This document shows, piece by piece, positions 1 through 64,000 of a DNA stretch of 64,000 nucleotides (the stretch's first letter is position 1; each line of letters opens with the position of its first letter). Position numbers and translations under genes: made by a program. This DNA comes from Prorocentrum cordatum. Its lineage: Eukaryota; Sar; Dinophyceae; Prorocentrales; Prorocentraceae. Under the pieces are notes generated by a model, which saw nothing but the letters and a program-made list of their open reading frames with translations, was not told where the DNA came from and made no database searches. The stretch spans positions 729,093 to 793,092 of the forward strand of contig CAUYUJ010019359.1 of assembly GCA_963575745.1 (NCBI GenBank). The letters are read 5' to 3'.

Positions 1-646
1 TTGCGCAGATCGCAGCCCCCAGGGCACCGCGAGGTCTCGAGGTGCTCCGCGTGGGACCACCTCGGCCTCCAGGAGCCCACCAAGTGGCGACAGTTGCGCA
101 GAGTCGCAGCCCCAGGGCACGCGAGTCTCGAGTGATCGGCGTGGCCCCCTCCGCTGGGCTCCCAGGAGACCACGAAAGTGGCGACAGTTGCGCAGGTCGC
201 AGCCCCCAGGGCACCGCGAGGTCTCGAGGTGATCCGCGTGGGACCCACCTCCGCTGGGCCTCCCAGGAGCCCACGAAAGTGGCGACAGTTGCGCAGGACG
301 CAGCCCTCAGGGCACCGCGAGGTGTCGAGGTGATCCGCGTGGGACCCACCTCCGCTGGGCCTCCGGGGAGCCCACGAAAATGGCGACAGTTGCGCAGATC
401 GCAGCCTCCAGGGCACCGCGAGGTCTCGAGGTGATCCGCGTGGGACGTACCTCCGCTGGGCCTCCCAGGAGCCCACGAAAGTGGCGACAGTTGCGCAGAT
501 CGCAGCCCGACGGCTCGAGAGAAGAGGAGAAGGGAAAACAGGAAACAGGAGAGGAGGAGGGGAGGATGGGAGAGGAAGAGGAGGAGGACGGGGCGACCAC
601 ACTGCTCTATTCAAAACGAGTATCCAACCATAGGAGGGTTGGGAAA
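1..646 (+). repeat. Distal end of a ~100-bp tandem-repeat element (copy C)
   Basis: About five units of ~94-100 bp built around GCGACAGTTGCGCAGATCGC run from the window edge to ~510. A GGA-rich stretch (~515-585) follows, then a conserved terminus (about 590-646: ACCACACTGCTCTATTCAAA ... GAGGGTTGGGAAAAA). The same order (units, GGA-rich stretch, terminus) ends the right arm at 25900-26015, and occurs inverted at 21862-21960. The unit is also recognisably homologous to the ~100-bp unit of those arms. The element is truncated by the start of the window. Confidence 0.8.
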
Positions 647-732
647 AACAGTCGGGGGATGATGTTTCGATTATCTTTAAATATGTTCGGTCATTTTGTG
701 ATTACGCCTGTAGGAGGACGTGCACGACCTAA
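647..732 (+). mobile_element. Possible short remnant of the GTCGGGC-TIR MITE family
   Basis: The right end (about 703-732, GCCTGTAGGAGGACGTGCAC then GACCTAA) matches the right terminal inverted repeat of the MITEs at 31954-32150 and 51078-51236. The left end has only a weak match (CAGTCGGGGGATGATG). No clean target duplication is visible. It directly abuts the terminus of the tandem-repeat element. Confidence 0.35.
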
Positions 733-944
733 ATTTGGAGCTTCGAAACTTCATGTTTGGCGGTTGCCTTCTCCAGATCTGGTCTATCACAGCTGGATCG
801 TCTCAGAGGCTGTCACCCAGCTTGTTCGGTGCCGTGGGCTTCTTCAGAGCCCCGCAGACTTCCGATGTCCCCGCCGCCCCCATCACTCTTATCCGCGATT
901 GCGGGTACTACGTATGTACATATCTATGTGTCTAAAAATGATAT
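733..944. other. No recognisable feature
   Basis: Mixed sequence with no convincing reading frame and no repeat that I could match elsewhere in the window. Confidence 0.5.
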
Positions 945-1375
945 GTATATATATATATATAGATGTATATAAATGTGTGTGTGTATGAATGTGTATGCAT
1001 ATGTGCATGAGAGAGAGTGTGTGTGGGGGAGAGAGAGAGAGAGAGAGTGTGTGCGTGCTTGTGTGTATGCGTGTGGTGTGTGAGTGTGTGCGTGCCTGAG
1101 AGAGTGCGTGCGTGCGTGCGTGTGTGTGGGCGCCTATGTGTCGCTGTGTCGCTGCGTCTCTATGCCTCCGTGTCCCTCTGTCTCTGTGTCTTTGTGTCTC
1201 TGTGTTTCTGTCTTTACGTTTCGGTGTCTATGTGTAGTTGCACATGCGTATACATATTGCGATGAAGGCCTTACGGCCGGTGCCGCCGACCCTGAAAGGA
1301 GGAGACGGCGACGATGACGAAGACAGTGGCGGCGGCGGTGACGACGACGACGACGCTGACATGGGCCAGAGTCCT
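945..1375. repeat. Microsatellite cluster: (TA)n, (TG)n/(GA)n, CTCTGTG, (GAC)n
   Basis: Consecutive simple repeats: TATA at ~946-965, TG/TGCG and GAGA runs to ~1135, a TGTGTCTCTG-like run to ~1235, and GACGACGA-type triplets at ~1305-1360. Open frames here only translate repeats. Confidence 0.85.
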
Positions 1376-1950
1376 CAGGGATGCTTCTTGGGATCTCTTC
1401 GGAAGGCTCTAGGGGGCCTCTGGAGAAGAGTCCTGGGGCCTCTTGGGAGCCGCTTGGGGGCCTCTTGGGAACCTCTTGGGGGCATCTTCGGACTTCTAAT
1501 GACCTCCTGTGGACCTCTTGGGGCCTCTTGGGAACCTCTTGGGGCCTCCTGGGAGCCTCTCGGGACAGAGGGCTCGAAATGTCCGTTCGGGTCCCCATGT
1601 CTGGGCACACTCTTGGAGCCGCCTTGGGGTGGGGGCCGCTTGGGCCGCCTTGGAGGCGTTTTGGAATGCCTTGGGGTCCTCGTGGGCTGTGTTCGGGTCC
1701 TCTCGGAGGCCTCTTTCCTGGGCCGTCTTGGGGCGCTATTTTGGGGGCCTCTTGCGCCGCCTTGGAGCGGCGGGGAGTGGCCCATTGGGGCCCTCTAGGG
1801 AGTGCTTTTGGGGGCGTCCTGGAGGCCTCCTTGGCAGTCTGGAGGGCGCGAAGGCGTTTTGGACCGATCTTCTGGCGATTGGGGACCCTCTCGAACACTA
1901 TCGGGGGCCTCTCGGGGCACTCTTGGCCTGTCCTGGTGTTCCTTTCTGAG
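1376..1950. repeat. Degenerate 11-bp-period array (CCTCTTGGGGG type)
   Basis: Repeated CCTCTTGGG/GCCTCCTGGG units spaced 10-11 bp with local degeneration. This is the same family as the arrays near 35.2, 35.8, 37.6-39.7, 45.9, 56.0 and 58.8 kb. Confidence 0.75.
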
Positions 1951-2560
1951 GCCTCATGCCCCCCCCCGGGGCCCGCCCTGGGACCCCGGCACCCACCCCC
2001 AGGACCCCCCATGGGACCCCCCCCGTATCCACCCCCCCGACGGGTGAGGGATCAGAGAGAAATGGCTCCCCTTCGACTCGATCACGACACTGCTAGAACT
2101 TTGTCTCGCTGACAAGCTCGTGGAGGCGGATGCAGGGAAAGGGGACGACGGAGACGACGACTGACGGAGACGACGACTCGAGCAGACAAGCCCCCCTCAC
2201 ACGCCGACAGGGTCGACGGATTTGCGCACCGTTGCAGATGTGTCTATGCACAAAGATCTATGTACTTATACATTAAAAAAGGAGCACCTGTATACGTTAC
2301 GTGTACTAGTATGTTGCCTTCCGCTCTGACGCGCGGTATGCGATCCGATTGTTTTAACCGCAGCCATGCAGTACGTTTTATTAAGGTGCAGTGCGGGTCT
2401 CGCCTGTCCGCTTGTCCGCCGGGGTCCGTCGAGGCGGTCTTCGCTGCGAAGGGCCGAGGCGCCCGGCGGCCAGAGGTGCAGGCCGGACCTTGCCGCCCAC
2501 GGAGGGCAAGAGCCCGTTACATGTCTGCTTCAGCATGTATTTTTTGAAATCCCCCGCGAG
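1951..2560. other. No recognisable gene
   Basis: A C-rich run (1959-2040) is followed by unremarkable sequence. Short open frames have no recognisable protein features. Confidence 0.5.
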
Positions 2561-3095
2561 GCGGGAGTTAGAAGGGGGAGGGGGGAGGAGTGGGGAAGGT
2601 GGAGGAGGGGGGGGGGAGCAGGATGGCGCCGAGGAAGAGGAGAGTGAGGAGGAGGAGGAGGAGGAGAGAGGATGCGGTGGAGCAGCAGGAGGGGGAGGAG
2701 GAGGAGGAGGACGTGGAGGATGAGGAGGAGGGAGGGAGAGGAGGAGGAGGGAGGAGGGGGGGAGGAGAGGAGGAGGAGAGGATGCGTGGAGGAGGAGGAG
2801 GAGGGGAGGAGGAGGAGGAGGAGGAGGAGGAGAGGAGGGGGGAAGGGGGAGATAGGAGGAGCAGGAGGAGCATCAGGATAGCAGCAGGAGCAGCGCGTGG
2901 CAAGCAGAGCATCAGGGCAGTCAGGAGCAGCAGCGCAGCAGGAGCAGCAGGAGCAGCAGGTGGGGGAGGAGGAGGAGGAGGAAGGAGGAGAGAGGAGGAG
3001 GAGGCGAAGGGGGAGGCGGAGGAGGAGGAGGAGGGAGGGAGGAGGAGGCGAGGGGGGAGGAGGAGGGAGAGCAGGGCCCAGGATGAGGATGGGGG
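2561..3095. repeat. Purine-rich GGA/GAG tract
   Basis: About 530 bp of near-continuous GGA, GAG and AGC triplets with few pyrimidines on this strand. It yields long poly-Glu/Arg/Gly and, on the other strand, poly-Ser/Pro frames that are not credible proteins. Confidence 0.9.
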
Positions 3096-3204
3096 GGAAG
3101 GAGCCCGCAAGCCAAGCCGAGCCTGCCGAGCTCGGGGCACCGTCGCGCCGCCCGCAGGGGGGGATCGGCAGCGCACGGGGTGACGAGGACGCCGTCTCGA
3201 GGAA

Positions 3205-3428
3205 GAGACGATGACGACGCCGACGACGACGATGGCGACGACGACGAAGAAGACGAGGACGACGACGTGCACCCTCCTCCCTCTGCACTCCTTCTCCCCC
3301 TCTTCTTTCCTGTTCCTCCTGCTCCTGCTCCTCCTCCTCCTCCTCCTCCTCCTCCTCCTCCTCCTCCTCCTCCTCCTCCTCCTCCTCCTCCTCCTCCTCC
3401 TCCTCCTCCTCCTCCTCCTCTTCCTCCT
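3205..3428. repeat. (GAC)n then long (CTC)n pyrimidine tract abutting an SL relic
   Basis: GACGACGA-type triplets at 3205-3270 are followed by an almost perfect (CTC)n tract from ~3313 to 3428. The tract ends directly at the degraded SL copy. On the coding strand of the downstream gene it forms a ~115-nt polypyrimidine tract just upstream of the SL position. Confidence 0.9.
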
Positions 3429-3449
3429 TCCGTAGCCATTTGGCTCATG
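3429..3449 (+). promoter_or_regulatory. Degraded spliced-leader relic
   Basis: The sequence matches the dinoflagellate SL core (CCGTAGCCATTTTGGCTC) with one T missing from the TTTT run and the final CAAG read as CATG. It is followed by GC, not a GT donor, so it is a relic in a re-integrated mRNA and not an SL-RNA gene. The CATG change creates an upstream ATG and removes the terminal AG. Confidence 0.8.
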
Positions 3450-3538
3450 CTGTTCAAGTCGGGCCGTCGCTCATGTCGTGCCGCCGCCGGGCTGCCGCGC
3501 GCCGGTGCACGTGACCTTCGGGGTACCCATCTTGTTCT

Positions 3539-4720
3539 ATGTCTACGGGATGCCGACGCGGCGCCGCCTCGGCTCGGCAGGCGGCGGACAGGTTGGTCGC
3601 GAGGCTCGTCCGCGAGCTCGCTGACGCCAAAGCCGTCAATTTCAGGTTGCAGCAGGAGCTCACTGGCAGTGCGGTGGGTTGCGCGGCCGATTTCGCCGAG
3701 GTGGCGCGCCGCGAGGCCATCGCCAGGCCCGCCCTGCTGGCCAGGGTTCGTGGCACTCGCGAACCTGGCGCCCGCCGCTTGAAGCGGAACGTCGCGCGGC
3801 ATGCCGACGAGTGTCCCGACAAGTCCGCCCCAGTGGCGGAGTGGCGGAGCGCGCAGAAGGGGCCTCGCCTCGGCGGTGCAGTCGGCGACACCGTGGAGCA
3901 GGAGGTCAAGGCGATCCCAGCGGTACGGCAACTGCTGCTGGGCGCTGTCGGTGTGCTGCCCCGTCGCCTCCCCCACGGCCTCGTGTGGCGGGCGGCGCCC
4001 TTGGAGACTTTCTTGGCCTTCGAGGCGGGGAAGCAGTGCATCGAGTTGGACGCGGGCGCGGCGGCCTTCGCCCCTGCCGCGGCTCCCTGTGTCGATGCGC
4101 GCGCTGGTGCTGGCGGCCCGCGTGGCGTGGGCTGTCGATGCACGTGCGGGACCGTGGCTTTCTCGAGCGTGCCGGTCGGAGCGCGCCCAGTGCGCGGTTG
4201 CCACCGGGAGGCGGCTGCGCCGCCATCGGAGTGCGACAGCGCCGCGGGCACCGTTTTCTTCTCCTCCGGCGAGGAGTCGGAGGTCGACGAGTGCCCTGGC
4301 GACCAGCTCGTCCTCGAGGAGTGCGGGTCGGCCGAGGCCACCAGCGAGGGCTTCAACCTCGAGGTGACCGTTCCGGTGGCGGCCGTGTTGCCGACGGACG
4401 GCGACCAGATGAGCGTCGATCGGGTCGGGGAGCCCATCGCCGAGCTCGGCGCGGCGTCGGAGGTCGACGTCGAGGACTTCCTCTCAGAGACGCTCGCGGC
4501 CTCGGATCCCGTGGCAGGCGTGCACATGGGGGTGGTGGTGTGCGAGCTCGAGCACTTCGGTTTGGACATCGAGCTCGTCGCCGCTTACCTCGCCTCGCCG
4601 CGATTCGCCGAGGTCTTCTACGTGGAGGGCGAGAGCCTCTTCCGCGTGGACGGGGCGGACGCGCCTTCGGCGCCGGCCGTGCGGCCGTCGGGCGCGCGCG
4701 CGGGCGAGCGAGGGCCGTAG
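3539..4720 (+). CDS. Hypothetical protein, SL-headed intronless retrogene (393 aa)
   Basis: This is an uninterrupted 393-codon frame beginning 89 nt after the SL relic. The ATG at 3539 is chosen because it opens the long frame and because the paralogue at 6094 also starts MS(T/A). A short upstream frame (ATG at 3473, stop near 3514) lies in the leader. I recognise no named domain. Residues ~10-75 are Arg/Ala-rich and helical, with a segment (SAVGCAADFAEVA then PALLARV) that aligns with AVGC ... EVA ... PALLA in the 6094 paralogue. The middle is acidic and Ser-rich (~245-340). The last ~50 residues (about 345-380, FGLDIELVAAYLASPRF then VFYVEGESLFRV) could form a small helix-hairpin domain. 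Absence of introns, the SL relic and the flanking TCC tract all point to mRNA retroposition. Function unknown. Confidence 0.65.
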   Translation: MSTGCRRGAASARQAADRLVARLVRELADAKAVNFRLQQELTGSAVGCAADFAEVARREAIARPALLARVRGTREPGARRLKRNVARHADECPDKSAPVAEWRSAQKGPRLGGAVGDTVEQEVKAIPAVRQLLLGAVGVLPRRLPHGLVWRAAPLETFLAFEAGKQCIELDAGAAAFAPAAAPCVDARAGAGGPRGVGCRCTCGTVAFSSVPVGARPVRGCHREAAAPPSECDSAAGTVFFSSGEESEVDECPGDQLVLEECGSAEATSEGFNLEVTVPVAAVLPTDGDQMSVDRVGEPIAELGAASEVDVEDFLSETLAASDPVAGVHMGVVVCELEHFGLDIELVAAYLASPRFAEVFYVEGESLFRVDGADAPSAPAVRPSGARAGERGP

Positions 4721-5288
4721 GCCCTGCGGGCCCGCCTCGGAATTCTGGCGCGCGGTGCCCCCTGGCGTGGGTTTGGGGGGGCCGCCGCCTGGGATCGGGC
4801 TCGCACTCGGGGTGCGAACCCGTGTCCCCGTCGGGGGTGGGCGGCCGCTGGCGGCTGACGTGGTGCCCGCTTTCGCCCCCGCGGGGGTGGCTTCTGGCCG
4901 CCGGGACTGCCTTCTCGGTAGTCCAGGCTGGGTCGGATGCTTGTCTGGGCTTCCCCGTCCTGGGGCCCCCCCCTCGTCGCCTCGGCGGGTCGGCCTCGCG
5001 CGAGCGCGCGGTGGCGAGGGGCTCTTCTCTCGAACTTCTGGCGGCCCTGGCCGTCGTCTTCGCTTCCGTCGACGGCGGTCAGGGCTTCCTTTGAAGCTGC
5101 GCCCACCCATGCTCCTCCTCGTCCTCCTCCTCCACAGCTTATCAATATGAGTACTACTCTCCCTCTTCCCCTGATGACGGTTTGAAAGTGGCCGCCCCCC
5201 CCCCCCGCGTATTGTTTTGTTACACACAGGTTTCCCCGGAGTTGGGTGTTCGCCTGCATGTTTTTGTCACAATGCTGCTCTCGCTGAG
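4721..5288. other. Probable 3' UTR of the 3539 gene and flank
   Basis: No coding feature. A short TCC-type run at ~5110-5138 echoes the tract upstream of the SL relic and could be the other side of an insertion into a TCC repeat, but no unique target duplication can be proved in simple sequence. A 13-nt C run lies at ~5193-5206. Confidence 0.4.
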
Positions 5289-5465
5289 GCGCCGGCCTCA
5301 TTTTCGGGCCCCGCTCGTTCCGAATCGTGTTCCCGCTGCAGCGCTGGCCTCATTTCCGTGCTTCCGCTCGTTCCGAATCGTGCTCCCGCTGCAGCGTTGG
5401 CCTCATTTCCGCGCTTCCGCTCGTTTCGACTCGTGCTCCCGCTCCAGCGCTGGCGTCATTTCCCG
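5289..5465. repeat. 53-bp tandem repeat, ~3.3 copies
   Basis: GCTCGTTCCGAATCGTG recurs at 5313, 5366 and (as GCTCGTTTCGACTCGTG) 5419, giving an exact 53-bp period. Palindrome-like CATGCCA/TGGCATG words follow to ~5550. Confidence 0.9.
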
Positions 5466-5689
5466 TGCCATGCCACGGCATGCAATGCAATGCTAGGTTG
5501 ATACTGCGTTTTGCAGTGCTCTTCTACGCCATGCCACGCCGTGCTTTACAATGCATCGCGTACCCTTTCGGGACCAGTGCCCTGCTCGACATCCGACTGA
5601 GCGAGTAGAGAGGGGATCTGCGCCATGGTAAGGGATGGGAGGGAGGGTAGGATGTCAGATGTGACGCGAGCGCACCTAGCTTGCCCTCC

Positions 5690-6008
5690 TCCCCCTCCTC
5701 CCCCTCCTTTTCCTCCTCCTCCTCATCCTCCTCCTTTTCCTCCACCACCTCCTCCCCCTCCTCCTCCCTTTTCTCTCCCCCTCCTCCTCCTCCTCCTCCT
5801 CTCCTCCTCCTCCTCCTCCTCCTCCTCCTCCTCCTCCTCCTCCTCCTCCTCCTCCTCCTCCTCCTCCTCCTCCTCCTCCTCCTCCTCCTCCTCCTCCTCC
5901 TCCTCCTCCTCCTCCTCCTCCTCCTCCTATGCCGCTCCTCCTCCTCCTCCTCATCCTATGCCTCCTCCTCCTCCTCCTCCTCCTCCTCCTCCTCCTCCTC
6001 CTCCCCCC
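5690..6008. repeat. Long (TCC)n tract abutting a perfect SL relic
   Basis: About 320 nt of nearly pure TCC triplets, with a perfect run of ~40 units in 5803-5928. It ends in CCCCCCTC directly before the SL copy at 6009. As at 3.4 kb, the gene's coding strand is pyrimidine-rich here. Confidence 0.95.
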
Positions 6009-6030
6009 TCCGTAGCCATTTTGGCTCAAG
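6009..6030 (+). promoter_or_regulatory. Perfect spliced-leader relic
   Basis: All 22 nt match the dinoflagellate SL (T, then CCGTAGCCATTTTGGCTC, then AAG). The next bases are TGAGCC, so there is no GT donor of an SL-RNA gene. Its terminal AG, preceded by a huge polypyrimidine tract, could itself serve as a trans-splice acceptor. Confidence 0.95.
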
Positions 6031-6093
6031 TGAGCCCGCGCTTCGGGGGGCCCTCGCAGCGCGCCGCGCGGGCGCGTGGCGCGCCAGAGGCCG

Positions 6094-7391
6094 ATGTCCG
6101 CCAGTGCTGGTGGCAGCAAGCCGTGGGCGGCGGCTTCTGCCCGGTCGCTGGCCCGGCGCCTGCGGCGAGAGCGGCATGCACAGCGGGGTTGGTCTCGTGC
6201 GGCCGCGCTGTCACGCCGCACGAAGGCGCTCAGGGCCTCGCTCGACGTCCACTGGCGCCTTGGTGACGCCGTCGGCTGCTACCTCCCCACGCTCGGCGAG
6301 GAAGTGGCGGCCGCGCGGCTGATCGGTTGCGACCCTGCCCTCCTCGCCAAGGCGGACGCGGCGCTGGCGGAGGGCAACTCCGCACGCCACGCGCCGCCGC
6401 CTGGCGCGGCGAGGGGGCTTCTTAAGACGCCTGACGGGCTGGTGGCTGGGGCGCTCGAGCGCCTGCTGGAGGGCGCTACGCCGCCCCTCCGCCGCGACGC
6501 CGAGCCGTTAGTCCCAGTCGTGCGAGCTCGGCGTGGAGCAGGTCGTGTGCAATCCCAGCGTCGTCCCGCCTGTGCAGAGCCACTCCCGCGTCGTGGTGGA
6601 CGTGGGAGCCCCTTCGCGATGCGGATGGTGCGGACGACGCCTCTGTGTCAGAGCACTCGCAGTTGGTGGGCAACCTCGGCATGTCGGCTGAGGATGTGGT
6701 GGACCCACTCGTCGTGTGCAGTGCCAAGCCGCTGGAGGAGGTTCGGGAAGATCCCGTTGTGCAGGCCTCCAGCGAAGTCAGCAGAGTGGCCTCTCCTGGA
6801 GGTGATGAGCACAGCAATGGTGTCCAAGGTGGTGGTGACCTTGGTGTGGTGCTCTCCGACGGCGAGCCTGCTGACGACCCTAGCGGAGGTCCTCATGATA
6901 GTGATTGCGTTGCCCTCGGCTCCGAGGGCGAGCCTGCTGATGAGCGGGGCGGACATGGTGTTGAAGATGGTGTGGCCCTCGGACATGGTTGTGGTGATGC
7001 TGATGGTGCTGTCATTCCGATCGCGCTCTTGCAGTTCCTGGTTCAGCAGCAGGACGCTGGCGCCGTGGTCCACGAGGGCGACCTCATCGCGTGGCAAATC
7101 GAGGACAGCATCCGGTCCGAGGCCCACCTCATGGAGTGCGAGACGGAGGTCCAGGAGGCCATCGACAAGATGATCGACCAGGGCCTCGTCTCCGTCATGA
7201 GGCCGTCGCTCGGCCCGTCGCGCGCGCGCCGCCTGCTCGCTGCTAGCCGCCCTGCGGTCGCGCGGTCGTGGCCGAGCTCGGGGCATCCTGGGGGCGGCGT
7301 AAGTGGCGGATCCTCGCGTGGTCTCAAGCGCCACCCCCCAGGAGCCCCAAAAAGCGGCGCCGAGGGCGGCGGAAGTGGCGGATCCTCGTGA
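6094..7391 (+). pseudogene. Frameshifted SL-headed retrogene, paralogue of 3539-4720
   Basis: The first ATG after the SL relic is at 6094 (MSASAGGSKP). Protein-like sequence runs in that frame to ~6520, switches to a second frame (~6523-6615, CELGVEQVVCNPSV and so on) and then to a third (6618-7391), which is acidic and well formed to a TGA. Two frameshifts, or assembly errors, therefore break one ~430-codon gene. The N-terminal part shares an AVGC ... EVA ... PALLA block with the 3539 gene. The last part (about 7051-7200: GDLIAWQIEDS, then SEAHLMECETEVQEAIDKMI) reads like a small winged-helix domain and distantly recalls the C-terminal winged helix of MCM6; that is a weak inference. The frame ends in GGSGGSS, within a short duplicated GGCGGATCCTCG segment. 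Confidence 0.65.
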
Positions 7392-7440
7392 GGTCCGAGC
7401 GCCACCCCGTAGGCGCCGCCCTTCTTTTTGGTGCCGTGCA

Positions 7441-8225
7441 CTTTCCCTTCGGGTCCTTCCATTCCATTCCTTTCCTTTCCATTCCATTCCATTCCATTCC
7501 ATTCCATTCAATTCCTCCTCCTCCTCCTTCTCCTCCTCCGCCTCTCCCTCCCTCCCTCCCTCCCTCCCTCCCTCCTCTTCCTCCTCCTCCTCCTCAGCCT
7601 CCTCCATCCTCCTCCTCCTCCTCCTCCTCCTCCTCCTCCTCCTCCTCCTCCTCCTTCCCCGCCCCTCCTCCTTATCTTCCTTCACCTCCATCTCACCCTC
7701 CTTTTCTTGATCCCCCTCCTCCTCCTCCTCCTCCTCCTCCTCCTCCTCCTCCCCGTCCCCTTCCTCCTCCTCTTTCTCCTCATCATCATCAGCACCATCA
7801 TCATCATCAGCAGCAGCATCATCATTCTCTCCTCCTCCTCAGAATCCCCTGGTTCCTCCATCTCCGCTCCTCCTCATCCGTATTATCAGCAGCAGCCTCA
7901 ATATCATCAGCATCAGCATCAACATCATGATCATCAGCATCATCGGCAGCATCGACGGCATCATCATCGCCCTATCATCAGCATAACCTTCATCATCAGC
8001 AACAGCATCAGCATCATCGTCATCGTCGTCAGCATCAACGGCGTCAACAACATCGGCATCATCATCACCACCATCAGCATCATCATCATCAACATCAGCA
8101 TCAGTTGCATCAGTATCAGCAGAATCATCATCAGCATCATCTTCACCATCAGCATCATCAGCATCATGATCAGCATCATCATCATCATAATCATCATAAA
8201 CATCATCGTCGTCCCCCTTTCATCC
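7441..8225. repeat. (ATTCC)n, then TCC tracts, then (CAT)n/(CAG) triplets
   Basis: TTCCATTCCATTCC pentamers at ~7457-7510 are followed by TCC-rich sequence to ~7775 and CATCATCAG-type triplets to ~8215. TCC repeats thus lie on both sides of the 6009-7391 retrogene. Confidence 0.9.
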
Positions 8226-8387
8226 TCCTCCTCCCCCTCCTCCTCCTCCGCCGCCATTCCCTTTCCTTGTACAGAGCTTCTCCCTGTCGCACCCCGAGGC
8301 CAGTTTTTAGGGCGGGTCGGGCGTTTCGCTTTAGATGTCCTCACCAGTTATGACTCTGAAGCTTCAAAATTCACCACCGGTTCATAG

Positions 8388-8440
8388 ATGGAGGGCGGGT
8401 CGTTTTCAAAATGTGGTTTTCGCTTTTGCGTCGCGCACGT
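8388..8440. repeat. Dispersed GGGCGGGT-TTTTCAAAATG motif
   Basis: GGGCGGGTCGTTTTCAAAAT followed by a GCGCACG-type end recurs at ~10023-10070 and ~10089-10140. These are short dispersed copies that lie on either side of the 78-bp satellite. Confidence 0.6.
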
Positions 8441-8524
8441 TCGTTGTCAAATTAGCCTGGCGAAAGACCCAACCATATGCAGTTGTGAATGCCGCAAATA
8501 TGAATATCGTTTTCGGTGGCGCTA

Positions 8525-9645
8525 CCTCTGGGTATGGGGAGACGCATGCGAACACCCCCACGGGGGCCTTCGGTGGAGCTCCTTATGGGGCCACGAAGCG
8601 CTGCCCTGGGTGGGGGAACCGTATGCGCCCACCCCCACTGGGGCCTTCGGTGGAGCTCCCCACGAAACGCTGCCCTGGGTGGGGGAACCGCATGCGGGCT
8701 CCCCCACTGGGACCTTCTGTGGAGCTCTCTACGGGGCCACGAAACGCTGCCCTGGGTGAGGGAACCGCATGCGCCCACCCCCACTGGGGCCTTCGGTGGA
8801 GCTCCCTATGGGGCCACGAAACGCTGCCCTCGGCTGGGGAACCGCATGCGCCCACCCCCACTGGGGCCTTCGGTGGAGTTCCCTATGGGGCCACGAAGCG
8901 CTGCCCTGGGTGGGGAACCGCATGCGCAGCCCACCCCCACTGGGGCATTCGTGGAGCTCCTAAGTGGGGCCACGAAGCGCTGCCCTGGGGATGGAACCGC
9001 ATGTGGCGCCCACCCCTGCTGGGGCCTTCGTGGAGCTCGCCCCAATGGGCCACGAAACGCGCTGCCCTGGGTGGGCGGAAACCGCCTGCCGCCACCCCCA
9101 CTGGGGCCGCTTCGGTGGAGTTCCCTATGGGGCCACAAAACGCTGCCTGGGCCCTGAGGGGGGGAACCGCATGCGTTCCCATCCCCCAAGAAAAACACTG
9201 GAGCCTTCGGAGGAGCTTCCTGGGGGGCCCCGAAACGCTGCCCTGTGTGGGGGAACCGCCTGCGCCCAAAAAACCCCCCCACTGGGGCCTAATTCGGTGG
9301 AGCTCCCCTATAGGGGCCACGAAGCGCTGCCCTGTGTGAGGGAACCCGTGCGCCCACCCCCATACTGGAGCCTCGATGGAGCTCCCCTAATGGGCAATAC
9401 GAAACGCTGGCTGGCTCCCAGTGGAGGAAACCGCATGCGCTTCCCCCCACTGGGGCCTTCGGTAGAGCACCCATGGGGCCTACGAACCTGCCCTGTGTGA
9501 GGGAAACGCCAATGCCGGTACCCACCCCCAACTGGGCCTTCGGTGGAGCTACCCTATGGGGACACGGAACGCTGTCCAGGGTGGGGAGACCGCATGCGAA
9601 TACTGCCCTAGCTGGGACCTTTCGGTGGAGCTCCCCATGTGCCGC
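8525..9645. repeat. 78-bp satellite array, ~14 copies
   Basis: The unit contains GGAACCGCATGCGCCCACCC, ACTGGGGCCTTCGGTGGAGC and GGCCACGAAACGCTGCCCTG. Spacing is ~78 bp, with growing indels toward the right end. Because 78 is a multiple of 3 several frames stay open, but they code repetitive peptides with no independent support. Confidence 0.95.
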
Positions 9646-9654
9646 CACGTAGCT

Positions 9655-9740
9655 TTGAAATGATGATGATGAATGATGATGATATGATGATGAGATGACG
9701 ATGACGATGACGATGAACGACGACGACGACGAAGACGCTT

Positions 9741-9815
<75 letters not shown>

Positions 9816-9836
9816 GTGATGGTGATGGTGATGATT

Positions 9837-9901
<65 letters not shown>

Positions 9902-9905
9902 GGTG
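9655..9905. repeat. (GAT)n microsatellite
   Basis: Near-pure GAT triplets from ~9735 to 9895, with imperfect copies before that. Confidence 0.95.
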
Positions 9906-10019
9906 GGAGGGGGGAGGACGGGGAGGAGGGCGGGAAGGAAGGAACGCGGGGCGCCGTCTCTGCAACACGTGGACCCAACACCACAGGATGGTTGGGAACA
10001 ATTTCAAGAGTTTCACAGA

Positions 10020-10837
10020 TTGAGGGCGGGTGGTTTTCAAAATGCGGCTCTTGCGCGGCGCACACCCGTTGCAACATTGGCAACAATTGAGGGGGGTTCC
10101 TTTTCAAAATGCGGTTCTCGCATTAGCGCGGCGCACACCCTTTTTCATTCAATTATGTGGTACAAATAGAGCTTCGCAGATTCCCATCATCAACGTGCGG
10201 ATGCAACATTCATGTTGGTTCGCTGTGCTGCAGTCCCAGGAATTGTGTTCTGGCACGAGTCCAGATTGTCAAGACGCAACACGTCCCCTTCCTCCTCCGC
10301 CTTCTCCTCCTCTTCCTCCTCCTCGTCCCCCTCCTCAACCTCATCCCCCTCCTGCTTCTCCTCCTCCTCCTCCTCCTCCCCTTCGTCCGCCTCCTCATCC
10401 TCCTCATCCTCCTCCTCACTCTCCTCCCCCTCCTCCTCCTTCCCCTCGGTCCCCAGGGGCGCCCCCACGGCTGCGTGTCTTCATGGGGTGGTGCCTCCGA
10501 GGGGGCAGTGCGACCCCGTTCGAGAGCAGTGGGCCGTCCCAAGGTAGCCGTTGAACAAAGAAACGAGGGCGCGCCGCTGGATGTCCCCAAGGGGAGGGGG
10601 GATGGGACCCCCCCCACTTTCCCCGATCCGTCGTCGGAGAACCCCCCCCTCATCCCCTTTCCCGATCTGTCGTCGGGGACCCTCCCCCCCCTCCCCCCCT
10701 TTCCCGGTCCGTCGTCGGCCCCCTTCCCCCCCCTTCAGAACGGGGGGGAGGGGGTTCCGACCCCCTCCCCCCTCCCCCCTTTTGGCCGCCAAATTCGCCC
10801 CCCCCCCCTTCCCCCCGTCTCCGGAACCCGACCCCGA
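10020..10837. repeat. Short repeats, TCC tract and poly-C imperfect repeats
   Basis: Two copies of the TTTTCAAAATGCGG motif (10023-10140) are followed by a TCC-rich tract (~10280-10450). From 10590 to 10830 come imperfect repeats of CTTTCCCGATCTGTCGTCGG separated by C runs. No gene is supported. Confidence 0.75.
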
Positions 10838-12265
10838 CCACCCCTAACACTGATCCTCACCCCAACCTTAACCCCAAACCCTAGCCCAAAACAGCACTTA
10901 CTACTCATTACGCACAACTCACTACTCACAATTCACTACTCGCTACTCACTTCTCACTTTTCACTACTCACTATTCATTCACTACTCACGACTCACTAGT
11001 CACGACCCACGATTCACTACCCACTACTCACTACTCCCTACCCTCTACACACTACTCACTACGAACTACTCAGTGCCCACTATTCACTACTCACTAAACA
11101 CAACTCACAACCCACCTACTCACGACTCACAAATCACGATTCACTACCCACTCACCACTATCCACTACTCACTACTCACACTTCACTACTCACTACTCAC
11201 TGCCCACAACTCACTACTCACCGTCCACTACTCGCTACTCCCCACTCCCTACTCCCTACACAGCACTCATTACTCACTACTCGCTACTCCCAACGCCCTA
11301 CTCGCTACCCAATACGCACAATTCACTACCCACTACTCACTACTCACTACGCCCCCATTACTCACTACTTCCTACTCCCTACTCACTACTCCCAACGCGC
11401 TATTCATTACGCACTACCCAGTACTTAATACTCACTACTCACCAAACACTACTGACTGCCCGCTACTCACTAAGCACTACTGACTACCCACTATCCACTA
11501 TCCACTACTTACTACTGGGTACTAACAGTTCACTACGCACTGCCCACAACTCACTACTCACTATCCAGTACTCGCTACCCAATACGAAATATTCACTACG
11601 TATACTCGCGACTCACTACTGGCGACTCACTACTCCCTACTCACTGGTCGCACGTCGCTACTCACGACTCACTACTCACTGCTCACGAACTTCTACTTGC
11701 AACTCCCTATTCACTACCCACTACTCAATACCCACCGATCGCTTCTCACTACTCCCTACTCACTACTCGCTACACCCCACTCGCTACGCACTATTCCCTA
11801 TTCACTACTGACTCCTGACTACTCCCTCTTCACTACCCACTACTCACAAGGCCCTACTGGCGACTCGCTACTCCCTACTCGCTACTCCCTATTCGCTACT
11901 CACCATTCACCACTCACTACTCACTACTCTCTACTCACTGCGCACTACTCACTACTCACTCCTCGCTACTCGCTACTGTCGACTCCCTCATCCCCACTCC
12001 CTGCATACTACTCACTATGCACTACTCACCACACACTACTCACTCCTCACTATTCACGATTCATATTTCCTTACTCTCTATTTCATGCCGATTCCCTTTA
12101 CTCACTACTCACTACTCACTAATCTTTACGAACTACTCACTGCTGCCCCTACCCACCACCCACTTCTCACTAGTCACGACTCACTGCGCACTACTCACTA
12201 TCAAATACCCACTACTCATCAATCGCTACTCAAATCACTCTACTCTCTCTCTCTCTCTACGCACT
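10838..12265. repeat. CACTACT-type array with telomere-like edge
   Basis: Degenerate CCCTAA/CCCAAACCCTAG words (10842-10886) lead into ~1.37 kb of CACTACT/CACTACTCAC units of 7-10 bp with many substitutions, closing with a short CTCTCTCT run. Open frames only translate the repeat (Thr/His/Tyr/Ser/Leu-rich). Confidence 0.9.
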
Positions 12266-12340
12266 ACCCGAAAGGCCCCCTCCCCAGCCCCCTGTTCGGC
12301 GCAAAGGGGGGGAGGGGGGGGGGGGTCGAACCGCGCGTGG

Positions 12341-12453
12341 GTCACTTTACAACCAGAAGCGCACTTTACAACCAGATGGGTCACTTTTACAACCAGCTTA
12401 TAAAATCCAAGAAGGGCACTTTACAACCAGGAAGGGCACTTGACAACCAGGCA
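12341..12453 (-). repeat. ACTTTACAACCAG array, left member of an inverted pair
   Basis: Five copies of CACTTTACAACCAG (one with an extra T, one with G for T). This is the reverse complement of the array at 13869-14078. A G-run (12305-12325) lies just outside it. Confidence 0.85.
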
Positions 12454-13480
12454 AGTAAAAACATATATTGAATGCACGCGTGCCTTTCCCTGAAATCTCC
12501 GTGGGCAAGCGCAAGGGTGGCTTTGGCCTCTTTGAGGCATGTTGGTTGTAAAGTTGCCCATCGCGCACGAAGAAGCACTGCGCACGAGTTGGCGATGCGG
12601 CGACCTGGTGCGCTATGGCATGTTGCGTGCTGGCGGGTGGATTCGAGTTGAGACCTGCTCTCTAAGCTCTGTCGGTCAGCTCTGCCATTGCTTGCTCTGC
12701 CTTTTTTCTCTGACGGGTGAAGGCTAGTCGCGCAGGACATACGAATAAACCATGATCCCGTCCAAGACTGGAGCTGCATGGCAGTGGAAAGCTGTAGTGG
12801 GAGATGTGGTGGAAGCGGGGGCTACAATGGGAACTGCATGGTGTTGGGAAGCTGCGGCGGCAACTGTGGTGGTCGCCAGGCAACGGTGGGAACTGCGGTG
12901 GTAGCTGGGCTGCAATGGGATTTGCGGTAGTAGCGGGGGGTCAGTCGGAATTGCGGAGGTAGCGGGGCTGCAGCGGTAAGTGTGGTGGTAGCAGGCACAA
13001 AGGTGGCGGTGATGCGCTGTCGCGGTGGCTCAAGCTGCTGCGCTGGCACGGTGGCTGAGGCTGCTGCCCGAGCACGATACCTGCGTTGCTGCGCTGGCAC
13101 CGTGGCTGACGTTGGAAGAAACGATCTTCGAAATAGTTGCATTTATTCGGGACGTTGAACCTCGATCTTCCAAGACGAGGAGCAGCAGGGGGCCAACTGG
13201 AGCGGGCGCATTTAGCCCCTTGCAGAACACCGTGGGGCTTCAGGGGCCAACGTGGCCCAAGAGACCCGCGGTGCCAATGGCCTAGTTCCCTGGAGCGCTG
13301 GGCCCTTGTGGAGGCCACTGGGCTCGCTTCCTGTGAGTGATCCCTAAAATGGGCAGCGCGTCGCCCTGAGCCTTCCTACGTATGCTGTCGCCTTATTCCC
13401 GTGCGAGCACGGGGCCCTCGTTGAGGCCGCTTGGCCCCTGCTAGCAAGCCCTGTCTTAGTCTGCTGGGCTCAGAGTGCCA
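12454..13480. other. Interior between inverted arrays; no recognisable gene
   Basis: About 1.4 kb lies between the two arrays. From ~12780 to 13110 it carries loose GGGAACTGCGGTGGTAGC-like repeats. I see no protein I can name in any frame. Confidence 0.5.
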
Positions 13481-13860
13481 GAGCGTCCAGGCGCTCGGGC
13501 TCAGAGGCATCGCTGGGGCCTGCTCAGAGCGTCCAGGCGCGCGGGCTCAGAGGCATCGCTGGGGCCTGCGCAGAGCGTCCAGGTCCTCGGGTTCAGAGGC
13601 ATTGCTGGGGCCTGCGCAGAGCGTCCAGGTCCTCGGGCCCAGAGGCATCGCTGGGGCCTGCGCAGAGAGTTCAGGCGCTCGGGCTCCGGAGCGCCCACGT
13701 GCTCTGGATCATTTTTCAGAGCGTCCGCGCGCCCTGGAGCACTTTTGAGAGCGCCCACTTGCTCTGGAGCATTTTTCAGAGCGCCCAATTGCTCTGGGGC
13801 AGTTTTCAGAGCGCCCACTTGCTCTGGAGCACTTTGCGGAACGCCCAAACACGCACGGCC
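13481..13860. repeat. 46-bp tandem repeat (4 copies) and ~30-bp repeats
   Basis: GCGTCCAGG recurs at 13483, 13529, 13575 and 13621 (exact 46-bp period). It passes into ~30-bp units of GCGCCCACTTGCTCTGGAGC between ~13690 and 13840. Confidence 0.9.
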
Positions 13861-13868
13861 ACTCTGAG

Positions 13869-14078
13869 CTGGTTGTAAAGTGGTCCGTTCTGGTTGTAAA
13901 GTGGCCCGTTCTGGTTGTAAAGTGGCCCGTTCTGGTTGTAAAGTGGTCCGTTCTGGTTGTAAAGTGGGCCGTTCTGGTTGCAAAGTGGACGTTCTCGATG
14001 AAAAACCATACTTTCCAATCCTATGTTGGTTGTAAAGTAACCCATCTGGTTGTAAAGTGGTTGTTCTGGTTGTAAAGA
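13869..14078 (+). repeat. CTGGTTGTAAAGTGG array, right member of an inverted pair
   Basis: Nine copies of CTGGTTGTAAAGTGG, mostly at 21-bp spacing, reverse complementary to 12341-12453. C and G runs follow at 14099-14230. There are no spacers of the CRISPR kind; the units are contiguous. Confidence 0.9.
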
Positions 14079-14449
14079 GACCGAATCTCGGGTCGCTACC
14101 CCCCCCCCCTTCCACGTGCCACAGGGGGGAGGGGGGGTGTCCGGACCCCCCCCCCCCCCTTCAGAGTGGGAGGGGGGGGTCGGATCCCCCCCCCTTACCT
14201 GGAAAGGGAGGGGGGGGGGGGTCGAAAATCACACCAAGACACCCCACCTTGGGAAACGGGCGGAGGGGTGGAGTCATAGGCGAAGCACAAAGAATACAGA
14301 GACACCCCCCCTTTTGTGTATTCAGGGCTATCCACTGGCGCGCTTTCCCAAACGTCATTCAGGGTTCCAGGCGCAGTACAGCGCAGGGGTCCCACTTTGC
14401 CCCCCAGCTGAGCAGACACGCGAACTCCACGAGCCCGATCCCGATCTCG

Positions 14450-15025
14450 ATCCCCCTCCTCCTCCTCCTCCTTTTCACTCCTCCTCCACCTCCTCCTGCT
14501 CCTCCTCCTCCTCCTCCTCCTCCTCCTCCTCCCTCCTCTTCCTCCTCCCGCCATCCTTCCCTCCTCCTCCCCCATCCCCTCTCCGCGTCCCTCCCTCTAT
14601 CCTTCCATCCTCCTCCTCATCAACATCCTCAATACATCATCATGATCATCACCATCATCATCCTTCTCCCCCTCCTCCTCCTCCCCCCCTCCTCCCCCTC
14701 CTCAACCCCCCCTCTGTTTTGCCTCCCCATCCTCATCCTCATCCTCGTCGTCCATCTCACCATCCTCACCCCTCCTCCTCCTCAATCCTCCTCCTCCTCC
14801 TCCTCCTCCCTCCTCCTCCTCCTCCTCCTCCTCCTCCCTCCCCTCCTCCACGCTCGACTCCTCTTAACCCTTCCCTCCTCCTCCTCCTCCTCCTCCTCTT
14901 CCTCCTCCTTATCCTCATCATCATCCTCTTCCCAATCCTTGTATTCATCTTCCTCTTCCTCCTCCTCCACCTCCTCCTCTCCCATCATCATCAGCATCGC
15001 CTTCCTCCTTATTCCTCCCCCCTTT
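14450..15025. repeat. TCC/ATC-rich tract
   Basis: Nearly continuous TCC with ATC/CTT interruptions, directly upstream of the LINE remnant. Open frames are poly-Ser/Pro/Leu. Confidence 0.9.
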
Positions 15026-15145
15026 TCCCTCTAGCTCCCCTTGTCAAGCCATCTGCGCACAGGCATTTGGTGCGCGCCGGCGCGCGCGCCTGCACGGGGA
15101 GCCCGAGGCACCTAAAGCGCGCCCCACGCCAGGAGTCCAGTCTGC

Positions 15146-16645
15146 GTGGCCAAAAGACGATTCCCATCCGCAGCAGTGCCCATCCCATGTCAGTCAGCAC
15201 CCACCCCGACTCGCAAGGAGTATTTAAGGCGCATCAGTTTAGGGTTGTGGTCCAACGCGCACAGCAAAGCTGAATTGGAACGTCCAGCGCTGGAGATCCA
15301 TTTTGAGATCTCTGCAGTGCGTTGGCAGGACTACTTCCCGGGACCCCAGTTCGGACAGTTGTTGTTCGGCGCGCTCGCATGAACGCCAGGAACAAGGCGC
15401 CGGCTAAAATCAACCGCCTTTCATCTTCTGACCAGGATGCGCGCAAGGTTTTCCCCGTGAATGTTTATCCCAGGCGTGTTGTTGGGCGTCCGAGGAGCAC
15501 GGTTTAGCGCCGTACATGATCAAGCGATTGCGGGCCATGGCTCATGCCCTCTCACTTACGGCCTCGAATGCGACCCTGCCCAGGTTCCCGTACAGAGGGT
15601 CGTCAGCACGTGGTGCAGTAGAACGGCTGGGAGGGGCCCTCGTTTTGACCGCATCCACACGTCTCGGGAGAAGTCTTTTGAGCTGATATCTCTCGGCTGG
15701 CAGTTCCCTTCGCCGACTGAGGTCCATTAGCCCACGGGAAGTCTGGCAGATGGTGGACTCGAGCGGGGGTCTTGTGACCGCTCTCCTCGAGGCCTTCGAG
15801 GCCCATTTTGACGCTAACCATTGGCGAGCTACCGCCGCCTTTCATGACGGAGGCGGCGCGGTTCATGGCGTCGAATGGACACGCGTGGCGAGACTCATTC
15901 GGCGCGTCGCGAAAGACGCTGGTTTGACGCTGCCCCGCATGATTCGGCTGGTCGCACGCGGCGGTTATTGGCCAGAGGAGCGCAAGCACTCTGCTAAGGT
16001 TGCTCCTGATCCTCTGTGCCAGCAGTGTCGGTCATCTGCTGACTCGTCTTGTCATGTTTCTTGGAGTTGCTCATATCACGCCACCTCCTCTTGTAAGCAC
16101 ATTTCAAAGAGCGATTAGCTTTGCCAGCAGGCCCTTGACCGCATTGGTCAACACCGTATGTTTTGGTGTCGCGGTCTCATTCCCAAGGATGGGTTGCGTC
16201 TTCCCAGAGCTCCAGAGGATTGGGCGTTGGAGTTTTTGTCTGTTGCCATGATGGCCCTCTCCCGAGAGGAATTTTCGGCGCCGATGGTTCGATGAGGATG
16301 CGAAGCTTGCCCGTCTGGCAGTTTCTTTAGTATCGCATCATCTTTTCTTCAATGCGATCGCGGTTGCTCTGGCCAGGGCGCGGTCGGCCAGCGCCCAGAT
16401 CCCGGCCGATGTGGTTCGTGAAGTTGTTGAGTTTGAACATTCGGCTTACCGCATCTTGCGAAGTATTGGTTCCATCATTTTGGAACGAACCAGGGGCCCC
16501 AATAATCCAGAGCGCATAGTACATCGTGCCCGGCTACTGCGAGTGGTCCGCAGGCGGAAGGTTGTGATTGCATGTATTGATATTTCCAGCCATCATGTCG
16601 AGCTTGTGGCCAAGGACATATGGAGGCGCACAGCGTGCAACAATT
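15146..16645 (+). pseudogene. Decayed 3' part of a LINE-type (non-LTR) retrotransposon
   Basis: Reverse-transcriptase-linked C-terminal sequence broken by stops and frameshifts. In the frame opening at 15750, a cysteine-histidine knuckle C-x2-C-x8-H-x4-C (16017-16070) follows ~85 residues of basic sequence. This arrangement is known after the RT domain of non-LTR elements. A TAG at 16116 interrupts, and the same frame then continues (ALDRIGQHRMFWCRGLIPKD ... APEDWALEFLSVAMMAL) to a TGA near 16274. A shifted frame (about 16275-16644) carries a further ~120 protein-like residues ending at TAG. Upstream pieces (15146-15730) are in other frames. No RT catalytic YxDD box is visible, so this is a 5'-truncated, dead copy. 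Confidence 0.6.
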
Positions 16646-17170
16646 AGATAATTGCAACCCGCCGCTCGCCTGTTTTTCCGAACGGTGCGTTCGCAGTGCG
16701 CGGCCTTTGTGCAAATTGCGCCTCCCAGCGGTCTCGCAGGTCGGCAAAGCACCAATCGATGATGACCTTCGGCGTGGGCTTGAAATGACCGACCCATCTC
16801 GACGTTTGCATTCCCCAGACTACGTCCACGGGCACAGGGTACATGACAGCCACTCTGCATGCATGGAGTAAAGGCCGTTTCACCTTCTGTGGGTTGAGCG
16901 GATGTTGGGCGGAATCGAAGCCCAGTCGCCAAGTCGCCTCGAAAGGCCAGTCGCCAAGTTGCGATTTGCACATGGAGTGCCAAGTCGCCTCGAAAGGCCC
17001 AGCGGCCCTCACGGTATATAGTCGTGAGGCGTTGAGGGGGGTCAGGCAAGGCAAACTCCGAAGAAAAAGTGCTTTGAGTGGGGGAGCACGGTCGATACAT
17101 GTATCGATTTGTAAGTCGCAATTTTCAGTTGTTGTTTGGCAATATCTTGGGAAGTTTGACGGGCAGCGGT
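16646..17170. other. No recognisable gene; short internal duplication
   Basis: GTCGCCAAGTCGCCTCGAAA occurs at ~16925 and CCAAGTCGCCTCGAAAGGCC again at ~16980. Nothing else is identifiable. Confidence 0.5.
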
Positions 17171-17450
17171 GCACAGCAATCCTCCTCCTCCTCCTCCTCC
17201 ATTCCTCCCGCGTCAAGTTGATGCCTGCTGCTGCCGTTCCCCCTCACCACCTTCTCCTGCTCCTCTCTCCTCTTCCTCTTCCCCCGGCTCCACCCCATCG
17301 TCCCTCCTCCTCTCTCCTCCTCCTCCTCCCTCCTCCTGCTGCTCCTCCTCCTCCTCCTCCTCCTCCTCCTCCCCCTGCTCCTCCTCCCCCTGCTCCTCCT
17401 CCCCCGCCTCCTCCTCCCCCTCCCCCGCCCACTCGCATTCGGCGCCCTCC
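17171..17450. repeat. TCC-rich tract
   Basis: TCC triplets with CTG interruptions; poly-Ser/Pro frames only. Confidence 0.9.
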
Positions 17451-17595
17451 GCCGCCCGATCGGACGCCCGATGGCGCCATGCGCCGCCCCGAATCGTGGA
17501 CCTGGTCCTCGCGCGCCAGATCCACGGATCCCTAATCCACGTCAGCGCGCGCCCCGGCGACATCGCCCCCGCTTGGGAGGTTCACAGCCTGAAAA

Positions 17596-17766
17596 ACCCA
17601 TGCCAAAAAGCACCCTGCCTGCTTCCAGGGTGCCCTGGGCTTCTCGGGTTTCGATGGCTCTGCCACGGCCACGGAGAGCGCGCCGTTCCCATGGCGGAGA
17701 GCAGTGGACGGCCTGGGGCTCCGGGGTTGGGTCTTTTTTGGAAGGCCTCCTGCGGTCGAGCTCCTC
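17596..17766 (+). repeat. Dispersed ~165-bp repeat, copy 1
   Basis: This aligns over its length with 19582-19742, sharing AAGCACCCTGC, CCAGGGTGCCCTGGG, GGGTTTCGATGG, GCAGTGGACG/CAGTGGACG and TTGTGGAAGGC/TTTGGAAGGC blocks. Estimated identity is ~80% by eye. Confidence 0.8.
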
Positions 17767-18635
17767 CTGAATCTGGGCACCCTCCGGGAAGATTCCCAGG
17801 CCTGCCCTCGCCGCGAAGAGGCGCGACGGGAGGTTGTTGTTCGTTTTTGGACCTCCCCCAAGCCCGTTCAAGAAAAACCCGCGTTGGAACACCTGCGACA
17901 AAGGCAACAGTGTGCAACAACGAAAAACGGCGTCTGAGATCTGAGCCTGTCGCCACGGCTAGACGCGGCTCGAATAACTTGTCAAATTGGCGGGGTGGAC
18001 TCTAGCGAGATGTCCGCGGGGCTGGACGCGGCTGGATAGAGACCAGCTGTGGTGGATCGGGGACGACGCGAAAAGGACGGCCTTGTAGAAAGGCAGGGAG
18101 CACATAGAAAGCAACTTCGCCTTCTAATGGAAACACCTTTCCAGAAAACTCCGATCCATTCTACCAAGAATTTGTTGGCAGTCCGCCCCCTCGCCCCGCC
18201 CGCTTCTGCGCGCCGCCAAGGGGTATATAGGAGGACCGTGCCGTGCTCTTGTCCGAAGGCAGGAGATTTTAGTGGCGTCGCTGTTTTGATTCGAGTGCCA
18301 CCGCCAACTTCAGACCATGTTCGGACGCGCGGAAGAAGCGCTCGCCCTGTTGCAGCCAGGCGGCCAATGTCAGCCCTCTTGCGCCGCCTTGGCAGCAAAT
18401 CCTCGCGGACAATCAGTGCGCATTTTTCCCCCCGCTGCTGCGCTGGCAAGCTGTCAAGTGAGCGACGGGGAAACACGGGGTCGACCGTGCGGACGTCTCC
18501 ACGCAAGCTGCCCGCGCAAGGCCGCGCGCGAGCGCCCGCCTTCCTGCGTGGCGTGCCGCGCTGGCGGCCCCCGTTAGCCACCGCGTGGGGTCGTTGTGCC
18601 ATCTCGCGTACAGGGACCCTTCCTTTCGGAGGAGC
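17767..18635. other. No recognisable feature
   Basis: GC-rich sequence with several overlapping open frames on both strands, none with a domain or composition I can support. Confidence 0.4.
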
Positions 18636-18820
18636 GTAAGACCCGGGTTTGTCAGGACTCGGGTTCGCCATCGTTTTTTGACGACCGCGACTCGGATTTT
18701 GACGAGTAGGAGTTTCGTGGGATGTCTGCAGCGGGAGGCCTCGTCAAAATGCAGGCTCGGCCTCGTCATTTTTTGACGACCTCGTCGGGGAGTTCCGAGT
18801 CCCCGGTACCCAGGTCTTAC
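18636..18820. mobile_element. 185-bp fold-back element
   Basis: Ends are inverted: GTAAGACCCGGGTTTGTCAG at the left and, read in reverse complement, GTAAGACCTGGGTACC at the right. Inner TCGTCAAAA/TTTTTGACGA words extend the stem. No clear target duplication. Confidence 0.7.
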
Positions 18821-19029
18821 GTCCCCCTGATCCTTGCCTGTCGCTCAGAGGGCTCCGAGCCCGAGTCCTCGCCTCCCCCCCTGTGGCGATCGCGAGGGAG
18901 CCGCCGCGCGCCCTCTCCCCCTGGCGCGCTCTGCTTCGAGGTGGGCGGCTTTTCAACGCGCGCGCCGGACGCGAGGGGCGCGGGGCGGCACCTGGCAGGG
19001 GGGCAGGAAGCCAGGACCAGACCAGAGAG

Positions 19030-19345
19030 GAGGAGGAGGAGGAGGAGGAGGAGGAGGAGGAGGGAGGCAGGCGGAGGATGCGGAGGAGGGAGGAGGGGGA
19101 GGAGGAAGGCGTAGGGGCCTTCCGCCGAGGGGCCAGATGAGAGGGAGCAGGGCCAAACAGAAGGCTGCGCTGCTTCTCGGAAGGCCTCCAGGCCTTATGA
19201 GGATCCTCCTCCTTCCTCCTCCCTCCTCCTCCTCCTCCTCCTGCCTCCTCCTCTCCTCCTCCCACCCCCAGCCCCCTCCTCCTTCTCCCGCCTCCACCTG
19301 CCTCCTCCTCCTCCTCCTCCCCCTCCTCCTCCTCCTCCTGTTCTT
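19030..19345. repeat. (GGA)n then (TCC)n tracts
   Basis: GGA triplets at ~19030-19110 and TCC at ~19205-19340 could fold back on each other. Confidence 0.85.
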
Positions 19346-19581
19346 TTGCAGAAGGCTTCGAGAGTTGCTCAGAAGTCCCGAGGCCTTATGAGCGTTCTGA
19401 GAATGCCCACCCCATCTCTCGCCGAGCGGGTTCCGCTACTCGCAGAGTGTGTACTCTGTACTCGCAAACGTCAGGAAGCACAGAGTGCCTATTCGCAAAC
19501 GTCAGAACACATGTCTTCATGTACGCAATGGATCGTAAATCCCCCGCGGCGGATCCAGGCCATGTGCGAGTACAGTGGAGA

Positions 19582-19742
19582 CCCATGCCATGAAGCACCC
19601 TGCTTGCCTCCAGGGTGCCCTGGGTTTCTTGGGTTTCGATGGTTCTGCCATGGAGAACGCGACGTGCCCACACCAAACATCAGTGGACGCCCCGGGGTCT
19701 CAGGGTTGAGTGTCTTGTGGAAGGCTTCTTGTGGTCGAGCCC
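19582..19742 (+). repeat. Dispersed ~165-bp repeat, copy 2
   Basis: Partner of 17596-17766. Confidence 0.8.
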
Positions 19743-19814
19743 CTACTCGCAAGGTGCCTACTCGCAAACGTCAGAAACAAAAAAAACATGTTCTCATGTA
19801 TGGAATGGGTCGTT

Positions 19815-20010
19815 GGGGGAATGAACATTGGCATAAACAGAAAAACTCGGAGGTCCGCACGGATTTCTCGGATCGCCGCTCGACCCCCTTCCCTGGCGCG
19901 CGGAGCGCGCCAGGGGCGGCGCCTGAGGCGCCACCAGGGGGCCCCAGCGCCGATACGAGAAATCCGCGCGGACCTCTGAGTTTTTCTGTTCATGTCACTG
20001 TTCGTTCCCC
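19815..20010. mobile_element. Fold-back element of the ACTCGGAGGTCCGC family, copy 1
   Basis: The arms pair over ~60 bp: AACAGAAAAACTCGGAGGTC at the left against its near complement ending GACCTCTGAGTTTTTCTGTT. The loop is rich in GGCGCC. The same architecture (CATAAAC arm, CGGATTT stem, GGCGCC loop) recurs at 49632-49817 and 60039-60192. Confidence 0.75.
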
Positions 20011-20300
20011 TGATCGTAGATCAAACGCGGTGGATCCAGGCCACCTGCGAGTGGTACCTTCGCGAGCAGTGGCACGCGCTCGTCTACGGGATACCCCTAC
20101 AGTCAACCCGCATAGTAAGGTTGAGTCGGGCATGATCCTCTTCTTGAGGAATAGCCCAAAACAGTCAATCATCATCCGGTGCCGATGTTGTTACGTACTG
20201 TTTTGGGGGCTATGTTTGCATACGCTTTGACGACGCTGCGTTGTTCGCCGTCGCCTCGCGAGCAGTGGCACGCGCTCGCAGGCGCGCTCGCTCCCCCCCC

Positions 20301-20586
20301 CTTGGCATCGCTCGGACGTGCGTTTTTTCCTCGGCGAGGACCATCGAGGAGCATCCTTGATCATCTGGCGAAGAAACCACGCACGAAACCGAAAAAAACA
20401 CAGGGAACGGACGTCCGAGCGATGGCCAGTGGGCGGTGGGGGGATGGGGACGGGGACGCTCCGTCGGAAGGTCAGTCTCCCCCCAAACCCCCTCGATCGT
20501 TTTGCCATCCGGAGCACAGTCGTCCCTTGACAAGTGGGTCGACCCTGCCAAGTCGAGGGTGCCCTTCTGTGCTGCGCCTCGCGACC
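20301..20586 (+). repeat. Dispersed ~285-bp repeat, intact copy
   Basis: It begins CTTGGCATCGCTCGGACGTG and ends CTCGCGACCC. Its first ~98 bp match 23840-23937 and the rest matches 26013-26205, where the two halves are separated by the right arm of the 21.9-26.0 kb structure. It carries an internal inverted pair (CATCGCTCGGACGT/ACGTCCGAGCGATG). Confidence 0.85.
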
Positions 20587-20767
20587 CCTTCGGGGGCGCG
20601 CCGCGGAGGTCCGGCCGGGTGGCTCCTCTCGCCGCGAAGGAGAGGGGGGAGAGAGCCCCCGCGGCCGGCACGGGGGCCGAGGTCGGGCCCCCCGGTGCGC
20701 CGCAGGGGTGCCCCCCTGCAGCTGCGTGTCCTGTTCGTGGCGGGTCTGTTCGTGTCGAAGCCATAGG

Positions 20768-20925
20768 CAGGAGGAGGAGGAGGAGGAGGAGGAGGAGGAG
20801 GAGGAGGACGACGACGACGAGGGAGGATGAGGGAGGAGGAGGAGGAGGAGGAGGAGGAGGAGGAGGAGGAGGAGGAGGAGGAGGGAAGAGGAGGAGGCAG
20901 GAGGAGGAGGAGGAAAAGGAGAAGA
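20768..20925. repeat. (GGA)n tract
   Basis: GGA triplets with a short GAC run. Confidence 0.9.
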
Positions 20926-21138
20926 TGTCGAGTCGTGTCTATGTCATCGCCGTGTCATCTACTCTTCGTGCATCTCCATGGCGTTCCGTCGGCCAATCCA
21001 CGAAGCAACCGAACCAAGCCAGAATGAGGGGGGCGGAGCCCTTCCAAGAAGGGATCCCATGCAGATTCGGCGAGACCCCGTGGTTCACATTCAGATTCGG
21101 CCGCGTGGTGTGCCAGGACACGTCGGTCCCGCTACAGG

Positions 21139-21273
21139 ATCGGTGGTTCAAGGATTTGGTCCTGAGGGATGGTGTCCTCAGGGCAGGAAGGGATCCAAGG
21201 GTGGATCTACGTTGTCTGAGGCACCTCGTCCTTAGGACCCCATCCCTCAGGACCCCATCTTTGAACCACCGAC
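21139..21273. repeat. Long imperfect hairpin
   Basis: GATCGGTGGTTCAAGGATTT ... TCCTGAGGGATGG pairs with CCATCCCTCAGGACCCCATC ... TTGAACCACCGAC. Confidence 0.75.
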
Positions 21274-21410
21274 AGGAGGAAGATTCAAACATAGTCGAAA
21301 TATAGGATGGAGACGATGTTTGACTATTTGGGGGGTACTGTTGCGTATGTATTGACTGTTGGTTATTTCTGGTCCCAAAAACAACCTGTAGGAAGACATG
21401 CCCGACCTAA

Positions 21411-21861
21411 TAGTAGGGATTCAGGAGCGAAAGAAGAACGTACATGTACATGGAACCCACGCTGGTTTCGAGAACACGCGTTGCGCGAACATTCGTATCA
21501 CGCGGCTGGTCTCGCGGATTGAGGGGGGGCCGTGTTCATGTACATGGTTGGGCGCGTATGTCTTTTGTGGATTCCCTCAGGCCCTAAGGATGAGCGATTT
21601 TTTCCAAGGTTGCCCTTGCATACTTCCTCTTCAACCCGTCCTTGACCGCTTTCGCCGGCCGTGCCCTGCTCGCAAAATGTCGGCATGGCCGTCCAAGGCC
21701 TCTGCATCCTTATTCCGGATGGCACAACAATCTCAGGAGGGAAAGAAACACACAGACACAATTAATCGTCGATTCCCAGGAAAATATTGGAAAATATGTG
21801 AATTGGGGGGGAAGACAAAAACACAGAAAATATATGAAAATATGGGGAATCTTGTTATTTG
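21411..21861. other. No recognisable gene; AT-richer sequence
   Basis: Unique-looking sequence, unusually A-rich near 21740-21850. Nothing nameable. Confidence 0.45.
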
Positions 21862-23706
21862 TGTGTATTTCCCAACCCTCTTGGTTGGGTATTCGTTTTG
21901 ATTAGAGCATTGTGGTCGCCACTCCTTCCTCCTCCTCCCTCCCTCCCTGCCTCCTCCTGTCTTGCCTGCGGGTGGCTGCGATCTGTGAAACTGTCGCCAT
22001 TTTCGAGGCCTGCTGGGGGGCCCAGCACAGTGAGGGCGACGCGCGGATTCAAATTAAACTCGCCATCCTGGGGGGGCTGCGATCTGTGAAACTGTCGCGG
22101 ATTCAAATTAGACCTCGCCATCCCTGGGGGGCTGCGATATGTGAAACTGTCGCCAGTTTCGAGGCCTGCTGGGGGGCCCAGCACAGTGAGGGCGACGCGC
22201 GGATTCAAATTAGACCTCGCCATCCCTGGGGGGCTGCGATCTGTGAAACCGTCGCCATTTTCGAGGCCTGCTGGGGGGCCCAGCACAGTGAGGGCGACGC
22301 GCGGATTCAAATTAGACCTCGCCATCCCTGGGGGGCTGCGATTTGTGAAACTGTCGCCACTTTCGAGGCCTGCTGGGGGCCCAGCACAGTGACGCCACGC
22401 GCGGACCCAAATTAGACCTCGCCATCCCTGGGGGGCTGCGATCAGTGAAACTGTCGCCACTTTCGAGGCCTGCTGGGGGGCCCAGCACAGTGAGGGCGAC
22501 GCGTCGATTCAAATTAGACCAGACCTCGACCAACCCAGGCCCTCCTGCATTCTGTGCAACTGTCAAATGTGTTCGTTTGTGCCTGGGGGGGCCCAGCACA
22601 GTGACGCCACACGCAGATCCAAATTATACCTCGCCATCCCTGGGGGGCTGCGATCTGTGAAACTGTCGCCACTTTCGAGGCCTGCTAGGGGGCCCAGCAC
22701 AGCGACGCCACGCGCGGATTCAAATTGGACCTCGCCATCCCTGGTGGGCTGCGATCTGTGACACTGTCGCCACTTTCGAGGCCTGCTGGGGGCCCAGCAC
22801 AGTGACGCCACGCGCGGACCCAAATTATACCTCGCCATCCCTGTGTGGGGCTGCGATCCAGTGAAACTGTCGCCACTTTCGAGGCCCATGCTGGGGGGCC
22901 CAGCACAGTGAGGGAGGCGAAGCGAGCGGATTATCAAATTAGACCTCGGCCATCCCTGGGGGGCTGCGATCTGTGAAACTGTCGCCACGTTCGAAGGCCT
23001 GCTGGGGCCCAGCCAGTGACGGCCAACGGGCAGGAATTCAAATTCAGAAACCCGCCATCCCTGGGGGTTATGCGATCATTGGGAAACAGTCGCCACTGAG
23101 TCTATGCCTGCTGGGGGGGTCCCAGCACATGACGCCGACGCGCAGGACCCAAATTTAGCCTCTAGCCATCCCTGGGGGGGACAGCGATATGTGAAACTGT
23201 CGCCACTTTCGAGGCCTGCTGGGGGGTCCTGCATAGAGGGCAATCGCGGCGGATTCAAATTAGACCTCGCCATCCCTGGGGGGCTGCGATCTGTGAAACT
23301 GTCGCCACTTTCGAGGCCTGCTGGGGGGGCCAGCACAGTGACGCCACGGGCGGACCCAAATTAGACCTCGCCATTCCTGGGGGGCTGCGATCCGTGAAAC
23401 TGTCGCCACTTGCGAGGCCTGCTGGGGGGCCCAGCACAGTGACGCCACGCGCGGACCCAAATTAGACCTCGCCACCCCTGGGGGGCTGCGATCTGAGATC
23501 CCCGCTTTCGAAGTGGCTAGGGTTGCTCAGGGGTTGTAACTAATCAGCTTTATATAGCCCTTGTCCTGTAACCAGTGTCCTGCGAGTCTCCCGAATTCCG
23601 TCTGCAGACATATGTAACCCTCGCTCCGCCATCGCACCCCTTATACAGTGTTCTAAACTATTTGCGCCCCGCGTTTGCGCAGGGGCTGGGTACGTCGCCA
23701 GGGTAA
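21862..23706 (-). repeat. ~100-bp tandem-repeat element, left arm (copy A)
   Basis: It starts with the terminus TTTCCCAACCCTCTTGGTTG ... CATTGTGGTC, then ~13-15 units of ~100 bp containing GATCTGTGAAACTGTCGCCA and GAGGCCTGCTGGGGGGCCCA. It ends in ~200 bp of unique sequence that finishes GGGTACGTCGCCAGGGTAA. The whole is an inverted copy of 23939-26019. The stretch 22850-23160 is the most decayed. Confidence 0.9.
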
Positions 23707-23938
23707 TTATTTGTGTGTCCGTTGGCCGCTTCACAGTCGCCAACCCCCATGTGGGTCCTGGGTGGGGGGGTGGGCGCGTACCGTCGGGGGCGAGGGGGTT
23801 TTGGGGGAGATGCTAGCTTTGAAACTCAAGTTCCTTGGGCTTGGCATCGCTCGGACGTGTGCATTCTTCCTTCGGCGAGGACTATCGAGGAGCATCCTTG
23901 ATCGTTTGGCGAAAAAAAACAACGCACGAAACCGAAAC
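23707..23938. repeat. Spacer between arms; holds half of the dispersed 285-bp repeat
   Basis: Positions 23840-23937 match the first third of 20301-20586 and stop at ACCGAAA(C), exactly where the right arm begins. Confidence 0.8.
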
Positions 23939-26019
23939 TTACCCTGGCGACGTACCCACCCCCTGCGCAAACGCGGGGCGCAAATAGTTTAGGACACTTT
24001 ATAAAGGGGGCGATGACGGAGCGAGGGTTGCATACGTCTGCAGACGGAAGTCGGGAGACTCGCAGGACATTGGCTTCAGGACAAGGACTAGATAAAGCCG
24101 ATTAGTTGCAATCCCTGAGCAGCCCTAGCCACTTCGAAAGCGGGGATCTCAGATCGCAGCCCCCCAGGGACGGCGAGGTCTACTTTAGGTCCGCGCGTGG
24201 CGTCACTGTGCTGGGCCCCCCAGCAGGCCTCGAAAGTGGCGACAGTTTCACAGATCGCAGCCCCCCAGGGATGGCGAGGTCTAATTTGGGTCCGCCCGTG
24301 GCGTCACTGTGCTGGGCCCCCCAGCAGGCCTCGAAAGTGGCGACAGTTTCACAGATCGCAGCCCCCCCAGAGATGGCGAGGTCTAATTTGAATCCGCCCG
24401 TGGCCCTCACTGTGCAGGGCCCCCCCAGCAGGCCTCGAAAGTGGCGACAGTTTCACAGATCGCAGCCCCCCAGGGATGGCGATGTCAAATTTGGGCCCGC
24501 CCGTCGCCTTCACTGTGCAGGGCCCCCCAGCAGGCCTCGGAAGTGGCGACAGTTTCACAGATCGCAGCCCCCCCCCAGAGATGGCGAGGTCTAATTTGAA
24601 TCCGCGCGTGGCCTTCACTGTGCTGGACACCCCAGCAGGCCTCGAAAATGGCCGCAGCTTCACAGATCGCAGCCCCCCACGGATGGCGAGGTCTAATTTG
24701 AATCCGCGCGTCGCCGTCACTGCGCTGGGCCCCCCAGCAGGCCTCGAAAATGGCGACAGTTTCACAGGTCGCAGCCCCCCAGGGATGGCGAGGTCTAATT
24801 TGAATTTGCGCGTCGCCATCACTGTGCTGGGCCCCCCAGCAGGCTTCGAAAATGGCGACAGTTTCACAGATCGCAGCCCCCCAGGGATGGCGAGGTCTAA
24901 TTTGAATCTGCGCGTCGCCCTCACTGTGCTGAGCCCCCCAGCAGGCCTCGAAAATGGCGACAGTTTCACAGATCGCAGCCCCCCCAGGGATGGCGAGGTC
25001 TAATTTGAATCTGCGCGTCGCCCTCACTGTGCTGGGCCCCCCAGCAGGCCTCGAAAATGGCGACAGTTTCACAGATCGCAACCCCCCAGAGATGGCGAGG
25101 TCTAATTTGAATCTGCGCGTCGCCCTCACTTTGCTGGGCCCCCCAGCAGGCTTCGAAAATGGCGACAGTTTCACAGATCGCAGCCCCCCAGGGACGGCGA
25201 GGTCTAATTTGGGTCCGCCCGTCGCCCTCACTGTGCAGGGCCCCCCAGCAAGCCTCGAAAGTGGCGACAGTTTCACAGATCGCAGCCCCCCCAGAGATGG
25301 CCAGGTCTAATTTGAATCCGCGCGTGGCCCTCACTGTGCTGGGCCCCCCAGCAGGCCTCGAAAATGGCGGCAGTTTCACAGATCGCAGCCCCCCACGGAT
25401 GGCGAGGTCTAATTTGAATCTGCGCGTCGCCCTCACTGTGCTGGGCCCCCCAGCAGGCCTCAAAAATGACGACAGTTTCACAGATCGCAGCCCCCCAGAG
25501 ATGGCGAGGTCTAATTTGAATCTGCGCGTCGCCCTCACTGTGCTGGGCCCCCCAGCAGGCTTCGAAAATGCGGACAGTTTCACAGATCGCAGCCCCCCAG
25601 GGATGGCGAGGTCTAATTTGAATTGGCGCGTCGCCCTCACTGTGCTGAGCCCCCCAGCAGGCCTCGAAAATGGCGACAGTTTCACAGATCGCAGCCCCCC
25701 CAAGGATGGCGAGGTCTAATTTGAATCTGCGCGTCGCCCTCACTGTGCTGGGCCCCCCAGCAGGCCTCGAAAATGGCGGAAGTTTCACAGATCGCAGCCC
25801 CCCCAGGGATGGCGAGGTCTAATTTGAATCTGCGCGTCGCCCTCACGTTGTTGGGCCCCCCAGCAGGCCTCGAAAATGGCGACAGTTTCACAGATCGCAG
25901 CCCCCCGCAGGCAAGACAGGAAGAGGCAGGGAGGGAGGGAGGAGGAGGAAGGAAGGAGTGGAGACCACACTGCTCCATTCAAAACGAATACCCAACCAAG
26001 GAGGGTTGGGAAAAACACA
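23939..26019 (+). repeat. ~100-bp tandem-repeat element, right arm (copy B)
   Basis: It begins TTACCCTGGCGACGTACCC, passes through ~200 bp of unique sequence, then ~17 units of ~100 bp (GGCGACAGTTTCACAGATCG, CCCCAGGGATGGCGAGGTCT and so on). It closes with a GGA-rich stretch and ACCACACTGCTCCATTCAAA ... GGAGGGTTGGG. It is an inverted copy of 21862-23706 with a few more units. Long open frames on both strands are products of the near-100-bp period. Confidence 0.9.
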
Positions 26020-26205
26020 GGGAATGGACGTCCGAGCGATGGCCAGTGGACGGTGGGGGGATGTGGATGGGGACGCTCCGTCGGAAGGTCAGTCTCCCCC
26101 CAAACCCCCCGATCGTTTTGCCATCCGGAGCACAGTCGTCCCTGATAAGTGGGTCGACCCTGCCAAATCAAGGGTGCCCTTATGTGCTGCGTCTCGCGAC
26201 CCATG
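26013..26205 (+). repeat. Second half of the dispersed 285-bp repeat
   Basis: ACACAGGGAATGGACGTCCG and the following ~180 bp match 20394-20586 at high identity, up to CTCGCGACCC. Confidence 0.85.
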
Positions 26206-26439
26206 CCTACTGCATTCCTGTGGCAATGTGGCCCTGGGAAGGGTCTCGTGTCCTCGCGCGTGTCCTGTCCGATCAAGTCCGGCTGTGTCGTGCGTGCTTA
26301 TTAGAACGGGTTGGCTGTGCGGTGCTCCTCGCGCGGGGCCTTCCACACCAGAATGCTCGTCGCTTGGGGTATCTCCACGGGGCCTCAGGCCCTCGGCGAC
26401 GGGGCTGCTCGTGCTCTTGACCCGCGATCGTGTGGTCAC

Positions 26440-26665
26440 CTCCTCCACCCTCCTCCTCCTCCTCCTCATCCTCCTCCTCATCCTCCTCCTCCTCCTCCTC
26501 CTCCTCTTCCTCCTCCTCCTCCTCCCTCCCCCCCTCCTCCTCCTCCTCATCCCCATCCTCATCCTCTTTCTCCTCCTCATCCTCATCTCTCTCCTCCTCC
26601 TCCTCTCCTCCTCCTCCTCCTGCCCCTCCTCCTCCTCCTACTACTCCTCCTCTTTTCTTTCCTCC

Positions 26666-26696
<31 letters not shown>

Positions 26697-26770
26697 TCTC
26701 CTCCTCCTCCTCCTCCTCCTACTAATACTCTTTCTCCTCCTCTTTCTCCTCCTCTTCCGTCCTTGGAGAC
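26440..26770. repeat. TCC-rich tract
   Basis: TCC triplets with ATC and CTT interruptions. Confidence 0.9.
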
Positions 26771-27017
26771 CTGCCTCTTGGAAGGCAGGCCACCGTCCTA
26801 GTCCTATTCCTCCTTCTCCGGTCTTCTCCTCCTCCTCCTCCCCTACGTTTCCGTCTGCCTCGGTGCACAGCTCGCCTTTCCGCGCCCCCGTTCGTGGTCG
26901 CGATCGTGTGGCCGCGAGCGTGTTACCGAGTTGCGACCAACTGGGCCGGCGGTAGGCCCGTGCCGTGTCGACACGGCCGCGACCCCGGCGCGGGCGATCA
27001 GAGTTGAAAATTACAAG

Positions 27018-27203
27018 TTCCATCATGGACCCCTTGTTGAGCACAGGCATTCAGCTTTCACGTCGAAGACCGGTAGAGACCGCCGAAGACCGCGGGAAGC
27101 CGCCGAAGAGCGCGGGAAGGCACCGAAGACCGCCGGGAGACCGCCGAAGCCCGCCGGAGACCGCCCGAGGCAGATGGGTAACAAGGGGTCCATGGTCGAA
27201 TAC
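27018..27203. repeat. Fold-back element with AGACCGCCGAAG core
   Basis: TCCATCATGGACCCCTTGTT pairs with AACAAGGGGTCCATGGTCGA. Between them are ~12-bp AGACCGCCGAAG-type repeats (27067-27170). Confidence 0.75.
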
Positions 27204-28560
27204 GTAGAACAGGCGCTCATGCACTGAAGAAGATGTCCTGCCTTATGATGTTCTAGCCTACTCTAGCCTGTTTTACCACAGTTATTTCGAGCACCAAGAA
27301 AACCCCTCATCTGGAGGGTGTTCACGTGTCGGGCCCTGGGAGGCGATACTCGTTCGACATTGTTTCGACACTTTTCTGGGTGCTCGAAATGATGTTTGGG
27401 ATGTGGTCCTTAAGTACGATGGGAACAACATAAGTCCTGCCGCACGCTTCCAGGAGTGCGCATCTGTGGCTGCTAACTACTCTCCAGTCGCCGATCCCAG
27501 GAGTCCCTGCAGGAGCATCGGGCATGATGTTCCGACGTCGTGTGCGGTCGCCCTTTGGACCTCTCGCCGGCAGGTGACCACTCAAGACCACGCCACGGCC
27601 ACCTCTCGGGAGGCAGGTTGGCGCAGTGCACGGAGACCTTCACTATTGGCGTGGCAGCGTTCCCCACAGTGTGCTCTGAGTGTCGCCCAGCTTTTCAAAT
27701 ACACGCTCGTGCCAAATGGGCAAAATCTCAGACTTACAGGGGGCCAGTCTGGCCGGTCCCACCACGTGGCCGGGCAGTTGGGCTGAAATGTTTATGGCAT
27801 GCAGCGTCCAGTTCTCTTTTCGGCTGAGAAGACCACGCGGTTCGCAGAGGCAAGCACAGACATCGGGGGGGACAACTGCACAACACCGAATCCAAACGCA
27901 CTGCAAACGAGACGTGCTTCGCTCTGGAGATCTACCGGGTCCGGAACTGCCTGATGCCGATCGATCTGCGTTGTCGCAAAGCCGCCATCGATCAAGGTTG
28001 AGGGACCCGAGCGGTGCAATACACCGACGCCGAGTCCGTCACGATCTGGACCTGCCGTAGATCGCCACTCCCTGGGCCCGCCATGAAGAACACGGATCTT
28101 GAGGCAAGTGGGTCCCAGACCCTTAGACGTTTCCCGCGACCAGTGTTTTGCCCCCAGTGCCCGAAAGTGGCGAACAGAAACGAGAACCCGTTTCCCTCAG
28201 GACCCCATCAGGGCCCCAGGGATCTCAACCATTTCTTTGGGGTCAGTCTGTCGTCACGGATCCATGTTGGGGCCCCAGGGCGGTTCCCAAGGGGACGACA
28301 TCTAGGAAACTAGTTGTTCTCATTTTTGACCAAAAACAAAAAACACTCCATGGAACCGCTTTTTTCCATTCGGCCTCACCACCATGTGAGGAAGGCAGAA
28401 AGGGTGGGCCTTATCAGACGGCTCAAAAGGCTCCTGGCCATGTCAGACGCTTTCTAACCCTTCTCCCAAGCCAGACTGTGTTCCTCAGAAGGCCAGGGGA
28501 GCTTTGAGAAGCCCCGCCGCCTTGAGGGCAGGTTTGCCCTTCCTCACTTCCTCCCTCGGC
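27204..28560. other. Unique, lower-repeat sequence without an identifiable gene
   Basis: This is one of the few stretches free of obvious repeats. Frames at 27403-27786, 27540-27827 and 27680-28060 are open, but none has recognisable domains, no SL is nearby, and splice structure cannot be judged. It could contain exons that I cannot identify. Confidence 0.4.
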
Positions 28561-28569
28561 GCACCGCCG

Positions 28570-29260
28570 AAGGAGGAGGTGGAGGAGGGTGAGACGAGGG
28601 AGGAGGGAAGAGGGAGGGAGGACGGATGAAGGAGGGATGAGGAGGTGGCGGAGAAGGTGGAGGGGGGAGGAGGGGGAAGAGGAGGAGGAGGGAGGAGGAG
28701 GAGGAGAGGAGGAGAGGGAGGAGGAGGGGGAGGAGGAAGGAGGAGGGAGGAGGGGGAGGGAGGAGGGAGGAGGGAGGAGGGGGAGGAGGAGGGAGGGGGA
28801 GGAGGGGAGGAGGAGGAGGAGGAGGAGGAGGAGGAGGAGGAGGAGGAGGAGAAGGACGAGTCCAGGGAAGCTGGTCTGGCCAGGCCTCCTCCCCCGCGTT
28901 CCTTACCGAGCGGGCGGCGCCGGACGGCCGCCGAGGGCAGGCTGGCTCCGTGCGTTCAGGCTGGGCTGTCGTCCGAGAGTTCCAGCGCCCCAGCGGAAGC
29001 GCACGCGCCCCAGCGGCACTTCCTCCTCCTTTTGATCCTCTTTTTCCTCTTCCTCCTCCTCCTCCTCCTCCTCCCCTCCTCCTCCTCCTCCCCCTCCTCT
29101 CCTCCTCCTCCTCCTCCTCCTCCTCCTCCTCCTCCCCTCCTCCTCCTCCTCCTCCTCCTCCTCCCCTCCTCCCTCCTCCTCCTCCTCCCTCCTCTCCTCC
29201 TCCTCCTCCTCCTCCCTCTTCTTCCTCCTCCTCCTCCTCTGCCTCCTCCTCTGCCTCCTT
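28570..29260. repeat. (GGA)n tract and (TCC)n tract, potentially self-pairing
   Basis: GGA-rich 28570-28860 and TCC-rich 29025-29260 are complementary and ~165 bp apart. Confidence 0.85.
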
Positions 29261-29810
29261 GGGGGAGGTGCGGGGAGGGAAAGACTGCGGAGCGCGCGCG
29301 GTCCTTGCATGGACTGCGCGTGTCCCTCTTCGCTTCTGCCCTGTTATCGGTCAGGGGATCCTGACCCCCACCAGATGGGGCGACGGTTCCCCCCCCCCCC
29401 CTCCCCCCTTCGATTTCGTTGCACTGTTCAAGGGGGGGCCCCCCCGCGTGGCGGCAGCGGGCCGAACGCCAAAACTCTTCCGCCCGCTCCCGCGAGCAAG
29501 CCCAGAAGGGGGCCCTGCCCAATCGTCCCTTCGCAGGGAGGCCAGAAGAGCCCATCGGTTTTCGGCCGTTCGGGATTCTCTCCCCAAGCGCCGTACCTTA
29601 CCTCCTCTTCCTCCTCCTCCTCCTCCTCCCCTCCTCACCTCTCGTTTTTCGCTTCTCCTTCTCCTTCTCCTCCTCCTCCTCCTGCCTGGGCGCGATCGCG
29701 ATCATTGTGGTGGAAGGAAACTCTGATAGAGAGGGAAAGAGAGGGGGCGAGAGAGAGAGAGTCAGAGAGAGAGAGAGACAGAGACAGAGAGAAAGGAAAA
29801 AAGTAGATCA
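29261..29810. repeat. Mixed sequence, short TCC tract, (GA)n
   Basis: A TCC tract lies at ~29600-29685 and GAGAGA at ~29733-29800. No supported gene. Confidence 0.7.
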
Positions 29811-30374
29811 AGGTAACAGGCTAGAAGTCAGTCAGGGTGGGCATTTAATCTCAATCCCCCCCAACCTCCTTATCGCCCGCCACGCGCATTTCGGCCCACA
29901 TCTCACACTTAACGTTGCACATATATCGGAGGTTGTAGAGTGAGATCGCAGTAAAACGGAGACCACCCACCGGGAAATCGGTTTCGGTTTCGTGTACGTG
30001 TCGCGCGTGCGGGCGAGGCGAAGCTGCGCGTGATCCTCCTGTAGCTAGGCCGAAGTAGGAGCGAAAGTCCGTTCACGTCCGCCGGTGGCTGGGAGGTGTC
30101 CCAGTTGGGCCCGGCGGTGTTCCGGGTGTCTCGGGTGTCAGTAGGAGCGAAAGTCCGTTTCCCGTCCGCGAGTGGCCGGGAGGTGTCCCAGTTGGGCCGG
30201 GCGGTGTCCTGGGCGTCCCGGCGCGAACGCATGTCGCAAATTTCATAATTCATTTTTTGTTCGGCTCCTGCGGCGGGCTTTCTTATCCAATCCAGCTTAT
30301 CTTATCCAATCCATCTTGTCCAATCCAATCCATTTCACCTTATATCCAAGCCATCTTGCCCCATCTGATCGTAT

Positions 30375-30735
30375 CCACCCCAATCTAATCCACCCAACCC
30401 AATCCATCAATGTATTTGTTTCTGCGCCTGCGGCGGGCCAATCCAATCCATCTTATCTTATCCAATGCATTTCTTCCCTCCAACCCATATTATCTTATCC
30501 AATCCATATTACCCCATCCAATCCAATCCACCCAACCCAATCCATCAATTCATTTTTGTCGGCGCCTGCGGCGGGCCTTCTTATCCAATCCAAGAGAGAG
30601 AGTCAAGGCAACAGGCTAGAGGTCAATTAGGGTAAACATTTTAATATCAATCCCCCCAACCTCCTTATCGCCCGCACGGCGGTCTTATAGGTATATACGT
30701 ACATACGTGCGCCATCCACTATTGCAGAGCAGCAT
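30375..30735 (+). repeat. 361-bp direct repeat, copy 1 (TTATCCAATCC type)
   Basis: Nearly identical to 30885-31245, 510 bp away. Contains CTTATCCAATCCAT units and two GCGCCTGCGGCGGGCC blocks. Its right end continues AGCATATCTGATCTGCAC, which is the empty site for the MITE at 31247. Related partial copies lie at 29810-29880 and 31430-31585. Confidence 0.9.
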
Positions 30736-30884
30736 ATCTGATCTGCACAGAAGCCTCCGAGGACCTCCCCGGGGACGTTCAGGGATCTTGTCCCATCTTA
30801 TCTTGTCCAAGCCATCTTATCTTGTCCCATCTTATCTTGTCCCGTCTCATCTTATCCAAGCCATATTGTCCCATCTTATCTTAC

Positions 30885-31245
30885 CCACCCCAATCTAATC
30901 CACCCAACCCAATCCATCAATGTATTTGTTTCTGCGCCTGCGGCGGGCCAATCCAATCCATCTTATCTTATCCAATGCATTTCTTCCCTCCAACCCATAT
31001 TATCTTATCCAATCCATATTACCCCATCCAATCCAATCCACCCAACCCAATCCATCAATTCATTTTTGTCGGCGCCTGCGGCGGGCCTTCTTATCCAATC
31101 CAAGAGAGAGAGTCAAGGCAACAGGCTAGAGGTCAATCAGGGTAAACATTTTAATCTGCATCCCCCCAACCTCCTTATCGCCCGCAGGGCGGTCGTATAG
31201 GTATATACATACATACGTGCGCCATCCATTATTGCAGAGCAGCAT
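30885..31245 (+). repeat. 361-bp direct repeat, copy 2
   Basis: Partner of 30375-30735. It ends AGCATA, at which point the MITE at 31247 interrupts the shared sequence. Confidence 0.9.
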
Positions 31246-31246
31246 A

Positions 31247-31422
31247 CAGTCGGGGCGCTGAAGAAGGAACCCTTTTCGTTGGGGAGGGGCTCCGTGTTCC
31301 TTGATTGTTTCACAGCTTGCCCTAGGTTCCCCACAGGTTTTCGATGGGAAACCGAACCTTCACTGGTGGGAAAAAGGGGCCTCGTTCCTTATTTAGGGTT
31401 CCTTAGGTCGACGCCCCGACTG
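31247..31422. mobile_element. 176-bp Tc1/mariner-like MITE with TA target duplication
   Basis: The ends are inverted: CAGTCGGGGCGCTGAAGAAG left; the right end, in reverse complement, reads CAGTCGGGGCGTCGACCTAA. TA lies on both sides (31245-31246, 31423-31424). The paralogous sequence at 30730-30745 reads AGCATATCTGATCTG uninterrupted, so one TA was duplicated. CAGT ends and TA targets are typical of Tc1/mariner. There is no transposase, so it is non-autonomous. Confidence 0.85.
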
Positions 31423-31739
31423 TATCTGATCTCGCCCCCCCCCCCAACTTCCTTATCGCCCGCAGGGCGGTCGTACAGGCATATACGTACATGCGTGCGC
31501 CATCCACTACTGCAGATCGAGCAGCGTATCTGATCTGCACCGAAATCTCCGAGGACCTCCCCGGGGACGTCCAGGGATCAGGCGAGTCCCCCTTGCCGAG
31601 CTCGCGAGAAGTCGTGCCGCCGCTTCTCTCGCGCGGGCACTGCCCCGAGCCACTTCTCGCCGAGCCGCGACGAGCCCGCCCGTGGCGAGGGGAAGGCCCC
31701 CCCAAGGCCTGAACGAGACGAGCAGGAAGGAGGAGGGAG

Positions 31740-31935
31740 CTAATTCACCGTGGCGCGCGCCCTGGGGGTGCCCTGGGGGGCTCCTGGGGAGCTCCTGGTG
31801 GGCTCCTGGCGAGCTCCTGGGTGGGCTCCTGGAGTGCCTCGGGCGGGAGTTTTTTCACCGTGGCGCGCGCCCTGGGGAGGGCCCTGGGGGGCTCCTGGGG
31901 GTGCCCTGGGGGCCCTCTCGCCCGTTCCCCCCCCT
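31740..31935. repeat. GGGGGCTCCTGG-type short repeats
   Basis: CTGGGGGGCTCCTGGGGAGC and relatives at 10-15 bp spacing, with a duplicated CACCGTGGCGCGCGCCCTGG (31747 and 31857). Confidence 0.75.
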
Positions 31936-31953
31936 CCGGAGGTCCACATAGCC

Positions 31954-32150
31954 TTAAGTCGGGCCTGTCCCCCTACAGGGGGAGTTTCGACGAAAAATAA
32001 AAAAAATACACCAAAAATAATCAAAAAATAGTCCAAAAATAGTCTGGGGACTATTTTTGGAGTATTTTTTGTGAACTTCTTGGTGTATTTTTGGTGTCTT
32101 TTTACATTTTTCGTCGAAAATCCCCCTGTAGGGGGACACGCCCAACATAA
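31954..32150. mobile_element. 197-bp palindromic MITE with 8-bp target duplication
   Basis: Nearly perfect inverted arms of ~95 bp. The left begins TTAAGTCGGGCCTGTCCCCC; the right, reverse complemented, begins TTATGTTGGGCGTGTCCCCC. Both continue through CTACAGGGGG and TTTCGACGAAAAAT into A/T-rich arms. It is flanked by ACATAGCC on both sides (31946-31953 and 32151-32158). An 8-bp duplication is usual for hAT-type elements; no transposase is present. Confidence 0.85.
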
Positions 32151-32158
32151 ACATAGCC

Positions 32159-33140
32159 CCCCTCCTGCCCCGCAGGGGTCCCCGCAGGTTTCCGCGCAGG
32201 CCCCGCGGGAGTCCTTTGGAGGCGCCCGGAGGCCCCCACGGGCGCCCAGAAGAGGTTCCCTACTGAACGCACCTGTCACAAGCGAGGCCCCGATCTTTGA
32301 TCCTTCTCTTCGGCGCGTAACTGATCTGGCAGTGGCTGAAAAGGGGCGCGGGGTAAGCATGAGATCCTCTTCGCTGCTTGCGCCACGCCGTCCCCTAAAA
32401 GACCAAACTCCGGGCCACAAACCCGCGCGTGAATGAAGGGACACAGCATAGACACCTCACGACCCGCAGTCACTTGGAAAATTGTCGCCCCGAAGGACTT
32501 CCCGAAGCATCCTTCATCCCCCTCCCTCTCCAGAAGAAGTGCCGCTCGCCCTGCGACGCCGCCATGCGCCGGGGGCCGGCGGCTGGGCTTGGCTATCGGC
32601 GGTCGCGTCCGCGCATTTGGGGAGTCCCCCCACGCGGGCTCGCTGGACAAAAGAGGCCGCGGGTGCACGGACGGGAAGAGGGGAAGGTAGTGCCGCGATC
32701 GCCAGCGCCGGGTCACCTCGGTGACCCTGCCGTGCGTCGAGTCGTGGCCTCCCTCCCGATCAGCTTGTGCGTGGCGCCAGGGCGCACTTGCAAAGCCGTG
32801 TCGGAAACCTTGCAGGCCCTGGAGGCAGGGCCTCCCTCCCGTCGGGAAGTACAGGGCGTGTGGCATTGCGGCGCCCACCAAATCCACGAGCGCGCCACCG
32901 CGCAGTGCTGCGGGGGGCGTGGGCGCGATCTCCGCCGCAGGCGGGGTGCTCACAGCTGTGGGCGCCCAGAGGCTTGGGCCCCTTTTGCCCCAGGCCCCGC
33001 TCTCTATCCCGAGCGGCCTGCCTCGACGGTCTTGGGCCCCCGTGGGGGGCCCCGGAGGCCGAAGATCGGCGGCCCGGCCCGGGGGGGGACAGTGAGAAGA
33101 GGCTGGCCGTCTCAGGATGCGCTGAAATCGGGAGCCTCGA
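32159..33140. other. GC-rich sequence, no supported gene
   Basis: Several open frames exist on both strands (for example 32429-33268 + and 32276-32953 -). None shows domains or consistent composition that I can defend. Confidence 0.4.
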
Positions 33141-33370
33141 GACGGGGGTCAATGCAAACGGGGGTCAGCCAGGGCGCCAGATCCTGCAGGATCCTGCGAC
33201 GACCCCCTCTGGCTGACCCGGGTCAGCGAGCCGCTCGTGGCTGCGAAGCGGCCGCGCGTATTGGCTGACCCGGGTTTGCGAGGACCTGCGTTGCAGCTTT
33301 TTTTTCCTGCATTGCAGTTTTTGGTTTCCTGCTGACCCGGGTCTGGATTGACCCGGGTCAGAAGATCCCC
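33141..33370. repeat. TGACCCGGGT short repeats
   Basis: CTGACCCGGGTC/T occurs five times between 33215 and 33360 (a SmaI-like palindrome inside each). Preceding GGGGGTCAGCC/GGCTGACCC words make local hairpins. Confidence 0.7.
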
Positions 33371-34329
33371 GATGAAATCCCCCGGCCGTCGGAGCAGTTG
33401 TCTGGGCCTTCCCCCAGGACGCAGGAGACTTCCCGGAAGGCCGGGGGGCTTCGAGGAGCCCCGGCGCCTTCTGAGAGGGCCCTCTTCTCCTTCTCTCGCC
33501 TCCCCCCCTTCGCTCGCCGCCGACGAAGTGGACAAGAACGGACCCGACGTGTTCTCCCACGTCGCGAGGAGGCGAGGCTCGACGCGTTGGGTGAGGGCGC
33601 GGGCACGGCCCCCTTGGTAGCACCTCCCACTCCACGTCGGTGGAGGCTGGGGGACAGCCCGATCTCGCAGGAGGTCTGGCGCCTCGTCGTCACGGAGCGG
33701 CTCGCCACGAGCATTCCCCGGAGAGAGAGAGAGAGAGAGAGAAGTTCACGTCGCGCCGATCGAATGTTTCAATGTTGGCGCTCTTTCTTTGTTTCGGTAC
33801 CCGGGGGCCCTTTTCGGGCAAGGAAAATCGAAATCCCTCAGAGAAGTGATCGAGAGCTCTGGGGCTGGAGGATGTGCCCACTTGGCCTGATAAAAAAGTG
33901 TTGGCCAGAGGATTGGTTGGAGCGTCGGCCAGGGTGAGTATTCGACTGGCAGTTTTTGTCCGTCGCATTTTCATGTGATGACGGTGGCCAAGGAGTGAGT
34001 TGTTGGGTTTGGGTATGCCCGCGTTTGAGCAGCCAGACACATCCGACGTCCTACAAGGACCCCAGGAAGCCTCACTAGGAGCTGCAGATACTTCAGCGAC
34101 CTCCAGAACACCGATTTTCTTTGGCGCTGAGGGAGAGGAGGGAAACCATCGCATCTGGTTCGAAGGGGTGGTGATCTGCTATCGACTACCACTCGCACCA
34201 GATGTATGTTGCGCCTCTCGGGTTGGGGGGTGGCAAAACTAGCTGCCTCTCAAACTTCATTATTGCTGGGAGGGCAGCGTGGGTATGATAGTAAGTCACA
34301 GAAGCTTGCGCTCGTCTTGGCTTGCATGT
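33371..34329. other. No recognisable gene
   Basis: A (GA)n run lies at 33721-33742. The remainder is unassigned. Confidence 0.4.
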
Positions 34330-34450
34330 ATGTCGACGAATAGTGCCCAGTGCGCCCAACAGTTCGCAATAGCGGCCAATAGCGCCCGGTAGCGCCCAAT
34401 GGCGCCCAGATAGCGCACAATAGCGACCAACAACGCCCAGCAGCGCCATG
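34330..34450. repeat. ~10-bp AGCGCCCAAT repeats
   Basis: About 11 degenerate copies of AATAGCGCCC/CAACAGCGCCC. Confidence 0.75.
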
Positions 34451-34607
34451 TGAGGGAGATGCTGAGATGCATTATGTCCGCTTTGCGCGCGATTGGGAGG
34501 GTTATTGGGTGCAATCGGGACAAAGCTTCCGTGAGGTGCTGTCTGACGTAGACATGGCATACATATCATGGCCACGCCGATTCTTAAATTTGCGAGTGGG
34601 CCAGGTA

Positions 34608-36552
34608 CAGTCGGGGCGTTGACCTAAGGAACCCTAAATAAGGAACGAGGCCCCTTTTTTCCATAAGTTAAATTCTTTACGCTTCGCGTATCCCCACCAG
34701 CCCATCTCACAGCAGCAACTCTCGCGAAGCATGCCGACAGTCGTGTTTTTCAGGCGTGTGTCCGCTTGGCCCCGCATATCTCCCCTGTTCCTCCTTCCTC
34801 CCGCCTCCTTGTACATCCTCCTTGTGGGGGGAGCGGGAGAAGGACGAGGCGGAGGAGGAGGGAGAGAAAGCGCTCCTCGTGGTTTGAGTCGTTTGGGGTT
34901 TCTCGTCCTGGTGTGAGTCGTTCGGGCCCTTCTTCCTGGTGTGAGTCGTTCGGGCTCTTCGTGGTGTGAGTCGTTCGGGCTCTTCGTCCTGGTGTGAGTC
35001 GTTCGGGCTTCTCGTGGTGTGAGTTGTTCGGGCCCCTCGTCCTGGTGTGAGTCGTTCGGGCCCCTCCTCCTGGTGTGACTCGTTCGGGCTCCTCGTGGTG
35101 TGAGTCGTTCGGGGCCCTCGTCGTGGTGTGAGTCGTTCGGGCTCCTCGTGGTGTGAGTCGTTCGGGCGCCTCGTCCTGGTGTGAGTCGTTCGGGCTCCTC
35201 GTGGGGCCTCTTGGGAGCCTCTTGGGGGCCTCTTGGGGCCTCTTGGGCGCCTCTTGGGAGACTCTTGGGGGCCTCTTGGGAGCCTCTTGGGGGCCTCGTG
35301 GGAGCCTCTGGGGGGCCTCTTGGGAGCCTCTGGAGGCCTCTTGGGGGCGGCTTGGGAGCCTCTTGGAGGCCTCTTGGGAGCCTCTTGGGGGCATCTTGGG
35401 GCCTCTTGGTGGCTTCTTGCGACCTCCTCAGAAGCGCAAATGAGCGCCACCCCCTGAGAAGGACAAAATGAGCCCAAAACCTTCGTAGAATCAATACTTT
35501 TGAAACTGTGGGCCATCTGGGGACCTCTTGGGGCCATCTGGTGGACCTTTGGGGGCCCTCTTGGGGGGCTTGTATGAGCGCTGCCCCTCCTCCTGATGTG
35601 ACTCGATCGGGCTCCAGGTGGTGTGAGTCGTTCGAGGCCCGCGTCGTGGTGTGAGTCGTTCGGGCTCCTCGTGATGTGAGTCGGTCGGGCGCCTCGTCCT
35701 GGTATGAGTCGTTCGGGCCCCTCGTTGTGGTGTGAGTCGTTCGGGCTCTTCGTGGTGTGAGTCGTTCGGGCCCCTCGTCCTGGTGTGAGTCGTTCGGGCT
35801 CCTGGTGGGGCCTCTTGGGAGCCTCTTGGGGGCCTCTTGGTGCCTCTAGGGCGCCTCTTGGGAGACTCTTGGGGGCCTCTTGGGAGCCTCTTGGGGGCTC
35901 TGGGGGCCTCGTGGACGCCTCTGGGGTGCCTCTTGGGAGCCTCTGGAGGCCTCTTGGGAGCGGCTGGGGAGCCTCGGGGAGGCCTCTTGGGAGCCTCCTG
36001 GGGGCATCTTGGGGCCTCTTGGGGGATTCTTGCGACCTCCTGAGAAGCGCAAATGAGCGCGACCCCCTCAGGAGGACAAAATGAGCCCAAAACCTTCGTA
36101 AAATCAATAATTTTGAGAACAAGGAGCAGCAGCGCTGGCCCCTCAGACGGCCAAAATGGGGCCAAAACCGTAGTAAAATCAAGGGTTTTGGCTTCAGAGA
36201 AGAGGAGAGCATTTGTTCTGGGTCCCCCCGACGGGGCCAGAATCCTCGTGAGGGTCGTAGTCTTTGGCCCTCTCTGGAGTCGGAAAAGACCCCTCCAACG
36301 ACCATCGGGGCGCCCTCTCCAGACCCAGGGGGAGGGGGTATGGGAGAGGGGTAAACCCCTCCCCGAAGGGGAAGAAGGGGGTTGGGGGGTTGAGGACAGA
36401 GAGAGCTCTCTAAACCACTCACGCCCAAAGGGCTGGTGGGACTTCGAGTTCCTGTCGAAACCCTAAGCAAAACCAAAGGCGAACTGCGAAACACTCAAGG
36501 AACGCGGAGCCCCTCCCCAACCAAAAGGGTTCCTTCTTCAGGGCCCCGACTG
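34608..36552 (-). mobile_element. Second CAGTCGGGGC MITE copy, split by a ~1.8-kb insertion
   Basis: The ends CAGTCGGGGCGTTGACCTAA and (reverse complement) CAGTCGGGGCCCTGAAGAAG are the same as in 31247-31422. TA lies on both sides (34606-34607, 36553-36554). Outer sequence matches that MITE for ~55 bp at one end and ~110 bp at the other. The middle, about 34664-36450, is foreign repeat sequence bounded by CCCCACCAGCCC (~34693) and GGGCTGGTGGGA (~36430). Confidence 0.75.
34880..36110. repeat. Two ~605-bp modules of GTGTGAGTCGTTCGGGC repeats plus 11-bp array
   Basis: Each module has GTGTGAGTCGTTCGGGC units (34905-35200; 35595-35805), a CCTCTTGGGAG 11-bp array (35205-35420; 35810-36030) and a unique tail (AAATGAGCGC, then GACAAAATGAGCCCAAAACC). 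Tails are 605 bp apart. A 595-codon open frame on the minus strand is repeat translation. Confidence 0.85.
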
Positions 36553-37003
36553 TAGCCTAGACACCTCTCAGCATCTTGTTTGGTTTGGGACGAGTGAGGG
36601 CACGAGTGCGGCACAGCTTGCACACCCGTGCGCCTTGGACCCAGACCCGCTGGTGGGGCCGCCCTTCTGGCTGGCCGTCCTGCCAAGGAGCGGCAAACTC
36701 AGCCCCGGCCCTGGGCGGCGGAGGGGGGCCGAAGAGGCGGAGGGGTCAGCTCGGGGGCGGAAAAGAGGGGGGTGATGACTAGGGGGGGGGGATATCATGG
36801 CGGGGGCCATGACATTTCCCCAGATGTCATGGCGCCTCTTCTTATTTCAAAACGTCCCTAGCCCCCCCGCTGGGCCGCGCACATGCCGCCGGTCATGATT
36901 TGCACCCCCCCCTCTTAGACACCCCCCTCTTGGCCGCTCCCGAAAGAGGCGGAGGGGTTAGCAAGGGTGGCTCCCGCCAGGAGGCGCGCGGCAGTCTTCA
37001 TAT

Positions 37004-37031
37004 TGCATATATATATATATATATATATATG
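37004..37031. repeat. (TA)n
   Basis: About 13 TA units ahead of TGTGTATCAGG. Confidence 0.9.
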
Positions 37032-37424
37032 TGTATCAGGTTATGTTTCCAGGATTGTGCGCAGTCGCGGGAGAGCTGGGCAAGCCAAGCGCGAGGAAAC
37101 GCATAATTTTGGTTCGGAATTTCTGCTCGTTTGTGTTCCTTCCTGCCCTGGCGGGAGTCATCGATGCAGTAGGCCTCTCCAGAGGGCATCTGCACACGAG
37201 AGATGGTGGTAGCACATCTGGGTATCGGTATGTTCCATCATTTTCTGACGAGGGGTGGTCCGAGCTTGAGCTTGAGGAGGGACTCCTCGAGTGGTGCTGC
37301 CCCGTCTCTCCATAGTCGGGGGACAGCTTGCCGAGGCGCTGGGCGCCTCGGTGAGCTGTCCCGACACCCGCCGGACCCGGTGCCGATCCCGGAAGTCCGC
37401 GCGGGCATCCGAGAGTTTGTCGAA

Positions 37425-39065
37425 GACGCCTACGGCGAGTCACCGCCACCCCCATGCCTTCTTGGAAGCGCCTATGCGGCCGAAGGTTGAGGCCAGACCT
37501 GCCAAGCCATCGGACCATGCGTTCCCCGAATCGGTCTGGACAGCCTTCGGGGAACACGTGAGCATCTTGAGGGTCATCTTGGCCGCCTGAAGGCCATTTT
37601 GACCCTTTTCGGGCCTTCTTGGAGGACGTCTTGGAGGGCTCTTGGGCCGTTTGGGAGGCCATCTTGAGCGTCTTGGGGGCCTCTGAGGGCCTCTGGGGGC
37701 CGTCTTGGGGGCCTCTCGGGGCCGTCTTGGGCCTCTTGGGCGATCTTTGGGGGTACTTGGGCCGTCTCGGGCCGTCGGAAGGCCGAAAAAAAGCAAATAC
37801 CACAATCCTTCAAAAATTCATGGGCCTTTCGGGCCTTTTGATTTTGAAGGCCACGGGCCTTCAAAAGCCTGCCAAAATCGTGCAAATGCCACAATGAGTT
37901 TGGCCTTTTCGGGCCTTCCTGGAGGCCCTATTGGAGGCTTCTTGGGCCGTCTTGGGCCATCTTAGTGCCATCTTCGGCCGTCTTGGTGGGCTCCTGGCAC
38001 GTCCGACGCCGTCTGGAGCCGTTTGGGGGGCCTCTCTGAGCCGACTTGGGGCCCTCTTGGAATGCTCCAGGGCCGTCTTGGAGGCCATCTTGGGCGTCTT
38101 AGAAGCCTCCTGGGCCGTCTTGGGGGGCCGCCTTGAGAGCTTCTTGGGCCGTCATGGGGCCATCTTGGAGGCATCTTGGGCGATCTTTGGGGGCTCTTGG
38201 GCCGTCTCGGGCCGTCGGAAGGCAGACAAGAAGGAAATGTCAAAATCCTTCAAAAACCAAATGGAAATCAATTATTTTGGCCTTTTCGGGCCTTCCTGGA
38301 GGCCCTCTTGGAGGCCTCTTGGGCCGTCTTGGGCCAGCTTCGAGCAAACTTCGGCCATCTTGGTGGGCTCCTGGCCCGTCTGACGCCGTCTTGGGGGCCT
38401 CTCTGAACCGACTTGGGGTCCTCTTGGGGCGCTTCGGAGCCGTCTTGGAAGCCATCTTGGGGGCGTCTTGGAAGTCCCTTGGGCCGTCTTGGGGCCCTCT
38501 TGGGGCCGCCTTGGAGGCCTCTTGGGCCGTCATGGGGCCCTCTTGAGGCCTCGTGGGCGATCTTGGGGCGATCTTGGCGGCCTCTTGGGCCGTCTTGAGC
38601 CGTCGGAATGCCGAAAAGAGGCAAATGCCAAAATCCGTTGAAAACCTCAGGAAAATCAATGATGTTGGCCTCTTCGGACCTCCCTGGAGGGCCTCTTGGA
38701 GGCTTCTTGGGTCGTATTGGGCCGTCTTGGAGGCTTCTCGGGCGACCTTGGAAGTATCTTAGACTCTCTTGGGCCGTGTTGGAGGCCGTCAAGGACCATC
38801 TTGGGCGGACTTGGAGGGCATCTTGGACCATCTTTGAGGCCATCTTGAGCCAACGTGGCCATCTTGGAGGCCATCTTGAGCTGTCTTGGAGGAACATTTG
38901 GGAATTGGGCGATGGCTTGGGCGTCCTATGGGTCTTGCGGGGGCCCCGGCGGGACGCGCCGGAGCACCAGGGGGAGTTCTTTTTTGGAAAAAGAGCCAAA
39001 ACCAAAACCGAAAGTATCCAGCACGCCAGGCACCCCTGCGATGAATCGACAGGGGGCGGCGGATA
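37425..39065. repeat. 11-bp-period array element with GCCGCC ends
   Basis: The head has ACGGCGAGTCACCGCCACCC (~37432), the body is GGGCCGTCTTGGAGGCC-type units (37600-38930), and the tail reads CACGCCAGGCACCCCTGCGA ... CAGGGGGCGGCGGA (39024-39064). Similar heads occur at ~47716 and ~58627, and similar tails at ~58570-58613 and ~59500-59543. Interior modules are themselves duplicated at ~220-310-bp intervals (GGCCGTCGGAAGGC ... CAAAATCCTTCAAAA). Confidence 0.7.
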
Positions 39066-39144
39066 ATGATGTGTCTAATGGCTTTCGGCCCATCCTGCCA
39101 CCGTGTTTTGGTTGTGAGTCAGAGTTCTCAGGGATGCTTCTTCC

Positions 39145-39720
39145 TCTTCTTTTTATTATTATTATTATTCTTCTTCTTCTTCTTCTTCGGGGCGCTCTCG
39201 GATGCATTTTGGGAGCAGTTTGTGGCCTCTTGTGGCCTCTTGGAGGCCTCTGGAGGGCCTCTTGGGGCCACGTGGGGGCCTCTTGGGGCGCCTTGGGAGC
39301 CTCTTCGGGGCCTCCTGGGGGCCCCTCGGGGCCGAGGGCTCAAAATGTCCGCTCGGTTTCCCCATCTGGGCCCCCTCTTGGGTGGGCCTTCTTGGGCCGT
39401 CTTGGGCGCCTCTTGGGCCGTCTTGGGGCCCTCCTGAGCCGTCGGTTTGCGACGATCTGGGGGGCCTCGTGGGCCTTCGTGGAGCGTCGGGAAACCGAAA
39501 GGCGCGAACGGTGACATACTTCAAAACCCTTGGGACAATCAAAGAATTCTGCCTCTTGGGGCCCTCTTGGGAGGCCTCTGGGAGGCATCTGTGGGTGTCT
39601 TGGAGGACTGGGACCGTCTTGGGGCCGTCTTGGGCGTCCTGGAGCTACTTCTCGGCGGCGCGGAGGCTTCTTGGGCCCTCCTTGGGGCCTTTGGGGGGGC
39701 CCCCTGCGCCCCCTGCTGGG
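39145..39720. repeat. (ATT)n/(CTT)n then 11-bp-period array
   Basis: TTATTATTATT and CTTCTTCTT at 39153-39187, followed by GGCCTCTTGGGGCC-type units to ~39720. Confidence 0.8.
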
Positions 39721-39813
39721 CGGAGTCCGATTCCAGAAGCCCACGCGACACACCACAGTGACGCCCAAAAGGGCCCGTCGGCGCCCGGGAGACCCGGGGT
39801 CACGGCTCTTAAA

Positions 39814-39989
39814 TCGGGGGCGGACAGAACCCCCAACAGTGACACGTCGATTAGTGAATTGTCCGTTTTCGGTTCTCGAGAGGGCGCCGTGGCCGTCATT
39901 TTACAGGCTTGCGCCCGCCAGGTTTGGGCCTCAGGTCGTTTTCACTAAACCACGTTTTACTAAAGGAGGGTCTGCCCGCCCATCCCCGA
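39814..39989. mobile_element. 176-bp MITE with TCGGGGGCGGACAGA ends and 5-bp target duplication
   Basis: Left end TCGGGGGCGGACAGAACCCC; right end, reverse complemented, TCGGGGATGGGCGGGCAGAC. TTAAA lies on both sides (39809-39813, 39990-39994). It is ~85% similar to 44422-44593. It ends ~175 bp upstream of the retrogene's target duplication. Confidence 0.75.
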
Positions 39990-40163
39990 TTAAAGAACCT
40001 TTCAACCTTAAAACCCATCAGGGCTGCAGGAGCCTTGGGGCACTCCACTACGTGCTGAAGGCCCGGTAGCGGATTTCTTGATCCCCATACCAGGGCGTCA
40101 TCTGTGAGGTGCCGAGAAACATGAAAATATATCCAGGGAGTTTGTGAGTCGAGGACCGTCCAC

Positions 40164-40180
40164 GAGGGCCCAAGAGAGCT
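40164..40180 (+). repeat. 17-bp target-site duplication, upstream copy
   Basis: GAGGGCCCAAGAGAGCT ends directly at the first base of the SL and recurs identically at 41834-41850. Confidence 0.9.
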
Positions 40181-40202
40181 TCCGTAGCCATTTTGGCTCA
40201 AG
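40181..40202 (+). promoter_or_regulatory. Perfect spliced-leader relic
   Basis: All 22 nt match the dinoflagellate SL and are followed by GCCTGG (no GT donor). As the first transcribed bases of a retroposed mRNA it marks a full-length 5' end. Confidence 0.95.
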
Positions 40203-40270
40203 GCCTGGCACCGTCGTGCCACTTCAGCACACACACCACCCTGAACTGATTCGCCTTCGCACCTGCCAGG

Positions 40271-41620
40271 ATGGTGCCCGCCCGCCCGTGCGTGCTGCTG
40301 GCGTGCTTGCTGGCAGGCGCACACGGGGCGGCCTCGTACGGACTGGAGGCCGCCGCTGACTCCGACGCCCTGGCGATGCAGCTCTCCGACACCCTGGCGA
40401 TGCAGCTCTCCGCGGCGATGCGCACGCCTCCGACGACGGCCGTGAACGAGACGGACGAGAACTGCACGAACGAGACCATCCCTTGGCTCCAAGTCGGCTT
40501 CGCCATGGACTGCACCGGCAGCACCGGGGCGTACCTGGCGGCTCTGAAGACGACGGTCGGCAATTTGGCGACCCAGTTGTCGGCTTCAGTCACCACGTTG
40601 CAGATGGCCTTTTTGTGCTACCGCGACGAGGGCGATGTGTCCCCTCCCCGCTATGAGTGGGCAACGCACCCTAATCCGCTTGCTCACTGGTTCACGGACC
40701 CCGTGCAGCTGCAAGCCGCGATCGCCCCTTTCTACTCCGGAGGCGGCGGCGACAGTCCGGAGGACAACGCCGGCGCGATGGGGCAGATGTTGAACAACAA
40801 GCCATGGGATCCGAGCGCCGTGAAGGTTCTCATTGTCATCTCGAAGGACAGGGACTCCCAGCGGACGCCGTATCAGACCGACGCCCTCCAGTGCACGCTG
40901 ATGCAGGACATCAGGGCTGCCGGTATCAACCTCATCCTCGGGCATTTGGACACCAGCACGACATCATCCATGCTGTGGGACTCGACGTACAAACCGACAC
41001 TTCCATGGAAGGGATGCTACGCGGACCCCTCCGATCCACACCAGCTGAAGGAGATCCAGTTCTCTGGCGTTACCGCGACAGAATTCAGCGCCCTGTTGAT
41101 CGAGGAGATCTGCGACACAATCAGCACTGAACCAACAGACCCCACAGCAGTGGGCGATCCGCATCTCGTTAACATGCTCGGCGAGCATTTCGATATCATG
41201 CGCGCCGGCAGGTACAAGCTCCTCCACATCCCCCGTGACGCCGACAAGCGCGACTTGCTGCTCGCCGCAAGTGCAGACGTGGTCCGATACGGGCACTCCT
41301 GCGACGACATGTACTTCACGGCCATCAACATCACTGGACAGTGGTCCCTCGGGCACAAGAACACCACTTTCGTCGCCGGGGCCGCCCCGCCCAAGACCAG
41401 CACGGGCTGGGTGGACTTCGGCACCGTCTCGCTGAAGGTGGTCCACGGCAGGACGGTCAAGGCCACGCCGTACCTGAACTTCTTCGCGCGCCGCGTCCAG
41501 CACGCGGGGTACAGTGCGGGAGGCCTTCTCGGCGACGGCGACCACACGAAGGCCGAGACCCCAGATAAGGAGTGCCAGAATCACATGTCGCTGCTGTCAA
41601 GCAGCTCGGTGCTCAGGTGA
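40271..41620 (+). CDS. Secreted vWFA/vWFD-like protein (449 aa), intronless retrogene
   Basis: The ATG at 40271 is the first after the SL. Residues 1-20 form a signal peptide (basic n-region, CVLLACLLAGA core, AHG/A-type cleavage). Residues ~72-285 resemble a von Willebrand factor A domain. D80-C-T82-G-S84 matches the metal-ion-dependent adhesion site DxTxS and a GGGGDSPED segment follows (157-165), as in alpha-kinase-type vWFA proteins. Residues ~293-425 begin GDPHLVNMLGEHFDI, the hallmark of vWFD-like modules, and end in GGLLGDGDHTKAETPDKEC. N-glycosylation sequons NET (59, 67), NIT (353) and NTT (364) and many cysteines suit an extracellular or cell-surface adhesion role. The last ~14 residues are Ser-rich. 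No stop or frameshift is seen, so it may be functional or recent. Partners and ligands are unknown. Confidence 0.85.
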   Translation: MVPARPCVLLACLLAGAHGAASYGLEAAADSDALAMQLSDTLAMQLSAAMRTPPTTAVNETDENCTNETIPWLQVGFAMDCTGSTGAYLAALKTTVGNLATQLSASVTTLQMAFLCYRDEGDVSPPRYEWATHPNPLAHWFTDPVQLQAAIAPFYSGGGGDSPEDNAGAMGQMLNNKPWDPSAVKVLIVISKDRDSQRTPYQTDALQCTLMQDIRAAGINLILGHLDTSTTSSMLWDSTYKPTLPWKGCYADPSDPHQLKEIQFSGVTATEFSALLIEEICDTISTEPTDPTAVGDPHLVNMLGEHFDIMRAGRYKLLHIPRDADKRDLLLAASADVVRYGHSCDDMYFTAINITGQWSLGHKNTTFVAGAAPPKTSTGWVDFGTVSLKVVHGRTVKATPYLNFFARRVQHAGYSAGGLLGDGDHTKAETPDKECQNHMSLLSSSSVLR

Positions 41621-41833
41621 AGCTGGCCTTCCAGTACACCCCTTGCCGCCGCGATGTCTCTCGCGTTCCTCTGACGGGAGTGCATCTTCATTGTTTTCAC
41701 TATGATCTTGTTGTTCGGCGTTTTTTCGTGCTGAGACGCACGCTGGCGCAAGAGTTTAGAGACTAAAGCAGCCCAGACTGCGCTTTTTGTTGTCCGCACC
41801 TGTCACGGTCGTTGTCTTTATTGTACAAAAAAG

Positions 41834-41850
41834 GAGGGCCCAAGAGAGCT
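41834..41850 (+). repeat. 17-bp target-site duplication, downstream copy
   Basis: Identical to 40164-40180 and directly after the A run. Confidence 0.9.
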
Positions 41851-41894
41851 CCAAGACTGTTCAAGAGCGCTCCAAGGCGGTCCATGATGCCCTT

Positions 41895-41930
41895 CATCAG
41901 CTTCTTCATCATCAGTATCAGCATCATCAT

Positions 41931-41971
<41 letters not shown>

Positions 41972-42125
41972 CATCAGCATCAGCATCAGCATCAGCAGCA
42001 TCACAGTCCTTCCTCCTTCTGCCTGGCAGCGAGAGCTCTCCTTCTCTTCCTCCCTCCTTCTGCCTGGCCGCTGTTTTGTGATGGTTGTTCTCCTCCCTAC
42101 CTCTCCCCTGGACGCCCTCCCTACC
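41895..42125. repeat. (ATC)n, (CAG)n and duplicated CTTCTGCCTGGC
   Basis: CATCAT at ~41920-41950, CAGCAG at 41950-41970, then CCTCCTTCTGCCTGGC at ~42011 and ~42053. Confidence 0.85.
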
Positions 42126-42299
42126 TCCCCCCTGGACGCCCAACAATGCCGTCCCCCCTCCCCTCCCTGCAAAGACCCCTGCAATACCATGCCGAAGCCC
42201 CTGCGGAATCCCTCCCAAGACCGCGCGCAAAAGACCCTGTAAAGACACTTGCTAAGACCTTGCAATGCCTGGCAACACCTTGCAAACGACCCCGCAAAC

Positions 42300-42660
42300 C
42301 CTGCAATGGCTCTGCAAGGTACGGCAACCCAAAATGTAGACACATGGGTGGAACCCATAACATTTGGGCGGGCACACTTTGGGTAGCCACCCGCGTGCAT
42401 GGCTTTGGGTTGCCACCCATGTGTCCACATTCGGGGTGCCACCCAAGTGCGAACATTGGATTTGCCACGCATGTGTCCGCATTTGGGTGGCAAGCCATGC
42501 GTGGACGTGTGGTTTGCCACCCGCGTGCCTACATTCGGGTGGTCGCCACACGTTGGGTCGCCACCCGCGTCGGGAAACGTTGGGCTTGCCACCCGTGCTT
42601 CCACACACTCGGGTGGCCACCCGTGCACACGTGTGTGTTGGATGCGAGTGCGCGCGCGCG
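42300..42660. repeat. Degenerate ~32-bp repeats (TTGCCACCCGCGTG)
   Basis: GGGTTGCCACCCATGTGTCC and relatives about every 30 bp, ending in a (GCGC)n run at 42648-42670. Confidence 0.8.
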
Positions 42661-42699
42661 TGCGCGCGCAAGCTCACAGGAGCGGCGCTTCCCGCTCTT

Positions 42700-43407
42700 G
42701 TCCGGATGGGGCTCGTGATCCCCACACCAGGGCCTCCTCTGCGAGGTGCCGAGAGCCCCCCTCGCCCGAGGGTCGGGTGCTGCTAGATCAGTGCCCCTGG
42801 CCCAGGGCACCCCGAAGATCCTCGTCGGGCCGGCCCAGACGGCCCCCAGGGCACCCCTATAGCACGAGGCTCCGAGGGCCTCTGGGGCTCCCAAGCGGCA
42901 CGGCACCCTGGGGGGCACCTCGGGCCAGGGGCACTCCTAGCAGCACCCCGAGGGGGGGGGGGGGCAGGAGCACCGCTCTCCGAGGTCGCGGCCTCGGCCG
43001 CCGCGGCGCCGAGGCCGCCCACCGAGGCCGCTGCCTCGGGGCCTTCGGCCCCGCCCGCCGCCGCGCCTGGACTGCGGGCCGGGGAGCTCGGGGAGGCCCC
43101 GCGGGGCCTCCTCGGCGCGCTCTCTCGCGGGGGGCATCCCAATGGGGGCGGCGTCGGGGCCTGGCCCCTCCTGGCGCGCACGGCGCCTCCCGCGGCGGGA
43201 GGGAGGCTCGGGGCAGCGCGGACGGGGGGGGCCGCGGAGCGGGCGCGCGGGGGGGCGCGCGGCGCTCCCCGAGAAGGGGCACGGCCGCGTGCGAAGAGTG
43301 CGCCGGACCGGGCGGGTGCGGCGTGCGAGCTCTTCCGGCGGGGCCGCGGGGCGGGGCTGCGTGTGCGGGGCGCGAGGTCCGCGCGGGGGGTGTGCGGCAG
43401 TCGGAGG
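42700..43407. other. Very GC-rich sequence, no supported gene
   Basis: GTGATCCCCACACCAGGGCC ... GCGAGGTGCCGAGA (42716-42755) recurs in variant form at 40081-40117. Long open frames on both strands (up to 473 codons) are Arg/Gly/Ala/Pro-rich shadows of ~80% GC sequence. Confidence 0.5.
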
Positions 43408-43561
43408 GCACCAACTTTACACCAACACCGATCCTGGCCCAGGATCACCCTGGGCCCATGATCGGTGTATATGCTTTCTTGCCCAAGGCAGGAGGGCGTA
43501 TACACCGATCCTGGGCCCAGGGTGATCCTGGCCAGGATCGGTGTTGGTGTATAGTTGGTGC
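43408..43561. mobile_element. 154-bp near-perfect fold-back element
   Basis: CACCAACTTTACACCAACAC and the next ~45 bases pair almost perfectly with the complement ending GTGTTGGTGTATAGTTGGTG. The loop is only ~27 nt (TGCTTTCTTGCCCAAGGCAG). No target duplication is obvious. Confidence 0.8.
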
Positions 43562-44104
43562 CTTCCTAGGCAGGGGGCGGTGGTGGCGTGCTCCCTCCCT
43601 TCCGCTGGGCTCGGGTGGGGAGCGAGGAGCGTGCAGAGCTGTCCACGGTGCGGCGTGCGAGTTCCTCCCACCTGCGGCCACGGGCGGCGCCCTCGGTGGT
43701 GCACGATCTGTGCGAGGGGTGCCCGCGAGGTGGGCGGGGGGGCCGTGCGCGGAGCTCCCTGGGGGTGCACGGTCTGTGGGAGGGGAGCGCAGAGGGGCAC
43801 GGGGTGCGGCAGGCGAGTGACTGCCACTGACGCCACGGGTGGGTGAGGGGCGGCACGCGAGCTCCTTCATCGGGGCCATATTCGGGCCGGGCGAAAGGGG
43901 GGGATTGGGAAAGGGGGGGGTACGAAATTTGCTGCATGCAGCCGGTTTCGGCCTCACCGAGGGGCCCATTCCTCGATACATATATCCGCCTCCGGCGCCG
44001 GGAGGCGCTGGGAAAATCAGCCACGTGAGCTGATTCTCAACCCCCCCTTTGCTATCCCCCCCCTTTCGCCCGACCCGACATCTGCAGGCGAAGACCCGCA
44101 TGGA
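43562..44104. other. GC-rich, no supported gene
   Basis: CGGCGTGCGAG-type words repeat, but no defensible coding sequence is present. Confidence 0.45.
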
Positions 44105-44215
44105 GGAGGAGGAGGAGGAGGAGGAGGATGATAGGGGGAGGAGGAGGATAGGGGGAGGAGGAGGATCGGGGGAGGAGGAGGAGGAGGAGGAGGAGGAGGA
44201 GGAGGAGGAGGCGGC
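44105..44215. repeat. (GGA)n tract
   Basis: GGA triplets broken by GATAGGGG. Confidence 0.9.
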
Positions 44216-44421
44216 ACGAAGCGTGTGAGCACACGCCGGAAGGGGCGCGAGGGCGGCGTGCGAGGCCCCCTCCCCGCGGGCCATCGCTGGAGCTCCGCAC
44301 GGGGCAGGAGACGTGTGGGAGGGCGGTGCCGCAGTGCGCGGGGTGCCGCGTGCAAGCGCCTCCTATGGGGCCGGAATCCACTGGTGGAGCCCCCTGTGGG
44401 GCCAGGAAGAGGAGGAACGGG

Positions 44422-44593
44422 TCGGGGGTGGACAGAACCCCCAACAGTGACACGTCGATTAGTGAATGGTCCGTTCTCGGTTCTCGGGAGGGCGCCGCGG
44501 CCGTCATTTTCCAGGCTCGCGCCCGCCAGGTTTGGGCCCGAGGTCATTTTCACTGAACCACGCTTTACTAAAGGGGGGTCTGTCCATCCCCGA
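44422..44593. mobile_element. 172-bp MITE, second copy of the 39814 family
   Basis: Ends TCGGGGGTGGACAGAACCCC and (reverse complement) TCGGGGATGGACAGACCCCC. It is flanked by two copies of a 44-bp host sequence (GGTGGAGCCCCCTGTGGGGC ... GAGGAACGGG) at 44378-44421 and 44601-44644. No short target duplication like that of 39814 is visible. Confidence 0.75.
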
Positions 44594-44644
44594 CAGAAGC
44601 CATTGGTGGAGCCCCCTGTGGGGCCAGGAAGAGGAGGAACGGGG

Positions 44645-45820
44645 GAGGAGGAGGAGCCCACGCCAGAGCAGGAGCAATTGCAGAGTACACGCGCCATCTT
44701 GGAACCTTGGTGCGCCAGAAGTCGAGAATGGGTGGGGCGTGGAAGTAGTTGGGAGAAGAATTGGGCTTTGTGAGAACAGCGCGCGTGAGAACAGGTTATG
44801 GCATTCAAGAAAGGCCCAGGGATTTGCGTGATGTGTGGGAGTAGTGGTGGTGTTCCTGTGAAGTTTTGTAGTCCCCCAGCCCATCAGGGCTTCGCGGGTA
44901 GGAGAAGAGAAGACGGATGAGAAGGAGGATGAGGAGGAGGAGGAGGAGGAGGGAGGCCGAGGAGGAGGAGGAGGAAAAGGAGGACGGGACGCGTGGCGCT
45001 GCGGAGAGAAAGCGAGAAGTCAATTCTTGACGCTTCCCGTATCCCCACCAGCTCTACGGTGGAGGCTACGGGCGCCTGTGGTTCAGCCTAGGCACCCTCA
45101 TGGTTCCACCACGCTGCGTCCGCGATTTCGGCTGCAGTGTCGGTGTACACCCTCCCGCCGTCTGTTCGCGTCAGTCGCCATCCCTGGTGTGTCGACCGCA
45201 GACTGCGCCCCCCTCTGTCCGGGGCTCGGGTGTGCGACTTTGCTGGCGCCACCACTCGCACCTGCCTGGCCTTGGCAGGCATCTTGGGTCACTCTGAGGT
45301 GCCCACCCTGGTCACATCGCGGTGCCCCCACGCGCCATTTTGGCCGCGCCGCAGCTTCTGCTGCCCACTTCACTCGCATCCAATTCATTTCGTAACGGTC
45401 GGTCCAGCTGGCTCTGACCCCCCGGGTACTCTTGCAGTCCCGTGGGTGGTTACGCCCCTGCATACAATTCACTTCGCAGCTTGCAGACCCTGGCAGCCGG
45501 CCACCCTGGCAGTCCGCCACCCCCTGCAGCTCGTTGCATGCGCGCACCCCTGGCAGTGCAGCCACCCTGGCAGCCACCGCCATGCTTGCATGGACGTTGT
45601 GTGGGCGCTTTCTGCCCCTGGTCCTGGCATCAACACTCAGTGCAGCTTGCAGCTCACTTGCGGCGCTGCAGCTTAGGCAGTTCAGGTGCGCGGCTCTAGT
45701 TTGCTCCTGTTGTCAATTAGTAGGCCCGCGCCCCGGACTTACGACTCGCCGCTTGCGCTCTCGCCTGCGGCCGCGACCAAAAAGTACCCTCACCAACCCA
45801 ACCATAATTGATTGCCGGTT
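44645..45820. other. No supported gene; CACCCTGGCAG repeats
   Basis: A GGA tract lies at 44925-44985. At 45484-45575 GGCCACCCTGGCAG and GCAGCCACCCTGGCAGCC recur. Open frames on both strands across 45030-45700 lack recognisable features. Confidence 0.45.
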
Positions 45821-45824
45821 TTCT

Positions 45825-46500
45825 TGAGGCCTCTTGCAGGCTATCTTTGAGCCGTGCTCGGCTAGAGGCTGTCGGAGGCTATCTTGAGCCACGCTCGGCT
45901 ATCTTGGGCCATCGTGAGGGTGCCTCGAGGCCTCTTGGAGGTCTGTCGGAGGCTATATAAAACCATGGTTGGCTCTCTTAGGCCATGTTGAAAGCCGTCT
46001 TGGGCTATCTAGGGCTCTCTTGGAGCCATCTTGGGTTAAAAAGGGCGAGGTGGAGGGTCTTTGGGAGAGGCTGGGGGGCCTCCTGAGGCCATCTTGGGCC
46101 CCATGTCTCAAAAAGAGAAAGTTCCTCAATTAGGATCCCCCCCATCGGAAGCTCTCAAACGGCGTTTTGGGGCCGTCTTGGAGCGTTATTGGGCGCCTCT
46201 TGGGCGATGTTTGGGCCGTCTTCGGCCTTTTTGGGCCCCTCTTGGGCCATCATGGTGCCAGCTTGAGGCTCCCAAGCCCATCGGATGCGAACAGGCGAGA
46301 ATGCCAAAAACATTGATGTTCCTGAGGTTTTTGGAAGGTTCTGGCATCTTGGAGAGCGCCGTGGAGGTCTCGAAGGGCACTTGGATCCGTCTTGGGGTTG
46401 TCTTGGGGCCTCTTGGGGGTATGTCGGAGGCTAACATGGGCCATTCTGGAGGCCATCTTGCGACTTTGAACGCCTCTGGGGGCAATCTTGGGCCATCATG
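45825..46500. repeat. 11-bp-period array (GAGGCTATCTTGGGCC type)
   Basis: GGCCGTCTTGG/GGCTATCTTGAGCC units with a unique middle (46090-46160). A GGCTGGTGGGA box follows at ~46612. Confidence 0.75.
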
Positions 46501-46622
46501 GACGTTCTAAGGCCTCGCGGCGCGCCCCGTCCAGGCCCAGGGGAAGGGGCAGGGGGAGGGGCTTCAGTGGGAGAGAGAAGGAAAAAACGCGCTATACCAC
46601 CTAAGCCCAGAAGGCTGGTGGG

Positions 46623-47054
46623 ATTGTGTCGGTTGCCGTGGAGACGGAGAGGGCTGCCCTGGCCTTGCCCTAAGGACTGGGCCAACGGAGCGAGGAGCTG
46701 AAGCCTGCCGTCTGGAGGGCTGGTGCGATGATTTGGCCCAGCCATTTGGTGTTTCGTTTTCCAAACGGGCCCTTCAGAGCGGAGCGGCGCAAGGCTATCG
46801 GCGCCCAGATATCTGGGAACCCAGAGCCCCTCGCGTCGTGATGACAAATACGGCGGGAGGTTTTTTGCTATTGCGATCGTTTTCTTATTCATTGTTTTGC
46901 CGATAGGCGCGGGCCCTCGAACCCCCTTCCCTCCCCCCTGGAGTTGATCTTGGCTGTTTTGGGCTCCTGTGTCAAGTCGGTGGGGCCTCCCCCAAAGGAC
47001 GCACCGCCGCAAAGAGTCGCACTAAGCAGAGGTCTGGAGCCAGACCCCCCCCCC
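46623..47054. other. No recognisable feature
   Basis: Unassigned sequence between the 11-bp array and the GGA tract. Confidence 0.45.
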
Positions 47055-47250
47055 AGGGAGGAGGAGGAGGAGGAGGAGGAGGAGGAGAGGAGGAGGAGGA
47101 GGAGGAGGAGGAGGAGGAGGAGGAGGAGGAGGAGGGGGGGAGGAGGGAGGAGGAGGAGGGAGGAGGGGAGGAGGGAGGAGGGAGGGAGGAGGGGAGGAGG
47201 AGGAGGAGGAGGAGGAGGAGGAGGAGGAGGAGGAGGAGGAGGAGGCAGGG
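47055..47250. repeat. (GGA)n tract
   Basis: About 195 bp of GGA triplets. Confidence 0.95.
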
Positions 47251-47837
47251 CCCCCCCCTTCCGCCGAATGTCGAGACGCCGAGAAAGAAAGCGCTCACGT
47301 TCAGCCTCCTGGGGGCCCTCGCCGTGCCCCGGGGCCGTCGAACATGGCTCAGGATTGCGCGAGGGCGACGTCGAGGGGTTGGGAGTGGTCGCGCGGGAGC
47401 CGGCTTTCCAGATGCCACCGCCACGGTTTGGGCGCGGAGTTCGCCATCATCGCGCGAGTCCCGACGGAGTGTTTGCATTGGCATTCCTCGCGGCGGCAAG
47501 CTGGCAGGTGCTGGCCCCACAGGCATCCAGGCACCCAGCCATGGTGACGTGCCACGGCTACCCGGAGAGGATGTCCGACCACCCGCGGCAGCGTCGACCC
47601 CGTGTTGTGGCGTCTGCTCAGGCTCATGAAGCGGTCATCGTTGGAGTTGGCGCTTATATTCGCAACAGTCAGGTGGCTTTGATGTTATATTATCTCGATC
47701 TGTTAAAGGCGCTCACGGCGAGTCACCGCCGCCCCCTATCTTTTGGAAATGCTTGTGTCGTGAAGTGTCCTGGGGCATTTCTGGAACCGTCTTGAAGCTG
47801 TCCTGGGGCTCGATTCTTGCATTTGGGCCGTATTGGG
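47251..47837. other. Unassigned; contains one GAGTCACCGCCGCCCCC head
   Basis: Open frame 46944-47795 is mostly the GGA tract plus unassigned sequence. The motif at 47716-47735 matches the heads at 37432 and 58627 of the 11-bp-array elements. Confidence 0.45.
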
Positions 47838-48000
47838 GACCTCCTCCTCCTCCTCCTCCTCCTCCTCCTCCTCCTCCTCCTCCTCCTCCTCCTCTTGGGG
47901 CTCAGTGGAGCCGTCCTGGGGACCTCTCCGGGCCGTCTGGCGCCTTGGGAGGCCGTCTTGGGGACCTCTCCGGGCCATCCTGGGGGCCTCGTGGGTGCAA
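47838..48000. repeat. (TCC)n and short 11-bp-type array
   Basis: TCC at 47838-47893, then GGGGACCTCTCCGGGCCGTC repeats to ~47985. Confidence 0.85.
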
Positions 48001-48095
48001 GCCGAAGGCCGAGAAGGCGAGCCCGGGGAGAGGCGAGGCGGGGCGGGCCTCCCCCTCGTCCTGCTCGGTCCTCGATGCTCGATTCCCGATCCTCG

Positions 48096-48228
48096 ATCCT
48101 CAATCCAGGCGTAATATTTACATATAATATATATAACATATAAACATATATATATATATATATATATATACATATCTTAACACAAAGCCCCCCCCCCCTC
48201 AATATTATATATATATATATACATATAC

Positions 48229-48259
<31 letters not shown>

Positions 48260-48275
48260 TCCTCAATCCAGGCGT
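48096..48275. mobile_element. AT-rich insertion flanked by 17-bp direct repeats
   Basis: ATCCTCAATCCAGGCGT occurs at 48096-48112 and identically at 48259-48275. Between them are 146 bp of TA/CATATA repeats with an internal C run (48189-48199) in an otherwise GC-rich region. The layout fits an inserted sequence with target duplication, or a tandem duplication expanded by (TA)n. Confidence 0.6.
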
Positions 48276-49631
48276 GACCCCGTAGCTGCCCCGTCGCGGG
48301 CCCCCTCCGTCCACGAGGGTAGGCCCGGGGGGGGAGGGAGTGCGAAGGGTCGTGGCGGCCCCTCGCAGAAGGCCCTGAAGTCCCGCGACCTTCTCGGAAG
48401 TCTTCTCAGCCTTTCCCAGAAGCGCAGAACTTCTGGTTTTGCAGCGCATAGACAGCCAATCCGGAAAGCAGTTGTTAAACAACATGGCCTTTCTCCATTG
48501 ACCCCATATTTGCTCAGGTGTATTATACGATTGCCGCTTATCCTGCGCGGCAAGGATTTCTTCCCCTGCTGAGCCGATGTGTCGTGCGACATGGCTTGCG
48601 AACGAACGAACAGAACTTCTCAGGAGGCACGAGGGCTTCTGAGAAGCCCCGCCGCCTCCTGAGGAGGCCTTCTCCCTCTCACTTCCCCCCCCTCGCTTGC
48701 CGCCAAGGAGGCCGAGAAGGCGAGAGTCCGAGGAGCCATCAGCGACCTAAGGAAAAACGATGTGTTCGGGCGTACAGTCAACCCGTATAATGAGGATGCG
48801 CGGTAAGGACGCGAGGGTTTTGGGCGCAAGTGCCGAGGCTCTTCGAGCGGGGCTGGCCATCGAAAGTGGTTGAGGATTGTTGAAGATGACCGAAGAGGCA
48901 GGGATGCAAGGATACCCTTGGGAAGTCGAGCATCTTTATTATGTGGATTGGTTGTAGCCTGAATTCGATGTTCGACAGTTGCACTGGACTGATTGACTGA
49001 GTGACTGGTCGTATCAGTGATCCTGCCGTGCTGTTGTTTTTTAGGAAGCCGAGCGTGTAATCCATGGCGCAGCTACCAGGGCTCGACGTAAACGGTGATT
49101 TGGCGATTTTGTGGGCCGTTTCCGTTTTGACTTCGTTTTGCGGCGAAGGCGGATTGAAGACGAAACGAGGGAGACCGAAAACAAAACGAATACGAAAATC
49201 ATTGTCTAGGTCGACCCCTGGCAGCTACTAGCAGGCTGCACTGAAGGCCGCCGAGTGCGCGCGCAGCCAGTCTAGCGTCAAGGAAGGAAAAACCACCCAG
49301 ACCGGACAATTCGCGTTTACTAAACGGCCGTGGGCGTTTACTGAACAGCCCTGCCCTGTTTGATTCCTTCTTTGGGTGCGTTTACTAAACGGCTTCGCAT
49401 ATCGGGGTGGTTATTATCGGGTTGGATTTTCTGCCCTCTGTAGCGGGCCTTCTTTCACGCTCGTATTGGCCGCCGAGTTTGCAGCTTCTGGCGCAACCGG
49501 CAGCAGGCCGCTCGATCCAGCTATCCAGTTGCCCGCGGCATGTCCCGCCACCGTGCCAGCCCAGCATTACGGGTGGCGGCTGTACGAGGGGTCACCGGGG
49601 GCTGTCGCGTGTGACGCCTCGTATCGGGGAA
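48276..49631. other. No supported gene; GCGTTTACTAAACGG direct repeats
   Basis: GCGTTTACTAAACGG occurs at ~49311 and ~49377, with a variant at ~49331. ACAGTCAACCCGTATAATGA at 48774 resembles the sequence upstream of the 20121 element. No coding feature is supported. Confidence 0.45.
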
Positions 49632-49817
49632 GAAAGGAAACGCCATAAACATAAAGTGTTGGCGCTCCGCACGGATTTTTGTTGATCGGTGCCTGGGCCC
49701 CCCTTGCGGCGCCTTCGGCGCCGCCCCTGGCGCCGGAGGCGCGCCAGAAAGGGGGTCCAGCGCAGATCCGAGAAATCGCGGAGCGCCAAAAGTTTATGTT
49801 TCTGTCGTTGTTTCTTC
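49632..49817. mobile_element. Fold-back element, CATAAAC family, copy 2
   Basis: AACGCCATAAACATAAAGTG ... GGCGCTCCGC pairs with GCGGAGCGCC ... GTTTATGTTTCTGTCGTT. The loop is rich in GGCGCC. Related to 19815-20010 and 60039-60192. Confidence 0.8.
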
Positions 49818-49936
49818 TTCTATTGTAGCTCCAGGCTGTGGAGAGCCATGGTGGTGATGGTGAGGACTCATAGAGGCGATGGCGTGATGACGATGAGGCG
49901 GAGGAGGAGCAGCAGGAGGAGGAGGAGGACGAGGAA

Positions 49937-49958
49937 TCCGTAGCCATTTTGGCTCAAG
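49937..49958 (+). promoter_or_regulatory. Perfect spliced-leader relic
   Basis: All 22 nt match the dinoflagellate SL and are followed by TTCCTG (no GT donor). It is preceded by a GGA-rich stretch (49886-49936). Confidence 0.95.
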
Positions 49959-50148
49959 TTCCTGCTGTGTCCAAGACAGGAAAGTTGACACCGCCACTCC
50001 GCGGCAGTGCCAAGGCGCTTACGTCCGACATTCCTCCTTGCTTCAGCCAGCACTTTACGGACGTCGGGTGGTCCATGTTCTTGTCACTCATCTTCCGTAA
50101 TCTTGCAAGGCTTCCATTTGCACATTATTTTCTTCCTCAAGACCTCCG

Positions 50149-51683
50149 ATGCCAGAACATTCCCAAAGGGGTTCTCGGTCGCCGAAGTGTAAGTCTGCTC
50201 GACCCGACGAGGAGGTTCAAGGTCACGCGACGCCTTCTTCTCAGGTCAGTTCTAATGGTCACCGTTTTTTCCTGGTGGTGAGGATCATCTTTCCGCTCAC
50301 GACCGGTGGCAGACATTGTTTGGAAACGCTGGGTTTGTTTCTGGCTCTGCGGGTCCCGCGGGAGTTCCTGCTCAATCCCCAGGTGAGCGCCAGAGCATCG
50401 ACGCGATCCTGGCCGTCCTCCCGCATGCGTGACATTCAGAGTTCCGTGGGCCGCCAGTTCGGGGAAGTCCAGCCCGCGATGAGCAACGAGATCACTGAAC
50501 ACACCAGCGGCCTGGCCAGGTGGGTAGTCAGCCAACTGGAAAACTTCAACGCGCACACCTCGGGCGGGGTCACTTCCTTCCGCGGCCAGCGACATGCACT
50601 CGAAGTCTCACAAGAGCAGGTAAGCGAACAGTTGGACGACGTGCGAAGCGAATTATCCATAGAGTAACGGGCTACCCAGATGGAACGCTCCAAAAAAAAA
50701 ATGCCTTCGAGGGCCGCAGGAGTTGTCATCTCGTCCTCGGCGGAGGGCGGTGGAAGGGCGGCGAAAGGTCGGCGGAAGTAAAACGAGGCCGCCTCCGCTG
50801 GCGGAAGGCTGGCGGGAGGCGGCGAACGTTACCGCAAATCGTCTCCAAGAGATGCAAACGTTTTTGGGTCCAGGGCATCCCAATTCGCCCAAATAAAGGT
50901 GATGAAGGTTTGGAAAGCGGGGTCGTCCTCCAGATGTGGCGGCTCTCGTGGTCAACCTCTCGGAGCTCGCGGTGCTGGCGACCGCGCCGAAATGCTTCGC
51001 CGAGTGAGGATTGAAGCTGCAGGCCTGGAGGACGACCAGTACAAGCTCGTGGGGCAGTCGCCCAACAGACGCTACACTTCGAGTCGGACGTGTCCCTCTA
51101 GAGGAAGAATATTCAGGAATGGTCAAAAATCAGTTTTGGGACGATTCTTTGTATTTTTTGGCTCGTGCTGATAATTGTTTGACTATTCCTTATTTGTCTT
51201 CCAAAACCCGCCTGTACGAGGGCATGCCCGACTTAACGCTACACCATCCATATGGCAGGCGACAACGGCGCAGCGCAACAGAACGTCCGCGCAATTCGGC
51301 GGCCCCTGAGATTTCATGGCGGCTGCTGGAGGCGATTCGCTGCCCTTTCCTCCGGGGAGGGGTCGGCCAAAATCTTCGCGGGCTTGGGCAAAGCGCCGGA
51401 GCAAACCACGACGGAGTTCCAGTGCCAGTGCAAGCGGCCCGCGGCCCTCGTCAAAGCGCAGATGCCCCGTGCCAGGTCAAGGCACGACAGGGCCAAAGGC
51501 ATCATCTACATGGACAGCGTCCCTACGATCAAGGCGCAGGTCGGCAACTCGGTCAAGTTCCGTTCGAGGCCCCTCGGGAAGTACGCGGCGGTGCGCGACG
51601 AGGGAGTGGGCCAGAAGGCGTTGCTGAAGGCAGCCAATGTCACCTTTGACGCGGTCGGGGAAAACATGCGGTGGGCCATTTAG
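50149..51683 (+). pseudogene. ORF1-like gene of the SL-headed element, broken and MITE-interrupted
   Basis: From ATG 50149 (MPEHSQRGSRSPKCKSARPD) the frame is basic and Ser-rich. At ~50275 protein-like sequence moves to another frame (GEDHLSAHDRWQTLFGNAGF) and returns at ~50428 (MRDIQSSVGRQFGEVQPAMS ...), a coiled-coil-like stretch to a TAA at 50665. Further fragments include RVRIEAAGLEDDQYKLVGQS (~51001-51060) and, beyond the MITE, GDNGAAQQNVRAIRR ... KGIIYMDSVPTIKAQVGNSV ... ENMRWAI up to TAG 51681. The two fragments either side of the MITE come into the same frame if the 167-bp element-plus-duplication is disregarded. A nucleic-acid-binding role is expected for a LINE ORF1 but no zinc knuckle or RRM is visible. 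Confidence 0.5.
51078..51236. mobile_element. 159-bp MITE inside the ORF1-like gene, 8-bp target duplication
   Basis: Left end TTCGAGTCGGACGTGTCCCT; right end, reverse complemented, TTAAGTCGGGCATGCCCTCG. CGCTACAC lies on both sides (51070-51077 and 51237-51244). Same family as 31954-32150, with a more decayed palindrome. Element plus one duplication is 167 bp. Ends are not GT-AG, so a spliceable intron is not indicated. Confidence 0.85.
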
Positions 51684-52560
51684 CAGTACGCTGATGGTGC
51701 GGACACATTCGTTCCGAAGCCGTTTGCTCGCGATCGTTTTTCGTTGAAATTGGAATGCGAGAGCCCCGCTGCATCACAAGCCAGGCACGAGACAAAGAAA
51801 AGATGACAAGTGATGGAAATTTGCAAGAAGCAGTCGGCGGTAGCAGTTCAGGAGACGCGGGGGACGGAGGTCGAACTCGAAGCCCAGCTCTACATTCGAA
51901 GGGGTGATTATGGTTTGCTTTGTTCGATCCTTTTTCGTGGCCCAGGCAGAGTGGCCTTCGCGATCCCCGCTCATCCCCAGAGCGAAGCGAGTTGGAGCTA
52001 GCGAGCTAGCTGCTCTTGGGGGAAGAGTTCGGCACTCAGGCATCATCGCTAGGCGCGCGCAGAGGGTGTCGGCCAAAGCGAAGGCCAGCCAGGAGCGCGG
52101 TGACACGATGGTGGCCCTCTTATGCCACGCACGGCTGTAGCGTTATCTAATGGGCAAATTTAGCAGCTGGAAAGCCGCACCTGAAGTCCAAGTCGCTGCA
52201 GAATAGCCGAACAAGGCGACAGTGGTGGCGATGGGGGGGGTGATGTTTCCGAGGTGGCGACAGCGCAGTTGCAGGCGCCCGAGATCGAAAAGGGTTTCAC
52301 CACGGACCCGCGAAACAGAGAACACGGAGGCACTCGGTCACAAGTACTATCAGGCATGGTAGAATCGGATACAGAAAGTCATGCCCACTCAGATGACACA
52401 AGGCCCACGCAACTCGACAAGATCCTTGTCTCGACTCCACTAGTATCTAAATTAGTGGAGCGTAGCGTCGACGGTCGCGGTGGAATTGGGGAAGTTGCGT
52501 GTCACAGGCATCTCGGACCATGCCCTTTATCCAAGTGGATTTTCATCGTCGGCGGTCACG

Positions 52561-54800
52561 CGATCAGCCAGAAGTACTGGCGTCGCAGCGCGGCAGAGGC
52601 CACCCGCGCGCACGCAAGGGCGACGCCGGGACACGGCGCCGCGAATTAGCGCGCACGTAAGAAGATGGGGGGGAGGAGGGGCGGCCGCAGAGAAAAGGGC
52701 GGAGCGCAGTGGCACACTGACGCAGCGAAGCTGCCGCAGGTGCGCAGCCCCCAGCAGCCGCTGCGGGCCGGCGTCGCGGAACACCCAGGGGGCGGGCACA
52801 GCGGCCCAGCGCGGGCGGGCGGGGCCCAGCAAACAGGAGGGCAGAAGCAGCAAGCGACCAGAGGGCCAGGATGCCGGCGGGGAGCGGGGCAGCGGCGCGG
52901 GAGCCGGCGGCGGCTGGGGGGAAGCGCCGGCGCTGCAGCGGCCGCAGGGAGGTCAGGGCGGCGGCGGAGGGGCAGGCCGCGGGGGCGGCAAGGCGGCGCG
53001 ACCCGTCGCGGGGCACGCGGTCGCAAGCCGCAGGAGGAGATAGCGCCATTCCGCGACAGCTGCGCGGCGCCGCGGCAAGGAGATAGGCGCCCCAGCGCAA
53101 ATCGCGAGCGGGCGGGGCTCCCGCTGCCGCGGGGGGGGGGGGCCAAGGCTGACCGTCAACGCGGGGGCCGAGCGGCAAACGGGGAGGCGAGCCGCAACGG
53201 CGGCGGCCCGCAAGCACGGCGGCGAGACCGCGGACACGGGGCCAGACCACCCGCGCGCGCGTGGGCTGCAGGGCAGAACCATCATGAATCAGCACGGCGC
53301 GCCGGCCGCTCTCGCGAGCGGCGCGCCAAGGGGGGGGGGCGGGGCGCGCAGACCCAGGCTGGCTCGCGGCATCGCGGCCTGGGACTGGCGGGGGGCGCCA
53401 GGGCCGGCAGCCGCCCAAGGGGCGGCAAAACGGGAGGCAAGCCGCGCCGGCGGGGGCCCCCAAGCGCGGCAGCACACGCAGCCGACAGGTGAATTTTGCA
53501 AGGCGCGCTCTACCTGAGCAGCCAATCTCCCGTTTCGTCGGCGAGCCCCAGGGGCATCGCGAGACGCTGGGCCATCTGGCTGCGTCGTCTGAGATCGAGA
53601 AGGGCGCTCCGCCAATAGCTCGATGAATTGGGGCGAAGCGCTTCGCGCGCGAAGCTGCCAGGGTCGCGAGGGGCGGACCCGCTCGACCCCCCCCCCCGAA
53701 GGCCCGCGCTCGATTTCGAGAGCTGCGCATTTATACGATTTGCGGCTCGCCAGGGCCCTCCTGGCCAGGTCGCGCGTTGCGGTCGAGACCCTGCAGGATG
53801 CCTAGCTCCCTCTCCCCGCGGCCACCCCGCTTCGGCACGTGGGGCGCCGTCGGCGGCGCGAACAAATTCACCCGGAGGATCGCGATGCTCGGTTGGCCCC
53901 GGCCCGCGAAGAGGCCCACACGGAGTCGACGGCGGCTCTGGAGAGGAGGTTGCGAGCGCCCATCGGGGCGGAGAGGCGTCGGGGCAAGGCCCCTCCGGCG
54001 CCGCTCCCCTGCCCCCCTCGGACACGAAGGGCGCCCTGAAATCTCGCCGGCCCCCCGCTGTTGCACCCGAGCAAACCCCGCTCGGAATGCGCTCGGTCTG
54101 CGCACAGCTCGCCCATGGAGGAATCCGTTCGCGCCATTAATGGGCTGCGCCTCGCTGGCGGTGCCTAGCCCAAATGGCCCCCGCGCGCGGCCTAGAAGGC
54201 CGCGAAGGAAGGGCCCTCGCCCCTGCTTGGATTCCACCGGCAGCTTCTAGCGGGGCTCCCCTGCGCCCGCTGGGTTCAAACGTCTCTTGCTATTTGATGC
54301 TCCGACGGGCAGGCTCGAAGGCGACTCTAGCCGCGCGGTTAGAGAGGCTGCGCCGCCCGCCCTGTTGCTTCGAAGAATACGGGCGCCAAGGCCCAGGCGT
54401 CGGCTCGGAACTAGAGTCGAGCCAACCACCCACCAGTCGAGAGTTGCACGGGGACCAGGAGGGCTTCGCCACCGGCCGCAACGTCTGAGACTGCCACAAC
54501 TCTGGAGAAGTCGGCTCGGATGTCTCGCGTGCCCTCCAAAACCTCGGGCCCCCCTGCCCCCCTCCTACTCCTCGACTTCGGCAGCGCCCCCCCCTCTTTG
54601 GTCCGCGCGGCTCTGGAACTTTCTGGAGCTAGTGTGTCTTCCTGGGCGCATTGGGATCTCGATCGCGGCGCGCATCTTCTTGCTGTCGCCAGAACTCCGG
54701 CCCCGGGGCCCCTGACGCCTGCCTGCCCGGTTGCCTCCGGCGCCACGCACAGGCGCCCTGCGATCGGCGGCGCGCGGGTTCTGGCAACGGGGCCCCAAAT
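52561..54800. other. Extremely GC-rich sequence; possible decayed LINE middle
   Basis: 52650-53520 is ~75-80% GC with G runs, and frames on both strands are Arg/Ala/Gly-rich. In 53650-54040 one + frame (AAHLYDLRLARALLARSRVA, then a helical Glu/Arg/Ala-rich stretch) looks more protein-like and could be the linker following a LINE endonuclease. I cannot confirm it. Confidence 0.35.
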
Positions 54801-55990
54801 GCGGGACACGCGCCCCAGATTTGGGAATTCATCCTGGATCAGAGGGGGGTGCGTGCGGATGACGTGGGGGTGGCGGCTAGGGGACTCGTTGCCCCGTCAC
54901 GATTCTCGGAAGTCTTCTTTATTGCGCATGTCTTCGGTGGCATCAATATTCAGTCCCCCGCGCGTTGCCGCATCTGCGCTTCAGCAGCCGATTTGGAGAG
55001 GCCCAAGAGTCGTGTTCAGATGATTCCGAGAACCATGGTGCCAAGTGGGTTGGGATTACACTCGCCGAGGCAGCGGCGCATCTTTGGGCTTCGATCGGCC
55101 CAGCAGCAAGTCGCGAACCGATGTGGCGTTGCACGCGCTGCGAGCGGCCGCGGGTGATCCGTTACATTTTCGCTACCAGGGCCGCCCCCTCGGTCGCCAC
55201 CACGCTGTACATGTTGAGGGCCCTGTCTAATTTCAGCTATCTTGCCCTGTCGGGAGGGGCGACGGAGCGGCAGGCTTCTCAGGCGGATCAGGCTTGCAAA
55301 AACAGCTGCCTTGGTGAAACTGATTCCCACAGGCACTACATGTCTCGCCCCGAGCGGTGCAGGCTGTCTGGGCCGCGCCCATTCCGACCGAGTTTTTTAC
55401 ATCAAAGATAAGAACGTGTTCGCGCGATGTCTCCAGATGGCCGTCCGCTCGCGTGTCAGAGGCTTGCGATTAGCCTCTATCTGTGGAGTTCCATCCGGGA
55501 ATTGACGGATGTGGGACAACAGTTGGTTCATCCGAATGCGATGGCTGCCAGGGCGCGGCTTGTTCAGCAGGCGGATAGTGTGCCCTGACGTCATACGAAC
55601 TGATTCCGCGCTGCGTGCGAAGAGGAAAACGAAAAGGCGCGTTATCCCTCCATTGGGCGCCTCCCCTCTTCTGTTCACTCTCGCCTCATCTCCGTCTCCG
55701 TCGTCTTTCTGGACAGCTATTCCAGTGGACGCGTGGTTGAATCCAGCTGTTGTTCTCAGCCTTACCGCATATGTTGGGGGATCTGTCGAGGCCGACGAAG
55801 AGGTGGTGCGGCCGCGGCACCCGATACATCCTGCTGCCTACTGCTCGATGCCCGTAGGGTCCCGTGCTCCGATGACGCCCTCCAACGGCAAGGGTGGTTC
55901 ATCCATGCCGCGGGGGGGGGGATGGGAGGCGGGGGGTGGGGACGTTTTTTCGTTCTCTAAGCAGCGAATCGAGGAATCAGCATGCGGAAC
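54801..55990. other. Degenerate coding-like sequence of unknown identity
   Basis: Short protein-like pieces in shifting frames (for example 54965-55411 + and 55509-56228 +) suggest a decayed gene or retroelement. There is no motif I can name and no RT YxDD box. Confidence 0.3.
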
Positions 55991-55994
55991 GGAC

Positions 55995-56440
55995 AGTCTC
56001 GGGCCCTTGGGCCCGTCTTGGGGTTTTCTTCGGCCGTGCTGGGGCTCTGTTGGGCCGTCTTGGGGCTCTCTTGGTCCGTCGGGGGCTGTCGTGAACCGTC
56101 ATGGGCCGTCGAGAAGTTGTCGTATTGGGTGCCTCCGGGAGCCCTTCTGGGCAGTTCTCCCGCCGTTTGCCTCGAGGCCCTCTCGGGCCGTGTTGCGGCC
56201 GTCTTGGATGCCACGTGGGTCATCGTAGAGTGGACCATTTGGGGATCGTCGTGGAGGCTTCTTGAGCCATGTTGGGTGTGTTTTCCGCCGTCTTGGGTTT
56301 TTTGGTTTGTCTAGAACTTCTTGACCGTCATGTGGATGTCTGGTGGCCGTCTTGGGTCGTCGAGGGGCCTGCTAAGGGTGTGTGCGATCCCACTGGAGTC
56401 CCTTGGGCCGTCCTGTAGACGTATTGGAGTGAAGGTTTCG
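55995..56440. repeat. 11-bp-period array (GGGCCGTCTTGGGG type)
   Basis: GGCCGTCTTGGGGCTCT units with degeneration toward the right. Confidence 0.7.
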
Positions 56441-56525
56441 TGGGCCATCTTTAGCTGACGGCAGCTGGTAAAAGGCGGGAATGCCTGAGCGGGCCCTAAA
56501 CAGTAAGTCTTTTCATTGTGAACGT

Positions 56526-56960
56526 GCAAGTTATGTGGTGTAAGCTATGTGGTGCAGGTTGTGTGATGTAAGCTACGTGGTGCAAGCTATGTGGTCTGAG
56601 CTATGTGCCGCCGGCGAAACGGCGGACCCCCCAAGTGGGCGGCAGCGAGGCGGCCACGGGCGGCGGTGCGGCGAAATCTCGGCGGACCCCCCAAAGGGCG
56701 GCCACCAGGCGGCCACGGGCGGCCACGCGGCGAAATCTGGGCGGGCTCGACCAGTGAGGGGGCGGCCACGGGCGGCGACGCGGGGAAGCCTCGGCGGGGA
56801 CCCCCCAAGCGGGCAGCAGCGAGACGGCCACGAGGCGGCGACGTGGCGAGACCTCGCCGGACCCACCCAGCGCACGAGGCGGCCATGAGCGGCAACGTGG
56901 CGAAGCCTCGCCGGACCCACTCTGCGCACGAGGCGGCCACGGGCGACAACGAAGAGAATG
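56526..56960. repeat. ~18-bp TATGTGGTG repeats, then ~60-bp GCGGCCACGGGCGGC repeats
   Basis: GTAAGCTATGTGGTGCA copies lie at 56540-56605. GGCGGACCCCCCAA(G/A)(T/G)GGGCGGC units of ~55-65 bp continue to 56955, the last two closely matched (GAAGCCTCGCCGGACCCAC). Confidence 0.85.
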
Positions 56961-57059
56961 ATCGCCGGCCCCTATTCAACTCCTTAGTGACATAAGTGAG
57001 TGCCCCTCAGTGTAAACAGTCGTTGGGAACAATACCCAACGGATATCAATTGTGTTAGC

Positions 57060-57200
57060 TTCTTCGGACCTTGCTGGAGGTCCTCTGTTGGCTCGCTTGG
57101 AGGCGTCGTGGGCCGTCTTGAAGCCAGATTTGGCTGCCTTGGGGCCATTTTGGGCCGTCTTCGAGGCATCTTGGGGCATCGTGGTCTCCTTGGTTGTCTG
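57060..57200. repeat. 11-bp-period array, short
   Basis: GGCCGTCTTGAAGCC-type units. Confidence 0.65.
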
Positions 57201-57409
57201 CCTCGACCGCCTTTGAAGCTTGGGACGCGGATGCATTTGGTGTTTTGAAAAAGGGATCGTGGTATCGGGAAAGCGGATTCATCGTTTTTACGAGGGGTCA
57301 TGGCCTCGGGAGTAGGAATGATGCACGTACCAGTCTGCGATTATAGGAAGGGGGCTGTTTGATTAGAGTGTAAGAGTGTGAGAACCCTCCCAGGCAGCAC
57401 TTGGCATTC

Positions 57410-58245
57410 TACCACGTCTCAACGCGCCAGGGGGCACAGTGGCGGATTCTTGTCCGCCGAGTGCGCAAATTACGGCGCAACCACCAGTGGCAGGTTGGTT
57501 CATTCTCGGCCGCCGGGTGCGAAAAATTATGCCGCAATTCGGAAGCAGTCCTTTTCCTTCTCAGCCGCTGGGTGCGCAGCCCACATTTCATTCTCGGCCG
57601 CCGAGTGCGCAACCTCTGGCGAATCGATGGCAGGACATTTGATTCTCGGCCGCCGAGTTCGCCATCTACGGCGCAACCACCAACAGGCCATGCCGCTCGA
57701 GAGTCGAGGATGCAACCCACGGCGCAACCAATAGTAGGTAGGCCAGTTCATTATCGGCCGTTGAGAGCACAACCTTGGGAAAACCAAGATCGGGCAGAAT
57801 GAAGTTCGGAAGCAGAGTGGACAATCTACGGCACACCCCGCTGCTAGTGCAACCCATGGATCGCGCAATTTATTGCGCAACCCATGGATGCCGAAACCCA
57901 CGGATGGCGCAACCCATGGGGCAACGGCACAACACATGGATCACCCAACCCACGGCGCAACCCGTGAACGGCGCAACCCATGTATCGAGCAACCGATTGC
58001 GCAACCCACGGATGGCGCAGCCCATGGCGCAACGGCGCGATTCTCGGATCGCACAACCCATGGCACAATGTATGGCGCAACCCATCGAGCAACAGCGCAA
58101 CCCACGAATGGCACAACCCATGGCACCATTTCAGGTGCAGCGTGTGGATGGTGCAACCCACGGGTCGCGCAACCAATGGATGGCGAAATGTGTGGCGCAA
58201 TTTACGGATCGCGCAACCCATGGCACGCCACACTTTCGGCGCACA
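57410..58245. repeat. TCTCGGCCGCCGAGTGCGCA repeats, then GCGCAACCCATGGAT repeats
   Basis: First block (57440-57780): ATTCTCGGCCGCCGAGTGCG with spacers of ~40-60 bp, a palindromic core. Second block (57830-58230): GGCGCAACCCATGG words every 10-25 bp. Confidence 0.85.
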
Positions 58246-58314
58246 CTCCTGGCAGTATCCCGATGTGTGTTCGCCGTTTAGCTTGGCGGTTAGGCCCAAC
58301 CGGCGAGTCTTCTT

Positions 58315-58620
58315 GTGGCTTCTCCTCTTGAGGCCATCCTTGGGGCTCTCAGAGAGCCCTTTGGGTTCATTGGACACTGGACACCTCTGGGATCGTCTTG
58401 CAGCCAAATCGGGCCGTTTTCGGGCCACCTTGGCCAGTCTTGGAGGCATCTTGATCCATCCTGGGCCATCATGGCCATCGTGGGGCAAGTTCCCTTGATG
58501 CTGTGTGCGCTGTGATGGGCCCGGCCCGGCCAGCCGAGCCGAAGCGGGAGGGCCAGCAATTGTGCTCCAAAATCCGGCACGCCCAGCACCCGTCTGGCAG
58601 ATTGCGGGGGCGGCAGATCG
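58315..58620. repeat. 11-bp-type array with GGGGGCGGC tail
   Basis: It ends GCACGCCCAGCACCCGTCTG ... GCGGGGGCGGCAG (~58575-58613), matching the tail type at 39024-39064. Confidence 0.6.
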
Positions 58621-59545
58621 AAGACGCTTACAGTGAATCACCGCCGCCCCTGCTTTTCTAGAAGCATTTTTTATGGCATAAAGTTGGGCTACAGCTTGGC
58701 CAAGCTATCGGACCATGTGTTCTCCAAGCCGTCGTTGAAACCCTTCGGGGAAATCGCGAGGAGGAGAAGGAACAGGAGGAGTGGGAGAAAGAGGAGGAGT
58801 AGACCTCTCGGGAGCCTCTTGGAGGCCTCTTGGGGCTCTCCTTGGGCCTCTTGGGGGCCTTTGGGGGCTTGTCCGGGGCCTCTTTGGCCGTCTTAGGGCG
58901 TTCCTGGGTCTTGGGGGCCTATCTAGACCGTCTTGGGACTCTTGGGGCGCTTCAGGGCCGTCTTGGAGGCCATCTTAGGCGTCATGGAGGCCTCTTGGGC
59001 CGTCTTGGGCCCCCCTCTGGACCGTCTTGGGGGCCCTCTTGGGCTGTCCTGGGGCCATCTTGGAGGCCGCTTGGGCGCTCCATGGGCGATCTCGAAGGCT
59101 TGGGCCGTGTTGGGCCTACAGAAGGCCGAAAAGAAGCACATGCCAAAATCTGTCAACAAAAACTCAGGGAAAAAACAATGATTCGGGCCTCGTCAGGCTT
59201 TCCTGGAGAACCTGACTCTTGGGTCGTCCTGGACACTTCTCGGGTGCGTCTTGGGCCATGTTAGAGCCATCTTGGGCCGTCTTGGTGGCTTCTTGGGCGG
59301 ACTTGGAGGCATCTTGGACCCTCTTGGGCCGTCTTGGAGAGACCATCCTGGGCGAACCTGGAGGCCATAACCGTTTTGGGGGATGTTTGTCCCGACGTCG
59401 AAGAAGCTACCAGTCCCTTCCCGGTGGCCGGCGGCGCGCTGGGCCGAAGCGCCAGAGAGAGAGCTCGTTCTGCAAGAACCAAGAACCATCTGAAAGTGAG
59501 CACGCTGGGCACCCGTGTGGCAAAGCCAGCAGGGGGCGGCGGAGC
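58621..59545. repeat. 11-bp-period array element with GCCGCC ends
   Basis: The head TACAGTGAATCACCGCCGCC lies at 58627, the array is 58805-59350, and the tail is GCACGCTGGGCACCCGTGTG ... CAGGGGGCGGCGGA at 59498-59543. Same layout as 37425-39065. Confidence 0.65.
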
Positions 59546-59550
59546 TAGTG

Positions 59551-59711
59551 TCAAATCGGGCACGCGTCTCCATGCAGGAGGAGTCGATCGTAGTCGAGAA
59601 AAAGAATAGGGTGACGATGGTCCGTGCTCTTTCGGCTATGTTTGATTCCGTGTTGACAATGTTCTATTTTGTTTCCCAAGATCCGCCTGTAGGAGGACAT
59701 GCCCGACCTCA
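59551..59711. mobile_element. 161-bp decayed MITE of the GTCGGGC-TIR family
   Basis: Left end TCAAATCGGGCACGCG; right end, reverse complemented, TGAGGTCGGGCATGTCCTCC. Flanking 8-mers AGCTAGTG and GTCCAGTG match at 5 of 8 positions, consistent with an old target duplication. Confidence 0.6.
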
Positions 59712-60038
59712 GTCCAGTGGCCGGCGGCCCATCCCGCAACCTGTGCTGGGGCCGTGGACGGAAGGCCCCTCTGCTGCTCAGGGGCCTCCTGGGGGCCTCC
59801 GGAGGCATCGCAGGGGTCTGCTGGCGGTCTCGGATGCCACCTGTGGGCGGAGGGCTCGAAAAGGTATTTCGAACTCGTGGCCCCCTCCCTGGGCAAGCCT
59901 TGGGAGCCGCGCGACTCTACAGACTCTCCTGCCCTTGAACCTCTACGGCTTCTGAATTCTTGGGCGCGCGGCTCTTTGGCTGCGACTTTGGGCTCTTTGG
60001 CGCGCTCTTTGGGCGGAGGGCTCCAAAAGTCGAAGAAG

Positions 60039-60192
60039 AAAAAACGCCATAAACATAAACTCTTGGCGCTCAGCGCGGATTTCTTGGATCCGCGCTGGGC
60101 CCACCCGGTGGCGCCTCCGGCGCCGCCCCTGGCGCGCGCAGATCCAAGAAATCCGCGCGGACCGTCGAAAGTTTGCGTGTATGCCGTTTTTT
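60039..60192. mobile_element. Fold-back element, CATAAAC family, copy 3
   Basis: AAAAAACGCCATAAACATAA ... GCGCGGATTTCTTGGATC pairs with GATCCAAGAAATCCGCGCGG ... GTGTATGCCGTTTTTT; GGCGCC-rich loop. It lies ~100 bp upstream of the UPF0126 exon, probably in its intron. Confidence 0.8.
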
Positions 60193-60294
60193 GCTGTTCT
60201 TAATAGGCAATTCGAGTTCTCGGCGCCCCCCTGGGCAAGTCTTGGAAGCCGCTCGTGCCACAGGGAGCCCGAGGACACTCCGCTCCGTGCCTAG

Positions 60295-61002
60295 CGGCAC
60301 GGAGGCGGATTTGGTACCGCTGTGTTTGCCTTTGGTGCTGCGGTCACTGCTGGAGCGCGTGGAATGAACTACCTTGGTATGCTCATCGTTGGAGTTTTTA
60401 CAGCCGTTGGTGGCGGCACTCTCCGGGACGCGCTGTTATTGCCTGGGGTGGTCGCATCTCGGGGTGCATTGGGATGCTTCTGGTTATGTGACACCACATA
60501 TCTAACAATTGCTCTGTGGGCAAGCGCTGCCGCAGTCGTTTTATGGCCGCGCATCACGCGAAAAATGTTGCCAGAAGTTACCGCTGCCGGAAGTGTCGAG
60601 GCAGTTTTGCCAGGCTGGGCTTGGCTGGACCACCTGTCTTTGGGCACGTTTGCGGTGATGGGCGCACGTGCGGGCCTGCTGGCCAACACGGCCCTGCTGG
60701 GCGCAGTCCTCTGTGGAGGGATGACCGCGTGCGGCGGCGGGGTGGTCCGTGACGTGCTGACGGGGAGGCCGCCGCGCGTGCTCCACTCGAGCGCGGAGAT
60801 GTACCTGACGCCGGCGTTCCTCGGTGCCGCGGCGTGCGCGGGGGTGACGATCGTAGCTGCGCGCCGCATACCCGCCGGGTGCCAGATGGGAGCCGTGCTG
60901 GAGCCCGTTGCCGCCGTTCTGGGTGTGCTCGTCACGGTGGTCGGCCGCGCGGCAGCAGTGCGCTGGGACTGGCGGGTGCCAACCATGGGTGGGTCAAGAT
61001 GA
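60295..61002 (+). CDS. UPF0126/TRIC-type small multipass membrane protein, 3' exon
   Basis: The frame is open from just after an in-frame TAG at 60292 to TGA at 61002 (235 codons). It matches the UPF0126 family (bacterial YicG/YadS-like; related to TRIC cation channels; some members called glycine transporters). It has two internal repeats, each a hydrophobic helix followed by a GGG-x-x-RD signature: GGGTLRD at 60409-60429 and GGGVVRD at 60733-60753. FGTAVFAFGAAV then GMNYLGMLIVGVFTAVGGGT is typical of helices 1-2, and VLHSSAEMYLTPAFLGA of the later part. The usual N-terminus (~10-15 residues before GTAVFA) is missing and no suitable ATG precedes helix 1. CCTAG at 60290-60294 could be a 3' splice site, placing the start in an upstream exon I cannot see. 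No SL relic. Substrate is uncertain. Confidence 0.8.
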   Translation, partial: RHGGGFGTAVFAFGAAVTAGARGMNYLGMLIVGVFTAVGGGTLRDALLLPGVVASRGALGCFWLCDTTYLTIALWASAAAVVLWPRITRKMLPEVTAAGSVEAVLPGWAWLDHLSLGTFAVMGARAGLLANTALLGAVLCGGMTACGGGVVRDVLTGRPPRVLHSSAEMYLTPAFLGAAACAGVTIVAARRIPAGCQMGAVLEPVAAVLGVLVTVVGRAAAVRWDWRVPTMGGSR

Positions 61003-61930
61003 TGGCGTTTGCAGTGGGATTGGCGGTTGCTGGCGCTGCTGGGGTTGATTCGGGGATGAGCCAGACTGGATTGGGGACGGGAGCATGGGCATGAAATGAT
61101 GCTCACAACCGCCACCGCACATAGCATAGTGGACATGATTCGGTGTAAACTCGCGAGGTTGAGACGCTCAGCCAAATGTGTACATCATGTTTCGGACTAA
61201 AGCCTGCATCCATGAGTGTACATAGGTGTGGTTCCCATTGGATTCCCATGGCCCCACCGCAGTCTCAAGCAGCTAGCTGCTGCACCGCTTGCTTCCGATT
61301 GTCGCGACAACATCTGCGGAGTCAGAATGATGAGTTTCTGAACGCCTGGGGTGTGCTTGTGGTGCCAAACCCGAAGACCGATGGCGAAGGCACGGCGGAA
61401 GGACCCACAAAATCATCTGACGAGCCTAAGGAGCTCTTGTTCCAAATCTCAGCTTAGTCGTCAACAGGAATCGTGCAGCTGAGCCATGGGTGAGGGGTGG
61501 GAAATGGTCGGGGATTCGGCTTGGTACCCAGCGTCGGGGACCAATCGGTGAGCATCGTATACGCAGCAGCTGTCGTCGAGCTCCTTTGGATAGTGTCCCA
61601 GGTTTGGGAGACGAGCAAATAACTGAGTCCGGGCTTTGACCCAGTTTTTCGTCCTTGGCTCATGCGTCAGGTAGGAGGCGTTGGAGGGGAGGGAGGCGGT
61701 GAGGGAGTGGCGGAGGAACGTGGAGTAGCACAGCCTCAAATCGGGAATCGGGTCGGGGGCGGACTTGTTGGGCAGGTGAGTTGGTCAGCAGCGACCTGGG
61801 AGGCCAGGAGAGGGTTGGGAAGGGCGAAGGTGGCGGTCGTCATCCTCTTCCGTTTCGAAGGTTGCGGCTTGTATCTTGAGTTCTTCGGCATTTTCTCGGG
61901 TGGAAGCGCCTGCGCCCCCCTCCCAGGGGC
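61003..61930. other. Downstream flank without recognisable gene
   Basis: Low-repeat sequence containing the probable 3' UTR of the UPF0126 gene. Short frames (61176-61457 +, 61461-61739 -) have no recognisable features. Confidence 0.45.
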
Positions 61931-61939
61931 AGGAAGTGT

Positions 61940-63060
61940 CCGGTTCGGGCCGGTTCGGGTCGGTTTGGCGGCGGACCGGTTCGGTTGCAGCGGTTCGATT
62001 TCGGCGCGGGGTCCGGTTTTGGTCGGTCCGGTTTTGCCAGTCCGGGTCGGTTATGCCGGTTCGGTTCGGCGGTCGCGGGACGGTCCGGTTTTGGGGGGGC
62101 CGGTTTTCGGCCGGAGGGCACCGGGGGGGGGGTGCCGGCACCGGGGGGGGGGGGCCGGCACCGGGGGGGGGGGGGGGCGGCCACCGGGGGGGGGTGCCGG
62201 CCACGGGGGGGTCCGGCACCGGGGGGGGGGGTGCCGGCACCGGGGCGGTGTGTTCCGGCACCTGGGGGGGGGTGTGCCGCACCGGGGGGGTGGGGTGACC
62301 GGCACCGTGGGGGGGGTTGCGGCACGGGGGGGGGTGCCGGCACCGGGTGGGGGCCGCACCGGGGGGGGGGGGCCGGCACCGGGGGAGGGGTGCCGGCCCC
62401 GTGGGGGGGGGTGCCGGTACCGGGGGGGGGGGGGCCGGCAACCGGGGGGGGGGGTGGCCGGCACCGTGGAGGGGTGCCGCACCTGGTGGGGTGCGTGTGC
62501 CGGCACCGTTGGGGGGTCGGTGCCGGCCCCGAGGGGGTGGTTGCAGTCACCGGGGGGGGTGCCGCACCGGGGGGGGGTGCCAAAGTAGCCCCGGGAAGGG
62601 GGGGTGCCGGCGCGGGTGGGGGTTGGCAGTCACCAAGGGGGGGGGGGTGCCGTCACCGAGGGGGGGGGGGGGGGGGGGGGGGGTGCCGGCAACCGGGGGT
62701 GTGGGGTTGCCGTCGCCGGGGGGGGTGGCCGGCACCGTGGGGGGTGTGGTTGCCGCACGGGGGGGGGGGTGCCGGCACCGGGGGGGGGGTGCGGCACCGT
62801 GGGGGGGGTGCCGGCACCGGGGGGGGGTGCCGGCACCGGGGCTCTTCTGGGGGCTTTCTTGGGCCGGTGGGGAGTCCCGGGGCCCGGTTCGGTTCCACCC
62901 GGTTCGGGCTTGCCGTTCGGGCCGGTTTCGACCGGCCGGTTCGGTTCGAACCGCCCGGTCCGGTTTCAGTCGGGCCGGTTCGGGCTCCGGTTCGGGCGGT
63001 TCGGTTGCAGGAGCCGCCGGTTCACGGTTACCAGTTCGGTTCGGACTCTTCTTGCAGGGG
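61940..63060. repeat. CGGTTCGG repeats flanking a GTGCCGGCACCGGGG G-run satellite
   Basis: CGGTTCGGG/CGGTCCGGTTTT words (61940-62110) lead into ~740 bp of 17-25-bp units GGTGCCGGCACCGGGGGGGG with G runs of 6-18 (62110-62840). CGGTTCGG words follow again (62880-63050). Open frames through it are Gly/Arg/Pro repeat translations. Confidence 0.95.
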
Positions 63061-63325
63061 AGGGCGTGCCTGGCGTCGCGTGGGGTTGGCATCCCGTTCA
63101 TTGTGGTTGCTGGTGGGGGACTGGCCTCCACACGTCGCCGCCGCTGCCGCCGTCGTCGTCATCATCGTCGTCTGGCGGCATACACCGTCGTCTTCGTCAT
63201 CCAGAGGAGCAAGACCGCCCTCGAGGGCGCGAAGTTGTTCGCGCTTCGCGGTTCTTGGTTTTCGACGTTGATTTTCTTCTTCGTCCTCCTTTTCTCCCCT
63301 GGGTGAGCGGCGCGAGAGCGCGAAG

Positions 63326-63697
63326 TTAGGCGCCCTTGGCGAGGGATGAGCCGAGGGGCTTGGTCTTCTTGAGGGCCGCGGCGAAGCCACCGCCGCGCCC
63401 GGCCGCAGCGAGGCTGTGCGCAAGCATGCGGGGCTCTGGCGGTGCCTGACGCCAGTGCAACTGGTCACTTGCAGAGACGGGTCTCTGAGGTTCACCGCCG
63501 CGCTGCGAGTCTCTTGCGAGACGCGATCTTGGAACCAGTCTGGGTGTCCAAACCGGGTTTCGTTCATGATCTGCAACGCATCGTCGATGCCTGGCGCCGC
63601 CGTGATCCACGAAGGCAAGGAGCCTCGGCGGAAGATGGGTTTGGGCAACCTTTTTCTCGCGCGCCCTGTGCAGCCTGGCCAAAAGTACGTGGAACAT
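63326..63697 (-). CDS. Coding-like minus-strand segment, unknown (low confidence)
   Basis: On the minus strand, two neighbouring stretches look protein-like but lie in different frames. One is WITAAPGIDDALQIMNETRF ... SAAVNLRDPSLQ (about 63605-63465) and the other DQLHWRQAPPEPRMLAHSLA ... LKKTKPLGSSLAKGA ending at a TAA at 63326. A frameshift or small intron near 63465 would join them as the C-terminus of a gene. No domain is recognised. Confidence 0.25.
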   Translation of the reverse strand: MFHVLLARLHRAREKKVAQTHLPPRLLAFVDHGGARHRRCVADHERNPVWTPRLVPRSRLARDSQRGGEPQRPVSASDQLHWRQAPPEPRMLAHSLAAAGRGGGFAAALKKTKPLGSSLAKGA

Positions 63698-63831
63698 CGC
63701 GAAGGTGACGGTGCTGGGTCGCCACGTCCAGAACTTCCCCCGCCGCGCTCGGAATCTGGCGTTCTGCGGCCCGGACCGGGGCTTTGCAAGTGCTCTAGAC
63801 CACCCACGCCCTTAAGGGCTGGTGGGATTGC

Positions 63832-63851
63832 CACTACTATTGCTACTACTA

Positions 63852-63939
<88 letters not shown>

Positions 63940-63941
63940 TT

Positions 63942-64000
<59 letters not shown>
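63832..64000. repeat. (CTA)n microsatellite reaching the window end
   Basis: Near-perfect ACT triplets from ~63855 with one TATTCT interruption (~63938-63943). It continues beyond the window. GGGCTGGTGGGA lies just before it (63818-63829). Confidence 0.95.

What the first reader, a model, noticed from the sequence alone, without database searches (positions are those of the whole stretch)
40164..41850. Complete retroposed SL-mRNA with 17-bp target duplication and A run, carrying an intact secreted vWFA/vWFD gene
The sequence shows GAGGGCCCAAGAGAGCT twice, ending exactly where the spliced leader begins and starting one base after an A6 run. Between them lie a perfect SL, a short leader, an intact intronless 449-codon frame and a 3' UTR. 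SL relics alone are known for dinoflagellate genes. Here both integration boundaries are preserved, so the event can be read base by base and implies a LINE-type (target-primed) machinery acting on trans-spliced mRNA.
Basis: partly seen in the sequence, partly recalled or inferred. Interest (0 to 1): 0.9.

Follow-up and report, generated by a model that had tools for sequence, protein, structure and literature searches.

The report
A gene pasted back from mRNA
In a dinoflagellate alga's genome, a finished messenger RNA with its added leader was copied back into DNA, and both seams of the insertion can still be read, hinting at a LINE-like rather than an LTR-type copying machine.

Summary
GAGGGCCCAAGAGAGCT at 40164-40180 ends at the base before a perfect 22-nt dinoflagellate spliced leader (SL) and recurs at 41834-41850, one base after an A6 run. 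Between lies one intronless 449-codon frame, 448/449 identical to a JGI protein.

The 17-mer is not repeat-free: it belongs to a degenerate 10-11-bp tandem family. Removing the insert plus one copy restores that array across the seam, as only 33 of 20,000 random joins do, and none of 20,000 when either true flank is kept.

Best reading: a mature trans-spliced mRNA was reverse-transcribed and inserted by a LINE-type, target-primed machinery. SL-tagged retrogenes are well known; the bounded junction is the useful part. A 2018 review calls the machinery unknown and favours Ty1/copia; a 17-bp duplication without LTRs argues against LTR integrase here.

Limits: one locus; the other SLs show no clear duplication; the A run is short; the target is not L1-like; LINEs in a related order are called old remnants; the genome could not be searched, so parent gene, empty allele and LINE remain unseen.

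The parts
40164..40180 (+). 5' copy of the 17-bp target-site duplication GAGGGCCCAAGAGAGCT
   Evidence: Exact match, 2 in window; abuts SL
40181..40202 (+). Perfect spliced leader (first base T), 5' end of the inserted cDNA; contains CCGTAG, whose AG published relics use as acceptor
   Evidence: Pattern match with 0 mismatches; relics truncated after nt 7 at AG (passage of PMC3229502)
40203..40270 (+). 5' UTR, 68 nt
   Evidence: Sequence
40271..41620 (+). Intact single-exon frame, 449 aa; vWFA fold at about residues 68-285; GC3 0.84
41621..41826 (+). 3' UTR, 206 nt
41827..41832 (+). A6 run at the 3' end of the insert (short tail or AAAAG/C site)
   Evidence: motif
41833..41833 (+). Extra G between the A run and the second duplication copy
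41834..41850 (+). 3' copy of the target-site duplication
41851..41884 (+). Rest of the degenerate 10-11-bp array, continuous with the 5' copy once the insert is removed (unit ends set by eye)

Best explanation
The insert is a retrocopy of a mature, trans-spliced and 3'-processed dinoflagellate mRNA. Shown: the insert starts at SL nucleotide 1 and ends in a short A run; it is bounded by a 17-bp direct repeat; removing it rejoins a tandem array; its frame is intact. Inferred: a LINE-type enzyme nicked the bottom strand between CCAC and GAGG, primed first-strand synthesis on the 3' end of the mRNA, copied through to the 5' end of the leader, and a staggered second cut 17 nt away was filled in to give the duplication. 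Also inferred: the copy stays usable because its own SL carries an AG (CCGTAG) that can accept a new SL, giving transcripts that read SL + CCATTTTGGCTCAAG + GCCTGG.
For: 17-bp repeat flush with the SL and one base after A6. Rarity of such words outside arrays, 98 of 40,680 positions. Empty-site join gives matches of 8/11, 15/21 and 19/31 at lags 11, 21 and 31. All three are reached by 33 of 20,000 random joins, 0 of 20,000 with the true right flank and a random left, 0 of 20,000 the other way round, against 566 of 20,000 uninterrupted places; the sum is reached by 56, 3, 2 and 1,063; the filled junctions score 0.22-0.36 per lag group. TRF finds a 10-11-bp array over the joined site (score 40, under the usual 50) and reports none there for the filled left junction (my printout was cut before the filled right junction). 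SL followed by GCCTGG, not GT, so not an SL RNA gene. No LTR-like direct repeat in 39901-42300, and apart from the 17-mer no word of 17 nt or more outside TRF arrays ending between 36,100 and 40,180 recurs 0.5-4 kb downstream. Dinoflagellate retrogenes with SL relics are published.
Against: One locus only. At the two other perfect SLs the words before the leader give no convincing duplication (6009: only simple-repeat words; 49937: none of 8 nt or more ending at the SL). The A run is six bases plus a G, so a true poly(A) tail is not proven. The target CCAC/GAGG has no TTAAAA-type or T-rich primer. No reverse transcriptase domain was seen in the 31 of 141 long frames scanned with Pfam. In Symbiodiniaceae and Polarella LINEs are described as divergent remnants of an old expansion, while most LTR elements look young (passage; one search says non-active); Prorocentrum was not covered there. 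No parent gene, empty allele or read was examined. The lags used were chosen after the array was seen, and a plain local alignment of the two flanks is less striking (181, 162 and 57 of 5,000 controls reach it).
Confidence: 0.74

Rival explanations
1. The mRNA was copied by an LTR retrotransposon (Ty1/copia) enzyme and inserted by its integrase, as the 2018 review proposes for dinoflagellate retrogenes.
For: The review reports Ty1/copia as highly expressed and heat-activated in dinoflagellates and favours it (parts 1 and 2 of 3 read). In Symbiodiniaceae LTR elements look young and LINEs old (passage).
Against: LTR integrases make duplications of about 4-6 bp (recalled); here it is 17 bp. No LTR-like direct repeat next to the insert.
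Confidence: 0.08
2. A free cDNA of the mRNA was captured during repair of a staggered double-strand break with a 17-nt overhang, with no endonuclease of its own.
For: The target is a tandem array, 3 of 4 SL-like sites in the window abut trinucleotide arrays, and the extra G at the 3' seam could be repair filler.
Against: A clean 17-nt fill-in with the full 5' end and an A run at the 3' end is the usual TPRT picture; repair joins more often show deletion or filler (recalled).
Confidence: 0.13
3. Not an insertion: the gene and its SL relic reached this place by DNA duplication, and the 17-bp match is a coincidence inside a repeat family.
For: The 17-mer has 8 degenerate relatives at 3 mismatches and 27 at 4 on the minus strand; 3.3% of all positions have such a recurring word.
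Against: Exact 17/17, flush with the SL and one base after A6; nearest other member is 3 mismatches away; array restored by the join.
Confidence: 0.03
4. Assembly artefact (transcript sequence stitched into genomic DNA).
For: Transcript-guided scaffolding is a known practice (recalled); a JGI contig of 1625 nt, about the length of the insert, encodes nearly the same protein.
Against: No N in the window; a stitched transcript would not bring a 17-bp duplication of the flank.
Confidence: 0.01

Closest known systems
Dinoflagellate SL-relic retrogenes (recycled cDNAs; Slamovits and Keeling 2008, not read, as cited in PMC3229502, PMC6050394, PMC12014239)
   Same: Genomic SL upstream of a coding frame; interpreted as reverse-transcribed trans-spliced mRNA.
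   Different: Here the whole SL, the 3' end and a 17-bp target duplication are all preserved. 'target site' had 0 occurrences in the main texts of PMC12014239, PMC10666404, PMC11453091, PMC10235124, PMC8045281 and PMC3229502 (find mode).
L1-mediated retrocopies and L1-like retrocopies of dicots (PMC4838847)
   Same: Target duplication, A run, no LTR: their cases include 13- and 15-bp duplications with one mismatch and A runs from 6 to 22 bp (passages).
   Different: No TTAAAA-type target, A run only 6 nt, and the 5' end carries a trans-spliced leader. Their one 17-bp duplication is only 61% identical; here it is 17/17.
AAAAG/C mini-poly(A) at genomic polyadenylation sites, with SL-like 5' ends (Bachvaroff and Place 2008, PMC2488372)
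   Same: AAAAAAG at the 3' end and SL at the 5' end; [quoted passage not shown]
   Different: Here the mini-poly(A) sits exactly at an insertion boundary, which fits their 'byproduct of duplication' option.
SL RNA genes
   Same: Perfect SL sequence.
   Different: No GT donor after the leader here; L003 shows the SL RNA-gene pattern (SL + GTACGC).

Membership tests
Dinoflagellate SL retrogene | SL or relic in genomic DNA upstream of a coding frame | tested here: met
   22/22 at 40181, 68 nt before the ATG
Dinoflagellate SL retrogene | Frame without introns (usual, not obligatory) | tested here: met
   449 codons in one frame, matched end to end by the JGI relative
Dinoflagellate SL retrogene | Intron-bearing parent with fewer SLs elsewhere in the genome | not testable with these tools
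No second copy in the window (tblastn)
L1-type (LINE) retrocopy | Target-site duplication of about 7-20 bp (length recalled) | tested here: met
   17/17
L1-type (LINE) retrocopy | 3' poly(A) | tested here: inconclusive
   A6 then G; may be the AAAAG/C site
L1-type (LINE) retrocopy | TTAAAA-type target | tested here: not met
   Seam is CCAC/GAGG; so it is filed as working like a LINE product, not as an L1 retrocopy
LTR-mediated retrocopy | 4-6-bp duplication (recalled) or flanking LTR sequence | tested here: not met
   17 bp; no LTR-like direct repeat in 39901-42300 nor, outside TRF arrays, shared 17-nt words over about 4 kb around
SL RNA gene | GT donor and Sm site after the leader (recalled) | tested here: not met
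   Leader followed by GCCTGGCACC
vWFA domain protein | vWFA Rossmann-like fold | tested here: met
vWFD domain protein | vWFD domain in the C-terminal half | tested here: inconclusive
   Only a GDPH...G..FD stretch resembling the vWFD start (recalled motif); no Pfam hit, low-confidence model there

The most novel reading that the evidence does not exclude
Dinoflagellate mRNA recycling is run by a non-LTR (LINE-type) machinery that prefers tandem-repeat DNA as target. All four SL-like sites in this window sit in or directly behind tandem arrays: three start 1-5 nt behind the 3' end of a trinucleotide array, and this one lies inside a degenerate 10-11-bp array; outside the window 1 of 4 SLs follows such an array. 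The AAAAG/C polyadenylation motif of this group would then be, at least in part, the fossil tail of such insertions.
Probability: 0.17. Interest if true: 0.72.

Novelty: new member of a known kind. Interest (0 to 1): 0.47.

Why it matters
In the species surveyed, roughly 22-26% of genes or full-length transcripts are put down to retroposition, yet the papers seen leave the machinery open and one favours LTR elements. A retrocopy with both seams readable gives a base-level test (duplication length, nick site, tail) that can be repeated over SL-tagged genes in existing assemblies.

Tried and rejected
Whole-genome searches for the 17-mer, parent gene and empty site: the genome search returned 'busy' 16 times, so nothing was learned.

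Duplications at the other leaders: one search tested 6009, 40181 and 49937 with exact words; only 40181 gave a clean one. 6009 gave only CCT-type words. The degenerate leader at 3429 was read by eye only. An A10 run at 50692-50701, starting 25 nt after the end of frame 50149-50667 behind the 49937 leader, has no matching flank by eye.

Microsatellite link: 3 of 4 SL-like sites lie within 1-7 nt behind a trinucleotide array, binomial 8e-8. The 7-nt limit was chosen after seeing them; with 'inside or within 7 nt' it is 1.4e-3. Of the four SLs outside the window (two in L001, one each in L002 and L003), only L002 follows such an array, making 4 of 8 in all. So this is a lead, not a result.

Independent SL insertions elsewhere: exact SL scans gave 1 viral contigs record and 2 genome contigs records. 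L001 has a leader-led 979-nt block ending at A6 but no duplication beyond AAAAAAT.

Reverse transcriptase in the window: 30 further frames plus the gene itself, 31 of 141 frames of at least 150 aa, scanned with Pfam; none. This is not exhaustive. Other empty searches: Rfam on 39000-43000, PDB by sequence, NCBIfam, the phages collection, viral contigs with the protein.

Papers: 10 text searches. The listings, and the passages read from some of them, showed no target-site duplication reported for a dinoflagellate retrogene. Two listed papers hold the term (PMC7789003, PMC9860276); by title and abstract they concern intronic elements, and I did not open them. The library lacks most subscription papers; Slamovits and Keeling 2008 was not looked up and Song 2017 was not held. 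PMC6050394: parts 1 and 2 of 3 read. PMC12014239, PMC10666404, PMC11453091, PMC10235124, PMC2488372, PMC8045281, PMC3229502 and PMC4838847: passages only.

Full report
What is there. The window is dinoflagellate nuclear DNA: it holds three perfect 22-nt spliced leaders (SL) where shuffles expect none, and the eight protein relatives that carry an organism name are all from Prorocentrum cordatum (four, four). GC is 61.6%, near the 59.7% published for that species (passage). The species itself was not given to me.

The locus. Reading left to right: GAGGGCCCAAGAGAGCT (40164-40180), SL (40181-40202), 68-nt 5' UTR, 449-codon frame (40271-41620), 206-nt 3' UTR, A6 (41827-41832), one G, and GAGGGCCCAAGAGAGCT again (41834-41850). 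The base before the first copy is C and before the second is G, so the duplication is 17 bp, or 18 with one change. The two copies and the leader carry no substitution, so the event looks young (inference).

Is it chance? The 17-mer occurs twice in 64 kb at up to 2 mismatches; shuffles expect 0.03. A stricter control uses the window's own repetitiveness: 1,983 of 59,900 positions have a preceding word of at least 17 nt recurring 0.5-4 kb downstream. With the word outside TRF arrays it is 98 of 40,680, in 14 groups. That this word ends at the base before the SL and recurs one base after one of 16 A6 runs of the + strand leaves little room for coincidence.

The word is not unique in kind. It belongs to a degenerate 10-11-bp tandem family spread through the window (8 minus-strand sites at 3 mismatches, 27 at 4). 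This turned out to help. If insert and one copy are removed, the units, split by eye, run on through the seam: AGGACCGTCCA CGAGGGCCCA AGAGAGCTCCA AGACTGTTCA AGAGCGCTCCA AGGCGGTCCA. TRF finds a 10-11-bp array over the joined site, with a modest score of 40, and reports none there for the filled left junction; my printout was cut before the filled right junction. Lag matches over the seam are 8/11, 15/21 and 19/31. All three are reached by 33 of 20,000 random joins, by 0 of 20,000 in each of two one-flank-true controls, and by 566 of 20,000 uninterrupted places; their sum is reached by 56, 3, 2 and 1,063; both filled junctions score 0.22-0.36 per lag group. The lags were chosen after seeing the array, and an ordinary local alignment of the flanks is weaker (181, 162 and 57 of 5,000 controls). 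I take the join as good independent support for an insertion.

Mechanism. A mature mRNA carrying its leader was copied to its very first nucleotide and inserted with a 17-bp stagger. LTR integrases leave 4-6 bp (recalled), and there is no LTR-like repeat beside the insert. LINE-type target-primed reverse transcription gives this picture; L1-like retrocopies in dicots include 13- and 15-bp duplications with one mismatch and A runs of 6 to 22 bp (passages). The L1 target TTAAAA is absent, so I do not file it as an L1 product. The A6+G matches the AAAAG/C motif that Bachvaroff and Place found at genomic polyadenylation sites and offered as a signal and/or a by-product of duplication. Here it stands exactly at an insertion seam, which favours the second option for this locus but does not prove it. 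Capture of a cDNA at a staggered break remains possible.

What is known. SL-relic retrogenes were described in 2008 and account for roughly 22-26% of genes or full-length transcripts in the species surveyed. Relics in transcripts are truncated after nucleotide 7, at the AG in the leader, so a fresh copy like this brings its own acceptor. Song and co-workers (2018) call the machinery unknown and lean to Ty1/copia; Haro and co-workers (2025) leave it open; a study of RNA-virus insertions leans to LINEs by proximity. Against a LINE source, LINEs in Symbiodiniaceae and Polarella are described as old remnants while most LTR elements there look young; Prorocentrum was not covered. In ten text searches I saw no report of a target-site duplication at a dinoflagellate retrogene; that library lacks most subscription papers.

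Results against. This is one event. The perfect leaders at 6009 and 49937 gave no convincing duplication. No reverse transcriptase was seen in the 31 of 141 long frames scanned. The parent gene, the empty site and the LINE could not be looked for, because the genome search did not answer in 16 requests.

A lead. Three of four SL-like sites (3429, 6009, 49937) start 1-5 nt behind a trinucleotide array, and the fourth is this one, in a 10-11-bp array. The probability is 8e-8 or 1.4e-3, depending on a limit chosen afterwards. Outside the window 1 of 4 SLs does so (L002).

Verdict. Observation confirmed, interpretation largely right. It is an ordinary kind of dinoflagellate retrogene with an unusually complete record of its insertion, worth turning into a genome-wide test.

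Noticed in passing
L001:1782-2767 (minus strand), second SL at 2893-2914: An IMG/VR contig (7157 bp, 6-28% GC in windows clear of the block, with a glycosyltransferase family 41 match) carries a 979-nt block of 49% GC that starts exactly at a perfect SL, holds a 254-aa frame whose search found only its own record (126 candidates scored), and ends at A6. It looks like a dinoflagellate SL-mRNA copied into an AT-rich, virus-labelled genome; no duplication beyond AAAAAAT, and the viral identity is not verified.
   Followed up: partly
window 3429, 6009, 49937: One degenerate and two perfect SLs start 1-5 nt behind trinucleotide arrays (CTC, CCT, GAG); L002 has an SL directly behind (TCA)n.
   Followed up: partly
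window 6009-7390: Perfect SL, 63 nt, then a gene 59% identical over 92% to a P. cordatum protein whose record bears an MCM6 C-terminal domain label; by eye the frame shifts inside, so perhaps a second, decaying SL retrocopy between CCT arrays.
   Followed up: partly
window 50692-50701: A10 run starting 25 nt after the end of frame 50149-50667 and 755 nt behind the SL at 49937: possible tail of another SL-mRNA copy without a visible duplication.
   Followed up: partly
window 60322-60999: Frame with a Pfam glycine transporter match (PF03458, E 2.7e-24, best stretch residues 101-173).
   Followed up: no
L003:4334-4354 (minus strand): SL followed by GTACGC and an AATTTTTTGG stretch, the pattern of an SL RNA gene (recalled), in a contig filed under a marine Dehalococcoidia MAG; probably eukaryotic contamination of the MAG.
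   Followed up: no
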